A DNA stretch of 64,000 nt from Actinobacteria bacterium HGW-Actinobacteria-4. GTDB taxonomy: Bacteria; Actinomycetota; Actinomycetes; Actinomycetales; Demequinaceae. The stretch lies in contig PHEW01000007.1 in NCBI GenBank assembly GCA_002841315.1, positions 61,835 to 125,834 on the forward strand, written 5' to 3'. The position numbers and the translations under genes were made by a program. Below, in pieces: positions 1 through 64,000 of the stretch (positions are counted from its first letter, which is position 1; the number at the start of each line of letters is the position of its first letter). The notes under the pieces are model-generated. The model did no database searches and had not been told where the DNA came from. It was given only the letters and a program-made list of their open reading frames with translations.

Positions 1-765
1 GCGACCCGGACCGGCTGCAGTCAGAAAGGCCGCGAGCGCTGTTGCCACAAGGAACGGCACCGTCAGCGGCCGGGAATCAAGCCGCGCCTGCCACCACCGA
101 GCAGGATGGTCCACCATGTACTCGAGCCACGTCCAGACATCGCCGCTGTACTGAGCGGATGCCGACATCGCCGTCACCACCACAACTGCGAGGGCAAACG
201 AGAGTGCCGTGATCACGGTGGCGACGATGCCAACCCACACGCCCTGGCGGCCCCAGGATCGGAAGGTGGCCCACCCCGTTGCTAGCCCGATCACCAGGGA
301 CACATAGAGATACTCCACACCCAGAGCCCACGCCAGCACGCAATAGACACTCGCGGTCGCGAGGCCCACCACAAGACCCACGGTAATCCCCAGGCCGGGC
401 CTCGAAAGCTCAAGCGCCCCAGATCTGCGTGCCGCGAAATGGTGGGCAGTTTGCTCCTCCCTGCGGCTCACGGGCACGCCCCACCGGTCGTGGCCGTAGC
501 GAGCTCCAGGGATCTCATCGAACGCATCGTGCGGCGATGCTGGCAGTGGCTTCTTGGTGGGCAGGATCGCGCCCTTGACCGGTGACGTAATGGCGGGTTC
601 CACTGGGGGCGCAAGGAAGGGGGCAGGGTTGACGGGGTGCGTTGCCGGAACGATGGCAGGCGGCAATGCCTTCGGTAGCGGCTTGGGCCGCTCAGGCTCT
701 AGCGCAGGGACCTCGACGCGCTCAACGGGCGGGTCAGCAGCGTCGCCGTCGGCACGAGACTCCAC
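1..765 (-). CDS. Partial membrane protein: Pro-rich N-terminus then several hydrophobic helices; C-terminus beyond window
   Basis: Open minus-strand frame from a GTG at 765 (preceded by AAGGAGTGATCG) to the window edge: VESRADGDAADPPVERVEVPALEPERPKPLPK...GVEYLYVSLVIGLATGWATFRSWGRQGVWVGIVATVITALSFALAVVVVTAM. Missing from the ORF track, probably because it is partial with a GTG start. Confidence 0.7.
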   Translation of the reverse strand, partial: MESRADGDAADPPVERVEVPALEPERPKPLPKALPPAIVPATHPVNPAPFLAPPVEPAITSPVKGAILPTKKPLPASPHDAFDEIPGARYGHDRWGVPVSRREEQTAHHFAARRSGALELSRPGLGITVGLVVGLATASVYCVLAWALGVEYLYVSLVIGLATGWATFRSWGRQGVWVGIVATVITALSFALAVVVVTAMSASAQYSGDVWTWLEYMVDHPARWWQARLDSRPLTVPFLVATALAAFLTAAGPGR

Positions 766-1076
766 CGATCACTCCTTGTCACCGGGACGCGCCTATCGCG
801 TCTGGTGCTGACGCTAGCGCAGGGTCTCCTCGGCTGACAAACCGAGTCCGCAACCACCACTCGGCAATCAGCAGGTTGGGAACTCAAGCCGGTTCTACGG
901 TCCCCGTAGGCACAGAAGGCCATGCCAACCCCTGCCGAGCACGCGGTGACCACGCGGCCACCGCAAACGCAACCTCGCCCATACGCACCAAGGGTTGGCC
1001 ACGACACACCACGGGACCGGCGCGACCGAACCTAGGCTCCCCAGCATCGGCCACCTGTCGCCGTAGGCTAGTGGCC

Positions 1077-2360
1077 ATGAGCACCACCAGCGAACGCGTC
1101 TACGTAGCGCGCCTCGCGGGGACCCCCGTCTTCGATCCCTTGGGCGACCCCGTGGGCCGCGTTCGTGATGTTGTCATGCTGCTACGCCGAAACCTGGCTC
1201 CCACAGCGGTGGGACTTGTCGTCGAAGTTCCCGGCCGCAAGCGCGTCTTCATGCCCCTCACCCGCGTTACCTCGATTGCACCCGGCCATGTCATCTGCAC
1301 AGGGGTCATCAACCTGCGGAGATTCCAGGCCCGCGCTTCCGAGACGCTCGCGATGGCCGAGCTCTTTGAGCGCTCGGTGTCACTCAAGGACGGCTCCGGT
1401 GACGCCTTCATCGAAGACATCGCCATCGAACAAGAACGCACCCGAACCTGGGTGGTCACCAAGCTGTACATCCGCCGTGAAGGCCGCCGCAAAGGGGTGC
1501 TCGGCATCTCCCGGCGGGGCGAGACCCTTGTGGTGGACTTTGACGACACGGTGGGCTTGGCGACGCGCGACGAACTTCAAGGTGCCGCGCTCATCATTCA
1601 GACCTACGTGGACCACAAGCCCGCTGACCTGGCCGCGGCACTCATGGAACTGTCGCCAGCGCGCGGTGCGGAGATCGCTGCTGCCTTGGACAACGAGCGC
1701 CTCGCCGACGTCCTGGAAGAGCTCCCCGAGGAAGACCAGATCGCATTGCTATCCACGTTGCGCCGCGAGCGCGCAGCCGACGTCCTCGAGGCGATGGATC
1801 CCGACGACGCTGCCGATCTCTTGGGGGACCTCCCCGCCGCCGAAGCGGCCGAACTTCTCAAGCTCATGGAGCCCGACGACGCCCGGCAGGTGAGCCAACT
1901 GCTCAGCTACGCGGACGACACGGCCGGCGGCCTGATGACCACCGAGCCCATCATGCTGGGGCCCGAGGCCACCGTCGCAACGGCGCTCGCAATGGTGCGC
2001 CGCCACGACGTCGCACCCGCCCTGGCCTCCATGGTGTTCATCGCAAGGCCGCCGCTCGAGACACCGACAGGCAAGTACATCGGCCTCGTTCACATCCAGC
2101 GGCTCTTGCGCGAAGCGCCACACGAGCAGATCGGCGCGCACGTGGATCCCGCGATCGAGCCACTCCACGTCAACGACTCGCTTGCCGACGTCTCGCGCCG
2201 AATGGCCGCGTACGACATCCTGGCGATCCCGGTTGTTGACGACGACGGCCGCCTCCTGGGTGCGATCTCGATCGACGACGTCCTTGACCACCTGCTGCCA
2301 GCCGACTGGCGCGAACACGTGGACACCGACCAGAGCACTGACGGAGGGCGTCGTGGCTGA
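1077..2360 (+). CDS. PRC-barrel / MgtE N-terminal / CBS domain protein
   Basis: MSTTSERVYVARLAGTPVFDPLGDPVGRVRDVV..., then MgtE_N-like repeats (ALMELSPARGAEIAAALDNERLADVLEELPEEDQIALL) and CBS motifs. The 5' extension to 642 is non-coding-like. Confidence 0.88.
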   Translation: MSTTSERVYVARLAGTPVFDPLGDPVGRVRDVVMLLRRNLAPTAVGLVVEVPGRKRVFMPLTRVTSIAPGHVICTGVINLRRFQARASETLAMAELFERSVSLKDGSGDAFIEDIAIEQERTRTWVVTKLYIRREGRRKGVLGISRRGETLVVDFDDTVGLATRDELQGAALIIQTYVDHKPADLAAALMELSPARGAEIAAALDNERLADVLEELPEEDQIALLSTLRRERAADVLEAMDPDDAADLLGDLPAAEAAELLKLMEPDDARQVSQLLSYADDTAGGLMTTEPIMLGPEATVATALAMVRRHDVAPALASMVFIARPPLETPTGKYIGLVHIQRLLREAPHEQIGAHVDPAIEPLHVNDSLADVSRRMAAYDILAIPVVDDDGRLLGAISIDDVLDHLLPADWREHVDTDQSTDGGRRG

Positions 2361-2871
2361 CGCGCTAGACCGACCCAAAGGCGACTCGACGCCGTTTCGA
2401 TTCCCCCGCAGGCGCAAGCGCAGCCAGGACCGCGTGGGTCGCGTCTCCGAGGGCATTGCGCGCTTCTTGGGTACGCCACGCTTCCTGGTGTATCTCACCG
2501 TGTTCGTGTTCGTGTGGCTCGTGTGGAACACCTGGGCACCGGTCGCCTCGCGCTTCGATGACGCCGCCTTGGGTTACACAGCGCTGACGCTGATGCTGTC
2601 CCTCCAGGCCTCCTACGCAGCTCCACTGATCCTGTTGGCTCAGAACCGCCAAGCGGACCGCGACCGGGTGAGCGCGGAACAGGACCGCCAACGCACTGAA
2701 CGCTCTCTTGCCGACACGGAGTTTCTGGCTCGTGAAGTGGCGGCGTTGCGTCACGCGGTCTCCGAGACCGCCACGCGGGACTTTGTCCGTTCCGAACTGC
2801 GCTCGCTTCTTGAAGAGCTGCGTGAGGCCGATGCTGGCGCCACCACAGCGTCGGAGACCAACTCCCCCTGA
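2353..2871 (+). CDS. DUF1003 family membrane protein
   Basis: GTG start overlaps the previous stop; VADALDRPKGD...RFLGTPRFLVYLTVFVFVWLVWNTWAP...LTLMLSLQASYAAPLILLAQNRQADRDR is the DUF1003 signature. Confidence 0.88.
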   Translation: MADALDRPKGDSTPFRFPRRRKRSQDRVGRVSEGIARFLGTPRFLVYLTVFVFVWLVWNTWAPVASRFDDAALGYTALTLMLSLQASYAAPLILLAQNRQADRDRVSAEQDRQRTERSLADTEFLAREVAALRHAVSETATRDFVRSELRSLLEELREADAGATTASETNSP

Positions 2872-2879
2872 GAATGGCG

Positions 2880-2913
2880 AAGCCGTCGGCGGCCGGAGGG
2901 CCGCCGACGGCTT
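2880..2913. terminator. Perfect 15-bp inverted repeat between convergent genes (bidirectional terminator candidate)
   Basis: AAGCCGTCGGCGGCC-GGAG-GGCCGCCGACGGCTT. Confidence 0.75.
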
Positions 2914-2924
2914 GCAGTAGTGGA

Positions 2925-3422
2925 CTACTCCTCCTTGTCGCGAATACCTGAGGCGATCACAAACGCGGGAGCAACGGCGAGCAACAGGAACACGTAGGCA
3001 AGAAATCCCTCGTCGAAGTAGATCTGCAGCAACAGCGCAATCTCCCGCGTGACGAAATCGAGGCCGGTGAAGAAGGTCTCGCCGGGTTCGCCCGAGATGA
3101 AGCCGGCTGCGGCGAAGCCGAGTGCGACAACGAACATGATCGCCGCGATCACCGCCGCGACAAAGCCAAGTGCGAGGTTCTTCACCTTGCCGACGATGGT
3201 GAAGCCCCATCCAACGGCTACACCAATCAGCACCGCGAGGTAGCCGATCTCGCGATCGGTGATGACGGCAACGACGGCGTAAACGCCCGCAGCGACAAGG
3301 CCAAAGCCGATCGCGGCTAAGACGCCAAGCATGGTGTTGGGTTGGCGTCCCACTTGGTCGACTGGTGGCGCGGCTGCCGGGATCGTTGGCTCCGTGGACT
3401 GCGAAGCGTGTGAATCAGTCAT
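2925..3422 (-). CDS. Hypothetical membrane protein
   Basis: MTDSHASQSTEPTIPAAAPPVDQVGRQPNTMLGVLAAIGFGLVAAGVYAVVAV...; start supported by AAAGGAGAGAAC-ATG. Confidence 0.7.
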   Translation of the reverse strand: MTDSHASQSTEPTIPAAAPPVDQVGRQPNTMLGVLAAIGFGLVAAGVYAVVAVITDREIGYLAVLIGVAVGWGFTIVGKVKNLALGFVAAVIAAIMFVVALGFAAAGFISGEPGETFFTGLDFVTREIALLLQIYFDEGFLAYVFLLLAVAPAFVIASGIRDKEE

Positions 3423-3547
3423 GTTCTCTCCTTTGAGTGACACCGGTGTGGCATCGTCGCCGAGATTAGCGGCAAATGCCTCGCGTGTATAGGGTCTGAC
3501 GGCACCGCTGAAGGAGGGCCCTTGCCCGAGCGCCTACGATAGGACAC

Positions 3548-4675
3548 ATGCCTCTCGTTGAATCTGTTCAGGCCGCGCTCGCGACGGTGATAGACCCAGA
3601 GATCCGTCGGCCGATCACCGAAATCGGTATGGTCCGCTCGGTGGCCGTCAGCGATGCTGGCGTGGCGACCATTGGCATCGACCTCACGACTGCAGGGTGT
3701 CCGATGAAGGCCCGGATCACGAGCGACGTCGAAGAAGCCGCCAAGCGGGTGGCAGGCGTCACCGAGGTATCGATCGAACTGGGCGTGATGAGCGAGGAGC
3801 AGCGCCTGGGCCTGCGCTCGCAGCTGCGGGGCGGCAAGCCGGAGCCAGTCATCCAGTTCACGCAGCCGGGCAACATGACGCGCGTCTACGCGGTCGCGTC
3901 CGGCAAGGGCGGCGTTGGCAAGTCCACGGTGACCGCGAACCTCGGCGCCGCGATGGCCGCCGATGGCCTCAAGGTGGGCATCCTCGACGCCGACGTCTTT
4001 GGTTTCTCGATTCCCGGCATGTTGGGCGTGGAGGGTCAGCCCACCCGCATTGACGACATGCTGCTGCCCCCGATCGCGCATGAGGTCAAGGCCGTATCGA
4101 TTGGCATGTTCGTGCCCGAGGGTCAGCCGGTGGTGTGGCGCGGCCCCATGCTTCATCGCGCGATTGAGCAGTTCCTTGCGGATGTCTACTGGGGAGACCT
4201 CGACGTCCTGCTCCTCGACCTGCCGCCCGGCACGGGTGACATCGCCATTTCCGTTGCCCAGTTGCTTCCGCACGCGGAACTTGTGGTGGTGACTACCCCG
4301 CAGTCCGCCGCCGCTGGCGTGGCAGAGCGCGCTGGCTCGATCGCCACCCAGACGCAGCAATCGGTTGTTGGTGTGATCGAGAACATGTCATGGCTCGCAC
4401 AACCGGATGGCTCACGGCTCGAGGTGTTCGGATCAGGAGGCGGCCAAATCGTGGCCGATCGCCTTTCCAAGACGCTTGGAACTGCGGTCCCGCTCCTGGG
4501 ACAGATCCCGCTCGATGTCCAGGCCCGCCAGGCGGGCGACGACGGCACGCCTGTCGTGCTCAGCGACCCCGAGAATCCGGCGTCGGTCGCGCTCCGCGAG
4601 ATCGCCCGCACGCTGGGCGCACGCCAGCGAGGCCTCGCCGGGCGTTCGCTCGGCGTGACCCCGCTGAAGAAGTAG
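3548..4675 (+). CDS. mrp: Mrp/NBP35 family ATP-binding iron-sulfur carrier
   Basis: N-terminal DUF59-like domain, Walker A AVASGKGGVGKSTVTANLG, LLLDLPPGTGDIAIS. Confidence 0.93.
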   Translation: MPLVESVQAALATVIDPEIRRPITEIGMVRSVAVSDAGVATIGIDLTTAGCPMKARITSDVEEAAKRVAGVTEVSIELGVMSEEQRLGLRSQLRGGKPEPVIQFTQPGNMTRVYAVASGKGGVGKSTVTANLGAAMAADGLKVGILDADVFGFSIPGMLGVEGQPTRIDDMLLPPIAHEVKAVSIGMFVPEGQPVVWRGPMLHRAIEQFLADVYWGDLDVLLLDLPPGTGDIAISVAQLLPHAELVVVTTPQSAAAGVAERAGSIATQTQQSVVGVIENMSWLAQPDGSRLEVFGSGGGQIVADRLSKTLGTAVPLLGQIPLDVQARQAGDDGTPVVLSDPENPASVALREIARTLGARQRGLAGRSLGVTPLKK

Positions 4676-4682
4676 ACGAGCG

Positions 4683-5168
4683 CTAGCGCTCGAGGTGGTC
4701 GCCCCAGCCCACAATCAGCACCGCAATGAGGCCCGTGAGCAGTGCGCCGGAGGACACAACGGGCGTCGCGAGTGCCGCGAGCAGGGCGTCGCCAAAGCTG
4801 GGGCCTTCGGCGCCCAACAACTGGAGAGTCTCATTGCCGCCACCCACCATGCCCGTGACCACCATGAGGTGCACACCCAAGGCTGTCACAACCAACGCGA
4901 CTGCCTGTGAGGTCAGCCCACGGTGCGCAGACGTGAGACGTACCGTGAAGCCCACAGCGAACGCCATCAGGAGCCCCAGAACGATGAGCGCGAGCACGTT
5001 CGGATCGCTCGGCACGAGCACCGACAGCAGCAGTCCTACCGCGATGGCGACCACGAGGCCGGCGAGAAGCCCGCCTACCTGGTTCTGGCGGAGTGTGGCG
5101 AGCACCGACCCCGAATCGGCCGGAGTGGGCTCCGGAGCGGCCGGCGTGGCATCGGTCTTCTTGACCAT
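4683..5168 (-). CDS. Hypothetical membrane protein, paralog of 7335..7754
   Basis: MVKKTDATPAAPEP...; the core AFAVGFTVRLTSAHRGLTSQAVALVVTALGVHLMVVTG resembles AVVGFAVRLTSSASVNQTFLAAFVTAGLGVHLIVGAA. Confidence 0.7.
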   Translation of the reverse strand: MVKKTDATPAAPEPTPADSGSVLATLRQNQVGGLLAGLVVAIAVGLLLSVLVPSDPNVLALIVLGLLMAFAVGFTVRLTSAHRGLTSQAVALVVTALGVHLMVVTGMVGGGNETLQLLGAEGPSFGDALLAALATPVVSSGALLTGLIAVLIVGWGDHLER

Positions 5169-5264
5169 GGAGAGTCTCCTTCGAAAGTGGCGAGCCTAAC
5201 CCCCTCATCATGGCACGCCACGCGTAAGCGCAAGCAGCGGCGCTGAACGCGCTACGTTAAGGCC

Positions 5265-6503
5265 ATGGGAGAGAACACGACTCCGACAAGCACGCGGGAC
5301 CTCGTGTGGATGCCTGCATGGACGCGCGCACAGGGCGAGCAGCGGGCGCGCTCTCACCTGAGCCAGGCGCTTGGCGTCGACGCTGATGGGGTCTGGTCCG
5401 CACCCGGCCAGCTCACGATCATCGGCGAACACACCGATTACAACAACGGGTTGACCCTGCCGACCATTACGCCTCACCGTACGTTCGTCGCTGCGAAGCT
5501 TCGCGACGATGACCGTGTTCGCATGGCATCCGACAACGCGGTGTTCGATGACAACGGCGGTCAAGTCTGGGAGGGGACCCTCGACTCAATTTCTGCCGAG
5601 ACCGCCGCGGGATGGCCCTCGTACGCCGCTGGCGTGCTGTGGGCACTACAAGAACACGGGCTCACGGGCAAGGGCGTCGATCTTGGCATCGTTTCGTGCG
5701 TGCCATGGAGCACGGGCCTATCCAACTCCGCCTCTGTCGAAGCTGCCGTCGCGCGCGCCATGAACGACCTGTGGAAGCTGTCTCTCGACAGTGAGGCCGG
5801 GCTGAGTGAACTCGCTGAGGCGTGCACCGACGGCGAGAACCAGATTGCGCGCATGGCTACGGGTGGCCTGGGCCAGCACGCGGTGCTCCGGTGCCACGAC
5901 AACGAGGCCATCTTGCTGGACTTCCGTGACAGTATTCCCGACGCCACGGCCTGCCCGCTGTACTTCCCTGACTACGGACTTGCCATGCTCGTGATTGACA
6001 CCATGGTTCGCTTCCACATACCCGGAGGAGTCTCGGGGATGCGCAAAGAGGAATGCATGCGCGCCGCAGAGGAGCTTGGCCTGAGCAGCCTGCGTGACCT
6101 CCACCATGATCCTGCGAGGCTCAACAGGCTTGTGGAACTGAGTGACGAGACCTTGCGCAAGCGCGCGCGGCACGTGTACTCAGAGAACGATCGCGTGATG
6201 CTGGTGAAGGAGGAGCTCAGCGGTACTGGGCCCGCGCATGAGCGGTTCGTGTCGATCGGCAAGGCGCTATCGCGCTCGCACACGTCGCTCGCCGCCGACT
6301 TCGAAGTGAGTTGCCCCGAACTCGACCTCGCTGTGCAGGCCGCGAGCATGGCGGGGGCGCTGGGTGCGCGAATGGTGGGTGGAGGGTTTGGCGGGCCTGC
6401 GGTGGCGCTGATCCGGCGTTCGCTGGCGGAGCGCACGGCCCACGCCATCGCGCAGGCCTTTCGCGACCACGGTTACGACGACCCCCATTTTCTGCTGGTC
6501 TAG
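5265..6503 (+). CDS. Galactokinase-family (GHMP) protein with substituted catalytic residues; probably not a canonical GalK
   Basis: GEHTDYNNG, RARHVYSENDRV, EVSCPELDLAVQAA and GARMVGGGFGG are GalK-like. APGQLTIIGEH (canonical PGRxNLIGEH), GLSNSASVE (GLSSSAAL) and TGGLGQH (TGGMDQ) deviate. Confidence 0.85.
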   Translation: MGENTTPTSTRDLVWMPAWTRAQGEQRARSHLSQALGVDADGVWSAPGQLTIIGEHTDYNNGLTLPTITPHRTFVAAKLRDDDRVRMASDNAVFDDNGGQVWEGTLDSISAETAAGWPSYAAGVLWALQEHGLTGKGVDLGIVSCVPWSTGLSNSASVEAAVARAMNDLWKLSLDSEAGLSELAEACTDGENQIARMATGGLGQHAVLRCHDNEAILLDFRDSIPDATACPLYFPDYGLAMLVIDTMVRFHIPGGVSGMRKEECMRAAEELGLSSLRDLHHDPARLNRLVELSDETLRKRARHVYSENDRVMLVKEELSGTGPAHERFVSIGKALSRSHTSLAADFEVSCPELDLAVQAASMAGALGARMVGGGFGGPAVALIRRSLAERTAHAIAQAFRDHGYDDPHFLLV

Positions 6504-6532
6504 GGAATGCATCTCGCGCGCCGAACCCCAAA

Positions 6533-7333
6533 CTACAGTGCGTAGTCCACAACGAGCGGGGCGTGATCGCTCCACCGCTGATCCCACGCGGCGGCCCGGT
6601 GAACCGTCGCTGCGACAGCGGATGCGGCAAGCGCTGGTGACGCAAGGTGATAGTCGATGCGCCAACCAGCATCGTTGTCAAAGGCTTGGCCGCGTTGAGA
6701 CCACCACGTGTACGGGCCAGGCTGTTCGCCAACAACACTGCGGTGCACGTCTACCCAGCCCGCCTCAACCCAGCGGTCAAGGTAGGCGCGTTCCTCTGGA
6801 AGGAAGCCTGCGGCCTTGAGGTTGCCCTTCCAGTTCTTGATGTCGTTATTGGTGTGGGCGATATTGATGTCGCCCATCACCACCACGCGCGGGTGTTCCG
6901 CGCGCAACTGTGCCAGGCGCGCCGACATCATGTCGAGGAATGCGTACTTGTCGTCCATCTTGGGTGTTCCGGCCTCGCCCGAGTGGACGTAAACCGACAC
7001 GACGCGAACCGGACCCGACGGCGACTCAACGGTAGCCTCGACCCACCTGCCCGTGTGGGTCGCGGGAATCGCGCCGTCACCCAGCACCTCAGCACCCACC
7101 ACAGCAGCGCTCAGCGGCGTGCGGGACATGATCGCCACGCCAGCGCGGCCCTTGTTCTCGCAAGCCTGATGCACCACGTGCCATCCGTCGGACAGCGCCG
7201 CGTGCACCACATCATCGGGGGCGCGCAACTCTTGCAACGCCACGACGTCGGTGCCGGAGACATCCAGCCACTCAGTCATGCCCTTGCGAAGCGCTGCGCG
7301 CACCCCGTTGACGTTGACAGTCGCGATACGCAC
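6533..7333 (-). CDS. xth: Exodeoxyribonuclease III
   Basis: MRIATVNVNGVRAALRKGMTEWL...VVALQELRAP...VMGDINIAHTNNDIKNWKGN...WRIDYHLASPAL...SDHAPLVVDY. Confidence 0.9.
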   Translation of the reverse strand: MRIATVNVNGVRAALRKGMTEWLDVSGTDVVALQELRAPDDVVHAALSDGWHVVHQACENKGRAGVAIMSRTPLSAAVVGAEVLGDGAIPATHTGRWVEATVESPSGPVRVVSVYVHSGEAGTPKMDDKYAFLDMMSARLAQLRAEHPRVVVMGDINIAHTNNDIKNWKGNLKAAGFLPEERAYLDRWVEAGWVDVHRSVVGEQPGPYTWWSQRGQAFDNDAGWRIDYHLASPALAASAVAATVHRAAAWDQRWSDHAPLVVDYAL

Positions 7334-7334
7334 G

Positions 7335-7754
7335 TTACGCGCGGCGACCTACGGTAGCGACGAGTCCTGCGACAACGCCAAAGAAGATGACGTAGCCGTT
7401 GATCGGCGACCCGAGGTATGCGGTCAACATGGTGTAACCGAAGTCGTCGAAGCCCCGACCCGCCGCGCCCACGATGAGGTGCACGCCAAGGCCTGCTGTG
7501 ACGAACGCGGCCAGGAACGTCTGGTTCACCGACGCCGATGACGTCAGGCGAACCGCGAATCCAACCACGGCCGCGATGATGAGGCTGATGATTCCGAGCA
7601 GGAAGAGCAACGCCCACTCGTTGTCAAGACCAATGACGACCAGCGCCAAGATGTGGGAAAGCACCACCGCAGCAACCAGGCCTGCCACCCAGTGAATCTG
7701 TGCGATCGAGGAGAACTTCCCTAGTGGTTTACTCGAGCTTTTCGTTTCAGCCAT
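7335..7754 (-). CDS. Hypothetical membrane protein, paralog of 4683..5168
   Basis: MAETKSSSKPLGKFSSIAQIHWVAGLVAAVVLSHILALVVIGLDN...; AAAGGAGTGAAC-ATG supports the start. Confidence 0.7.
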   Translation of the reverse strand: MAETKSSSKPLGKFSSIAQIHWVAGLVAAVVLSHILALVVIGLDNEWALLFLLGIISLIIAAVVGFAVRLTSSASVNQTFLAAFVTAGLGVHLIVGAAGRGFDDFGYTMLTAYLGSPINGYVIFFGVVAGLVATVGRRA

Positions 7755-7850
7755 GTTCACTCCTTTGTTTTCATGGACACCCAAAGCGGGCTTGTCCATC
7801 GTGGCACACGTGGCAGGCAATCTCAACGAACAGCAGGTGAAGGTCTGGCG

Positions 7851-8735
7851 CTAGAGGCCGAGGCGCCGCTCCGCGGACTCGACCACGTTGGTCAGGAGCA
7901 TCGCCCGTGTCATGGGGCCCACTCCGCCGGGGTTCGGCGAGAACCACGCGGACTTGGCCAGTGCGCCGGCAGCGATGTCTCCCGCGATCACTGACTTCCC
8001 TGTCGCGGGATCCGTGCGCCGTGAGACTCCGACGTCAATGAGAATCGAGCCGTCTGTCACCATCGGGGCGTCAATGATGTCGGGCACCCCGGCTGCGGCC
8101 ACGATGACGTCGGCACTGCGAGTCAACGCGGTAAGGTCTCTTGTCCCCGTGTGGCAGAGCGTCACCGTCGCGTTCACGGCCTTGCGCGTCAACAACAGGC
8201 CGATGCTACGGCCCACCGTCGTGCCGCGACCAACCACCACCACATGGGTGCCGTCGAGGGACAACCCGTGGCGCTCGATGAGCTCGATGATGCCTTTGGG
8301 TGTGCATGGCAGTGGGGACTGGATGTCTTCGCCCACGCGCAACACCAGACGGCCCAGGTTGGTGGGGTGGAGCCCGTCGGCGTCCTTGTCCGGATCAACG
8401 AGCTCAAGCACCCGGTTGGTGTCGATACCGTGGGGAAGCGGCAACTGAACGATGAAGCCCGTGCACGCAGGGTTGTCGTTAAGGCGTGCCACAGCGGCCT
8501 CGATCTCGGCTTGCGTCGCCGTGGCAGGCAAGTCCTCCCGAAGCGACGCGATGCCCACCTCAGCACAGTCCTGATGCTTGCCGTTCACGTACCACGTGGA
8601 CCCTGGGTCCTCGCCTACAAGCAACGTGCCGAGCCCGGGGGTGACGCCGCGAGCGGCGAGCGCCGCCACACGTTGCGTCAGTTCCGCCTTGATTGTTGCG
8701 GCGGTCGCTTTGCCATCTAGCACCTGTGCACTCAT
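7851..8735 (-). CDS. folD: Bifunctional methylene-THF dehydrogenase / methenyl-THF cyclohydrolase
   Basis: [19 protein letters not shown]...[31 protein letters not shown]...[13 protein letters not shown]...[18 protein letters not shown]...[12 protein letters not shown]. Confidence 0.95.
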
Positions 8736-8763
8736 GCCACTCCTCCGCTGAGTACCGTCGCCG

Positions 8764-10056
8764 CTACTGCTGCAGACCCTCGTAGAGCGGGAAGGCATCG
8801 GCAAGTGTGGTCACCCGCGAACGCAGGGCAGCAACGTCGGCTCCGCCCTTCAACGCCGTCGCAAGGATGTCCGCAACTTCAGTGAACTCGCCAGCTCCAA
8901 AACCGCGCGTCGCGAGAGCGGCCGTGCCGATTCGCACGCCGGACGTCACCATCGGTGGGCGCGGGTCAAACGGGACAGCGTTGCGGTTGACGGTGATGCC
9001 CACCTGGTGCAAGAGATCCTCGGCCTGCTGGCCGTCCAGGTCGCTGTGGCGCAGATCAACCAACACCAAGTGCACGTCCGTGCCTCCCGAGACAACGTTG
9101 ACGCCCGCAGCAATGGAATCGGCGGACGTAAGTCGCTCGGCGATGATGCGTGCGCCGTCGAGGGTGCGCTGCTGACGCTCCTTGAACTCGGTTCCCGCAG
9201 CCGCCTTGAAAGCAATCGCCTTAGCGGCGATGACGTGCATGAGGGGACCGCCCTGCTGTCCCGGGAAGACCGCCGAGTTGAGTTTCTTGGCGTATTCCAG
9301 GTCACGGCTCAGGATCAGTCCCGATCGCGGTCCAGCGAGCGTCTTGTGGACGGTGCTCGACACCACATCGGAGTGAGGCACCGGCGATGGGTGTAGTCCC
9401 GCCGCCACCAGGCCGGCGAAGTGAGCCATGTCGGTCCAGAGCTTGGCGCCCACCTCGTCGGCGATCGCTCGGAAGGCGGCAAAGTCCAAGTGGCGCGGGT
9501 AGGCTGACCAGCCCGCGATGATCACGTCGGGGCGTTCGGCTAGGGCCTGGGCGCGGACCTTGTCCATATCCACCAGGTGGGTGTCCTCTTCCACGCCGTA
9601 GGCGGCAACCTCATACAGCTTGCCCGAGAAGTTGAGCTTCATGCCGTGGGTGAGGTGTCCACCGTGGGCGAGCGACAGTCCCATGATCTTGTCGCCGGGG
9701 TTGATCAGCGCGTGGAGCACTGCCGCGTTGGCAGTAGCACCCGAGTGCGGCTGGACGTTGGCGAACTCGGCACCGAACAGGCTCTTGGCGCGATCAATCG
9801 CGAGGGTCTCCGCCTTGTCGACCTCTTCGCAACCGCCATAGTAGCGGCGGCCGGGGTAGCCCTCCGCGTACTTGTTGGTCAGCACGGAGCCCTGGGCCTG
9901 CAGGACCGAACGCGGCACGAAGTTCTCGGACGCGATCATCTCGAGGGTGCCTTGCTGCCGCGCAAGTTCGCTGTCGAGGATGTCGGCAATCTGGGGGTCA
10001 AAGTCGCGCAGCGTGGCGTTCATGACTGCGGCGGTGGCGCTGGAATCTGTGCTCAT
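8764..10056 (-). CDS. glyA: Serine hydroxymethyltransferase
   Basis: [19 protein letters not shown]...[20 protein letters not shown]...[16 protein letters not shown]. Confidence 0.96.
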
Positions 10057-10111
10057 GGCTCATCCTTCATGTGTCGTGCGGCGGGCAGGCCGCCGGAGGC
10101 TAGCTACCGGT

Positions 10112-10195
10112 GACCTTGGCCCAGGCGTACGACCAAAAGTCTGATGTGGCATCGCTTCCTCGTGGTAACCCACTTGCGCCAGTCGCGATGGTTCA
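10112..10195 (-). promoter_or_regulatory. ZTP (ZMP/pfl motif) riboswitch upstream of glyA-folD
   Basis: Minus strand GAACCATCGCGACTGGCGCAAGTGGGTTACCACGAGGAAGCGATGCCACATCAGACTTTTGGTCGTACGCCTGGGCCAAGG contains the pfl-motif landmarks GACUGGCG, GUGGGuuACCACg-GGAAGCG and a 3' CGCCUGGGC, about 60 nt upstream of glyA. Confidence 0.85.
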
Positions 10196-10237
10196 CAGTC
10201 TAGCAAGGACCGAGTTGTCGATGCATCGAACGGCCAG

Positions 10238-11086
10238 TCACGCGTCCTGTGAGCCTGGGCCGCGTCCGTCACGGCTGGGGGCGGCGGCCTCGTCCGTCGC
10301 GCTCGCCAATGATTCGGTGACAGATTCTTCGAGGCCACGCGGGAGCCGCATCCCGTGCTCGCCGCCAATCCAGTCGCGGAACCGATCCCACCGCGCGATG
10401 TAATCGACCGAGAAGCGCGCCCGGGCCCGCTCAAGCCGTCCAGCGGAATAGAACCGACGCGCCCAGAACGACGTGGGCTTCGCGAGCCTTATCGCACCTA
10501 CCAAACCCAGGAGCGGGACCGCGAGTCCCACCAACCCCAGGTGGCGCTTGCCTTTGAGAAAACTGATCATGATGGGCCCTACATGGGCGAGCAGGATCGC
10601 GGCGGCTGTCCACGGGCCGCCGAACCTCTCAGCAACCGTCGCCGGCGAGATGTTCAATGCGAGCGCGGCGGCAACCGTCGCAGCAACCAAGATCGCATCA
10701 ATGGACTTGCGGCCCTCAGCGGTCCAGTAGACGTCTTCGAGGTGCAGCCACAACGCGAACTGGTCGAGTGCAAGCGCGGCGCCAATGCCAAAGAGCGCTG
10801 CGAGGATCTCGAACCATGGCGAACCGGGCGCGAACCGGAAGTGAACAAGACCCACGCCTAGCACCATCACGATGCCCCACACCTGGTGGTGCACGTGTAC
10901 GCCCCCAATGTGAATGTTGGCGAAGAAACTACTGACGGTCTGCTTGCCTGCGGCTGTGCGCAACTCGTGGGTGCGAATCCGGCGCGTCACGAACCGGGTG
11001 GCGGCGAAGGTCAGCAGGAACCCGGCGAGCAACCACAACGTGGCAGTTTGGCCACGTTCCAGCTCAATCTCGGGAAACCAGGTCAC
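10238..11086 (-). CDS. Conserved integral membrane protein
   Basis: MTWFPEIELERGQTATLWLLAGFLLTFAATRFVTRRIR...IHIGGVHVHHQVWGIVMVLGVGLVHF; multiple hydrophobic segments. Confidence 0.75.
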   Translation of the reverse strand: MTWFPEIELERGQTATLWLLAGFLLTFAATRFVTRRIRTHELRTAAGKQTVSSFFANIHIGGVHVHHQVWGIVMVLGVGLVHFRFAPGSPWFEILAALFGIGAALALDQFALWLHLEDVYWTAEGRKSIDAILVAATVAAALALNISPATVAERFGGPWTAAAILLAHVGPIMISFLKGKRHLGLVGLAVPLLGLVGAIRLAKPTSFWARRFYSAGRLERARARFSVDYIARWDRFRDWIGGEHGMRLPRGLEESVTESLASATDEAAAPSRDGRGPGSQDA

Positions 11087-11156
11087 ACTGCCTAGCGTTG
11101 CGCATTGCGCGAGCTAACGCCACCGGGCCACTGCTGGGTGAGGGCTGCGGGTGCGA

Positions 11157-11693
11157 CTAGTTGTCGCCACGCACCGCGACGTCGTCGGGCTCGTCGTCGC
11201 TGATCACTGCGCCGGCCTCGAGCACCTTGCGCAAGTATGCGTACGTGAGGTCTCCGGCCACCTGATCGAACTGGTGGACGTAACCCTCCTTGTTGTACAG
11301 AGCGATGTTGTGCTTCGAGTTCTGCCCGGTGAACACCCACACTTCCTTGGTGTTGTCCGGCAAGTACCCAAGAACAGCCATGAGCAGTTGGGTGCCAATC
11401 CCCTGGCCCTGCAGATCAGGGGCCACGGCGAGGCGGCCGATGGTCGCCTTGTCACCCTCGACGCCCACGCGGATCGAACCTACCAACCGGTGGCCCTGCC
11501 ACGCGCCGAGCGTCACGACGTCTTCGGACTGCAGGTCAACCACGAGTTCCTCGAGCGACTGGGTGAGCGCCGGGATGTTGGGGTCGTTGAAGATCTGGGC
11601 CTCGGTGACGAAGGCCGCGCGGCGCACCGTCAGTAGCTCCCCTGCGTGTGCCTCGTCAACAACATCGATGCGCACCTGTTCTGACTCGCTCAT
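11157..11693 (-). CDS. GNAT family N-acetyltransferase
   Basis: LVGSIRVGVEGDKATIGRLAVAPDLQGQGIGTQLLMAVLGYLPDNTKEVWVFTGQNSKHNIALYNKEGY. Confidence 0.88.
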   Translation of the reverse strand: MSESEQVRIDVVDEAHAGELLTVRRAAFVTEAQIFNDPNIPALTQSLEELVVDLQSEDVVTLGAWQGHRLVGSIRVGVEGDKATIGRLAVAPDLQGQGIGTQLLMAVLGYLPDNTKEVWVFTGQNSKHNIALYNKEGYVHQFDQVAGDLTYAYLRKVLEAGAVISDDEPDDVAVRGDN

Positions 11694-11740
11694 CCTCCTA
11701 TCGTGTCAGGTTTTCTGGCCAGGCCGACTAACCTGGGCAC

Positions 11741-12601
11741 GTGTCCACTAACTCTGATGCCACTGCCTGGGTGCTCAGCTTGTCGTGTCCCGACGGTCCA
11801 GGAATCGTTCACGCTGTATCCGGCATGCTGTCTGAGCACGGTGGGAATATCACGGAGAGTCAACAGTTCGGCGACCCTGATACGGGACTGTTCTTCATGC
11901 GCGTCGAGGTATCGAGCCCTGCCTCGCAGGCTGAGCTCGAGGCCGCGATCGAGCCCCTCGCGGGTCGGTTCTCGATGATCTGGAGTCTCGACGTCGCTGG
12001 CCGCAAGATGCGCACCATCGTGATGGTGTCGAAAGCCGAACACTGCGTCAACGACCTCCTGTTCCGCGAGCGCGCTGGCACTCTGCCCGTGGACATCGTC
12101 GCCGTCGTCGGCAATCACCAAACGCTCAAGCCGCTCGCCGAGTTCTACGGCAAGCCCTTCCATTTTGTCCCCGTCACGGCAGATACCAAGGGTGATGCTG
12201 AGGCGCAGCTGCTCGGCCTGGTCGAGACTCTCGACGCGGAACTCGTGGTGCTCGCTCGCTACATGCAGATTCTGTCGCCTGAACTCAGCACCGCGCTGCA
12301 CGGCCGGGCCATCAACATCCACCACTCGTTCTTGCCCTCATTCAAGGGTGCGCGTCCGTATTTTCAGGCCCACGATCGCGGGGTCAAGCTCATCGGAGCC
12401 ACGGCTCACTACGTCACGGCGGACCTCGACGAGGGGCCCATCATCGAGCAAGATGTGGACCGCGTGGACCACACCGCCACCCCCGAGACACTCACTGCGA
12501 TTGGCGCCGACGTCGAACGTCGCGCGCTCGCGCGGGCGGTCCGCTGGCACGCTGAACACCGGGTCTTGCTCGACGGTCACCGGACCATCGTCTTCAAGTA
12601 G
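11741..12601 (+). CDS. purU: Formyltetrahydrofolate deformylase
   Basis: N-terminal ACT domain (WVLSLSCPDGPGIVHAVSGML), NIHHSFLPSFKGARPYFQAHDRGVKLIGATAHYVTADLDEGPIIEQD. Confidence 0.95.
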   Translation: MSTNSDATAWVLSLSCPDGPGIVHAVSGMLSEHGGNITESQQFGDPDTGLFFMRVEVSSPASQAELEAAIEPLAGRFSMIWSLDVAGRKMRTIVMVSKAEHCVNDLLFRERAGTLPVDIVAVVGNHQTLKPLAEFYGKPFHFVPVTADTKGDAEAQLLGLVETLDAELVVLARYMQILSPELSTALHGRAINIHHSFLPSFKGARPYFQAHDRGVKLIGATAHYVTADLDEGPIIEQDVDRVDHTATPETLTAIGADVERRALARAVRWHAEHRVLLDGHRTIVFK

Positions 12602-12698
12602 CGGGACGCTCCGCCGCCGCGCAAGAGCACAGGTCACGATTTGGTGACAACCTGTAGATCCCTTCTCGCCCGCGCGCATGCCTTCCTAGCGTGGAAGG

Positions 12699-14543
12699 AT
12701 GACGACCGCACGCCTCACGGCCATCACTGCAGTCCTGGCGCTCCTCACCGCGTGCTCCGGGGACACCCCCGTGCCGCCCTCCACGCCCTCGGCACCGGTC
12801 ATCGAGGTGCCCGGCCCTGCAGTGCCTACGCAGGAGCGTGTAGCAGCCGTGCTTGCTCAGATGACACTCGCGGAGAAGATCGGGCAGATGACTCAGCTCG
12901 AAGAAGGGTCCATCGACGCCGGCGACGTCGCGCGCCTGAACCTCGGCAGCGTCTTGCATGGGGGCGGTACCGCCGGCGACGGAAGCCTCGAGACGTGGTC
13001 GAGCATCGTCCATGACCGGCAAAGGGAGGCTCTCACCGAGACTCGGCTGGGAATCCCCTTGCTGTACGGGGTGGACGCGGTCCACGGCTTTGGCGCGCTC
13101 CACGGCGCGACGGTGTTTCCTCACCAGATCGGGCTGGGCGCGGCCAATGACCCCGACCTCATGCAACGCATCGGCCGCGCAACTGCAATCGAGGTGGCAG
13201 CGACCGGCATCCGCTGGAACTTCAGCCCCGTGCTCGCTATCCCCGACGACGTCCGCTGGGGCCGCACGTACGAGGCGTACTCACAAGACCCCGCCAGGGT
13301 CAGCGAGCTGGGCACCGCGTACGTGACTGGTCTCCAAGGCGCGAACCTCACCGACGCCACCAGTGTTCTCGCCACCCCCAAGCACTTTGTGGGAGACGGG
13401 CAAGCCGCCTACGGCACGTCCACGCAACACATTTTCCGGCCGTACGTGATCGACCAGGGCGTTGCGCCCGTCAACCCGACCCAGTTGAGGGATGTCCTCC
13501 TGCCGCCGTATCAGGACGCCATCGATGCCGGCGCGCTGTCAGTCATGGCGACGTTCTCCTCGTGGGGCAGCACCAAGGTTCACTCGCAGCGGGAGCTCTT
13601 GACCACCACGCTGCGCGGCGACCTGGGCTTCACCGGGTTCGTGGTATCTGACTGGGCCGGGTGCGATCAGATTGACCCCGCAGACTTCGATGGTTCGATG
13701 GTCGCCTGCATCAACGCCGGTGTTGACATGGTCATGGTGCCTCACGACGGCGACCGCTTCCAGCAGGCGCTCACCGAGGCCGTGGACGGCGGCTCGCTAT
13801 CCATGGCCCGCGTAGATGAGGCCGTGAGTCGCATCCTGACCGTGAAGTTCGACATGGGCCTCTTCGAGGACCCCTACGGCGATGCGGCACTCGGCGCACC
13901 GGTGGGAACGGACGCCCACCGCGCCCTTGCCCGCGAAGCTGTCGTCAAGTCCCAAGTGCTCCTCAAGAACGACGGAGCACTTCCCCTGCCGTCCGCAGAC
14001 GCCACTATCGTGGTTGTTGGCAACGCGGCCCACGACATGGGCCGCCAGGCCGGCGGGTGGACCATGGACTGGCAGGGCGGCGAAGGTGACGTCATCCCCG
14101 GCACCACGATTGTCGAGGGGATCGAGGCGCGCGGCGGTGACCAGGTGCGGGTTGTCAGGGAGCTGCCAGCAAGCGGCACCGTAGACGTGTGTATTGCGGT
14201 AGTGGGCGAGGCGCCATATGCGGAAGGGGTGGGCGACTCGATGGATCTGGCGCTCCCCGGTATCGAGATCCTCGATACCTTCCGCGGACGCTGCGATTCC
14301 ACGGTGCTGGTCCTCGTCACCGGGCGCCCTGTGCTGGTCACCGACGCCATCGCGACGGCCGATGCCGTGGTCGCCTCGTGGCTTCCTGGTACCGCTGGTG
14401 AGGGGGTCGCGGACGTCTTGTTTGGTGACCGAGCCTTCTCCGGGACCCTACCCGTGAACTGGCCGCGGGATATCAGCCAGGTGCCCAGTACTCCGGACTC
14501 GCGTGACTACCTGTTTCCCCTTGGCTACGGCCTGACGCAGTGA
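12699..14543 (+). CDS. Glycoside hydrolase family 3 lipoprotein (beta-glucosidase-like)
   Basis: Lipobox LLTACSGD; LLYGVDAVHGFGALHGATVFPHQIGLGA; KHFVGDG; GFTGFVVSDWAGCDQI (GH3 nucleophile motif). Confidence 0.9.
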   Translation: MTTARLTAITAVLALLTACSGDTPVPPSTPSAPVIEVPGPAVPTQERVAAVLAQMTLAEKIGQMTQLEEGSIDAGDVARLNLGSVLHGGGTAGDGSLETWSSIVHDRQREALTETRLGIPLLYGVDAVHGFGALHGATVFPHQIGLGAANDPDLMQRIGRATAIEVAATGIRWNFSPVLAIPDDVRWGRTYEAYSQDPARVSELGTAYVTGLQGANLTDATSVLATPKHFVGDGQAAYGTSTQHIFRPYVIDQGVAPVNPTQLRDVLLPPYQDAIDAGALSVMATFSSWGSTKVHSQRELLTTTLRGDLGFTGFVVSDWAGCDQIDPADFDGSMVACINAGVDMVMVPHDGDRFQQALTEAVDGGSLSMARVDEAVSRILTVKFDMGLFEDPYGDAALGAPVGTDAHRALAREAVVKSQVLLKNDGALPLPSADATIVVVGNAAHDMGRQAGGWTMDWQGGEGDVIPGTTIVEGIEARGGDQVRVVRELPASGTVDVCIAVVGEAPYAEGVGDSMDLALPGIEILDTFRGRCDSTVLVLVTGRPVLVTDAIATADAVVASWLPGTAGEGVADVLFGDRAFSGTLPVNWPRDISQVPSTPDSRDYLFPLGYGLTQ

Positions 14544-14562
14544 CGCGTTGGAGGCGGCTTGC

Positions 14563-15726
14563 CTACAAGCCCTGCAGCACGCCGCGCGCCACCACCGCCG
14601 TCACCGCGAGGTTGGGGTCCAACACCACGAGGTTCGCCGGTGCGCCTTCACGCAACACATGATCCGCTCTGTCCCTTCCCATGACGCACGCGGGAGTTGT
14701 CGTCAGCGCGGCGATCGCGTCGGTGAGTGGCACGCCCGCGCCGGTGACAACACGTAGCGCCTGGTCTTGCGTGAGAACCGAACCCGCAAGCGTGTCTGTT
14801 CCCACGACCACCACGCGGCCGCCACGCACGGAGACTGTCAGATCTCCCAGGGTGTACTGGCCCTCGTCAGAGCCCGCTGCGGACATGGCGTCCGTGATCA
14901 GCGCGATGCGCCCGGGAGCCATGCGGAAGGCAAATGCGAGCAGCCTGGGGTCTACGTGTACTCCGTCGGCAATGAGCTCGAGCGTGACGCGTGGGTCTGC
15001 GAATGCGGCCACCAGTGGCCCAGGCGCGCGGGATTCAATGGGGTTGATGGCATTGAACGCGTGTGTCACCAGCGTGGCACCGCGGTCAAAGGCACGCTGC
15101 GCAGTGTCGTGATCGGCCGAAGTGTGACCAACCGCGACTACCACCCCAGCATCGACAAACCGCTCGATGGCCTCGTCCGCGCCGGGAAGCTCGGGAGCGA
15201 TCGTAATCTGCCTCAGTACACCCGCTCCGGCCTCGAGGAGGCGCGACACGACATCACTCGTTGGATGACATAGGTGTTGAGGGGCATGCGCACCCTTGCG
15301 GGCCGGCGCCAAGAAAGGGCCTTCGAGGTGCGCGCCCCAGAGGTGGGGGTGGTGGTCCATCGCCGCACGCAAGTCCCGCAACTGCTGTTCCAGAACGGGG
15401 ATCGGGTTCGTGACTAGGGAGGCAACCGCATACGCGGTGCCGTGCGCACGGTGCGCGGCAAGGGCTGCGACGGTTTGCTCCGCGTCGATCCCAAAGCTTG
15501 CGCCGCCGCCGCCGTGGCCATGGATGTCGACAAACCCGGGAGCGACGATGCCGCCACGAGCATCCACCACCGCTCCTGGGTCACCGGGGAGCGCGCGCCA
15601 CCCGTCACCGTTTCCCAGGGAAGCGATAACGCCGTCGCGAACCTCAAGCCATCCGTCGCGGCGCTCTCCATTGGCGTCCACGAGCGTGCCGCCGTGAAGG
15701 ACAACGGTGCGAGCGTTGCTGACCAT
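14563..15726 (-). CDS. nagA: N-acetylglucosamine-6-phosphate deacetylase
   Basis: GGIVAPGFVDIHGHGGGGASFG...LWGAHLEGPFLAPARKGAH...VAVGHTSADHD...THAFNAI...LITDAMSAAG. Confidence 0.92.
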   Translation of the reverse strand: MVSNARTVVLHGGTLVDANGERRDGWLEVRDGVIASLGNGDGWRALPGDPGAVVDARGGIVAPGFVDIHGHGGGGASFGIDAEQTVAALAAHRAHGTAYAVASLVTNPIPVLEQQLRDLRAAMDHHPHLWGAHLEGPFLAPARKGAHAPQHLCHPTSDVVSRLLEAGAGVLRQITIAPELPGADEAIERFVDAGVVVAVGHTSADHDTAQRAFDRGATLVTHAFNAINPIESRAPGPLVAAFADPRVTLELIADGVHVDPRLLAFAFRMAPGRIALITDAMSAAGSDEGQYTLGDLTVSVRGGRVVVVGTDTLAGSVLTQDQALRVVTGAGVPLTDAIAALTTTPACVMGRDRADHVLREGAPANLVVLDPNLAVTAVVARGVLQGL

Positions 15727-15731
15727 GACCC

Positions 15732-16514
15732 CTAGATTCCCTGCCACGCGGGCTTGTTAAGCTGAGCCCAGGCGTAATAGTCGCGCTCGCGAAGTTCGCT
15801 CGCCGCCGCGTGATCGACCACCACGGTGACATGATGATGCAACTGGATGGCCGATCCCGGCATACTGGCCGTCACGGGCCCTTCCACTGACGCAGCGAGC
15901 GCCGCTGCCTTGCTCTCGCCAAAGGCAAGCAGGATGAGGTGCCGTGCACGCAGAATCGTGCCGAGCCCCTGGGTGACCGAGTGAATCGGCACGTCATCCA
16001 CCGAATCGAAGAAGCGGGCGTTGTCGCGCCGCGTCTGCTCCGTAAGGGTCTTCACACGGGTGAGCGATCCAAAGCTCGAGCCCGGTTCATTGAAGGCAAT
16101 GTGACCGCCGGTACCGATGCCCAGAATCTGCACATCGACGCCGCCACTGTCGACAATTCGCTGTTCGAAACGCTCACCCGCGGTTTCGATCTGCGCTGGA
16201 TCACCGTCCGGAACATGAACCTTGGCCGGATCAAGGCCGAGCGGCTCCACTACCTCACGAGTCACGACGCTGCGATAGCTCTGGGGGTGAGCTTGGGGCA
16301 AGCCCACATACTCGTCGAGCGCGAGCGCCGTCACTGACGACAGGTCCAGGCCTTGGTTCGCCAGATCCGCGAGCGCGGCGTAGACCGGCAACGGCGTGGA
16401 ACCGGTGGCGACACCAAGGACCAGCGCCGGCTGTTGCTCAAGCCGCGCCGCGATGTGGCGAGCCACCAGCGACCCAGCCGCCTCGGCATCGTCCACCACG
16501 ACAACTTCAGCCAT
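15732..16514 (-). CDS. nagB: Glucosamine-6-phosphate deaminase
   Basis: LVLGVATGSTPLPVYAALADL...ALDEYVGLPQAHPQSYRSVV...LGIGTGGHIAFNEPGSSF. Confidence 0.95.
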   Translation of the reverse strand: MAEVVVVDDAEAAGSLVARHIAARLEQQPALVLGVATGSTPLPVYAALADLANQGLDLSSVTALALDEYVGLPQAHPQSYRSVVTREVVEPLGLDPAKVHVPDGDPAQIETAGERFEQRIVDSGGVDVQILGIGTGGHIAFNEPGSSFGSLTRVKTLTEQTRRDNARFFDSVDDVPIHSVTQGLGTILRARHLILLAFGESKAAALAASVEGPVTASMPGSAIQLHHHVTVVVDHAAASELRERDYYAWAQLNKPAWQGI

Positions 16515-17400
16515 GCCCGGCGCCCCTCATCGCGGCACCAATCGCGGCCACGGGCTGGTCGGTGTCGAGAATGCGTACTCGCTGGTCCAGCTGGACTGAA
16601 CGCAGGAATGGGCTGTGGGAAGCCCACTCGTTCAAGACGTCACAGGTGCCCGCGAGGAGAGTGTCGCCAAGCGCGGCAAGCCCGCCGCCGATCACCACTT
16701 CTTCCACGTCTACAGTCAACACGAGCATGCGCACCGCTGCCGCAACACCCTGGTAAAGGCGGTCCAGAATCTCTGCCGCGACGGGGTCGCGATCTGCGGC
16801 AGCGAGGATGTCGCTGACCGCGGTCCCCGGCTTTCCCCACTGGCGAAGGATGCCGCTTCCCGACGCGTACGTCTCAAGGTTGCCGCGCAGTCCGTCGCCG
16901 TCCTCAGGGCCGTACGGGTTGACGGATATGTGCCCAATCTCGCCTGCGGCACCACGTGCACCGCGCCAAACCTTGCCGTTGACGATGATGCCCGCCGCAA
17001 GCCCTGTCCCGAGGTTGAGGTACGCGAGCGACAGTCCCCCATCGCCAGCAAGGGTCCACGCCCCAACCGCGGCACAGTTGACGTCGTTGTCCACCGCGGG
17101 AGTGACGCCCCACGCGTCGTGCAACGCGCTCGCCAGTCCAAGGCGCTCGATTCCAAGGTTCACGGCATGGCGCACCTCGCCATCGCTGATGGCCCCCGGA
17201 ATGCCCACTCCGATGGACTGCGCGTCACGCGGGTCGATGGCCGCCTCGCTACACAGGCGATCGACAGCCGCGAGGGTGGTCGCCAACACGGCCTCAGGGC
17301 CGTAGCCCGTGGCAGTGCGATAGCGGTGCAGGACCGCCCCCGACGCCTCCGTCACGACCACGTCGGTCTTGGTCCCACCAATGTCGATTCCCAGATGCAC
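16507..17400 (-). CDS. nagK: ROK family sugar kinase (probable N-acetylglucosamine kinase)
   Basis: MHLGIDIGGTKTDVVV...VDNDVNCAAVGAW...LNLGTGLAAGIIVNGKVWRGARGAAGEIGHISV. Substrate inferred from the operon. Confidence 0.85.
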   Translation of the reverse strand: MHLGIDIGGTKTDVVVTEASGAVLHRYRTATGYGPEAVLATTLAAVDRLCSEAAIDPRDAQSIGVGIPGAISDGEVRHAVNLGIERLGLASALHDAWGVTPAVDNDVNCAAVGAWTLAGDGGLSLAYLNLGTGLAAGIIVNGKVWRGARGAAGEIGHISVNPYGPEDGDGLRGNLETYASGSGILRQWGKPGTAVSDILAAADRDPVAAEILDRLYQGVAAAVRMLVLTVDVEEVVIGGGLAALGDTLLAGTCDVLNEWASHSPFLRSVQLDQRVRILDTDQPVAAIGAAMRGAGHG

Positions 17401-17404
17401 GGTC

Positions 17405-18856
17405 TTATCCGATCAGCCCAAGTAGTGCGTCTCCCGCGAGCTTGGAGGCTCCGAAGGTCGCGATATCAGCGTAGGTGTACGTGGGATCTGGCCACCCCAT
17501 GTCGACCACCACCACGTCGCCGTCGGCCCGGAGCGCGTCGATTGCCGCGCGCGCCCACGGGTGACGGTGGTTGTCCTTACCCACCACCACGGGCAGGGAC
17601 CCCTCTGGCACCGCGTCGCGCAAAACGGAAGGGTCATCTCCCAGGCCGATACTCGCTAACGGGATGACACCCTCCTCGGTGAAGGGGCCCCAGGGTGAGA
17701 CGCCCACGGCCATGTTCGCTACGGGATCCAGGCGCAACCACGCTAGCGGAACGTCCTGGCGCGATTGTTGGAGAAGGTCCTGAGCGGCGCTCGCCACGTA
17801 GAAGGCTGACGCGACACGATCGGCGGTCAGTCCTGGCGTCACGCCGCTTGCGAAGCCATCCGGCACTGGCTTGGACGCCCGGGCGACGGCCAGTGCCGCT
17901 CCCAACTCGGACGTGCGCGCGATTGCCGCGTTGATGCGAGGCGTCGGAAGCTTAGGCCCGCCGGCGGCCTGCGTGATCGCTTCCGCGATCTCCATGACCT
18001 GGGCGTCCGAGTTGTCAGTGCCAATGCACAACAGGTCGCATCCTGCGCCTAGCGCGAGCGCTGCCGCTTGAGGGATGCCTCGGTTTCCGGAGGCGCCCGC
18101 CATGTCCAGGGCATCGGAGACGATTACCCCTTCGAAACCGAGCTCGCCACGCAGGAGCCCCTCGAGAATCGGCCGCGACAGCGTTGCAGGGTACTTGGCG
18201 TCCAGGCTCGGCACCATGATGTGCGAGGTCATGACGGTACGGGTGCCCGAGGCTATGGCCGCACGGAACGGTGCAAGTTCGCGTGCATGGAGTTGCTCGA
18301 TGCTGACATCGATGACGGGCAGGGCGTGATGGGAGTCCTGAGCCGTGTCTCCGTGTCCAGGGAAGTGCTTGGCGCATGCGGCGACACCTGTGCTCTGGAT
18401 GCCCCGCGTCCATGCGGCCGCCTGGGCTGCAACGGCGTAGGCGTCGGCCCCAAAGCTGCGGACCCCAATCACGGGGTTGTGCGGATTCGAGTTCACGTCG
18501 ACGTCGGGAGCAAGCGCAAGCCCCACCCCAACATTGCGGAGTTCCCACCCGACCTGCTCGCCGATGCCGGAGGTTAGTTGAGCATCGGCGAGCCGGCCGA
18601 GGACCGCGTTCCCGGGGAATGGAGAGCCGCGGTGCTGGAAAAGCCTCGTGACGTCGCCGCCTTCCTCGTCCATCGAGATGACGGCGTGGGGGTTGGCTGC
18701 ATAGATGGCGTCAGTGAGACTGCGGAGTTGTTCGATGGACTCGACGTTCTCTGCGAACAGGCACACGCCTGCCATCCCCTGCTGAAGGCGCAGCTCCACC
18801 CAGTCGGGCAGCGTGCGGCCCACAAAGCCAGGCATCACAACGGCGAGTGGGTTCAT
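17405..18856 (-). CDS. nagZ: GH3 beta-N-acetylhexosaminidase (NagZ-like)
   Basis: ISMDEEGGDVTRL; CAKHFPGHGDTAQDSHHALP; GVIVSDALDMAG. Confidence 0.88.
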   Translation of the reverse strand: MNPLAVVMPGFVGRTLPDWVELRLQQGMAGVCLFAENVESIEQLRSLTDAIYAANPHAVISMDEEGGDVTRLFQHRGSPFPGNAVLGRLADAQLTSGIGEQVGWELRNVGVGLALAPDVDVNSNPHNPVIGVRSFGADAYAVAAQAAAWTRGIQSTGVAACAKHFPGHGDTAQDSHHALPVIDVSIEQLHARELAPFRAAIASGTRTVMTSHIMVPSLDAKYPATLSRPILEGLLRGELGFEGVIVSDALDMAGASGNRGIPQAAALALGAGCDLLCIGTDNSDAQVMEIAEAITQAAGGPKLPTPRINAAIARTSELGAALAVARASKPVPDGFASGVTPGLTADRVASAFYVASAAQDLLQQSRQDVPLAWLRLDPVANMAVGVSPWGPFTEEGVIPLASIGLGDDPSVLRDAVPEGSLPVVVGKDNHRHPWARAAIDALRADGDVVVVDMGWPDPTYTYADIATFGASKLAGDALLGLIG

Positions 18857-19689
18857 CCCTTGACCGCCCCGCTGACCAGACCCGCAGTCATGCGGCCCTG
18901 AACGATGAGGAAGAAGATGATTACTGGCACGGCGACCAGGGTCGATGCCGCCATGACCTCACCCCAATCCGTCTCGCGGGTTGCCGAGGCCTGAACGAAG
19001 CCGCGGAGCCACAGGGGCAGCGTCCGTGAGCTTTCCTCTGGCAAGAGAATCAACGCCACGGTGAACTCATTCCATGCCTGCAAGAAAGCGTAGACCCCCG
19101 ACGCCACGAGCCCAGGGGCGAGCAACGGGAATGTGATACGCATGAAGGCTTGCACCCGGCTGAGCCCGTCAACCATGGCGGCCTCTTCGAGTTCGGCGGG
19201 GATGCCGGCGACGAACCCACGTAGCATCCACACCGTGAAGGGCACCACGGCCGCGATATAGATGATGCTCACACCAATGATCGAGTTGAGCAGGCCCAGT
19301 GACGTCATCATCTTGTATTGAGCGATGAAGAGCGCCTCCGCTGGAAGCATCTGGATGAGCAGCACGGCGATCAGGAACGACTTGCGTCCCTTGAACCTGA
19401 AGCGCGAGATCGCAAGCGCTCCCAGGAACGCGAACACCAGGCAGAAGAACACCACGATGAGGGTGATCGAGATGCTCATGCCAAGCGCACTCGCGAAGCT
19501 TCCGTCTGAGATCGCGGAACGGAAGTTGCGGAACGACCCACCGAAGGGCACAAAGGTGGGAGTGAAGGACTGAAGCGTGCGGTTGGGGAGCATCGCCGAG
19601 TTCAGCATCCAGTAGACCGGGAAGACCCAGATCAGTGCGAGCGTGATCGCGACCAAATTGAGAGTGTGTCGTTGCAGACCGGTTTTCAC
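18853..19689 (-). CDS. Carbohydrate ABC transporter permease
   Basis: GTG start in a 4-nt GTGA overlap with the upstream permease; MalG-type EAA region (ELEEAAMVDGLSRVQAFMRITFPLLAPGL). Confidence 0.9.
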   Translation of the reverse strand: MKTGLQRHTLNLVAITLALIWVFPVYWMLNSAMLPNRTLQSFTPTFVPFGGSFRNFRSAISDGSFASALGMSISITLIVVFFCLVFAFLGALAISRFRFKGRKSFLIAVLLIQMLPAEALFIAQYKMMTSLGLLNSIIGVSIIYIAAVVPFTVWMLRGFVAGIPAELEEAAMVDGLSRVQAFMRITFPLLAPGLVASGVYAFLQAWNEFTVALILLPEESSRTLPLWLRGFVQASATRETDWGEVMAASTLVAVPVIIFFLIVQGRMTAGLVSGAVKG

Positions 19690-20723
19690 GATGCGTCCTC
19701 TCGCAGCAGCTTCCGCACGTACCACCAACTGATGGTGATCGTGATCAATAGCACCATCACCGAAGCGGCCGATGCTCCGGCGAAGTTCTGCGCGCCGGTT
19801 CCGAGTTTGAATATGTAGGTTCCGAGCAGGTCGTAGTCGGTCGCGCTTGAGCCGGCGTCTTGGAGGAGGCGAATCTGTGCGAAGACGCGAAGGTCCCAGA
19901 TCACCTGCAACAGCATGACAATGGCAATGACTGGCTTAATCATGGGCAAGATGATGAGCCGCAGGCGTTGCGAGCCGGAAGCACCATCGAGCGCCGACGC
20001 TTCCATAACTTCCTCTGGAATCTGGGTGAGTCCCGCGTAGATGGAGAACGCCACGAACGGTACGGACATCCAAATCACGATGATCGCAGCCACCGCGAAG
20101 AACGACAGCGGATCCTCAAGCCAGTTGTAGCGGTTCATCGCGACGCCCGGAATCATGTCGAGCACGTAGTTGACGACTCCGCGGCGCCGGTCGAACAGCC
20201 ACGTCCACACCGTCATGGACGCAACGATGGGCATGGACCATGCCAGGAGTAGCGCGATCTGTAACGTGAGGCGTGGCCCCTTGCCCACGTGAGACATCAA
20301 CACCGCGAAGGCGATGCCAATGAGGAGCGTGATGCTCGCGGCCACGAAGCAGAAGACCAGCGATCGAATCAGCACGGCCCAGAACTGGGAGTCGGAGAGC
20401 AGTTGGGTGTAGTTGGCGAACCACACGAAGGGTGCCGGTTGGCCGAACTGCTGGCGCAGGCCGTATTCGTGGAGCGAGGTCCACAGTTGCCACAAGGTGG
20501 GGTATCCGGTTCCGACCGCAAGGATCGCAACGGCGGGGATCACCAGCCAATGCGGCAGGAGGCGCGCGCGGCGCTTGCTTCGGCGAGCGGCGGCGGCCGC
20601 CTTCACGGCAGCCTCCCGTTGCTCCGGAGTCTGATTCACGTGCGAACCGCGTGCGACGGGCGACCAGTCTGCGACCGCTGCCGGCTCCGGTGTGCGTTGC
20701 GGGGGCAGTACAGGGCTACTCAC
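19686..20723 (-). CDS. Carbohydrate ABC transporter permease
   Basis: MalF-type EAA region (IPEEVMEASALDGASGSQRLRLIILPMIKPVI). Confidence 0.9.
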   Translation of the reverse strand: MSSPVLPPQRTPEPAAVADWSPVARGSHVNQTPEQREAAVKAAAAARRSKRRARLLPHWLVIPAVAILAVGTGYPTLWQLWTSLHEYGLRQQFGQPAPFVWFANYTQLLSDSQFWAVLIRSLVFCFVAASITLLIGIAFAVLMSHVGKGPRLTLQIALLLAWSMPIVASMTVWTWLFDRRRGVVNYVLDMIPGVAMNRYNWLEDPLSFFAVAAIIVIWMSVPFVAFSIYAGLTQIPEEVMEASALDGASGSQRLRLIILPMIKPVIAIVMLLQVIWDLRVFAQIRLLQDAGSSATDYDLLGTYIFKLGTGAQNFAGASAASVMVLLITITISWWYVRKLLREDAS

Positions 20724-20799
20724 GGCTGCCTCCTCTCACAGTGGCAAGGGTGGGAAAACTAAGGGTCTGGTGGAGTGTGGGGGTGGTGCAGTTCTCGCA

Positions 20800-20833
20800 G
20801 GTCGGGCCGTGGAGCAGGTTCCACGGCCCGACC
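20800..20833. repeat. Perfect 14-bp inverted repeat between solute-binding protein and permease genes
   Basis: GGTCGGGCCGTGGA-GCAGGT-TCCACGGCCCGACC. Confidence 0.85.
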
Positions 20834-20864
20834 CGTGGGTAGCGAGTGTTGTTCCTAAGCGGCG

Positions 20865-22175
20865 TTAGCCGTTGAGGAGCGGGTTGATCAGAGCGTCGTA
20901 CTCGGCGGCCAAGGTGGCGACGTCGCCACCCGCGGCAACCTTGCCGAAGAACTCTTCGAGCAAGCCGCTACCTTCGACAGCTGCCCAACCGGGCGCTGCC
21001 GGGGTCAGCTTCGAGTCAGCTGCGGAGGCAATGAGCGCCGCAGCGAACTGGTTGTCGCCAAGTGCGGCGGTGTAGTCCAGGTTGGCCGGGCCAAGACCGT
21101 TCTCGGCCAGCATGGTCTGGTAGGTCTCCGAGAAGATGATGCGCATCAGCACGCGAGCAGCTTCCTGGTTCTTGGATGCGGCCGAGATCGCAATGTTCGA
21201 TCCACCTGCGAAGACGGGGGCTGCGCCACCGTTCACGCCGGGCAAGACGAACACGCCGAACACATCATCGTTCCACTGAGTTCCGACTCCACCGTCTTCA
21301 AGCTCGATGGGGTCGCCAATGCAGCAGCTCGCCCAGCTCGGAGCAATGATGGTGGCAGCTTCAGGAGCACCGGTGGACTCGTTGTCGTTGATGTTCACCC
21401 ACGGCGTCGAGTCAGACTCGGTAGCAGGGGCAAGCGACGACGTCGAGTAGAGGTCCTGAAGCATTTCCAGGCCCTTCACCGAGTTGGGTGAAGACAGCGT
21501 CGACACCCACTGACCGTCCTGGACCTCGGCAAGTTCTCCGCCGTTGGCGAAGATCCACGAGATGCCGTTACGCCAGTCCGAGCCGCCAATGTAGAAGCCG
21601 GACATCGAGCTGGTGGTCAACGCGGCCGCGGCTTCACTGAACTCACCAAGGGTGGTGGGCACGGCAACGCCTGCGGCTTCGTAGATGTCCTTGCGGTAGA
21701 AGTTGTACCGCGAGCCAAAGTAGTACGGCATGGCGTAGTTCGCGCCATCAACCTTGCCCACCTCGACGAAGGACTGGAGCAGGCTGTCGCCGCCCAGTTC
21801 CTGGTACATGTCAGAGATGTCCGAGAACGCACCAACAGTGGTGAATGTGGGCGACCAGGTGTTGCCGATCTCCACCACATCCGGAGTATTGTCGGAATCG
21901 GGGAGTGCGGTGGTGAGGCTTGAAAGAGCGTCGCCCCAACCCTGCTCCTCGATAGTAAGGGTGCCCCCGGTGGCGTCTGCGTATTCCGTCCTAAGGTATT
22001 CGCGCAGGGCCTCCGGGGTGTCACCACCCATGAGCCAGAGGGTGATGTTCGCACCAGCTGCGGCGGAGGCATCCTCTGACGGGTCAACGGATTCGTTCGT
22101 GTCGCCGGACGTGCATCCGGCCAGAACGAGAGCCGCGGCGGTCGCTGCTGCGACGGCGCTTAGCTTCTTCTTCAT
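20865..22175 (-). CDS. Extracellular solute-binding lipoprotein of sugar ABC transporter
   Basis: MKKKLSAVAAATAAALVLAGCTSGD lipobox; ANITLWLMGGDTPEALREYLRTEY; first gene of the transport operon. Confidence 0.92.
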   Translation of the reverse strand: MKKKLSAVAAATAAALVLAGCTSGDTNESVDPSEDASAAAGANITLWLMGGDTPEALREYLRTEYADATGGTLTIEEQGWGDALSSLTTALPDSDNTPDVVEIGNTWSPTFTTVGAFSDISDMYQELGGDSLLQSFVEVGKVDGANYAMPYYFGSRYNFYRKDIYEAAGVAVPTTLGEFSEAAAALTTSSMSGFYIGGSDWRNGISWIFANGGELAEVQDGQWVSTLSSPNSVKGLEMLQDLYSTSSLAPATESDSTPWVNINDNESTGAPEAATIIAPSWASCCIGDPIELEDGGVGTQWNDDVFGVFVLPGVNGGAAPVFAGGSNIAISAASKNQEAARVLMRIIFSETYQTMLAENGLGPANLDYTAALGDNQFAAALIASAADSKLTPAAPGWAAVEGSGLLEEFFGKVAAGGDVATLAAEYDALINPLLNG

Positions 22176-22239
22176 TCCGTGTTTCCTTTTCTGTTTACCG
22201 CCGCGACCCGGGTGGCCGTGGCGGAGAGAGAACTGCGGG

Positions 22240-23454
22240 TCATGAGACCCCCAGCTGGCCGGTCAGGACCATGACCACGGCACCGAGAACGACGATGTCC
22301 TCCCCAAGCGTGGTCATCCGCAACGTCAGATCGCCATGAAAGTCGGCCATCGTGCGGTCACGGAGTGTCTCGGCGGCACCCGTCAAGAGGGTTCCGTCAA
22401 GGAGTGCGAGGGGGCCGCTCAGTACGACCTCCCCCAAATTCAGGGCACCAACGATCGGTGCAAGGGCGATTCCCAGACGCTGGCCCGCTTCGCGCAAGAT
22501 CTCATGGCGCTCGTCCTCGGTTGACGCGTCCGCAAGCTTCGCTTCGAGGCGCGGCGTCGCGAGCCACGTCTCAAGGCAGCCGATCTTGTTACATGCGCAC
22601 CGCTCGCCGCCGTCGGTGCCGACCACCACGTGGCCGATCTCACCGGCGGCGAAGTTGCTGCCATAGACCGGCGCTCCCGAGATCACCACCCCAGAACCAA
22701 CACCGCGCCCGATGCGCACCAGCATGGTGTCGCCTTGGGAGCCGCCGAAGGTCCGCTCGGCCAGCGCGGCCGTGTTGGCGTCGTTAGCCACTTGAGTGGG
22801 CAGGTGGGTGTGCTCGCTCAGCATGTCTTGTAGCGGCACGTTGCTCCACCCAAGGTTGGGCGCGCTCAACACGGTGCCTTCGGCGTTCACCACGCCCGGG
22901 GAGCCCACGCCGATGCCGAGGATCGGGGCGCCCGCGCTGTCCACGAGCTTGTCGACCAGTGTCGTGACCGCCGCTACGGCCTCGTCACCGGTCATGCCAG
23001 TCGTGTCGACGTGAGCGCGATGCAAGATCGTGCCGTCCAGGTCAGTCACTGCCCCGCGGAATGCCGAGTTGAACGACAGGTCGAGCCCGATGATCGCGAA
23101 GCCGGAACGGTTGATGTCAAGCAAGGTGGCGGGCTTGCCTGGGCGGGCGTCGGGACGGCGGCCGAGCTCCACCGCGAGGTCTTCGTCGATCAGTTCAGCG
23201 ACGAGGTCCGAGATTGTTACGCGGGTAAGGCCCACCTCGCGGGCAAGGTCCGCCCGGCTCAGTCCGTCGCCGCGATACAAAGCCTGGAGAACAAGCGCGC
23301 GATTGTGGCTGCGGGTGTGTTCGGGGAGGGCACGAGCGCCCGGGCGCATCGCGGCGGCCCTGCTCGTGGCGAGCGGCCGAACAGCGACAGAATCAAGACC
23401 GCCGTTGACGTCGATCTCGCTTGCGGTGCCACCTCGCACTTTGGATGCCCTCAT
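22240..23454 (-). CDS. ROK family transcriptional regulator
   Basis: N-terminal HTH (LYRGDGLSRADLAREVGLTRVTISDLVAELID) fused to a ROK domain (FGGSQGDTMLVRIGRGVGSGVVISGAPVYGSNFAAGEIGHVVV). Confidence 0.92.
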   Translation of the reverse strand: MRASKVRGGTASEIDVNGGLDSVAVRPLATSRAAAMRPGARALPEHTRSHNRALVLQALYRGDGLSRADLAREVGLTRVTISDLVAELIDEDLAVELGRRPDARPGKPATLLDINRSGFAIIGLDLSFNSAFRGAVTDLDGTILHRAHVDTTGMTGDEAVAAVTTLVDKLVDSAGAPILGIGVGSPGVVNAEGTVLSAPNLGWSNVPLQDMLSEHTHLPTQVANDANTAALAERTFGGSQGDTMLVRIGRGVGSGVVISGAPVYGSNFAAGEIGHVVVGTDGGERCACNKIGCLETWLATPRLEAKLADASTEDERHEILREAGQRLGIALAPIVGALNLGEVVLSGPLALLDGTLLTGAAETLRDRTMADFHGDLTLRMTTLGEDIVVLGAVVMVLTGQLGVS

Positions 23455-23458
23455 GTTT

Positions 23459-23477
23459 GTTAGTAAAGGTTACGAAC
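23459..23477. promoter_or_regulatory. Candidate ROK operator upstream of the ROK regulator
   Basis: GTTAGTAA-AGG-TTACGAAC, an imperfect palindrome (7/8 half-site match) ending 5 nt from the putative ATG at 23454. On the minus strand TTACTAAC gives a possible -10. Confidence 0.55.
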
Positions 23478-23679
23478 AAACAAAGCGCAAGTGCCTAGGG
23501 CGGAAAAATCCAAACCGTTACCGTTCCGTGACCATTGCTACGGGACCGAGGTCCCGCTTCGCGCACGGTGCTCACGCGGCCACCGGGAGCGCAAGCCGGT
23601 GCTCACGTAGCCCCGGTGGGGCATGCCGGGCCAACGCGGCCACCCGTAGGGCACACCAGCGCTCTCTCGCGCGATGCGA

Positions 23680-25883
<2,204 letters not shown>

Positions 25884-26013
25884 GCGGTAGCGCTCCTTGC
25901 GTCAACGGGAATGTGTGCTGACTCTAGGCTAGACCACTCCCTCAGCGGCACGTGTTCGTGGCAAGATGCGAGGAGGGCACACAGCCCCGGCACCCCGCAT
26001 GAGGAGACCACCC

Positions 26014-26841
26014 ATGGCAAAGAAGCCCGCTCGCAAGACCCCAACGCCCGCTGACGCCTTCCACGAGGACTTGTCACGCGACCATTGGGAGGATGACCCC
26101 GCGAGCCCCAGCCTCATGATGCGAATGATCGCCGAGGCCTGCGGCACGTTCGTGCTGGTCCTCGTGGTCCTGAGCGCGGCCCTCTACGCCCCCACCATGG
26201 GCAATCCGATGATCGTGGTCGCCTTCGCCTTTGGTGTTGCGATGATGGGCGCGCTCGTCGCCATCGGAAGCGTCTCCGGCGCCCACATCAACCCGGCGAT
26301 CACGGTGGCCGTCTGGGTCGCGGGTCGCTTTCCGGGCAAAGACGTTGCCCCGTACATCGTGGCTCACGTGGTAGGCGGGATTGCCGCCAGCGCCACCACC
26401 TTGGCGTTGACCGTGTCCAGTCCGGCGGTCGCGGGCCCCACAGGCGTCATGGCCGGTGTGTCCAACGGCTATGGCGATCGCACCGGACTCGGCTTCCCGT
26501 TGCTCACTGCGTTGAGCGTCGAGCTGCTGGCGACGGGGCTACTCGCCGTGGTGTTCCTCACCGCCACGTCGACAAAGGCGGTCAAGGCCCACTCGCCGTT
26601 CGCGGTGGGTCTGGGCGCAACAATCGTGGTCGCGTGGGCGCTGCCCTTCACCAATGCGGGCCTCAACCCGGCGAAGTCAACGGCGAGCGCGGTCTTCGCG
26701 GACGGCGCCGCCATCGGCCAGCTCTGGGTGTTTTGGGTCGCACCGGTAGTAGGCGCGGCCGTGGTGGGGTTGCTCTACCGTGCCTTTGGACCCGAGGAAG
26801 ACTTCGCGTCAGTTGCCCTTCGTGATCTCAAGGGTGCGTAA
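26014..26841 (+). CDS. MIP/aquaporin family channel protein
   Basis: First NPA motif VSGAHINPAITVAVW; second motif NAGLNPAKSTASAVFADG; six hydrophobic segments. GAGGAG precedes the ATG. Confidence 0.88.
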   Translation: MAKKPARKTPTPADAFHEDLSRDHWEDDPASPSLMMRMIAEACGTFVLVLVVLSAALYAPTMGNPMIVVAFAFGVAMMGALVAIGSVSGAHINPAITVAVWVAGRFPGKDVAPYIVAHVVGGIAASATTLALTVSSPAVAGPTGVMAGVSNGYGDRTGLGFPLLTALSVELLATGLLAVVFLTATSTKAVKAHSPFAVGLGATIVVAWALPFTNAGLNPAKSTASAVFADGAAIGQLWVFWVAPVVGAAVVGLLYRAFGPEEDFASVALRDLKGA

Positions 26842-26854
26842 CTCAGCCAGCCCA

Positions 26855-27118
26855 TCAGTCCAGCGCGGTGGTCAAGCCCAGGTAGGCCAACGCGAGCCCG
26901 AACACCAGCAAGACCGACACATCAACCGTTCTGCGCCGCACGGCGAACGCAGCCGATGCTGGCACCACCACCCGCGCCGCGGCACCCGCGAGCGCAAAAA
27001 CGGCCAGGCCCACCACACCCGCACGCATGCTCGTGGTCAATGCGATCACCAGAATGATGATCACACCCACGAGCACCGCGATAGCCACGGTGGCTGAGGT
27101 TCGATATCTGTCCGGCAT
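26855..27118 (-). CDS. DUF3017 family small membrane protein
   Basis: 87 aa with three hydrophobic segments next to purH, the usual actinobacterial position for DUF3017. Confidence 0.7.
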   Translation of the reverse strand: MPDRYRTSATVAIAVLVGVIIILVIALTTSMRAGVVGLAVFALAGAAARVVVPASAAFAVRRRTVDVSVLLVFGLALAYLGLTTALD

Positions 27119-27124
27119 AGGTGC

Positions 27125-28699
27125 CTAGTGGGCGAAGTGCCGGGTGCCGGTGTGATAGAGCGTCATTCCGGCACTCTGCGCCGCGTCGATCACTTCACTG
27201 TCTCGCATCGAACCGCCTGGCGCTACGACCGCTCTCACTCCCGCATCGATGAGCACCTGGAGGCCATCAGCGAACGGGAAGAAGGCATCTGAGGCCGCGA
27301 CGGAACCCCGCGCGCGCGCGGCGCCTGCTCGCTGCACCGCAAGTCCGCACGAATCCACCCTGTTCACCTGGCCCATGCCCACGCCCACCGCCGCGCCATC
27401 TTTGGCGAGCAGGATCGCGTTGGACTTCACTGCGCGGCACGCCCGCCATGCGAAGTCAAGGTCGGCAAGCAGCGCGTCATCGGCCGGTTCGCCGGCAACG
27501 AGGTCCCACCCAGAGACATCGTCACCCGGAGCGTCAAACTGATCTCCACCCTGGACCAGCAAGCCTCCCGTGATGCGTCGCCACTCGACCGCCATTGCCA
27601 CGCGGTCTACCTCAAGCAGGCGTAGGTTCTTCTTGGCGCTCAGAATCTCAAGCGCCTGGGGCTCGAAACCCGGTGCCACCACCACCTCAGTGAAGACGTC
27701 AGCGATCTGGCGCGCGGCATCGGCCGTCACGATGCCGTTCGCGGCGATCACTCCACCAAAGGCGCTCACCGGGTCCGTAGCGTGAGCGCGCTCATGCGCC
27801 TGGGCGATGGTGTCGCCAACGGCGACCCCGCACGGATTAGCATGCTTGATGATCGCCACCGCAGGACGGCTGTGGTCATACGCGGCACGCACGGCGGCAT
27901 CGGCATCAATGTAGTTGTTGAAGGACATCTCCTTGCCATGCAGCTGGCGCGCCTGAGCGATCCCGCCGCGCTGCAAGGGATCCTCATACAGCGCCGCGCG
28001 CTGGTGAGGGTTCTCGCCGTAGCGGAGCGCGGCCTTCCGGATGAAGGACGCCCCCATCCATTCGGGAAAGCCAGCGCCAGATTCGTCTGCAGCAACCACA
28101 TTGCCCATCCACGACGCCACCTGGATGTCGTAGTCGGCAGTGTGGCGAAAGGCCGCAGCGGCGAGGTGTTGGCGCTCGGCAAGCGTGAACCCGCCTCGCT
28201 CCACCGCCGCAATCACGTCCGCGTAGGCCCCAGGATCAACAACAACGGCGACACTCGGGTGGTTCTTCGCGGCGCCGCGCACCATCGACGGCCCGCCGAT
28301 GTCGATCTGCTCGATCGTCTCAGCCTGCGAGGCGCCGGAGGCCACGGTGTCAGCAAACGGGTAGAGATTGACCACCACCAAGTCAAAGGCGGCGATGCCC
28401 AACTCGGTCAGTTGGTCACGGTGCGATTCGAGCCTGCGGTCGGCAAGGATTCCAGCGTGGATGGTGGGGTGGAGCGTCTTGACGCGCCCGTCGAGGCACT
28501 CAGGGAAGCCCGTGAGATCCTCGACTCGAGTGACAGCGATGCCTGCCTCGGCGATACGCGCGGCAGTCGAGCCCGTCGAGATCAACTCAACTCCGGCATC
28601 GGCGAGACCGCGGGCGAGGTCCTCCAAGCCAGTCTTGTCGTAAACCGAGATCAGCGCGCGCTTCACAGGGAGCAGGTCAGGGTGGATCGGGGAAGTCAT
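27125..28699 (-). CDS. purH: AICAR transformylase / IMP cyclohydrolase
   Basis: [19 protein letters not shown]...[21 protein letters not shown]...[13 protein letters not shown]...[13 protein letters not shown]. Confidence 0.96.
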
Positions 28700-29334
28700 C
28701 AGTTGCCTTTCGTGGAGCCGAGCCTCACGACCCTGCCGTCAACGGTCCATCCCTCGCGCACCATCGTTCCCACGGTGTGGACTACCAGGTCGCGCTCCAC
28801 CGTCTTGATGCGTTCGTGCAGTGAGGATTCCGAATCATTGTCTCGCACCTCGACGGCCGCTTGAGCAACGATGGGGCCTGTATCCACGCCTTCGTCGATG
28901 ATGATGACCGAACATCCCGTGACCTTGACGCCGGCGGCAAGGGCGTCACGAACGCCGTGCGCACCAGGGAACGACGGCAGTAGCGCGGGGTGTGTGTTGA
29001 CCATCCGGCCGCCAAAACGCTCGAGCGAAGGTGCGCCCACGATCTTCATGAATCCCGCGTGCACCACCAAGTCCGGAGTGAAGGAGCCCATGGTCCGGGC
29101 GAGCGCCTCATCCCACGTTGCGCGGTCAGGAAAGTCGGTGAGACTCACGACAGCCGTGGGCACCCCAGCTGCCTCTGCGATGTCGAGCGCGGCAATCCCT
29201 GGGCGGTCAGCGATCACACCGGCCACTCGCGCGCCGTAGGCTGGGTCACGAGTGGCTTCAAGGATGGCTTGCATCGTGGTGCCCGCGCCGGACACGAGAA
29301 TCACCAGATTGCGCGGCGGGGTGTGGTTTGTCAC
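28699..29334 (-). CDS. purN: Phosphoribosylglycinamide formyltransferase
   Basis: [18 protein letters not shown]...[62 protein letters not shown]. Confidence 0.95.
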
Positions 29335-29385
29335 GAGCCGAGCCTATAGGCATGCTTGAGGTCACACCTAGACCAAAGGAGACGC

Positions 29386-29802
29386 GTGACGAAAACGCCA
29401 CCGGAGACCATCGAGGTCCCAGACGCTGTACGGACCAACATGCGGTACATGATGCTGCTACTGCTGGTCAGCATTGTCGCGTACGTCTTCAGTGTGCCGA
29501 TGGTCTTCCTCGCGCTCCTCACCGCTCCTGCCGCCGTACTCTTTGGCGTGCTCGCGCTGGTGGGTACCCGCGGCCACGCCAACATGACGGGCGTGCGCAT
29601 CTCCGTGTCCTTTGGGTTTCTGCTCGCAGGAATCGCCATGATGGCAGCGCTCGGATCGCTGGTTCTCTACGACCTGCTTCAAGCACAACGCGAGTGCGAG
29701 GCGCGAGCGCTCACCCCCATCGCCCAGCGCGCGTGCGACGCGGAGTGGGACGAGGGCTACCGCGAACTCCTGGAGCGCTACGGAGTTGTGGTCCCGGAGT
29801 AG
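29386..29802 (+). CDS. Hypothetical small membrane protein
   Basis: GTG start after AAAGGAGACGC; VTKTPPETIEVPDAVRTNMRYMMLLLLVSIVAYVFSVPMVFLALLTAPAAVLFGVLALV. Confidence 0.65.
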   Translation: MTKTPPETIEVPDAVRTNMRYMMLLLLVSIVAYVFSVPMVFLALLTAPAAVLFGVLALVGTRGHANMTGVRISVSFGFLLAGIAMMAALGSLVLYDLLQAQRECEARALTPIAQRACDAEWDEGYRELLERYGVVVPE

Positions 29803-30983
29803 CGACCGCGCGCCCACACCACACCGGCAAGAGCCGCGGCGGCAAACGCAAACCCCATCGCAACAAGCGCAGCCCCCACCACCGCCACTGCGCCCGGATC
29901 GGGGCCCACGACCGCGAGGCGACCCGGGCCGCCGGAGCCCGTCGCGAGAGCCATCAGTGCCCACAGCGCGAGCGCGACAACAGAGACGGCCACCAGTCCC
30001 GCGCCCACTGCGCTACGCCAGTGCGACAGCGCCGTGCGCATCGTCGCCCAAGCGAACGCAGCGACTGCCACCACCAGCAAAGGCGCCCACACCAGCGGCC
30101 CGCCCGCGGCATTCGGGAGAGCCCCAAGAATCGGAATGGTCGGTAGTGCGTCTGTCGCCACCACGCTGGGCGCGTAGAGGTTGGTCTCTCCCACGGAGAA
30201 CCCCAAACCTGTCAACCACGCGAGCATCCACACCACGATCACGGCCGCGTACATGGTCTGGGCGATCGCCAGGGACAGCCCGCCAACCGCATCGGGCCCC
30301 AACGCACTGGCGGCGTCGGCCATCGCGTAGCTTCCCACGAATGCCCACACCACGGCGACGGCCGAGGCCGTGAGTACCAACAATGCGGTGGAGCCCAAGC
30401 CCAGCCGCACGCCGATGCGCACGGCGGGGGGCACGCTCGTCACCCAACCGAACTCCGCGCCGTGGGCTCGCCAGATGCCCCATGCGACGGAGGGGCCTGC
30501 AATGACCACGGCCGCGACGGCGGCGCGCACCACGAGCGAGCCGTGCGCCCCGGATCCCGCCCACACCACGGCTGCCGTGGCCGCTACCACTCCCGCATAG
30601 GAACCCACGGCGAGGAGCCAACTTCCCCACGACTTGGCTGCGAAGCGGCGGGCTAGGGCGGCGAGAATCGCCGCGCACACAAACGTCAGGCCGAGCGGAA
30701 CGAGCGAGAAGGTCGCCTGATCAGTCTCGATGGGAACCGTGTGAGCGAGCAGCCACAGCTTGATCGCGACCCCTGCGGCGCCGGACCAATCGATCGCAAC
30801 GGATCCGCCGGATGCTGGAGCGGCAGCAATCGCGGCCCACGCAGGTGCCAGGACTGCCAACAGCCCTAGTGCCGCGGCCTGCACGCCTACCAGCACGCCC
30901 GCGAGCCATCCGGGGACACCCTCGAGCACGCGCCGGATGCGAACAGCAAGCGCGCGGAGATCGCCAGCCAAGGAACGGGACAT
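29778..30983 (-). CDS. DUF6350-like multi-pass membrane protein
   Basis: 401 aa, multi-pass, located between purN and sucD as in other actinobacteria. Confidence 0.7.
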   Translation of the reverse strand: MSRSLAGDLRALAVRIRRVLEGVPGWLAGVLVGVQAAALGLLAVLAPAWAAIAAAPASGGSVAIDWSGAAGVAIKLWLLAHTVPIETDQATFSLVPLGLTFVCAAILAALARRFAAKSWGSWLLAVGSYAGVVAATAAVVWAGSGAHGSLVVRAAVAAVVIAGPSVAWGIWRAHGAEFGWVTSVPPAVRIGVRLGLGSTALLVLTASAVAVVWAFVGSYAMADAASALGPDAVGGLSLAIAQTMYAAVIVVWMLAWLTGLGFSVGETNLYAPSVVATDALPTIPILGALPNAAGGPLVWAPLLVVAVAAFAWATMRTALSHWRSAVGAGLVAVSVVALALWALMALATGSGGPGRLAVVGPDPGAVAVVGAALVAMGFAFAAAALAGVVWARGRYSGTTTP

Positions 30984-31038
30984 GACCCTATGGTCGCGCG
31001 GACTTGGCGCTCGTCGCCGGATCGGCTCGCGAACGGCC

Positions 31039-31929
31039 TTAGCCTTGCAGAATCTCCCGCATCAGTTGCGCGGTCTCGGAGGGCGTCTTACCCACCTTGA
31101 CGCCTGCGGCCTCAAGAGCTTCCTTCTTGGCCTGCGCCGTGCCTGCCGAGCCGGACACAATGGCGCCGGCGTGGCCCATGGTCTTGCCTTCGGGGGCCTC
31201 GAAGCCTGCCACGTAGCCCACCACGGGCTTGGTCACATGCTCCTTGATGTACGCAGCTGCGCGTTCCTCGGCGTCTCCACCGATCTCGCCAATCATCACG
31301 ATCGCGTGAGTATTGGGATCGTTCTGGAACGCCTCAAGGCAGTCGATGTGGGTGGTGCCAATGACGGGGTCGCCGCCAATGCCCACGGCAGTGCTGAAGC
31401 CGAGGTCGCGCAGCTCGAAGAGCATCTGGTAGGTCAGCGTGCCGGACTTGGACACCAGGCCGATGTGCCCCGGTCCCGTGATGTTGGCAGGGGTGATCCC
31501 CACGTTGCATTCGCCAGGGGTGATAACTCCCGGGCAGTTGGGGCCCACCAGGCGTGTGCCGTGCTTGGTGGCGTAGGCGTAGAACTCGCTCGTGTCCGCA
31601 ACGGGCACGCCCTCGGTGATGATGACGGCCAGTGGCATCTTGGCGTCCACGGCCTCAATGACGGCCGCCTTCGTGAAGGGCGGTGGGACAAAGAGCACGG
31701 TCACGTTGGCGCCGGTGGCGGACATCGCATCAGCCACGGAGCCGAACACCGGAATGGCGACGGTCTCCCCGTTGACGTCGAAGTCCACCGAGGTGCCCGC
31801 CTTGCGCGGGTTCACGCCTCCCACAATCTGGGTGCCCGATGCCAACATGCGGGCGGTGTGCTTCTGGCCTTCGGCTCCCGTCATGCCTTGCACGATGACC
31901 TTGGAGTCCTTGTTAATGAAGATTGACAT
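31039..31929 (-). CDS. sucD: Succinate-CoA ligase alpha subunit
   Basis: [46 protein letters not shown]...[18 protein letters not shown]. Confidence 0.95.
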
Positions 31930-31939
31930 GCGGGGCTCC

Positions 31940-33106
31940 TTAGGCGTTGGCCAGCTCGGCGGCCTTGGCCGCTGCGCCGTCCATGGTCTCGACAATGGTC
32001 ACGAGCGGGTGGTTGGCGGCGGCGAGAATCGCGCGGCCTTCCTCAACGGCGTTGCCGTCGAGCCGCACCACGAGCGGCTTTGTTGCAGCGTCGCCCAGCG
32101 TTGCCAGTGCACCCACGATGCCGTTGGCGACCTCGATGCAGCTGGTGATGCCGCCAAAGACGTTCACGAAAACTGACTTGACTTGCTCGTCGTTCAAGAT
32201 GACGTCGAGCCCATTGGCCATCACGGCGGCCGACGCTCCGCCGCCGATGTCCAAGAAGTTAGCTGGCTTCACCCCGCCGTGCTGCTCACCTGCGTAGGCG
32301 ACCACGTCGAGGGTGGACATCACGAGGCCCGCGCCGTTGCCGATGATTCCAACGGTGCCATCAAGCTTCACGTAGTTCAGCCCCAGCGCCTTGGCCTTGG
32401 CTTCGAGCGGGTCGGCCGCGAGCTCGTCCTCGAGCGCCGCGTGGTCCTCGTGACGGAAGAAGGCGTTCTCGTCCAGGGTCACCTTGCCGTCGAGGGCCAC
32501 GATCGAACCGTCGGCCGTCTTGACCAGCGGGTTGACCTCAACCAGAGTTGCATCCTCATCGCGGTACACCACCCACAGCTTCTCGATGGCGTCAGCGACG
32601 GGGCCCACGAGGTCTGCGGGGAAGTTGGCTGCGGCGACAATCTCGGCGGCCTTCGCGGCGTCGATGCCCACTAGCGGGTCCACCGCAACGCGGGCCAGGG
32701 CCTCGGGGCGTTCCACGGCGAGCTGCTCGATCTCGACGCCACCCTCAACGGAGCACATGGCCAAGTAGCGGCGCTCCGCGCGGTCCAACAACACGGAGAA
32801 GTAGAACTCCTGCTCAATCTGCGCCCCCGCTGCGATCATCACGCGGTTCACGGTGTGGCCCTTGATGTCCATGCCGAGAATCGCGGCGGCGTGGGCTTCT
32901 GCCTCGTCGGGGTTGTGGGCGAGCTTGACGCCGCCGGCTTTGCCGCGGCCGCCTACCTTCACTTGGGCCTTGACGACGACGGTTCCGCCGCCTAGTTTCT
33001 CGGCCGCAGCGCGTGCTTCGGCAGGGGTGGTCGCAACGATGCCGGGGAGCACGGGTACGCCGTGCTTCTCAAACATGTCGCGTGCTTGGTACTCGAACAG
33101 GTCCAT
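31940..33106 (-). CDS. sucC: Succinate-CoA ligase beta subunit
   Basis: [28 protein letters not shown]...[20 protein letters not shown]...[40 protein letters not shown]. Confidence 0.96.
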
Positions 33107-33335
33107 GTGAGTCCTCTTGCATCGCGAGCGCGCCGGTCACGGCACGCGGGGGTCTTGTGGTGTGCCCAGCCTACTGTGAGCGCTGGAGCGGGCGAAATGG
33201 CCACAAGCGACGTCTGCCATGTCAGCACTGAAGAGTCAGGCACAGCGCACGTGGGTCTTGTCGCCCTTGCGTGCCTCGCGCTCCTCTCGCAGTGACTCGA
33301 ACATGGCACACACGAGAGAGTACTGAGGAGTCCCT

Positions 33336-33575
33336 ATGGGCACCGTCGCGGATCGCAGACCGCCCGTCCGGGCCGTTGCGGCGTTGAGCGCTACCGCCCT
33401 GGTCGCCACCGCGATCGTGGCGACGACCTCGGCTCGCGCCGACAGCTCAGAGATCCGCGGCGGCACCCGGAGTGACGAAGCCGGATTCATAGGCGACGAT
33501 CACCGCCTGGGTACGGTCGCGCACGCCCAGCTTCATGAGGATGGACGCGACGTGCGATTTCACCGTCTCGACTGA
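33336..33575 (+). pseudogene. Possible 5' remnant of a secreted-protein gene (signal peptide only)
   Basis: GAGGAGTCCCT-ATG then MGTVADRRPPVRAVAALSATALVATAIVATTSARADSS, a good signal peptide with A-R-A|D. Protein-like character stops where the opposing response-regulator gene ends (33447). Confidence 0.4.
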
Positions 33576-34094
33576 CACAAACAAGTCTGCGGCGATCTCG
33601 CCGTTGGAGCGCCCCCGCGCCAACTGGCGCAACACCACGGCCTCGCGCTCAGTGAGTTCAGGCATGTCCACGGACTCTCGTGCGGCGAACTTCTCGATCA
33701 CGGCGCGCGTCGAGGAAGGGAACAGCAACGACTCCCCCGCTGCGACGATGCGCACGGCCTCAATCAGCTCGGTGGGCGGCACCCGCTTGAGGACAAACCC
33801 GGACGCCCCGGAACGCATTGCCTCAAAGACGTACTCGTCCACCTCGAAGGTGGTCAGCACCAACACCTGAGGAGGACCGGGGAGCGCGACGATCTCGCGG
33901 GTGGCCTCGAGACCGTCCATACCCGGCATCCGCACATCCATGAGCATGAGATCGGGCTTCACCTCAATCGCGAGCTGAATGGCCGCAGCGCCGTCGCCCG
34001 CCTCGCCCACGATGTGCCAGCCGCTGACCGAAGCGAGAATGGCGCGCAGGCCCATGCGCACTAAGGGGTCGTCATCAACGATCGCGATCTTCAC
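33447..34094 (-). CDS. NarL/LuxR-family response regulator
   Basis: MKIAIVDDDPLVRMGLRAILA...LMDVRMPGMDGLEATREI...LTEREAVVLRQLARGRSNGEIAADLFVSVETVKSHVASILMKLGVRDRTQAV. Confidence 0.93.
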   Translation of the reverse strand: MKIAIVDDDPLVRMGLRAILASVSGWHIVGEAGDGAAAIQLAIEVKPDLMLMDVRMPGMDGLEATREIVALPGPPQVLVLTTFEVDEYVFEAMRSGASGFVLKRVPPTELIEAVRIVAAGESLLFPSSTRAVIEKFAARESVDMPELTEREAVVLRQLARGRSNGEIAADLFVSVETVKSHVASILMKLGVRDRTQAVIVAYESGFVTPGAAADL

Positions 34095-35476
34095 ACGCTC
34101 AGCCTGTCACGAAGGCGGCTCCACAGGTGGCACTCGCACATGTCCTGGGCGTTGATCGCGCCGAGCGTGACCTCAAGCGGGAACAGCGCAAGCACCTCGA
34201 AGCCCCCATCGGCGGTAGGACCCGTGACGCTGCGACCGCCCAGGAGCGCCACTCGGTCCCGAATGCCTGCCAGGCCGTGACGAACACCCAGTCGGTTGCC
34301 GAGCCCGTCAGTAAGGGCGGATCCATCCTGTCGGGGGTTCTCGGGCGGTGCGGTGTTCACTACCGCAATGCCCAGCGCGTCGCTGTCGACATCAATGTGC
34401 ACGTGCACGCTCGACCCGGGCGCGTGCTTTGCCGCGTTGGTCACGCCTTCGCGAACGATCGCGTACGCGGCCCGGCCGAGCGGCGAGGGCACCGCGGCGT
34501 CAGTCAGGACCAGCTCTACGTCCACTCCGGCGGCCCGTGAGGCCAGGGCAAGACCTGCGACGTCCGCGAGTTCAGGCAGCGGGGCGCGCGGCACTGCATC
34601 GTCGCCTCGCATGGTAGCGATGATGCGATCCAACTCAGCCATCGCCACGCGCCCGCGTTCCTCGATGTTGCGCAGCGCCTCCCGTGCGAACGCGGGATCG
34701 GTATCAAACACATGCGCCCCGGCTCCCGCCTGAACGATGTTCATGGTGATCATGTGGCCGATGCTGTCGTGCAGTTCTTGGTCAATGCGCACCTGTTGTT
34801 CGGCTAGCTCGGCGCGCTCGGTTGCTGCCTTGGTGAACTCGGCCTCCGACGGACCGAGGGCCCACCGAGCCAGGGGCCGGTGCAGTGCCGCCCATCCGTG
34901 GGCGAGCCACGCGAGCGGCGTGCAAACCAGCACGGCCAGGAGTGGGCCCACCAGTACCAACAGTGCCCAGTGTTCCTGGCCAACCGGAACCTCGAATCCC
35001 GGGACAACCAGTGCGAGAGGGAGTAGGACGAGGGTCGCGGCGGTGATCCACACGGTGATCACGAGCGCAAAGCCGATGGGCCCGGTCACCCCCCGAACTG
35101 CTACCCACGCGAGCGCGCGCCAACTGTATGCGTCCTCGAGCACAGCGCGAGCCCACACGGCGAACTGCACAATCCAGCGTCGGTCGTGCGGGCCTCGGGC
35201 TGGGGCGTCCAATGGGGGGATCACGCCGAGATCCAGGCCCAGCAAAGTGCGCACGTGCCACCGCTCGAAACCCGCCACTGCACGCATTGCGCGATGTATC
35301 CCTACCAGTAGGGGTACGCCTATGCACACCACCGCGAGGCCCAGTCCGGTCGCATACGCGGATATCGCGAGGCTGAACCACACCGTGCCCGTCACCAACC
35401 CCACAGCGAGGAACGCATGCTCGCGGAGCATGGTGTGTACTCCTCCGGGGAACACGGCGCGGGCCAAGGTGAGCAT
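34091..35476 (-). CDS. Sensor histidine kinase (HisKA_3 type)
   Basis: DQELHDSIGHMITMNIVQAGA phospho-acceptor region; VREGVTNAAKHAPGSSVHVHIDVD...GLAGIRDRVALLGG. Confidence 0.9.
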   Translation of the reverse strand: MLTLARAVFPGGVHTMLREHAFLAVGLVTGTVWFSLAISAYATGLGLAVVCIGVPLLVGIHRAMRAVAGFERWHVRTLLGLDLGVIPPLDAPARGPHDRRWIVQFAVWARAVLEDAYSWRALAWVAVRGVTGPIGFALVITVWITAATLVLLPLALVVPGFEVPVGQEHWALLVLVGPLLAVLVCTPLAWLAHGWAALHRPLARWALGPSEAEFTKAATERAELAEQQVRIDQELHDSIGHMITMNIVQAGAGAHVFDTDPAFAREALRNIEERGRVAMAELDRIIATMRGDDAVPRAPLPELADVAGLALASRAAGVDVELVLTDAAVPSPLGRAAYAIVREGVTNAAKHAPGSSVHVHIDVDSDALGIAVVNTAPPENPRQDGSALTDGLGNRLGVRHGLAGIRDRVALLGGRSVTGPTADGGFEVLALFPLEVTLGAINAQDMCECHLWSRLRDRLSV

Positions 35477-35810
35477 GGGTTCATCATGCCGCGAAAGGTT
35501 CGCCAGGTGCGTCCCTCTCGAGCGCACACTTCTGCCTCCCCCGCATGGGGGAGAGAACGCCACATGCCCCCTTTGCGAGTGGTCCTCAGTTCACTCCACT
35601 GGCGAGGCCATTTCACTCGGACGCGGGCTGACGTGAGGCTGCCGCCGCTCATAGCCTCGGGATACCCGCTACCGAGCGGTTCACCCGGAGAAAAATCAGG
35701 GTGTCAACCAGGGGGTTCCCCCATAGCCCGCAGACCGTCTGCGGCACCAGACTCATCACCAGACCGACCCCGGAGCGTGTATTTCGCGCCGGTCAACACA
35801 AGGAGAAATC

Positions 35811-37991
35811 ATGAAGCTCAGCTTCACTGGACGCATAGCGCGGGCCTCCGCCCGGCGTCCCTGGCTCACCATCAGTGCCTGGGTGGTGGCAATCGCCGCC
35901 GCTCTCGTGGCGGCGGGCAGTCTCGGCGACGTCGTCACTCAGGACGCGCGCATGCTCATCCCCACCGAATCCGATAGGGCAGCACAACTGGCCGATCACG
36001 AGCGCGGCATTGCGGCTTCCACAACGGAAATCGTCATCGTGCGCGCAGACACGGCCACGTTTGGCGACACGGCGTTCTCCGCGGTAGTTGCCGACGTTGA
36101 AGCCGCGCTGCATCAGGTCGATGGCGTCACCGGCGTCGCTACGCCCACGGCAGGCGACACCTTCTCCGTCTCACAGTCAGGTAGCACCGCGTTGGTTGCG
36201 GCGACCATCGCTACGGATCACGTGGAGAGCGTTGGCCAGGACTTCATTGACGCCGTTGCCAGCGCTGAGCGGACGGGCTTCACACTGCTGCCGTTCGGCG
36301 ACGCCTCCGGTCAGGTGGTGTTCGACGGCCTCGCGGAAGACACTCTGCTCCGGGGCGAGTTGATCGGCATCAGCGTCGCTATCGTGATTCTGATCGTGGT
36401 GTTCGGCGCCCTGGCGGCATCGGGCATTCCGCTGATGGCCGCGATCGTGTCGATCATCACCGCAGTAGGCGCAACGGCGATAGTGGGACGCGCCTTCGAA
36501 CTGTCGTTCTTTGTTCTCAATATGGTCATCATGATGGGGCTCGCGCTCGGGATTGACTACACGTTGGTCATGGTCCAGCGCTTCCGCGAGGAGCTCGCCA
36601 ACGGGCGCTCGGTCACCGAAGCCGTCGCGATCACCGGCAACACCGCCAGCCGCGCCGTCTTCTTCTCTGGCGTCACCGTGCTGATCTCTTTGGTGGGCAT
36701 GCTTATCGTGCCCAGCACGATCATGCGTAGCCTCGGCGCTGGCGCGATGATCGTGGCGGTCACCGCGGTGTTCACGGCGCTCACGCTGCTTCCGGCTGTG
36801 CTTCAGTTGCTGGGTCACCGAGTCAACAAGGGGCGCATTCCGACCGCGCACCCAGGCGCGGAGCCAAAGTCCTGGACAGCGCTTGCCCGCCGGGTGATCT
36901 CCCGGCCCGCCGTCGCGACTATCGCCGGCGTAGCGGTGCTCGCCGCGCTCGCCTTGCCCATGCTGTCGATGCGGCTCACCTTCCCCGGGCTTGACTCCTT
37001 GCCCGAGGACAACGAGTTCCGCATCAGCGCGGACATCCTGGTCGAAGACTTTGGCTTTGGGCGCTCAGGAACAATGGTTGCCATCGAGAACGCATCGAGC
37101 GCCTCAGCGGAGATCGCGGAGCTCGCGACTGCGATTGAGGCCCACGATGCTTTCGCTGAGACCGAGGTGGTGTGGCACGCAGACGTGGCGTTCATCGACA
37201 CCAGGGACGTCTACGATTCGGCAGATGTCCGCGCAGAGGAAGCAATCAAGGACCTGCGCTCTACCGTCATCCCTGACTACCTTGGTGAGACCGCCGCTAT
37301 CGCGTCCGTCGGAGGAGGTCAGGCAGGGTCCATCGACTTCACTGACATGATCCTCGACCGCGTGCCGCTGGTGCTCACCATCATCCTTGGCGCGAGCTTC
37401 CTGCTCCTGTTGTTGTCGTTCCGCTCTGTGGTGATCCCGCTTGTCTCCATCGCGCTCAACGTGCTCTCCGCAGCCGCTTCGTTCGGGCTGCTGGTGGCCG
37501 TCTTCCAGTACGGCTGGGGTGCTGACCTGCTAGGACTACCGCAAGTGGATGGCATCGCACCGTGGATCCCCCTGTTCTTGTTCGCCGTGCTGTTTGGTCT
37601 CTCCATGGACTATCACGTGTTCCTCCTAAGCCGCATCAAGGAGCACTACGACGCTCACGGAGACACCCGCGAGGCGGTGGTGTTTGGACTGGGTCGCACC
37701 GGCTCGCTGATCACCGGAGCGGCACTCATCATGGTGGCAGTGTTCTCAGGCTTTGCTCTGGGCGACCTCGCAGAGTTCGCGCAGATGGGCTTTGGCCTGG
37801 CCGCGGCAGTGATCATCGACGCGACCGTTGTCCGCTCGGTCTTGGTTCCGGCCATGATGGCTTGGCTGGGTCGCGCCAACTGGTACCTGCCCGGCTGGCT
37901 CGAGTGGCTCCCCCACATGACCATCGAGGCTGCAGCTGAACCGGTACCTGCCCTCGAGACGCCTCGCGAGCGCGAGCCGGCGCTGGTGTAA
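35811..37991 (+). CDS. MMPL/RND family transporter
   Basis: MKLSFTGRIARASARRPWLTISAWVVAIAAALVAAGSLGD...GLALGIDYTLVMVQRFREELANG...VLFGLSMDYHVFLLSRIKEHYD. Confidence 0.92.
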   Translation: MKLSFTGRIARASARRPWLTISAWVVAIAAALVAAGSLGDVVTQDARMLIPTESDRAAQLADHERGIAASTTEIVIVRADTATFGDTAFSAVVADVEAALHQVDGVTGVATPTAGDTFSVSQSGSTALVAATIATDHVESVGQDFIDAVASAERTGFTLLPFGDASGQVVFDGLAEDTLLRGELIGISVAIVILIVVFGALAASGIPLMAAIVSIITAVGATAIVGRAFELSFFVLNMVIMMGLALGIDYTLVMVQRFREELANGRSVTEAVAITGNTASRAVFFSGVTVLISLVGMLIVPSTIMRSLGAGAMIVAVTAVFTALTLLPAVLQLLGHRVNKGRIPTAHPGAEPKSWTALARRVISRPAVATIAGVAVLAALALPMLSMRLTFPGLDSLPEDNEFRISADILVEDFGFGRSGTMVAIENASSASAEIAELATAIEAHDAFAETEVVWHADVAFIDTRDVYDSADVRAEEAIKDLRSTVIPDYLGETAAIASVGGGQAGSIDFTDMILDRVPLVLTIILGASFLLLLLSFRSVVIPLVSIALNVLSAAASFGLLVAVFQYGWGADLLGLPQVDGIAPWIPLFLFAVLFGLSMDYHVFLLSRIKEHYDAHGDTREAVVFGLGRTGSLITGAALIMVAVFSGFALGDLAEFAQMGFGLAAAVIIDATVVRSVLVPAMMAWLGRANWYLPGWLEWLPHMTIEAAAEPVPALETPREREPALV

Positions 37992-38001
37992 AGACTGCTC
38001 G

Positions 38002-38036
38002 CGTGGGGCCGTGACCGCACTGGTGACGGCCCCACG
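38002..38036 (+). terminator. 11-bp stem-loop after the MmpL gene
   Basis: CGTGGGGCCGT-gaccgcactggtg-ACGGCCCCACG. Confidence 0.6.
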
Positions 38037-38061
38037 CCGACGTTCACGTACGCTTCTGTCT

Positions 38062-38916
38062 GTGAAGGAGTCCCTGGTCAAAGCCCGCGAGTACTTCTCC
38101 GACCGCCGTCGCACCGTCACTTTCGTGGGCGTCGGCCTGGCGTTTCTCGTCACCGGCATCGTCGTTGCGGCGCTGTTGAGTTCTCCACGCGGTGACCTTG
38201 TGGCACACAGCGGCCCCACGCCCACGCCTGCTGCCAGTGTGTCGCCTTCACCCTCCCCCGCACCGGCGGCAATCACGCTTCGGCCTGGAGAGATCGTTGC
38301 GACTATCGCCGGGGACGCACTGCCCATCTATGCCAACCCAGGCGACACGCAGAGCGCCCAAGTGCTCGACAAGTGGAGCGCGGCAGCCTTTCAGCCACTC
38401 ACGGTCATCGCCATCGACTCCACGGAGGTGGACGGCGCCACGTGGCTCAACGTGAAGGTGCCCGTCCAGCCGAATGGGTCCACGGGCTGGATTCGCGAGT
38501 CCGATGTCACGATCTCTTCCACCACGGTGCAGATCCACATCTACTTGGACGAGCGCGAGCTCGACGTGCTTGATGGCGACGAGGTCCTCATCAGCCACAC
38601 CGTGGCGATCGGGACCGAGGCGACCCCCACGCCTCTGGGGGTCTATTCCGTCACTGACCGGCTCGAATACCCCAACCCCAACCACGCGTATGGCTCCTTC
38701 GCGCTGGGACTGTCGGGCTTCTCTGAGGTCCTCGACTCCTTCCAGGGTGCCCCGCCACAGCTCGCGATCCACGGCACCGATCAGCCCAACCTGATTGGCG
38801 CGCGGGTATCGAACGGTTGCATTCGGCTTCCCAATGACGTGGTGGTGGCCGTGGCCGAATACGCTCAGTTGGGAACACCCGTCATTGTTCACCAGTCACG
38901 CGCAACGGAGGCCTAA
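38062..38916 (+). CDS. L,D-transpeptidase (YkuD) with N-terminal anchor
   Basis: LAIHGTDQPNLIGARVSNGCIRLPNDVV catalytic motif. GTG at 38062 preferred because the ORF-track start (38011) lies inside the terminator stem; TACGCT 7 nt upstream suggests a leaderless start. Confidence 0.85.
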   Translation: MKESLVKAREYFSDRRRTVTFVGVGLAFLVTGIVVAALLSSPRGDLVAHSGPTPTPAASVSPSPSPAPAAITLRPGEIVATIAGDALPIYANPGDTQSAQVLDKWSAAAFQPLTVIAIDSTEVDGATWLNVKVPVQPNGSTGWIRESDVTISSTTVQIHIYLDERELDVLDGDEVLISHTVAIGTEATPTPLGVYSVTDRLEYPNPNHAYGSFALGLSGFSEVLDSFQGAPPQLAIHGTDQPNLIGARVSNGCIRLPNDVVVAVAEYAQLGTPVIVHQSRATEA

Positions 38917-38918
38917 CT

Positions 38919-39371
38919 ATGGACGCTGCCCCGCCCCCCACCACGCCACCCGCAGCGTGGTATCCCGACCCCACCAACCCAGCTCACCTGAGGTACTGGA
39001 ACGGGATGTCCTGGACTGAGCACACCGCACCGGCCGGCTCGTCGCAACCCCCGCCCACGTGGCCTGGGGCGAGCCAAGACTCCGTGCACGGCCCCGACGG
39101 CGCCATGCACTGGTTGCTTCCCGTAGGACGCTCCGGAGAGTCGATCGCAGCCGGCTATATGGGACTCGCCTGCCTGGTGCTCTTCTGGACCGGCCCAGTG
39201 GTCATCGTGCTCGCGGCCGCGACCTTCTGGGTCTCGATTCGCGCGCTCAAGAAGGCGACGACCGGGGGCCACGGCCGCGGTCGCGCGATCACCGGGCTGG
39301 TGACCGCGAGCATCGGCGCCGTTGCGGGACTCGTTGGCACGGTGGCGATGCTTACCGGCGGCTTCTTTTAG
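38919..39371 (+). CDS. DUF2510 domain membrane protein
   Basis: AAWYPDPTNPAHLRYWNGMSWTEHTAPA then two hydrophobic segments. Confidence 0.85.
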   Translation: MDAAPPPTTPPAAWYPDPTNPAHLRYWNGMSWTEHTAPAGSSQPPPTWPGASQDSVHGPDGAMHWLLPVGRSGESIAAGYMGLACLVLFWTGPVVIVLAAATFWVSIRALKKATTGGHGRGRAITGLVTASIGAVAGLVGTVAMLTGGFF

Positions 39372-39400
39372 TTCAGCGCGTCGCGGAACGAACCGCCGCG

Positions 39401-40357
39401 CTAGGAAGCCGCGCCGAACTTCTCGGCGACCTCGCGGATGGATCGGGCCGACAACTTGAGGCGCGCTCGCTCCTCGTCGTTAAGCGGAACATCAACGCGG
39501 TGGTCAATGCCGTTACGCCCCACGACGGCAGGAAGCGACATGCACACTTCACCCACCTCGGGGTAGTCGATCAAGGTGGAAACAGGGAGAACGCGGTTCT
39601 GGTCACCCAGGACGGCCTCGACAATGCGCGCGCCAGCCACGCCCACGGCGTAGTTGGTTGCACCCTTGCCTTCGATGATCTTGTACGCGCTGTCCTTGAC
39701 CTCGTGGCGGATCTGGTCGCACACGTCCGGGGTCATGACGATGTTGCCGTCCTTGTCGTGCCACTCAAGGAGCGGTACCCCGCCAATAGTCGCTGACGAC
39801 CACAGCGGAACCTCAGAGTCGCCGTGCTCGCCCGCGATGTACGCGTGAACATTACTCACGGCCACACCACACTCGTGCGCCACGCGGTAACGCAGGCGAG
39901 ACGAGTCCAACACCGTGCCCGATCCGAACATCTGCCGCGGCGACATCCCTGACTTCTTGATCGCCGCGTAGGTGACGACATCGACCGGGTTGGTGACAAG
40001 AATGTAGATCGCGTCCGGCGAAACCGTCATGAGCGGCGGGATGATCCTGTCCATCAGACCGATGGTTGCCTCGGCGAGTTCCAGGCGGCTCTGCCCGGGC
40101 TGTTGCTTGGCGCCGGCGGTGATCACCACTACGTCAGAGTCCGCACACACCTCGACATCATCGGAGCCGACGATCCGCGCCTCCGGCATGAACTGAATTC
40201 CCTGAGCGAGGTCTAGCGCCTCGGCCTCGACTTTGGCCTTGTTGATGTCGAACAGCGCAACGTTGCGTGCGAAACCGCGCATGAGCCCTGCATAGGCGAG
40301 CGTGGCTCCCACGGCTCCTGCGCCGACGATCGATACTTTGGTGGTCTTCGGTTCCAT
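39401..40357 (-). CDS. ldh: L-lactate dehydrogenase
   Basis: KVSIVGAGAVGATLAYAGLMRG...ITAGAKQQPGQSRLEL...VTNPVDVVTYAAIKKSG...YIAGEHGDSEVPLWSSATIGG. Confidence 0.95.
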   Translation of the reverse strand: MEPKTTKVSIVGAGAVGATLAYAGLMRGFARNVALFDINKAKVEAEALDLAQGIQFMPEARIVGSDDVEVCADSDVVVITAGAKQQPGQSRLELAEATIGLMDRIIPPLMTVSPDAIYILVTNPVDVVTYAAIKKSGMSPRQMFGSGTVLDSSRLRYRVAHECGVAVSNVHAYIAGEHGDSEVPLWSSATIGGVPLLEWHDKDGNIVMTPDVCDQIRHEVKDSAYKIIEGKGATNYAVGVAGARIVEAVLGDQNRVLPVSTLIDYPEVGEVCMSLPAVVGRNGIDHRVDVPLNDEERARLKLSARSIREVAEKFGAAS

Positions 40358-40384
40358 GCCGTCAGCCTACCGGTGTCGCCTCGC

Positions 40385-42754
40385 CTACAGTTTGGACAGC
40401 CCTGAGAATCTCAACAGGATGCGCTTCACGTCACCGCCGCCAAAGTCGGTGACGGCCACGCCGTTGTTGCCTGAGCCCTCCAACGCGATCACCTTGCCCA
40501 TGCCGTACTTGTCATGAGTAACGCGATCGCCCACTTCGAGCCCCAGATCGGTGCCGGGCTTGGCTCCCGGCGGACTCGGCGGAACCCGCCGCTGCGCGAC
40601 CGCACCAGCACGCGCGTAGCCAATGTCGTCATCGCGATCTTGGCTTCCGCCATAGCCGCCGCCGTACGTGCTTGACCATGCTGATCCCCTGCCACCGCGG
40701 TCGCTGCGCGCACGCAAGGACGCCATCGACGTCTCGGACCGTCGCCACTCGACCAACTCGGACGGAATCTCGCCCACGAACCTGGACGCAGGCAAGTACT
40801 GCGGCGCACCCCAACTCGCCCGCACCTCGGCGCGCGTCAGGTAAAGACGCTCTCGCGCGCGCGTGAGTCCCACGTAGGCGAGCCTGCGCTCCTCTTCCAT
40901 ATCCTTGACGTGCTCCATGGACCGCGCGTGCGGGAACGTGCCGTCCTCCATGCCGGTGAGGAAGACCACCGGAAACTCAAGCCCCTTGGCCGTGTGGAGT
41001 GTCATCAGCGTCACCACTCCGCCACCGCCGTCGGCGTCCGGGATCTGGTCCGCGTCCGCCACGAGCGCGACCTTCTCGAGGAACTCCGGCAACGTGCCCT
41101 CAGGGTTCTCCTCCCCAAACTCACGCCCCACCGCCACCAGCTCCATGATGTTCTCGATGCGGCTCGCGTCTTGGGGGTCTTCACTCGCTCGCAACGCGGC
41201 AATCATCCCTGATCGGGTCGCGATCGCGTCCAACACTCCGGCAGGGCCGTTGTCCTTGGCCAGGTCGCGGAGGTCGTCCATGAGCGCCACAAATCCGTCA
41301 ATCGCCGCGCGCGAGCGCGGCGCCAACCCACTGACCTCGTCCAAACGGCGCAAGCACGCGCCAAAGCTCACGGCAGCATCGGCCGATGTTGTGGTTTGGC
41401 GCAGTCGTTCCACCGCCTCTACCGCCGCATCGCCGATTCCTCGCTTGGGAGCGTTGATAATGCGACGCATGGCGATGTCGTCGTCCTCATTCACCACCGC
41501 GGCGAGGTACGCGAGCATGTCCTTGATCTCTTTGCGCTCATAGAACCGGGTACCGCCCACCACCTTGTAGGGGATCTCCGCGCGAATGAAGCGCTCCTCA
41601 ATGGCCCGCGACTGCGCGTTGGCGCGGTACATGATCGCGACGTCAGACGGTGCCACGGCAGCGTCGCGGGTCAGGCGCCCAATCTCGTCGGCAATGAACT
41701 GCGCCTCGTCTTGCTCGGTATCCGCGGCGTAGCCGATGATCTGTTCGCCCGAGCCCGAATCGGTCCAGAGGTTCTTGGGCTTGCGGCTCGCGTTGTTCGC
41801 GATCACCGAGTTGGCGGCCGTGAGGATGTTCTGCGTGGACCGGTAGTTCTGCTCGAGGTGCACGATGTGCGCCTGCGGGTAGTCCTGCTCGAACTCCAAG
41901 ATGTTGCGGATGGTGGCACCGCGGAACGCGTAAATGGATTGGTCGGCGTCGCCCACGACGGTGAGCTCGGCGGCTGGAAGGCTCGCGTCGTCGGAAGGCC
42001 CCACCAACTCACGCACCAGTGTGTACTGGGCGTGGTTGGTGTCCTGGTACTCGTCCACCAGCACATGGCGGAAGCGTTCGCGGTAGCGCCGCGCCACCTC
42101 GGGGTGCCGCTGGAGCAGGCGAACCGACTTCACGATGATGTCGTCAAAGTCCACCGCATTGGCGGCCTCAAGCCGCGCCTGATACAGCGGGTAAGCCTGG
42201 CCCGCGGCGTATTCGATGGTGTGCCGCGACGCGCCTTCCGTGGCCGCGACAGCATCGGCCGGAGCGATGAGTTCATCCTTAAACTGGCCGATGCGCCCCA
42301 ACAGGGCCTTGGGGGCGAACTTCTTGGGGTCCAGGTTCAGTTCCTTCATGACGAGTTTCATGAGGTTGACCGAGTCCGACGTGTCGTAGATGGAGAACGT
42401 GGACTTGAGGCCCGCGAGCTCATAGTCGCCACGCAGAATACGCACGCACGCGCTATGGAAGGTGCTGACCCACATGTACTTGGCTTCAGGCCCCACGAGC
42501 GCCGTGACGCGCTCGCGCATCTCCCCCGCAGCCTTGTTGGTGAACGTGATCGCGAGCACCTCGTGGGGACGCGCGCGACCAGACTCGAGGAGGTACGCAA
42601 TGCGGTGGGTGAGCACGCGCGTCTTGCCCGAGCCGGCGCCAGCGATGATCAGCAGCGCGCCGCCGTGGTGAAGGACGGCCTCCGCCTGGCGCGGGTTGAG
42701 CCCTTCGGTCAGAGCGGAGGGGCGGTGGCTGGCGACGTCGAACAGGGCATCCAT
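40385..42754 (-). CDS. pcrA: ATP-dependent DNA helicase PcrA/UvrD
   Basis: ALTEGLNPRQAEAVLHHGGALLIIAGAGSGKTRVLTHRIAYLL...VDEYQDTNHAQYTLVREL...VTLMTLHTAKGLEFPVVFLTG. Start set at MDALFD (42754). Confidence 0.95.
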   Translation of the reverse strand: MDALFDVASHRPSALTEGLNPRQAEAVLHHGGALLIIAGAGSGKTRVLTHRIAYLLESGRARPHEVLAITFTNKAAGEMRERVTALVGPEAKYMWVSTFHSACVRILRGDYELAGLKSTFSIYDTSDSVNLMKLVMKELNLDPKKFAPKALLGRIGQFKDELIAPADAVAATEGASRHTIEYAAGQAYPLYQARLEAANAVDFDDIIVKSVRLLQRHPEVARRYRERFRHVLVDEYQDTNHAQYTLVRELVGPSDDASLPAAELTVVGDADQSIYAFRGATIRNILEFEQDYPQAHIVHLEQNYRSTQNILTAANSVIANNASRKPKNLWTDSGSGEQIIGYAADTEQDEAQFIADEIGRLTRDAAVAPSDVAIMYRANAQSRAIEERFIRAEIPYKVVGGTRFYERKEIKDMLAYLAAVVNEDDDIAMRRIINAPKRGIGDAAVEAVERLRQTTTSADAAVSFGACLRRLDEVSGLAPRSRAAIDGFVALMDDLRDLAKDNGPAGVLDAIATRSGMIAALRASEDPQDASRIENIMELVAVGREFGEENPEGTLPEFLEKVALVADADQIPDADGGGGVVTLMTLHTAKGLEFPVVFLTGMEDGTFPHARSMEHVKDMEEERRLAYVGLTRARERLYLTRAEVRASWGAPQYLPASRFVGEIPSELVEWRRSETSMASLRARSDRGGRGSAWSSTYGGGYGGSQDRDDDIGYARAGAVAQRRVPPSPPGAKPGTDLGLEVGDRVTHDKYGMGKVIALEGSGNNGVAVTDFGGGDVKRILLRFSGLSKL

Positions 42755-42807
42755 AACTGTTCGAGCATACTTGCTAGAGCTGACGCGCCTCGCTGGATCC
42801 AGAGCGC

Positions 42808-43947
42808 TTAGCGGTCGCTGGTTCCCACGGCCACCACGCGGTCGCGGCCCTCTTCCTTGGCACGGTACAGGGCGTGGTCGGCGGCAGCAATGCACTCGTC
42901 GGCGGTCTCGCCAGCGATGCCATGAGCGGCGCCAATGGACACGGTGACGTGGTGGACGTGGTCGGAGCATGGCACAGCCATCGACGCGATGCTCGATCGC
43001 AACCGCTCCAGGACTGGCACCAACGACCGGCGAGGGATGTTGGGCATCAACACCAGGAACTCGTCGCCGCCCCACCTGCTCGCCATGTCGGACTCACGGA
43101 AGTGCTCGCGAAGGTGGAACCCCACGTGGCGGATCATCATGTCGCCGCACGAGTGCCCGTATTCGTCGTTGACAGTCTTGAAGTGGTCAATGTCCATCAG
43201 CACGATCGCGTAGTCGGACATGCCGTCGGCCTCGAACTGTTCCAGCTGAGCGATGATGGGCCTGCGGTTGGTCAACCCCGTCAGCTCGTCGGTCGTGGCA
43301 AGGAGTTCACCGTGGCGGGCCGCACCTTCAAGGATGTGCCTGCTGTACTCCATGCGGCGGTGCAAGAGCACACCCAGCAAGATGATTCCTGCCGCAGTAT
43401 TGGTGCGGTTAATGGCCGCGAAGGTGGGCATGAAGTCTTGATTCAGGGTCGCCCATGCGCGTTCCGAGGTGAAGAAGGTTTCACACAGGACGAACGCAGC
43501 AAAGATCCCCAAGGCGAGGTAGAGGCGCACCTGAGGCTTGTCGTTCGGCACCAGCACAAATAGGCCCACTGCGAATATGAAGAGCAAGAGGTGCACGCTC
43601 GCGTCAACGGAGAACGCGGCAGTGTAGGCAACCAGCGGACCGATGGGCAGAGATACCGCCATCACTCCGGCTCCCACGGCGTAGCCGCGCTTGAGCCACA
43701 GCAACGCGATGGCGTAGAGCGGCAACGTCAGGAGCGCGACAATGATGAGATAGCCCGTGCCCGGCCCACCCCACACAAAGAACAGTGCGGCGAACGCGGC
43801 TTGAACGACGGCGCTCGCGATCAGGAACTGGCGGATGGTGCGGACTTCTTGCTGTTTGCCGCGCGCAATCGCGTCGCGAATCTGCTGGGGCATCAAGGGG
43901 GTCACGGTCACACTGACGGGCTCACGCCGCCTATCGAGGCCTCTCAT
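42808..43947 (-). CDS. Membrane-anchored GGDEF diguanylate cyclase
   Basis: DELTGLTNRRPIIAQLEQF...RESDMASRWGGDEFLVLMP: GGDEF with an upstream RxxD I-site; N-terminal membrane segments. Confidence 0.92.
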   Translation of the reverse strand: MRGLDRRREPVSVTVTPLMPQQIRDAIARGKQQEVRTIRQFLIASAVVQAAFAALFFVWGGPGTGYLIIVALLTLPLYAIALLWLKRGYAVGAGVMAVSLPIGPLVAYTAAFSVDASVHLLLFIFAVGLFVLVPNDKPQVRLYLALGIFAAFVLCETFFTSERAWATLNQDFMPTFAAINRTNTAAGIILLGVLLHRRMEYSRHILEGAARHGELLATTDELTGLTNRRPIIAQLEQFEADGMSDYAIVLMDIDHFKTVNDEYGHSCGDMMIRHVGFHLREHFRESDMASRWGGDEFLVLMPNIPRRSLVPVLERLRSSIASMAVPCSDHVHHVTVSIGAAHGIAGETADECIAAADHALYRAKEEGRDRVVAVGTSDR

Positions 43948-44159
43948 GATCCCTCCCTCAAGTCTTCAGCGATCCGCACCCCCGTGGACAGATCTACTGC
44001 ACTTCCCACATTACGAGAAGGCTCATCAATTTCACACGCCGTGTCGCGTACATCACACTCATTCCTTTTTGGGCGAAACCCCCCGGTAAACGACGCCGGG
44101 GCACCAACGCGCGCCAGTGAGCGACGAGTTGGCGCCCCAGGCGCATGAAGAAGTGTCTA

Positions 44160-45617
44160 CTATGAGCGTCGACGCCCCGAGCCTTGGCCTGCCGAGAACG
44201 CGGCCGCGCCGCCTCCGGAACCAGCCGGCGAGCCGGTCCGGCGGCCGCCAGCGCGACGCTGAGCGCCACCCTGGCCCGCAGGACGGTGCTGGCCGTGCTC
44301 GCCTTCAGGACGGTCGCGACGGGCCTGGCCACCGGTGCGCGGCTGGCCTCCCTGTCGGGGTGCGCCACCTTCACGGCCGCGGCGGCCACGAGGGCTCGAT
44401 CCGGGCGCGCGCTGGGGCTGAACGGCGATGGGCTGCGGCTTCACATACGCGGCGATGTCGCCGGTCAGGTCACGCACGGCCTTGGTGGTGGCAGACACGG
44501 CAATGGGCTGAGCCGTGATCTTGGCCTTGCGCATCAGCATCTCGGTCTCCTTGCGCTGCTCAGGCAGCACAATGGTGACCACGTCACCGGTCTCGCCCGC
44601 GCGGGCGGTACGGCCAGAGCGGTGCAGGTACGCCTTGTGTTCAGCGGGCGGGTCCACGTGGATCACCAGTTCGATGTTGTCGACGTGCACGCCGCGTGCG
44701 GCAACATCGGTCGCCACGAGCACGCGGTGCGAACCGGCAGAGAACAGCGCGAGGTTCTGGTCGCGCTTGGCCTGCGAGAGGTTGCCGTGCAGGTCCACGG
44801 CAGGAATGCCCGCCGCGGTGAGTACCTTGGCGAGCTTCTTGGCCTGGTGCTTGGTGCGCATGAACAGAATGCGGCGGCCGGTGCCGGACGCGAGCGCCTG
44901 CACCACTTCCTTCTTGGCCTCAGCGGAGGAGACGTGGAAGATGTGGTGCGTCATGTCTGCGACCGGCGAGTTGGCCTCGTCGACCGAGTGCATGATCTGG
45001 TCGTTAAGGAAGCGCTTGACGAGTTGGTCCACGCCGTTGTCGAGGGTCGCGCTGAAGAGCATGCGCTGGCCACGCTTGGGGGTGGCCGTCATGATGCGGG
45101 TGACGCCGGGCAGGAAGCCTAGGTCGGCCATGTGGTCGGCTTCGTCCAGGACGGTGATCTCGACGGCGTCGAGTGACACGTGACCCTGCTTCATGAGGTC
45201 CTCGAGGCGGCCGGGGCACGCCACGACGATGTCGGCGCCCGCACGGAGCGCCTGCTCCTGGCGGTGCTGCTTGACGCCACCAAAGATGGTGGTGGTCTTA
45301 AGTCCATAGGCCTTCGCGAGCGGTGCGATGACCGCTTCAATCTGGGTGGCGAGCTCGCGCGTGGGCGCAAGGATCAGCCCGCGCGGGTGACCGGGACGCG
45401 ACGGCTTTCCCGAGGTGCCCAACCGGGCAGCCATGGGTAGCGAGAACGCGAGCGTCTTGCCGGAACCGGTCTTGCCTCGGCCCAGGACATCGCGACCGGA
45501 CAGCGTGTCGGGAAGCGTGTCCACCTGGATGGGGAATGCGTTGACCTTGCCCTCGCGTTCGAGGATCTCGACCAACTTATTGGGCACGCCAAGCGTGCCA
45601 AAGGAAGTTTCTGACAT
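44160..45617 (-). CDS. DEAD-box ATP-dependent RNA helicase
   Basis: FPIQVDTLPDTLSGRDVLGRGKTGSGKTLAF...APTRELATQIE...VLDEADHMADLGF...LFSATL...ATDVAARGVHVDNIELVIHVDPP; basic Gly/Arg-rich C-terminus. Confidence 0.95.
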   Translation of the reverse strand: MSETSFGTLGVPNKLVEILEREGKVNAFPIQVDTLPDTLSGRDVLGRGKTGSGKTLAFSLPMAARLGTSGKPSRPGHPRGLILAPTRELATQIEAVIAPLAKAYGLKTTTIFGGVKQHRQEQALRAGADIVVACPGRLEDLMKQGHVSLDAVEITVLDEADHMADLGFLPGVTRIMTATPKRGQRMLFSATLDNGVDQLVKRFLNDQIMHSVDEANSPVADMTHHIFHVSSAEAKKEVVQALASGTGRRILFMRTKHQAKKLAKVLTAAGIPAVDLHGNLSQAKRDQNLALFSAGSHRVLVATDVAARGVHVDNIELVIHVDPPAEHKAYLHRSGRTARAGETGDVVTIVLPEQRKETEMLMRKAKITAQPIAVSATTKAVRDLTGDIAAYVKPQPIAVQPQRAPGSSPRGRRGREGGAPRQGGQPRTGGQARRDRPEGEHGQHRPAGQGGAQRRAGGRRTGSPAGSGGGAAAFSAGQGSGRRRS

Positions 45618-45801
45618 GGGGATAGATGTTGCCTTTCAAGCATGGAGCCGGTGCGGCGCGCGTAAGCGACGCAACTGTTGGCCGTGACTGTCACGGCACC
45701 GGCATTGGTGGCGAAGGCGGCATGTGCCGCTCTCGTTCGCCGAAGAAGATTTCTACGAGCCTGGCTACCCGCATGTCTGGCGGGGCCGGCGAGAAGGAGA
45801 A

Positions 45802-45852
45802 GCTATCTCGACGCAAAGAAACCGCCTGGATGGCGGTCGCAATGAGATAAGC
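45802..45852 (-). promoter_or_regulatory. Nested inverted-repeat leader or terminator upstream of DEAD-box helicase
   Basis: Minus strand GCtTATCTC-attgcg-ACCGCC-atcca-GGCGGT-ttctttgcgtc-GAGATAGC: terminator-like inner hairpin with U-rich tail inside an outer 8-bp stem. Confidence 0.5.
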
Positions 45853-45901
45853 CTAACAGGTGCGCCGCGCGGCGCGTGCTGTGGCGGCCTCGTGTTGCCG
45901 G

Positions 45902-45922
45902 ACGGGGTCCAGGCGACCCCGT
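45902..45922. repeat. Perfect 8-bp stem-loop
   Basis: ACGGGGTC-CAGGC-GACCCCGT. Confidence 0.7.
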
Positions 45923-45933
45923 GAATCCTACGC

Positions 45934-45976
45934 GAACATGAATGCCACATTTGGTCCGAATGTGACCCCCATGTTC
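45934..45976. repeat. Nested inverted repeat
   Basis: GAACATG-aatgc-CACATT-tggtccg-AATGTG-acccc-CATGTTC. Confidence 0.7.
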
Positions 45977-46016
45977 GCAAGGCGCGTTGGGGCGCAGGCT
46001 CGTTGGGGCTCAGGCT

Positions 46017-46667
46017 CTAGACAATCCGCCGCTGGGCGGCCCAGTGCGCCAACTCGTGGCGGTTGCTCAACTGCAGCTTGTGGAGCACCTTGCCCACGTG
46101 GGTCTCAACGGTCTTGATCGAGATGAACAGCTTCTCCCCCACCTCGCGGTAGGTGTAGCCGCGCGCGATCAGCCGCATCACTTCTTGCTCCCGGGCGGTC
46201 AGCTTGTCGAGATCCTCGTCGACGTCGGCAACCTCGCCGCCCGCAGCGCCGAAGGCGTCGAGCACGAACCCGGCCAGCCGTGGGGAGAACACCGCGTCCC
46301 CCGTCGCGACCCTGCGCACGGCATCGGAGAGGTCCGGCCCGGAGATGGACTTCGTGACGTATCCGCGAGCGCCAGCGCGCACCACGGCCACGACGTCCTC
46401 GGCGGCGTCCGATACCGACAACGCAAGCACCTTGGGAGGATTGGGGCCGTCGAGCACCGCAGCCAACACGTCAAGCGCACCACCGCCAGTGCCACCAGGC
46501 AGGTGCACGTCGAGAATGACCACCTCGGGCTTCGCCGCTGTGATCGCAACGATCGCGCTTTCGACGTCGCGCGCCTCGCCCACCACCTCGATGTCGTCCT
46601 CAAGCGACTCACGCACGCCTACCCGAATGACATCGTGATCGTCCACCATCACCACGCGTACCGTCAT
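46017..46667 (-). CDS. LuxR-family response regulator
   Basis: MTVRVVMVDDHDVIRVGVRESLE...VVILDVHLPGG...LTAREQEVMRLIARGYTYREVGEKLFISIKTVETHVGKVLHKL. Confidence 0.94.
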   Translation of the reverse strand: MTVRVVMVDDHDVIRVGVRESLEDDIEVVGEARDVESAIVAITAAKPEVVILDVHLPGGTGGGALDVLAAVLDGPNPPKVLALSVSDAAEDVVAVVRAGARGYVTKSISGPDLSDAVRRVATGDAVFSPRLAGFVLDAFGAAGGEVADVDEDLDKLTAREQEVMRLIARGYTYREVGEKLFISIKTVETHVGKVLHKLQLSNRHELAHWAAQRRIV

Positions 46668-47686
46668 CGCTGCTCCTCACGGGGCATGGATATGAACACT
46701 TCCGTGGGCGCCCCTAGAGATGACGTTACCGTGGCGATGCCGCCATGCCGCTTCACGCGCCCCACGATCGAGTTACGGATGCCCAGCCGGTCCTCCGGCA
46801 CCGCCTTGCGGTCAAAGCCCGGCCCTGAGTCGCGCACAAAGATCTCCAGCGCTTCTTGGGTCAGTTCCGCATAGACAGAGATGGGGCCGATGCCGTGGCG
46901 GGCCGCGTTCGAGGCCGCCTCACGCGCCGCTTGGGTCGCGGCATAGAACGCGTCCGACGTTGGGGCGTCGCCCACGCTGACGGTGTCGATCGCAACGCCG
47001 TGGGCGTCCTCCACTTCCGCAATAGCGGCGAGGAGTGCCGTGGCCACCGACTCGGCGGCACTGCGGCGATTCTGGTACAGGTACTGCCGCAGGTCCCGCT
47101 CTTGGGCCCGCGCGAGTCTGGTGACGGCATCGGGATCGGCCGACTTCGCGCGGATCAAGGTCAACGTTTGCAATACGGAGTCATGCAGGTGAGCCGCGAT
47201 CTCGGCGCGCTCGTACTCGCGGATGCGCTGCTCGCGCTCGACTCCCACCTGCCTGATGAGCCGCAACCACCACGGCGCGAAGATCAGGCCCGCGGCTGCG
47301 ATCAGCACGAGCGGCACCACCAGCGCGCGTATCCAGGCCGTCTCCGTGAACTCCCACGCGGCGAACCACCACAGGGCACCGGCAGTGAGGATGAGCCCCA
47401 CGACGGTGCGCAACCACGCGTCGCGCTCGAACAAGCCAGCAACATTGGGGCGGCGTGCGTCCGCGTGCACCGCGCTGTCGAGCGGGCTCCACACCAAAAT
47501 CAAGCCGGCGGTGAAGACGATGGCCGGGATGAGCCACGGCGGCAAGCCGTCAACGCCCTCCCTGCGCGCGATCAACACGGCCGCAATCCCAAGGAGCGCC
47601 GTACCCATCAGTGCCCGCCACCACTGCGGCGCGCGGGACTCACGTACCAGCGGGTTCGCCAGTCGGGTGGAGGGCACAGTGCTCAC
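46664..47686 (-). CDS. Sensor histidine kinase
   Basis: ERAEIAAHLHDSVLQTLTLIRAKSADP; AAREAASNAARHGIGPISVYAE...VRDSGPGFD. Confidence 0.92.
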   Translation of the reverse strand: MSTVPSTRLANPLVRESRAPQWWRALMGTALLGIAAVLIARREGVDGLPPWLIPAIVFTAGLILVWSPLDSAVHADARRPNVAGLFERDAWLRTVVGLILTAGALWWFAAWEFTETAWIRALVVPLVLIAAAGLIFAPWWLRLIRQVGVEREQRIREYERAEIAAHLHDSVLQTLTLIRAKSADPDAVTRLARAQERDLRQYLYQNRRSAAESVATALLAAIAEVEDAHGVAIDTVSVGDAPTSDAFYAATQAAREAASNAARHGIGPISVYAELTQEALEIFVRDSGPGFDRKAVPEDRLGIRNSIVGRVKRHGGIATVTSSLGAPTEVFISMPREEQR

Positions 47687-47877
47687 GGCACCATCGTCAC
47701 ACAGCGCCGCGTCAGGAACGCTCTGTTGGCGCGCATCTCAGGGGCTGGTGAGCCGCAATCATCCCTGGGGACGCAAAGATCAGGGAAGGAATCAGGGGCA
47801 TACCTCATAGCGGGCGGACAGCACCGTGGGGAAGATGGGGGTATCAACTGTTGTCCCCACGATCTCAAGGAGTCACT

Positions 47878-49320
47878 GTGAGCACCACACCCGAACCCAC
47901 CAGGGAGGCCGCATTCTTCGCGGCCATCCGCCAATGGGGTATCACGCGCGGCCCCAACGGGGTTGTCGGCGGCGTCGTCGAGGGAATCGGCGAGCGCGTC
48001 GGCATGGCTCGAGTCCCCGCCCGCATCATCGTGGTGGTGGCCGCCCTCTTGCTACCGGGTGTCGTGTTGCTCGGCTATGCAGGCGCGTGGGGCCTTCTGC
48101 CCGACCGCGAGGGCAACATCATCATCCAGAACTTTGGCCGCGGCGTCACCAATGTGGGTGCGCTGATTGGAATCGGTGTTCTCGTGCTCCTGGGTCTGGG
48201 TGGCCTTGGCGAGACGCGGTTCGTCTGGCCCGGAATCCCGCGCGGGTCGATGAACTGGGACGTCAACAGCGCACCCGAGGGGCTCGCACTCGCCGTCGCC
48301 ATCTTGTTCGCCGTGGTGATCCCGCTGTTGGTCCTCGCGAGCATCGTGTGGCTCATCGTGTACCTGGTTCGCCGCAACAACAACGTGGACCCAGGGACGC
48401 CGCGTCCCCCGGCCCCGCCCGCTCCCGCCGTCCCGAACGCGGCCTTCGCAGCATCGGCCGCCGGTCCCCGCGATGCCACCACGGCGGCGGTGCCTCCCGC
48501 TCCAGCGTCCCCACGCACCTACACCCCCGCTCCGCCCCCGCGGCCGCGGGTACCCGGTCCCGGTCGCGCCGGCTACCTCGGCACGCTTGCACTAGGCATC
48601 CTCGCCGCCGCAGCAGTCGCGTGGACAGCCCGCGTGGACCAACTCGCCATCAACCCCGTGCTCGCCTGGTTCGCGCTGTTCCTCATCGGACTCGGCGTGG
48701 TGTTGATGCTCGTGAGCGTTGCGGGTCGCAAGCTCGGATTCCTTGGCTTCATCTCCGTGCCGCTCGCGTTCCTTGGCCTGATCTTTGGGTTCTACGGTGA
48801 CGAACTCAGGGACGCTTACGAGGAAGCCCGCGCCACCATTGTGGTGGACTGGGACGAGTGGGACAATGACCCGGGCGAGCAGTTTGCGGACACGGGCAGC
48901 GTGCCCATCGATGCGACGCCAGCGTTCACCGTTGACTACTCCCAAGTGTTCTTTGTGCCCGAGTGCTACGCGGGAGATATCTCGAACGAGGTGGTTGCCG
49001 GCACTCCCGTCGCGCGGTTTGCCTTCGCGGAGTTCACCGAGGACGTCTCGCTCGACATTGTCGCGGAGTACTCCGAGATCACGGTGCCCGCTGGCACCAA
49101 CATCGTGCTCGACGCACAGGGGTGGGCACAGTCCACCGTGACCTGGCCGGCACGCGATGTGTGGTGCGACTTCTGGGACGGTGATCAGCGCAACTTCTCG
49201 CTCATCAACCCGGGTGCGCCCACGCTGACGCTCACGGTCTACGACGACGACCACGCCAACACGATCATCATCACCGAGACCGAGGCTGCTGCTCCGGTCA
49301 CCGAGGAGGTACAGCCATGA
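47878..49320 (+). CDS. PspC-domain membrane protein
   Basis: GTG after CAAGGAGTCACT; AAIRQWGITRGPNGVVGGVVEGIGERVGMARVPARIIVVVAALLLPGVVLLGYAGAWGLLPDREG. Confidence 0.88.
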   Translation: MSTTPEPTREAAFFAAIRQWGITRGPNGVVGGVVEGIGERVGMARVPARIIVVVAALLLPGVVLLGYAGAWGLLPDREGNIIIQNFGRGVTNVGALIGIGVLVLLGLGGLGETRFVWPGIPRGSMNWDVNSAPEGLALAVAILFAVVIPLLVLASIVWLIVYLVRRNNNVDPGTPRPPAPPAPAVPNAAFAASAAGPRDATTAAVPPAPASPRTYTPAPPPRPRVPGPGRAGYLGTLALGILAAAAVAWTARVDQLAINPVLAWFALFLIGLGVVLMLVSVAGRKLGFLGFISVPLAFLGLIFGFYGDELRDAYEEARATIVVDWDEWDNDPGEQFADTGSVPIDATPAFTVDYSQVFFVPECYAGDISNEVVAGTPVARFAFAEFTEDVSLDIVAEYSEITVPAGTNIVLDAQGWAQSTVTWPARDVWCDFWDGDQRNFSLINPGAPTLTLTVYDDDHANTIIITETEAAAPVTEEVQP

Positions 49321-49628
49321 CCACCATCCGACGCCGCCCAGCCGACCGAGTCACGGGTGCGCTCTGGGGCGCTCTTGTCGCAGGCGTGGGTTCGCTCATG
49401 ATCGCCACTTTCAGCGGCTACACCATCGACCTCGAGCTGGCGGGAATCGTCGCGCTCGCGGCGCTAGGCGGCTGGCTTGTGATGTCGGCGGTCATGTCAG
49501 GGAAGCCGCGCGAACGCGCAGTCTTCGCTCCGGCACCGGTGGACATCCCCGCGGTTCGTGAGCCTCACCTCGACACCCCGCCCTCCGCGAAGCCCAAGGC
49601 CGCAAAGAAGACGACGTCAGAAAAGTAG
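49317..49628 (+). CDS. Hypothetical small membrane protein in operon with the PspC gene
   Basis: ATGA overlap with the PspC gene; two hydrophobic segments, Lys-rich tail. Confidence 0.65.
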   Translation: MTTIRRRPADRVTGALWGALVAGVGSLMIATFSGYTIDLELAGIVALAALGGWLVMSAVMSGKPRERAVFAPAPVDIPAVREPHLDTPPSAKPKAAKKTTSEK

Positions 49629-49685
49629 ATAGGTACTGGGGTCCAGGCCGCATTTACCGGGATGGCACTCCCACTCGCTGGGGCG

Positions 49686-51257
49686 TCACTCCCACTCGAT
49701 GGTGCCCGGGGGCTTGGACGTCACGTCGAGCGTCACACGGTTGATCTCGGGCACCTCGTTGGTGATGCGGTTGGAGATGTGGGCAAGGGTGTCGTACGGC
49801 ACCCTCGTCCAGTCCGCGGTCATGGCGTCCTCAGAACTCACGGGACGCAGGACCACGGGGTGTCCGTAAGTGCGGCCATCGCCCTGGACGCCCACCGAAC
49901 GAACGTCGGCCAGGAGCACCACCGGGCATTGCCAGATCTCGCGATCCAGGCCGGCCTTCGTGAGTTCCTCACGCGCAATGGCGTCGGCCCGCTGCAGAAT
50001 ATCGATGCGTTCCTGGGTCACCGCGCCGATGATCCGAATTCCTAGCCCCGGCCCGGGGAACGGCTGGCGCCACACAATCTCCTCAGGCAAGCCCAGCTCG
50101 AGGCCCACCGCGCGGACCTCGTCCTTGAAGAGCGCGCGCAGCGGCTCGACCAACCCAAACTGAAGGTCATCGGGAAGCCCGCCCACATTGTGGTGACTCT
50201 TGATGTTCGCGGCACCCTCGCCGCCACCCGATTCGACCACGTCGGGGTAAAGCGTGCCCTGAACCAAGAACTCGACGGGGCTGGTATCCCCGGCGGCGTC
50301 CACGATCTCACGCGCCGCCTGCTCGAACACGCGGATGAACTCACGGCCAATGATCTTGCGCTTGTCCTCCGGGTCCGTCACGCCGTCGAGTGCATCCAGA
50401 AACCGCTGCCTCGCGTCCGCGACCACCAGGTTCACGCCCGTGGCGGCTACGAAGTCACGCTCGACCTGCTCGGCCTCGCCCGCGCGTAGCAGCCCGTGGT
50501 CCACGAACACGCACGTGAGTTGATCGCCCACAGCTTTCTGTACGATTGCCGCGGCGACGGCGGAGTCAACACCGCCGGACAGTCCGCAAATCACGCGCCC
50601 GGTCCCCACCTGCTCGCGGATGCGCGCCACCTGCTCATCAATGACGTTGGCGCTGGTCCAGTCGGGCTGGATGCCCGCCACGTTGTAGAGGAAGTTTTCG
50701 ATGGACGCTTGGCCAAGCGGCGAGTGCTTGACCTCGGGGTGCCATTGCACTCCCGCCATGCGCCGGTCAAGGTTTTCGAAGGCGGCCACCGGCGCGCCCG
50801 CGCTCGATGCAAGCACCGTGAATCCTTCGGGTGCCGCGTGGACGGCATCGCCGTGGCTCATCCATACCGGCTGCTCAGCAGGGCTGCCCGCGAGCGCCGT
50901 GCCGGGGTACGCCACGAGTGCCGTGGTGCGCCCAAACTCGCGCAGTCCGGTGTTCGCCACCGTGCCGCCCAAGGCCTGCGCCATCGCCTGGAACCCGTAG
51001 CAGATGCCGAACACGGGCACGCCCGCGTCGAACAGGGCATCGTCGATGTTCGGCGCACCGTCTGCGTAAACGGAAGCGGGGCCGCCGGACAGGATGACTG
51101 CGGCGGGGTCCTTAGCGAGCATGTCGGCGAGCGGCATGGTGTGCGGGACTATCTCTGAATAGACCTTGGCTTCCCGAACCCTGCGCGCAATCAACTGCGC
51201 ATACTGGGCACCAAAATCAACAACGAGGACTGGCCGATGCTGGGGGGAGTCATTCAC
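49686..51257 (-). CDS. guaA: GMP synthase (glutamine-hydrolysing)
   Basis: [30 protein letters not shown]...[11 protein letters not shown]...[23 protein letters not shown]...[15 protein letters not shown]. Confidence 0.97.
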
Positions 51258-51616
51258 GGGTCAAGACTATCGGCCACTTCCGCGGCGATGCGGCGCTCCG
51301 CGAAGAACGACAGGAGCGGCACCACACCGCCAAGGGCCATGTATACACCGCGTCCGAGTGACCACTTCATGCGCGACCAGAGGTCGAGGCAGGTGACCAG
51401 GTAGACCACGTAGATCCAGCCATGCACGATGGCGACGATCGAACTGAAGGCGATGAACGCCTCATTGCGCCAACCAAAGACGAAGTCGCCGCCGTACTTA
51501 ACGATCATGTCCACCACCACAAGCAACAGGAAGGAGCCTGTGATGATCGCCATCACTCGGTAGCGCTGCAGGGCGCGCTTGACTCGCGCGAAATCTGGGG
51601 TGATCGTGTCACTCAT
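51254..51616 (-). CDS. DUF3817 family membrane protein
   Basis: [44 protein letters not shown]...[30 protein letters not shown]. Confidence 0.85.
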
Positions 51617-52412
51617 GAAGGGCGTCCTCCTCGATGATGGGGTCGCTCGTTGCGTCGGCTTGCCGGGGTACTCGACCATTGTCCCGTATCCATCGCACGC
51701 CGATGAACACAAAGAAGGCACCAAAGATCCACCATTCGATCGCGTAGGCGACGGATCGAAAGTCGAGTTGACTGTCTGCTTCCGGCGGCGGCAACGCCTC
51801 CCAGCCGCCGACAGTGCGGTCCGAGACCAACACCGCCGCGTACAGCGGTCCGGCCCACACTTGCGCGAGCTCGCTTGGCGCTATCGACTCCGTCGAGAAG
51901 GCTCGCTGGACCCCGGGCGGTGGCAACGTCATGCGCGTCGACGCAGACTCGCCCGCACGCAGGAACCCGGCCACCTCCACGTCGCCCTCGCCCGCAGGGA
52001 CCTCGGGAACATTGCCGTCATCGGCGCTCCACCCCACCAGCACTGTCAACGTGGCTTCGCTACCGGTGCCGGTGTGTTCCGCACTCACCCTGAGTGGCCG
52101 CAACAAGAACACGGCTGGTTCGCCATCCACGTCGCGTCCCCACACCACTGCGGCGTCCTCGTCGGCCCAGCGTCCAGTCACGCTCACCTGTCTCCCGATC
52201 GCGAGCCCGGGCGACATGCCTGGTTCGAGGAGTCCGGCCAAGGGGACGGCGGGGGCGGCGTCTACCGTCACCGCTTGCTCGTGGGCGCGCTCCCACTGCC
52301 ACCAGCCCAGTGCACCGCAGGCTGCCGCAGCGACGGCGAGCGCGGCCACGACGGGCACAACCTTTGTCCACTGCCAAGGGCGCGGTGAAGACAAAGGAGC
52401 CACGCTTGCCAT
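51609..52412 (-). CDS. SURF1 family protein
   Basis: ALGWWQWERAHEQAV...LAIGRQVSVTGRWADEDAAVVWGRDVDG...YAIEWWIFGAFFVFIGVRWI. Confidence 0.88.
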   Translation of the reverse strand: MASVAPLSSPRPWQWTKVVPVVAALAVAAAACGALGWWQWERAHEQAVTVDAAPAVPLAGLLEPGMSPGLAIGRQVSVTGRWADEDAAVVWGRDVDGEPAVFLLRPLRVSAEHTGTGSEATLTVLVGWSADDGNVPEVPAGEGDVEVAGFLRAGESASTRMTLPPPGVQRAFSTESIAPSELAQVWAGPLYAAVLVSDRTVGGWEALPPPEADSQLDFRSVAYAIEWWIFGAFFVFIGVRWIRDNGRVPRQADATSDPIIEEDALHE

Positions 52413-53713
52413 TATCGCTGGCGTCGGTGGGTCCGGTGACCTTCCCCGCCATCGGGATTGATGGCGACCTCGGCCAGCGTGCCTGACTCGCTAGCCTCGC
52501 TCGAGGGCTCGAAAGCCCGCACGCGGTTCCTGCCGCTCAACTTCGCCTCGTAGAGGGCGTCATCGGCGTGCTTGATCACGCGGTGCGACATCGCACCGGG
52601 CCGTCGTTCCGCGACGCCAATCGACACCGTCACATGGTGAGAGTGCCCCGAGCACGGCACCACGTGCTCACCGACGATCGAGCGCATCCGCTCCATCATC
52701 GCGAGCGCATCGACAAGCCTCGCGCCGGGAAGCACAAAGACAAACTCCTCGCCTCCCCAGCGACCCAAGGAATCGGTGGGGCGCACGTGGCCCCGCAACC
52801 GCTCGCCCAGCGTGGCGAGCACACGATCGCCGCAGATGTGTCCAAACTCGTCGTTCAGTGCCTTGAAGGAGTCCAGGTCCGCGAGTGCCACGCAGTAGAC
52901 GCTCGCCGCACTCGCGCTGAGTCGCTCGAGGCGCTCCATGATGGGCCTGCGATTCGACAACCCCGTGAGGGGGTCAGTGTTGGCCAGGTACTCCGCTCGT
53001 TCAGCGCTCGCGGCGGCGACCCTGCCTGCCGATGCGGCCCGCATGTGGGCAAGGGCGGCCAAGACGTACATCAACCCCGCCGTCATCACTGCGTTGACGG
53101 AGAACAACATGGCGAGCACGTCGCTGTTCATGTCGTACTGGGCCGTGCTGCTCGGAAGCATGGTTTGGCAGTACACGAATGCCACCGCAGCGAGAATCAC
53201 GAATGTCCACCGCAACAGGCGTTGGCGCTCGGTGAAGAGCATCAGGACGAGTTGCCCCCCCGCTACCAAATACAGATGCAAGCCGGACTGCCAGCCGAGC
53301 ACCGGCGTAGACAGCATCACATGAACGAGCGCCACCCCCAGCGCGATGACGCTCGCCGCGCTCTGATGACCCAGCCGCACCACCACAATCCCGGCGGCGT
53401 AGCCTACGGCAGCGCCAAGGTTGATCGTGATGAGCCAGCTCAGACCTTGCGCGTCATAGGTGGTGTGGAATACCACGTACGCGAGTGTGAGCGTGAGAAG
53501 AAAGATGAGGAAGCTGTGGGTGGTGGCGGCCGCGCGACCAATCACGCCAGAAAGGCCCCCCACCTTTCGATTGAATAAGCGCTCAAGGAGGACGGTGACG
53601 CCCCGTTGTGGAGAGATCTCCACCCCCGCAGTCTTGTCGCTCACGCCACACTCCAGTGTCGTCTCATAGTGACCAAGCGCGGCGGCCACTCGTGCGAACG
53701 CCCCCAGCGCCAA
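52412..53713 (-). CDS. Membrane GGDEF diguanylate cyclase
   Basis: DPLTGLSNRRPIMERLERL...RPTDSLGRWGGEEFVFVLPG: GGEEF plus RxxD I-site; N-terminal membrane segments. Start uncertain (GTG at 53644 possible). Confidence 0.9.
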   Translation of the reverse strand: MALGAFARVAAALGHYETTLECGVSDKTAGVEISPQRGVTVLLERLFNRKVGGLSGVIGRAAATTHSFLIFLLTLTLAYVVFHTTYDAQGLSWLITINLGAAVGYAAGIVVVRLGHQSAASVIALGVALVHVMLSTPVLGWQSGLHLYLVAGGQLVLMLFTERQRLLRWTFVILAAVAFVYCQTMLPSSTAQYDMNSDVLAMLFSVNAVMTAGLMYVLAALAHMRAASAGRVAAASAERAEYLANTDPLTGLSNRRPIMERLERLSASAASVYCVALADLDSFKALNDEFGHICGDRVLATLGERLRGHVRPTDSLGRWGGEEFVFVLPGARLVDALAMMERMRSIVGEHVVPCSGHSHHVTVSIGVAERRPGAMSHRVIKHADDALYEAKLSGRNRVRAFEPSSEASESGTLAEVAINPDGGEGHRTHRRQR

Positions 53714-53981
53714 TCAACGATTCCTACTGCCCTTCCACGATACGTCGGCGCCGTCCCCCCGGAGGCACGGAGCCGAACTCCGTCGTTCCGCGCGTGTGCT
53801 CCGAGTCTCACCCGTGCGCCCGGCTGACTCATCGCAACCGCGAACCTCGGCACCCTCGAAAGGGTTCGGCAGGCTCGCCATCGAGCGAGGCGGGTTGTGC
53901 TTCACACAACGCGTCACGGCCATATCGTTCTATGGTCCCCCGCATCATATGCGCTTTTTGTCTTGGGGGGAATGGGGAATT

Positions 53982-53997
53982 GTTGCGAGATCGCAAC
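53982..53997. promoter_or_regulatory. Palindromic operator candidate upstream of pta
   Basis: GTTGCGA-GA-TCGCAAC, about 40-50 nt upstream of the pta start. A second inverted repeat GTTGTG-cttca-CACAAC lies at 53894-53910. Confidence 0.45.
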
Positions 53998-54036
53998 TGG
54001 GACCTTGGACGTCCCCATCGACGCCGCAGGCATGGA

Positions 54037-56127
54037 ATGCTGGGACCTGTGGCTAGAAGCATCTACATCGCATCCGCTGAGGGCGATACCGGCAAGTCTG
54101 CTATCGCGTTAGGCGTCACTGCCCTGCTGACCCGGTCCGTAGGCAACGTGGGCATCTTCCGCCCCGTTGCCCGGGTGGCCGACGGCTCCGACTACGTCTT
54201 GCAGTTGCTGCTGGGCCACGACGGCGTGGACCTGAGTTACGAAGAAGCCGTGGGTGTCACCTACGACGACCTTCATGCCGATCTTGAGGGCGCACTCGCC
54301 ACCATCGTGTCGCGCTTCCACGAGGTGCAGCGCAAGTGTGACGCCGTGGTGATCGTGGGAACGGACTACACGGACGTCTCAGGAGCAGCCGAGTTCGAGT
54401 TCAATGCCAGAATTGCCGCAAACTTGGGCTCCCCCGTTGCGCTCGTGGTTCACGGCCGCAATCGCACGCCCAAAGAGATCGCGCAAGTCGTGGATCAGGC
54501 GCGGCTCGAGATGGAGACCAACCACGCGAAGGTTGCGGCCGTCTTCGCCAACCGATGCGACCCTGATCAGATTGACGCGGTGCGCGCGGCGCTCCCTGCA
54601 GATATCGGCGTTGGCGCGCTTCCCGAGGATCCGCTACTCGTGGCGCCTCTGCTCAGTGCGCTGGTGACGGCCGTGGACGGGCGGGTGTTGTCTGGCGATA
54701 CTGAGTTGCTCACCCGCGAGGTGCGCAAAGTCTTGGTGGGTGCGATGACGGTAGACCACCTGTTGGAGCACGTGAGGGATGCCGCCGTGGTCATCACGCC
54801 TGGCGACCGAACCGACAACCTGCTTGCGCTCATCGGCGCACACGGTGCCGCCGGCTTCCCATCGCTCTCCGGCATCATCCTCAACGGCGGATTCAAGCCA
54901 ACTGACACGGTCACCCGCCTGCTCGAGGGACTCAACTCCTCGCTACCTATCATCACCACCGACCTCGGGACCTTCGACGCCGCCAACCGGTGTTGGAACA
55001 CGCGCGGCAGGCTGTCACGAGAGTCACAGATCAAGGTGGACACCGCGCTCAGCATGTTCGACCGGCTGGTCGACACCGAGGCGCTGTCGGCGATCCTCAA
55101 CGTGGCCCGCACCGACGTGGTCACGCCGCTGATGTTCGAGTATGACCTGCTGGACCGCGCGCGCAGCTCCAAGCAACACATCGTGCTCCCCGAGGGCGAT
55201 GACGACCGCATTCTGCGCGCGGCGTCGACGCTACTCAAGCGCGACGTTGTCGAGTTGACCATTCTGGGCCACGAACCAACGGTGCGGGCCCGCGCAGACG
55301 AGCTGGGCCTCGACCTTCGCGCCGCCGCCGTTGTCTCGCCGCACGATGAAAGCTATGTGAACCGGTTCGCCGAGGTCTATGCGGCAGCGCGCGCACACAA
55401 GGGCATTACGCTCGAAGAAGCACACGAGATTGTGCAGGATGTCAGCTTCTTCGGAACCCTGATGGTGCACGAGGGACTCGCTGACGGCATGGTGTCTGGC
55501 GCCGCGCACACCACCGCCCACACCATCACGCCGTCCTTCCAGATCATTCGCACCCTGCCCGACGTCAGCATCGTCTCCTCAGTGTTCTTCATGTGCCTCG
55601 ACGACCGTGTGCTGGTCTACGGGGACTGTGCCATCAACCCGGAGCCCACGGCGGAACAGCTCGCTGACATCGCGATATCGTCGGCCAACACCGCGGCGCA
55701 GTTCCACATCGAGCCCCGCGTCGCGATGCTGTCCTACTCGACCGGCGAGTCTGGCAGCGGCTCCGAGGTCGACAAGGTCCGCGAGGCCACGCGGCTGGTA
55801 CGCGAGCGCCGCCCGGACCTCATTGTCGACGGCCCCATGCAATATGACGCCGCCGTGGAGCCTTCCGTGGCTGCGAGTAAGGCGCCCAACTCCCCCGTTG
55901 CGGGCCGTGCAACGGTGCTGATCTTCCCCGATCTCAACACGGGCAACAACACCTACAAGGCCGTGCAGCGATCGGCGGGCGCGGTGGCGGTTGGCCCGGT
56001 GCTCCAGGGGATTAGGCGTCCCGTGAATGATTTGTCGAGAGGTGCCACCGTGCAGGACATTGTCAACACCGTCGCGATCACCGCGATCCAATCGCAGCAA
56101 ATGCGCGCAGACAGGGACGCCCAGTGA
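54037..56127 (+). CDS. pta: Phosphate acetyltransferase (three-domain, DRTGG-containing)
   Basis: SIYIASAEGDTGKSAIALGVTALLTRSVGNVGIFRPVAR...; C-terminal PTA domain HIVLPEGDDDRILRAASTLL...GAAHTTAHTITPSFQIIRT...NTGNNTYKAVQRSAGAVAVGPVLQG. GTG at 54049 is an alternative start. Confidence 0.93.
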   Translation: MLGPVARSIYIASAEGDTGKSAIALGVTALLTRSVGNVGIFRPVARVADGSDYVLQLLLGHDGVDLSYEEAVGVTYDDLHADLEGALATIVSRFHEVQRKCDAVVIVGTDYTDVSGAAEFEFNARIAANLGSPVALVVHGRNRTPKEIAQVVDQARLEMETNHAKVAAVFANRCDPDQIDAVRAALPADIGVGALPEDPLLVAPLLSALVTAVDGRVLSGDTELLTREVRKVLVGAMTVDHLLEHVRDAAVVITPGDRTDNLLALIGAHGAAGFPSLSGIILNGGFKPTDTVTRLLEGLNSSLPIITTDLGTFDAANRCWNTRGRLSRESQIKVDTALSMFDRLVDTEALSAILNVARTDVVTPLMFEYDLLDRARSSKQHIVLPEGDDDRILRAASTLLKRDVVELTILGHEPTVRARADELGLDLRAAAVVSPHDESYVNRFAEVYAAARAHKGITLEEAHEIVQDVSFFGTLMVHEGLADGMVSGAAHTTAHTITPSFQIIRTLPDVSIVSSVFFMCLDDRVLVYGDCAINPEPTAEQLADIAISSANTAAQFHIEPRVAMLSYSTGESGSGSEVDKVREATRLVRERRPDLIVDGPMQYDAAVEPSVAASKAPNSPVAGRATVLIFPDLNTGNNTYKAVQRSAGAVAVGPVLQGIRRPVNDLSRGATVQDIVNTVAITAIQSQQMRADRDAQ

Positions 56128-57260
56128 GCGTGAACTACTTGGGTATGGCCCTGGTCCTCAACTGCGGTTCGAGTTCGGTGAAGTATCAAGTGGTCGACAC
56201 CACTCGAGATGAGCCGCTTGCGCAGGGGCTCATCGAACGTGTTGTCAACCACGGTGACGCGATCGACGAGATCATTACCTCGCTCTCGGCACCCGACTCC
56301 CGGGTGGACATCGCTGACATCACGGTCATCGGTCACCGGGTGGTACAAGGCGGCGCTGAGTTCTCCGCGCCCACCATCATTACCGACGACGTCGAGCGGC
56401 ACATCGCGCTGCTCTCTGCGCTCGCGCCGCTTCACAACCCGCCCAACCTTGCCGGCATTACGGCGGCGCGCGCAGCGTTCCCTGACGTACCCCATGTGGC
56501 CGTGTTCGACACCGCCTTCCACTCCACTTTGTCTGAGGCTGCTTACACCTACGCGATCGACAAGCGCGTCGCAGAAGCCAACGGAGTGCGGCGCTATGGA
56601 TTCCACGGCACGTCATACAGTTACGTGTCACGCGAAGCGGCCCGCGTGATGGGCAAGCACGTGAACCAGATCAATCAGATCGTGCTGCACCTTGGCAATG
56701 GTGCCTCGGCCTGCGCGATTCGAGCCGGCAAGTCGATTGACACGTCGATGGGGCTCACTCCCCTTGAAGGCCTGGTGATGGGCACGCGTTCGGGCGATGT
56801 CGACCCCGCGATTTCGCTGCACCTGGCCCGCACCGCCGGCATGACCTTTGACGAGATCGACGCCTTGCTGAACCGCCGGTCCGGGATGCTTGGGCTGACC
56901 GGGCACTCAGACATGCGCGACGTTGACCAGGCGGCGGCCGACGGAGACCACGACGCCCAGTTGGGTCTCGAGATCTACTGCCGACGTATCCGCGGGTACG
57001 TGGGCCAGTATTACGCGCAGTTGGGCTCGCTCGACGCGATCGTCTTCACGGCTGGCGTGGGTGAGAACTCCGACGACGTTCGGCTGCAGTCTCTTGCCGG
57101 GTTGAGCGAGTTGGGGATCATCGTGGACCCTGAGCTCAATGCTGGGCGCAAGAAGCAGGCCACGCGCGTGAGTGCAGACGAGTCGCGAGTGCAGGTCTGG
57201 GTCATTCCGACCAACGAGGAGCGCGAGATTGCGCTCCAATCCATCGCCGCCGTCTCTTAG
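56124..57260 (+). CDS. ackA: Acetate kinase
   Basis: ALVLNCGSSSVKYQVVD...VFDTAFHSTLSEAAYTYAI...RRYGFHGTSYSYVSREAARVMG...LHLGNGASACAIRAGKSIDTSMGLTPLEGLVMGTRSGDVDPA. Confidence 0.96.
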   Translation: MSVNYLGMALVLNCGSSSVKYQVVDTTRDEPLAQGLIERVVNHGDAIDEIITSLSAPDSRVDIADITVIGHRVVQGGAEFSAPTIITDDVERHIALLSALAPLHNPPNLAGITAARAAFPDVPHVAVFDTAFHSTLSEAAYTYAIDKRVAEANGVRRYGFHGTSYSYVSREAARVMGKHVNQINQIVLHLGNGASACAIRAGKSIDTSMGLTPLEGLVMGTRSGDVDPAISLHLARTAGMTFDEIDALLNRRSGMLGLTGHSDMRDVDQAAADGDHDAQLGLEIYCRRIRGYVGQYYAQLGSLDAIVFTAGVGENSDDVRLQSLAGLSELGIIVDPELNAGRKKQATRVSADESRVQVWVIPTNEEREIALQSIAAVS

Positions 57261-57388
57261 TCAAGCGCGAGCACCCAACTGTGGGAATAGTCACAGAAAT
57301 TGGTGCATTCCTAGACATATTCACGACGCGCGCCGTAAATTGGGACTAACACGGGTCACCAAACGTCCTCGCCCCAGGGAGTGTGTGC

Positions 57389-58207
57389 ATGCCTGAAATC
57401 TCGACGTGGGCGGCACACGCCAACCGCGAACCGTCAGCGGCGCTCATCGGCGCGATGCAGGACTGGTGGACGCTCACCGCTGGCGACGAACCGGAGTTGT
57501 TCACCACGGACCCCGGACCCCTGACATGCGTGTGGCGCACGGGCCCTTTCCACACCCTGATCCTTGAGCATGTGGACCGCGCCGCCCACAAGCGTCGCCG
57601 TCCCGTCCTGTTCGTGAGCCGCAACGCGTGCGACGCGCCGCCCGATGGCGACCATGGGCAGACACCCATGTCGCGCGTCCTGAGCGCCGATCCCTATGGG
57701 CCACAGAAACTCCGCGTCGAGCATTCTGCACCGCAGTCTTCGCTGGTGTACGCCTTCGCCAAGGCAGCCGAAGACCCTCAACTCCTTGTGGTGACCGCCG
57801 TCACGGAAGCCGAGTTCTCGGATCCCGAGTACTACCACGAGCACTCGTCCACCCACATGAGCGCGCTCAAGGGTGGCGTCGTGTTGCCGTTCCTCGCGGT
57901 GCCCTCGCTCGACGACTCTCCCGCAGCTCGCGAGGCGACAGCCGACCGGGAAGAACTACTCCGCGCCCACGGGTACTCGAGCTACACCATAGACCTGGAC
58001 TTCAACAAGCTCACCGCTGGCGACCACCAGAATCTCGCGCTCCTCCTGGAAGACGTCTGCGACGAGATTTCCAGCATCAAGGCCGATGCCGAGGCCCGCG
58101 TGCTGTCGAGCAGCCCGCTGTGGCCGATGATCGTGGTCCGTACCTCGCAAACGTGGGAGTATGCGCGCGAGCACGTGCCGTCCATCGAGTACGCGCGCCG
58201 GCCGTAG
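57389..58207 (+). CDS. Phosphoketolase N-terminal-domain-like protein (truncated, TPP motifs absent)
   Basis: CVWRTGPFHTLILEHVDRAAHKRRRPVLFVSRNACDAPP aligns gaplessly with XFP GHWGTTPGLNFIYAHLNRxIxKYDLxMIYVSGPGHGGPA; GGVVLPFLAV and LWPMIVVRTSQTW match XFP DGAVLPILHL and xWPMIVxRxPKGW. ATG after AGGGAG; GTG at 57383 also possible. Confidence 0.75.
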   Translation: MPEISTWAAHANREPSAALIGAMQDWWTLTAGDEPELFTTDPGPLTCVWRTGPFHTLILEHVDRAAHKRRRPVLFVSRNACDAPPDGDHGQTPMSRVLSADPYGPQKLRVEHSAPQSSLVYAFAKAAEDPQLLVVTAVTEAEFSDPEYYHEHSSTHMSALKGGVVLPFLAVPSLDDSPAAREATADREELLRAHGYSSYTIDLDFNKLTAGDHQNLALLLEDVCDEISSIKADAEARVLSSSPLWPMIVVRTSQTWEYAREHVPSIEYARRP

Positions 58208-58272
58208 CCTCACGAGGGCACCGCGCAGGCAGTAGCGCGATCATGGTTCGCGCGGCGAGTTTCCAGCGCCCG

Positions 58273-58956
58273 TCAGTCCTGCGCGCGAAGCCAAGCACGG
58301 ATCAGCGCCACGCCAGCCATCGCCATCTGGTCTCCCAGCTCGCGACTGTGCGCCCGTAGTTCCGGGACGTCGATGCCCGCGTCCATGAGCTGGCCCGAGT
58401 GGCCGATCAGCCAGCGCTCGATGTGACTGGTGTCCACCTCAGGGTGGAACTGAATGCCGAGCGCCCGCCCCAACGTAAACGCCTGGTGGGGTGTCTCTGG
58501 GGTTGAGGCCAGCAGTTCTGCGCCCTCGGGAAGGTCGAAGGTATCGCGGTGCCAGTGCAGCATGGGCAGGTCATCAAGGTGCGCGAGGGGCCCGGTCCGC
58601 CCGGCATCGGTCAGCTCGACCGCATCCCAGCCGATCTCGCGCGCGCCCTGGTACACCTTGGCGCCGGCCGCGGCAGCCAGCAACTGTGCGCCCAGGCATA
58701 CCCCGATGGTGGGTAGATCCTGCGCGAGCCGCCGCTCAAGTAGGTCGATCTCTTCTCGTAACACCGGGTAACGATCGATGTCCTCAACTCCGATGGGGCC
58801 GCCCAGCACCACGGCAAGGTCGGTGGTGGCGAGCGGCGTAAGGTCGTCAACCCCAGCGTCGGCGTATGTGATGGTGTAGCCGTGGGCGCGAATCTCGTCT
58901 TCCCAGACGCCGAGGTCTTCGAAGGACACGTGTCTGACTGCGAAGCATTCCATCAC
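58273..58956 (-). CDS. Class I glutamine amidotransferase domain protein
   Basis: LAVVLGGPIGVEDIDRYPVLREEIDLLERRLAQDLPTIGVCLGAQLLAAAAGAKVYQG...LGIQFHPEVD. Confidence 0.88.
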   Translation of the reverse strand: MMECFAVRHVSFEDLGVWEDEIRAHGYTITYADAGVDDLTPLATTDLAVVLGGPIGVEDIDRYPVLREEIDLLERRLAQDLPTIGVCLGAQLLAAAAGAKVYQGAREIGWDAVELTDAGRTGPLAHLDDLPMLHWHRDTFDLPEGAELLASTPETPHQAFTLGRALGIQFHPEVDTSHIERWLIGHSGQLMDAGIDVPELRAHSRELGDQMAMAGVALIRAWLRAQD

Positions 58957-58993
58957 GCAAGGCTAGCGTGCCGGTCGCGACTACTGTAGACGG

Positions 58994-61000
58994 GTGGCTC
59001 ACCTCCTTGGCGCAGAAGCGCTTCACCTCGACTTTGGCACCGGCGTCGTTCTCGACAAGGTGTCGGTGGGCCTTGACGACGGCAACCGCATTGGCGTGGT
59101 GGGCAACAACGGCGCTGGCAAGTCCTCGCTCATGAAGCTGCTCGCCGGGCGCCTGGAGCCCCACGGCGGGCGCGTGACGATGGCCCGCGGCGTGCGCGTG
59201 GGCGTGCTGGACCAGAGCGACCACGTGGATGCGGACCTCACGGTGCTCGCGGCAATCGTGGGCGACGCTGACGATCACGAGTGGGCCTCCGATCCCCGCG
59301 TGCGCGACATCATGGCAGGCCTTGTTCCGGACATTCCAGCCGATGCTGTGGTCAGGGACCTCTCGGGTGGCCAGCAGCGCCGGGTCGCCTTAGCCCATGT
59401 GTTGGTGGGCGACCACGACGTGGTGTTCCTTGATGAACCCACTAACCACCTCGACGTCGAGGGCGTGGTGTGGCTCGCGGAGCACCTGAAGCGCCGCTGG
59501 GCCGCGACCAAGGGCGCGCTCATGGTGGTGACCCACGACCGCTGGTTCCTCGACGAGGTCTCGACGGACACGTGGGAAGTGCACGACGGCGAGGTCGAGC
59601 AGTACGAGGGTGGCTATGCGGCGTACGTGCTGCAGCGCGTCGAGCGCGACCGGATCTCGAACGCCACCGAGACCAAGCGCCAGAACCTCATGCGCAAGGA
59701 GCTCGCGTGGTTACGCCGTGGGCCGCCGGCGCGGACCTCGAAGCCCAAGTTCAGGATTGATGCCGCGAACGAACTCATCGCGGATGTGCCGCCCATTCGC
59801 GACAAGGTTCAGTTGGCGCGCATGGCCGCGTCGCGGCTGGGCAAGGACGTGGTGAACTTGATTCGCTGTGGCGTGGTCTACGGCGAGGGGCCGGACGCCA
59901 AAGAGGTGCTGCGCGACGTCGAGTGGAACATCGGGCCGGGCGAGCGCACGGGCATCTTGGGCGAGAACGGCGCGGGCAAGTCCACGCTGCTCAAGTTGAT
60001 CACGGGCGAGCTCGAGCCCACCTCGGGGCGGGTGAAGACCGGCATCACGGTGCAGGTCAAGGCGCTCTCGCAGCAGCTCGCGGAACTCGAGGACGTGGCC
60101 GAGGAGCGGGTCTCCGCGGTTGTCAAGCGGTACTCGTCGGTGACGCTGTCCGATGGTTCGGACATGAGCCCCAAGCAGTTACTCGAGCGGCTGGGGTTCA
60201 CCGCGGTGCAGCTCAAGACTCAGGTCAAGAAACTGTCCGGCGGGCAGCGTCGACGGCTCCAATTGCTGATGGTGCTGCTCAGCGCGCCCAACGTGCTGGT
60301 GCTCGACGAGCCCACCAACGACCTCGACACGGACATGCTCGCGGCCATGGAGGACCTGCTGGACTCATGGCCGGGCACCCTCATTGTGGTCAGCCACGAC
60401 CGCTATCTCATGGAGCGCGTCACCGACCAGCAGTACGCGGTGCTCGATGGCGGGTTGCGGCACTTGCCGGGCGGCATTGACGAGTACGTGCGGCTTTCCC
60501 GCGAGCGGCGCACCAAGACCGACGGCGTGGGCACCTTTGGCGGGCAAGCGGGCACCACGCACATCCCGGATGAGCCCGGCGCGACCGGCTCTCGAGGCAA
60601 GAAAGGCGGCTCGGGCAATGCTGGCGGCTCCGGAAATGCTGGCGGCTCCGGTTCGGCCGACGCCGGTGGTGGGCGCGAAAGGTCACGCACTCGCTCGGGT
60701 GAGCAAGCGTCGGCCGTCTCGCAAAGCGGTGGCGCGCAGGCGGCTGGCTCCACGATCACGCCCTCAACGCCGGCGCTGTCCGGGGCCGAGCGGCGCGTCG
60801 CGGAGAAGGAACTCGCGAGCGCGGAACGGCGCATGGGCAAGATCGTGCAGCTCAAGAAGGCGATTCACGATCAGATGGCGGAGCACGATCAGTCCGACTT
60901 CGAGGGCCTGGCGGCGCTGACGGCGAAGCTCAAGGAACTCGATGCGGAGAACTCGCAACTCGAGACCGAGTGGCTCAAGCTCAGCGACCTGCTCGCGTAG
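58994..61000 (+). CDS. ABC-F family ATP-binding protein (two ABC domains, Uup/EttA-like)
   Basis: Two Walker A motifs (GNNGAGKSS, GENGAGKST), LSGGQQRR and LSGGQRRR signatures, Gly/Ser linker and C-terminal coiled coil. Confidence 0.92.
   Translation: MAHLLGAEALHLDFGTGVVLDKVSVGLDDGNRIGVVGNNGAGKSSLMKLLAGRLEPHGGRVTMARGVRVGVLDQSDHVDADLTVLAAIVGDADDHEWASDPRVRDIMAGLVPDIPADAVVRDLSGGQQRRVALAHVLVGDHDVVFLDEPTNHLDVEGVVWLAEHLKRRWAATKGALMVVTHDRWFLDEVSTDTWEVHDGEVEQYEGGYAAYVLQRVERDRISNATETKRQNLMRKELAWLRRGPPARTSKPKFRIDAANELIADVPPIRDKVQLARMAASRLGKDVVNLIRCGVVYGEGPDAKEVLRDVEWNIGPGERTGILGENGAGKSTLLKLITGELEPTSGRVKTGITVQVKALSQQLAELEDVAEERVSAVVKRYSSVTLSDGSDMSPKQLLERLGFTAVQLKTQVKKLSGGQRRRLQLLMVLLSAPNVLVLDEPTNDLDTDMLAAMEDLLDSWPGTLIVVSHDRYLMERVTDQQYAVLDGGLRHLPGGIDEYVRLSRERRTKTDGVGTFGGQAGTTHIPDEPGATGSRGKKGGSGNAGGSGNAGGSGSADAGGGRERSRTRSGEQASAVSQSGGAQAAGSTITPSTPALSGAERRVAEKELASAERRMGKIVQLKKAIHDQMAEHDQSDFEGLAALTAKLKELDAENSQLETEWLKLSDLLA
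60605..60658 (+). repeat. 18-bp x3 in-frame repeat encoding GGSGNA/GGSGNA/GGSGSA linker
   Basis: GGCGGCTCGGGCAATGCT, GGCGGCTCCGGAAATGCT, GGCGGCTCCGGTTCGGCC. Confidence 0.85.
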
Positions 61001-61053
61001 CCGCGCACTCCGCTCGCGTAGCCGCGCACTCCGCTCGCGTAGCCGCGCACTCC
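60991..61053. repeat. Three perfect tandem copies of a 21-bp unit spanning the abcF stop codon
   Basis: GCTCGCGTAGCCGCGCACTCC x3, then partial GCTCGGG. Confidence 0.93.
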
Positions 61054-61077
61054 GCTCGGGCCACCGGCGCAGCGCCG

Positions 61078-62202
61078 CTATTGCGGCTGGTACGGACTGA
61101 CCACCACATCGACGCGCTGGAACTCCTTGAGCTCCGAGTAGCCGGTGGTCGCCATCGAGCGGCGCAGGGCACCCATGAGGTTCGAGGTGCCGTCGGCGCG
61201 CACGCCGGGACCAAAGAGGATCTGCTCGAGCGTTCCGGTGGTGCCCACGTGCACGCGCTCGCCGCGCGGAAGTTCGGGGTGGTGAGCCTCGGGGCCCCAG
61301 TGGAAGCCTCGACCGGGGGCTTCTTCGGCTCGTGCGAGTGCGGCGCCCAACATGATGGCGTCGGCGCCGCATGCGAAGGCCTTGACCATGTCGCCGGAGC
61401 GTCCCAGGCCGCCATCGGCGATGACGTGCACGTAGCGCCCGCCGGATTCGTCCAGGTAGTCGCGCCGTGCTGCCGCGACGTCGGCCACTGCGGTCGCCAT
61501 GGGAGCGTGGATGCCCAACGAGGTGCGGGTGGTTTGCGCGGCGCCGCCGCCAAAGCCCACCAGCACGCCTGCCGCGCCGGTGCGCATCAGGTGCAGCGCC
61601 GCCTGGTAAGTGGAGGCGCCGCCAACGATCACAGGCACGTCGAGGTCGTAGATGAACTTCTTGAGGTTGAGGGGCTCGGAGTCTCCGGAGACGTGTTCGG
61701 CGCTCACGGTGGTGCCTCGGATCACGAACAGGTCCACACCCGCCTTGAGCACGGTTTCGTAGTGCTCTTGGGTGCGGTGTGGGCTGAGAGACCCGGCCAC
61801 CGTGACGCCTGCGGCGCGAATCTCGCGGAGGCGTTCCTCGATGAGGGCGTCCTTGACGGGTTCGCGGTAGATCTCTTGCATGCGTGTGGTCGCGTCTTCA
61901 GGGGTGAGCGTGGCGATCTCTGCGAAGAGCTTGGTGGGGTCCTCGTAGCGCGTCCAAAGGCCCTCGAGGTCGAGCACACCCAGGCCGCCGTGCTGGCCCA
62001 ACGCGATGGCCGTTGCGGGCGACATGACCGAGTCCATGGGCGCCGCAATCACCGGGATCGAGAACTGGAAGGCGTCAATCTGCCAGTTGAGGCTCACTTG
62101 CTCTGGGTCGCGCGTGCGGCGCGATGGCACCACTGCGACGTCGTCGAACGAATACGCGCGGCGTCCACGCTTGCCTCGGCCAATCTCGATTTCATTGCTC
62201 AC
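61078..62202 (-). CDS. guaB3: GuaB3-type IMP dehydrogenase/GMP reductase family protein
   Basis: RRAYSFDDVAVVPSRRTRDPEQVSLNW...IPVIAAPMDSVMSPATAIALGQHGGLGVLDLEG...GFGGGAAQTTRTSLGIHAPMATAVADVAAAR...VIADGGLGRSGDMVKAFACGADAIMLG. Confidence 0.9.
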   Translation of the reverse strand: MSNEIEIGRGKRGRRAYSFDDVAVVPSRRTRDPEQVSLNWQIDAFQFSIPVIAAPMDSVMSPATAIALGQHGGLGVLDLEGLWTRYEDPTKLFAEIATLTPEDATTRMQEIYREPVKDALIEERLREIRAAGVTVAGSLSPHRTQEHYETVLKAGVDLFVIRGTTVSAEHVSGDSEPLNLKKFIYDLDVPVIVGGASTYQAALHLMRTGAAGVLVGFGGGAAQTTRTSLGIHAPMATAVADVAAARRDYLDESGGRYVHVIADGGLGRSGDMVKAFACGADAIMLGAALARAEEAPGRGFHWGPEAHHPELPRGERVHVGTTGTLEQILFGPGVRADGTSNLMGALRRSMATTGYSELKEFQRVDVVVSPYQPQ

Positions 62203-62308
62203 GCGACCAGCCTACCGGCCAGCCTCGCCGGGCAGGTAAGCCGGTGCCGCCGCCTCCTCACCGGCACGCCTCCCTCGCCACGTCAGACCCAGGTGACAAG
62301 GTGGAGGC

Positions 62309-63028
62309 ATGACTTGGCTAGAGCAGACCATGGTGGGTTTCGACACCGAGACCACTGGCGTATCCACCGCTACCGACCGCATCGTGACGGCGGCCGTCAT
62401 CACGCGCACAGGCATCGGAGCCGACGCAGCGGTGGGCGTCCGTACCTGGCTCATCAATCCTGGGGTTGAGATTCCCGAGCGGGCCACCGAGGTTCACGGC
62501 ATCACTACGGAGCAGGCGCGCGCCGAGGGCGCCGAGCCGGCGGTGGCGCTTGAGGAGATTGCCGGTATTCTCGCCGACGCTCTGCGCGCCGGCTTCCCTG
62601 TGGTCGCCTTCAACGCGGCTTACGACATCAGCATTCTCGAAGCCGAGCTGTCGCGGCACGGACTGCCGTCGCTGGCCTCGCGGCTCGACACGGACGACAT
62701 TCGCCCCGTCGTTGACCCGCTCGTGCTCGATCGCCACCTCGACAAGTGGCGCAAGGGCAAGCGCAAGCTCATCGACATGTGCGCCACGTACGGTGTGGTG
62801 GTGGACGGCGACAATCTCCACGCCGCCGATGCCGACGTGCTAGCCACGCTCGACGTCGTTCACGCGATGGCGCGGGCCTACCCCGCAATGGGCGAGGTTG
62901 CGCTGAACGATCTGCACGATCAACAGGTGAGCGCGCACCGCGTCTGGGCGGAGAGCTTCAGGGCGTGGTTGACGTCGCAAGGCAAGACAGACGATCTACC
63001 CAGCATCGCCTGGCCCGTCCAGACGTAG
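62309..63028 (+). CDS. DnaQ-like 3'-5' exonuclease (DNA Pol III epsilon-type)
   Basis: MVGFDTETTGVSTATDRIVTAAVI...PERATEVHGITTEQA...VVAFNAAYDISILEAEL...DNLHAADADVLATLDVVHAM. Confidence 0.9.
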   Translation: MTWLEQTMVGFDTETTGVSTATDRIVTAAVITRTGIGADAAVGVRTWLINPGVEIPERATEVHGITTEQARAEGAEPAVALEEIAGILADALRAGFPVVAFNAAYDISILEAELSRHGLPSLASRLDTDDIRPVVDPLVLDRHLDKWRKGKRKLIDMCATYGVVVDGDNLHAADADVLATLDVVHAMARAYPAMGEVALNDLHDQQVSAHRVWAESFRAWLTSQGKTDDLPSIAWPVQT

Positions 63029-63051
63029 CAGGCGCCTGAGGCTGAGACGCG

Positions 63052-63561
63052 CTACTGGACGTTGAGGACTGCGACCAGAATTGCGAACGCGATGGCGATG
63101 GTTGCCACAGCAATACCGATGACACTCAGTACCCGCGCGACGGTAGACATGGTGTCCTTGCGGACGATCGCCTGAGCGCCCGCGAGCCCGCCAAATGCCA
63201 GCGCGAACCCGATAGCGCCCTGCAGGATGAGCAGCGACAACAGCGGGGTCACAGCCAGAATGATGAGTCCAATACTCGGCTGCGGGGTGGTGAAGACCTC
63301 TCGGCCATCGACATACACTCGCGGCGAACCAGCGATCAAGGCCTTGATCTTCACGCGGGCCTTGCTGCCGTTGCCTAGCGGGATCTTCGCACCCGACGCG
63401 TTACCCAGCCGCCTGCCGTCCAGCGCGACATAGGGCTTCTTGCGCCAGCGTTCGAGCGTGACGACGCCAATGGCGCCGGGTACGGGGATGACGACGCTGT
63501 CGGGCGTGGACTTGTCGCCAACGATCACGGCCTGGTTTGCGGTTGCGCTCTCAAAAGTCAT
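63052..63561 (-). CDS. Hypothetical membrane protein with N-terminal beta-rich domain
   Basis: MTFESATANQAVIVGDKSTPDSVVIPVPGAIGVVTLERWRKKPYVALDGRRLGN... then two hydrophobic helices. Confidence 0.65.
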   Translation of the reverse strand: MTFESATANQAVIVGDKSTPDSVVIPVPGAIGVVTLERWRKKPYVALDGRRLGNASGAKIPLGNGSKARVKIKALIAGSPRVYVDGREVFTTPQPSIGLIILAVTPLLSLLILQGAIGFALAFGGLAGAQAIVRKDTMSTVARVLSVIGIAVATIAIAFAILVAVLNVQ

Positions 63562-63571
63562 GTGGGGGAGC

Positions 63572-64000
63572 CTAGCAACCGCGTCCCGCCGTGCGTAAGT
63601 CCCCCTTGGCCTCGACGAGCTCCGTTTCGCCGCTCTCCCAGGCGCGAATCATCTCGTGGATCATGGGGTCGTCGTCGGTGAAGTTGTCGTCGCCCGGGTA
63701 GGGGAAGTCGAAGTCATCAGTAGGGGGACCGGTGTCGCCCACATCCATGTGGCCTATGTCGATGTCGAGTGCGTTCAGGCCGCCGGGTCGTGGTCGCCGG
63801 GCGGGGTCGACTTTGGGTGGTGGGATGAACTCGACTTTGTTGGCGACTACTCTGACTTGCCAGCCGTTGTCGTGGATGTCGTGGTGACATCGCGTACACA
63901 ACATCACCCCGTTGATCAGGTCCGAGCGTCCACCGTGGCGCCACCATTGGATGTGGTGGGCTTCGCAGTGTTCGGGCGGGGCGTGACACTTCGCGCACCC
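63572..64000 (-). CDS. HNH endonuclease-domain protein (DUF222-type), partial, N-terminus outside window
   Basis: The frame continues to the window edge: GCAKCHAPPEHCEAHHIQWWRHGGRSDLINGVMLCTRCHHDIHDNGWQV, a typical HNH zinc/catalytic motif. Confidence 0.88.
   Translation of the reverse strand, partial: GCAKCHAPPEHCEAHHIQWWRHGGRSDLINGVMLCTRCHHDIHDNGWQVRVVANKVEFIPPPKVDPARRPRPGGLNALDIDIGHMDVGDTGPPTDDFDFPYPGDDNFTDDDPMIHEMIRAWESGETELVEAKGDLRTAGRGC

Follow-up and report, generated by a model that had tools for sequence, protein, structure and literature searches.

The well-known non-catalytic relatives of galactokinase (GalK) are those of yeast, and among the GHMP kinases at large, homoserine kinase dispenses with a catalytic Asp. 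The yeast genes GAL1 and GAL3 split the work of a two-function ancestor (PMC3048525). Our searches of the open literature combining galactokinase and pseudoenzyme returned nothing, and we found no description of such a protein in bacteria. The stretch analyzed here, 64,000 nucleotides from Actinobacteria bacterium HGW-Actinobacteria-4 (hereafter the window), carries at positions 5265 to 6503 of the plus strand a gene for a divergent GalK-fold protein of 412 residues. This gene belongs to an old second galactokinase lineage, hereafter O, which a single actinobacterial family has passed down at a fixed chromosomal site. Like bacterial GalK (TIGR00131; B. infantis 6tep/6teq; E. coli GalK), the window protein has the fold from end to end and three recognizable GHMP motifs, but it falls below the TIGR00131 cut-off and carries an extra GPAH(E/D)RF insertion, and its catalytic Asp, the Arg, a P-loop Ser and the Tyr are replaced. 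Yeast Gal3 likewise is a galactokinase relative that coexists with a canonical galactokinase (Gal1); O differs in being bacterial, in being no duplicate of the canonical copy and in its wide active-site loss. No Gal80-like partner is known for it, and a sensor role is only a candidate. With homoserine kinase and other GHMP kinases O shares the GHMP fold, yet it fits galactokinase models far better (197-225 bits, versus 21 for the homoserine kinase model).

The original prediction described an intact reading frame, and all 412 codons are indeed open, with every motif that it quoted in place. The domains GalKase_gal_bdg, GHMP_N and GHMP_C are all detected above the Pfam cut-offs, and membership of the GHMP superfamily is indicated both by PF00288 and PF08544 and by the fold match. 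An AlphaFold2 model built with 27 relatives (pLDDT 90) has as its closest PDB structure the B. infantis galactokinase 6teq, matched over the full length with a TM score of 0.89 at 37% identity; as modeled, the protein is a well-formed GalK fold and no fragment. Galactokinases are the families that it fits best, yet it reaches none of the equivalog cut-offs: against TIGR00131, the model named in the original prediction, it scores 200.1 bits, below the curated cut-off of 226.65. All O copies fall short of that value, the highest being the one from genome G044 (215.8), and the canonical copies in usable assemblies exceed it with 287-326 bits.

Residue equivalences were established by alignment with E. 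coli GalK. In the window protein, Q49 (5409..5411, plus strand) replaces the Arg of PGRxNLIGEH (E. coli R28), N154 (5724..5726, plus) the second Ser of the GLSSSA phosphate loop (S129) and G203 (5871..5873, plus) the catalytic-base Asp (D174), the last by alignment and tree; these are the Arg, Ser and Asp losses first read from the sequence, and Q49 and G203 leave the Arg/Asp pair of R28 and D174 unfilled. The reported loss of the substrate Tyr was also recovered, S257 (6033..6035, plus) standing for Y223 in a region that is less surely aligned. The rest of the sugar-binding set, E34, H35 and D37, is unchanged in the window protein (E55, H56 and D58); T332 corresponds to V371, and the Gly-rich loop itself is retained. 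The key catalytic residues, whose absence characterizes a pseudoenzyme, are therefore missing from the window protein.

Across O, these positions vary to very different degrees. Position 49 is Arg in 35 of the 37 O proteins and in all canonical ones. The catalytic-base position, which is Asp in 122/122 canonical and outgroup GalKs, holds Asp in 28 O proteins, Ala in four, Gly in three, Val in one and Asn in one, and the Tyr position is occupied by Tyr (17), Phe (13), Val (3), Ile (2), Ser (1) or a gap (1). Arg49, Asp58 and the base Asp203 are all kept in 28/37, and an O-specific His205, two residues past the catalytic position, is found in 31/37. Other O branches have lost the P-loop serines and kept the Asp (GLAGWAA, GMGGFEA), Ser 154/155 being replaced in several Asp-keeping branches and the Asp being lost in Ser-keeping ones. 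Twelve canonical active-site positions are fully intact in 21/21 canonical GalKs, in 20/21 other GalKs of the order and in none of the 37 O proteins. At 31 active-site columns, the agreement between two sequences is 1.00 for the canonical copies, 0.98 for the other GalKs and 0.69 for O, and over the remaining protein it is 0.62, 0.55 and 0.51, respectively; the relaxation in O is therefore concentrated at the active site. Loss of the Asp requires at least three changes on the O tree, and six species, the window's included, form one Asp-less group (support 94/96); to the question of a GGLGQ clade, raised in the original prediction, the answer is that a G(L/V)(G/A)QH clade exists. A sequencing slip, whose correction would have restored the Asp, is unlikely because the window gene groups with five orthologues from other genomes, each of which has Gly or Ala here.

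We sampled 47 genomes of the window species' family, 46 of which have galK-type genes. An O orthologue was recovered as a full-length protein in 37 of them, window counted. Three further genomes have the gene in imperfect form, split at contig ends (G029), frameshifted (G026) or, in a noisy assembly, scrambled (G041), and six lack it (G008, G010, G014, G019, G034 and G035). Within contig reach, every O locus reads Mrp > small 161-aa-type gene < O > ExoIII < FolD < GlyA, and in the six genomes without O, the same flanking genes adjoin each other. In the window, the divergently transcribed 161-aa neighbor lies at 4683..5168 (minus strand), is conserved also where O is absent and gave no Pfam match; the convergent exodeoxyribonuclease III-like gene at 6533..7333 (minus) serves as a marker of the fixed locus. 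A second small protein without Pfam match (7335-7826, minus) lies on the other side of the O/ExoIII pair and appears to be related to the first, as judged from cross-matches; the gene at 4683-5168 is kept at the O locus family-wide. We rejected a function drawn from the operon, as the neighbors (Mrp/ApbC, ExoIII, FolD and GlyA) are housekeeping genes that persist without O and are thus uninformative about it; no regulator or sugar gene linked to the O locus was seen. A search of 396 genomes of the order with an O profile found no O outside the family, full-length O proteins scoring at least 454 bits and other GalKs at most 411 among the matches listed. Scanning a collection of genome contigs with the single window protein found no relatives, and a profile scan returned ordinary actinobacterial GalKs; the GalK relatives of this actinobacterium include those of Promicromonosporaceae and Cellulomonadaceae. 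O is thus a family-wide orthologous lineage with its own insertion and no single odd gene.

O forms a single clade (support 100/100). In a tree with E. coli GalK as the outgroup, it is placed in the GalK lineage usual in the order, and the canonical copy groups with GalKs of Microbacteriaceae and Micrococcaceae. Forcing O and the canonical copies into one clade was rejected (p-AU 1.8e-5), which, together with the tree placement, excludes O as a simple, recent duplicate of the canonical gene. In the genome of the window species, this canonical galK resides at C1:195169-196272, is 44% identical to the window gene and has all canonical motifs. It is followed by galE, and its upstream neighbors are an arabinose operon (araBDA type) and a LacI-type regulator, gene names having been assigned by eye from the translations. 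The absence of galT and galE near the window gene holds for the locus itself, and both are found elsewhere in the genome. As for the suggestion that a canonical galK might sit with galT, such a galK is present beside galE, but the galT-type gene is about 30 kb away, at C1:164468. The galK-galE pair spans L003:7125-9324 (G000:C1), with two GH1-type glycosidases downstream. A galT detectable with PF01087 occurs in 11/47 genomes of the family, though nearly all have a canonical galK; we rejected a link between galT and O, as this patchy distribution does not track O.

Two genomes of a sister genus can be compared. O occurs in the absence of a canonical galK in G044 alone (99% complete), where it retains 10/12 active-site residues, the most of any O. 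In G046, of the same genus, a canonical galK is present and O has lost 8/12 of these residues. With one case each, this natural experiment is suggestive only. No PF01087 galT was found in G044, and its O, located at C7:5639-6844 (L034, L005), is the least altered O protein; it may be a working kinase of another pathway.

O also has features of its own outside the catalytic cleft. The segment GTGPAHERF (residues 320-328; 6222..6248, plus strand) is a lineage-specific insertion in a helix-turn-helix of the C-terminal domain; over residues 321-328 it follows the pattern [TL]xPAH[ED]RF, and all 37 O proteins share its P, A, R and F. It is absent from the canonical copies and from the outgroup GalKs, apart from rare ones in which other residues fill this place. 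In the models, it sits between two long helices (295-319 and 324-346 in O, 274-300 and 304-319 in the canonical protein). In human GALK1, fragment screening found a distal pocket bordered by the beta7-beta8 loop and by the Tyr300/Phe303 turn, which makes up its base (PMC8056384). Mapping by hand through the alignment puts the counterparts of Tyr300 and Phe303 in the insertion turn and the lineage-specific F234 and Y237, within PLYFPDYGL (residues 231-239; 5955..5981, plus), on the equivalent of the human beta7-beta8 loop. Among the O-specific conserved residues, 8/19 lie in the distal-pocket segments and 1/19 in the active-site segments (p = 0.002, post hoc); depending on the threshold, this post hoc p ranges over 0.002-0.015 with the insertion and 0.04-0.19 without it. 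We regard the apparent clustering as a lead, not a proof.

Leaderless transcripts are common in actinobacteria, and the region upstream of O would fit one. A putative -10 element, TACGTT (5253..5258, plus strand), was read from the sequence 6 bases before the ATG. At about the same distance from the start codon, 25/37 orthologues have TGGCA[CT][AG]AT, and the majority of the rest have another -10-like hexamer. Positions 5169-5264 form a putative divergent promoter region, and in several orthologues the predicted -10-like elements of the two opposed genes appear about 35 bases apart. Scans for sigma-70 promoters and terminators found nothing.

Repeated loss of active-site residues could mean that O is a relic decaying after the canonical galK took over, the window copy being a pseudogene in the making, and the intact loci without O in six species, as well as the broken frame in G026 (unless an assembly error), would agree with this. 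We consider such decay improbable on the basis of how the gene has evolved. By the Nei-Gojobori method, close O pairs have omega values of 0.08-0.26, similar to canonical galK. In the Asp-less subclade G013/G032/G003, omega is 0.084, 0.127 and 0.141 for O, below the 0.158, 0.179 and 0.192 of canonical galK in the same genome pairs, and no nonsense hit was observed, although neutral evolution should give roughly 33-37 of them for each substitution per site, so that neutral drift is not credible and decaying junk very unlikely. Purifying selection after the loss of the Asp is therefore seen in this subclade. For the window species' own long branch, pairs give omega values of 0.32-0.42 that are rough because synonymous sites are near saturation (dS > 1.2). 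Furthermore, 37 intact long frames across a deep divergence, the conserved lineage-specific insertion and the conserved promoter-like element are at odds with a relic.

A function that is maintained might still be catalytic. The O lineage as a whole could be a kinase because 28/37 proteins keep Arg49, Asp58 and the base Asp, and it is a possible but less likely reading that O, above all in the Asp-keeping branches, is an active GHMP kinase whose substrate has changed to another sugar or a polyol. The pocket changes would then reflect a new specificity, and the Asp-less clade would be base-independent; some GHMP kinases, such as homoserine kinase, manage without a catalytic base. The two P-loop serines present in many O proteins, the retained fold and Gly-rich motif, the O-specific His205 and the near-complete site of G044, a genome lacking both canonical galK and PF01087 galT, are compatible with this reading, which the original prediction had also entertained. 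Against it, a new specificity should fix a new constellation of residues, but the active-site columns have loosened instead, and the O proteins do not share any one set of catalytic residues; for the window protein in particular, which lacks the Arg, the Asp, a P-loop Ser and the Tyr together, it is less likely. That O in the window species backs up the canonical copy as a galactokinase of low residual activity appears very improbable: galactokinase is by far its best family match, and E55, H56, D58 and the motif-III glycines are retained, but the base, its partner, the P-loop Ser and sugar-contact residues are gone. In human mevalonate kinase, another GHMP member, significant activity is abolished when Asp155 is replaced by Ala or Asn (PMC1851959), which speaks against this reading.

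Our preferred reading, which we consider probable though by no means secure, is that O is a conserved pseudo-galactokinase in the window species and the Asp-less clade. Its core, that the window protein is a pseudoenzyme and not an ordinary GalK, as first predicted, is well supported by the joint loss of the Asp, Arg, P-loop Ser and Tyr, by the true galK in the same genome and by the purifying selection on the Asp-less clade. Because its catalytic residues have eroded differently between species and the rest of the protein is under selection, O probably has a job other than making galactose-1-phosphate. The sequences show that the ATP- and sugar-site residues have diverged differently in several branches, the fold, reading frame and insertion being kept by purifying selection. 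On our reading, galactose phosphorylation would have been lost in the window species and in the sister clade that also lacks the Asp. O would then work as a GalK-fold binding protein, either as a sensor of a sugar or nucleotide or by docking to a partner; by analogy with yeast, a Gal3-like sugar sensor is possible. The selected surface may have moved to the distal face, which is made up of the beta7-beta8 loop and the GPAH(E/D)RF helix-turn-helix. Extending the pseudo-galactokinase to the whole family, with its working site moved from the catalytic cleft to this distal face (the region of the human GALK1 allosteric pocket), is a doubtful proposal.

As a caution, annotation by similarity may label O genes galK. 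Together, the approximately 37 orthologues at one locus constitute a natural series, ranging from near-complete (G044) to catalytically stripped (the window species and G003/G032), for which the canonical galK genes that accompany them serve as an internal control, and this series makes the transition from a metabolic kinase to a binding protein testable.
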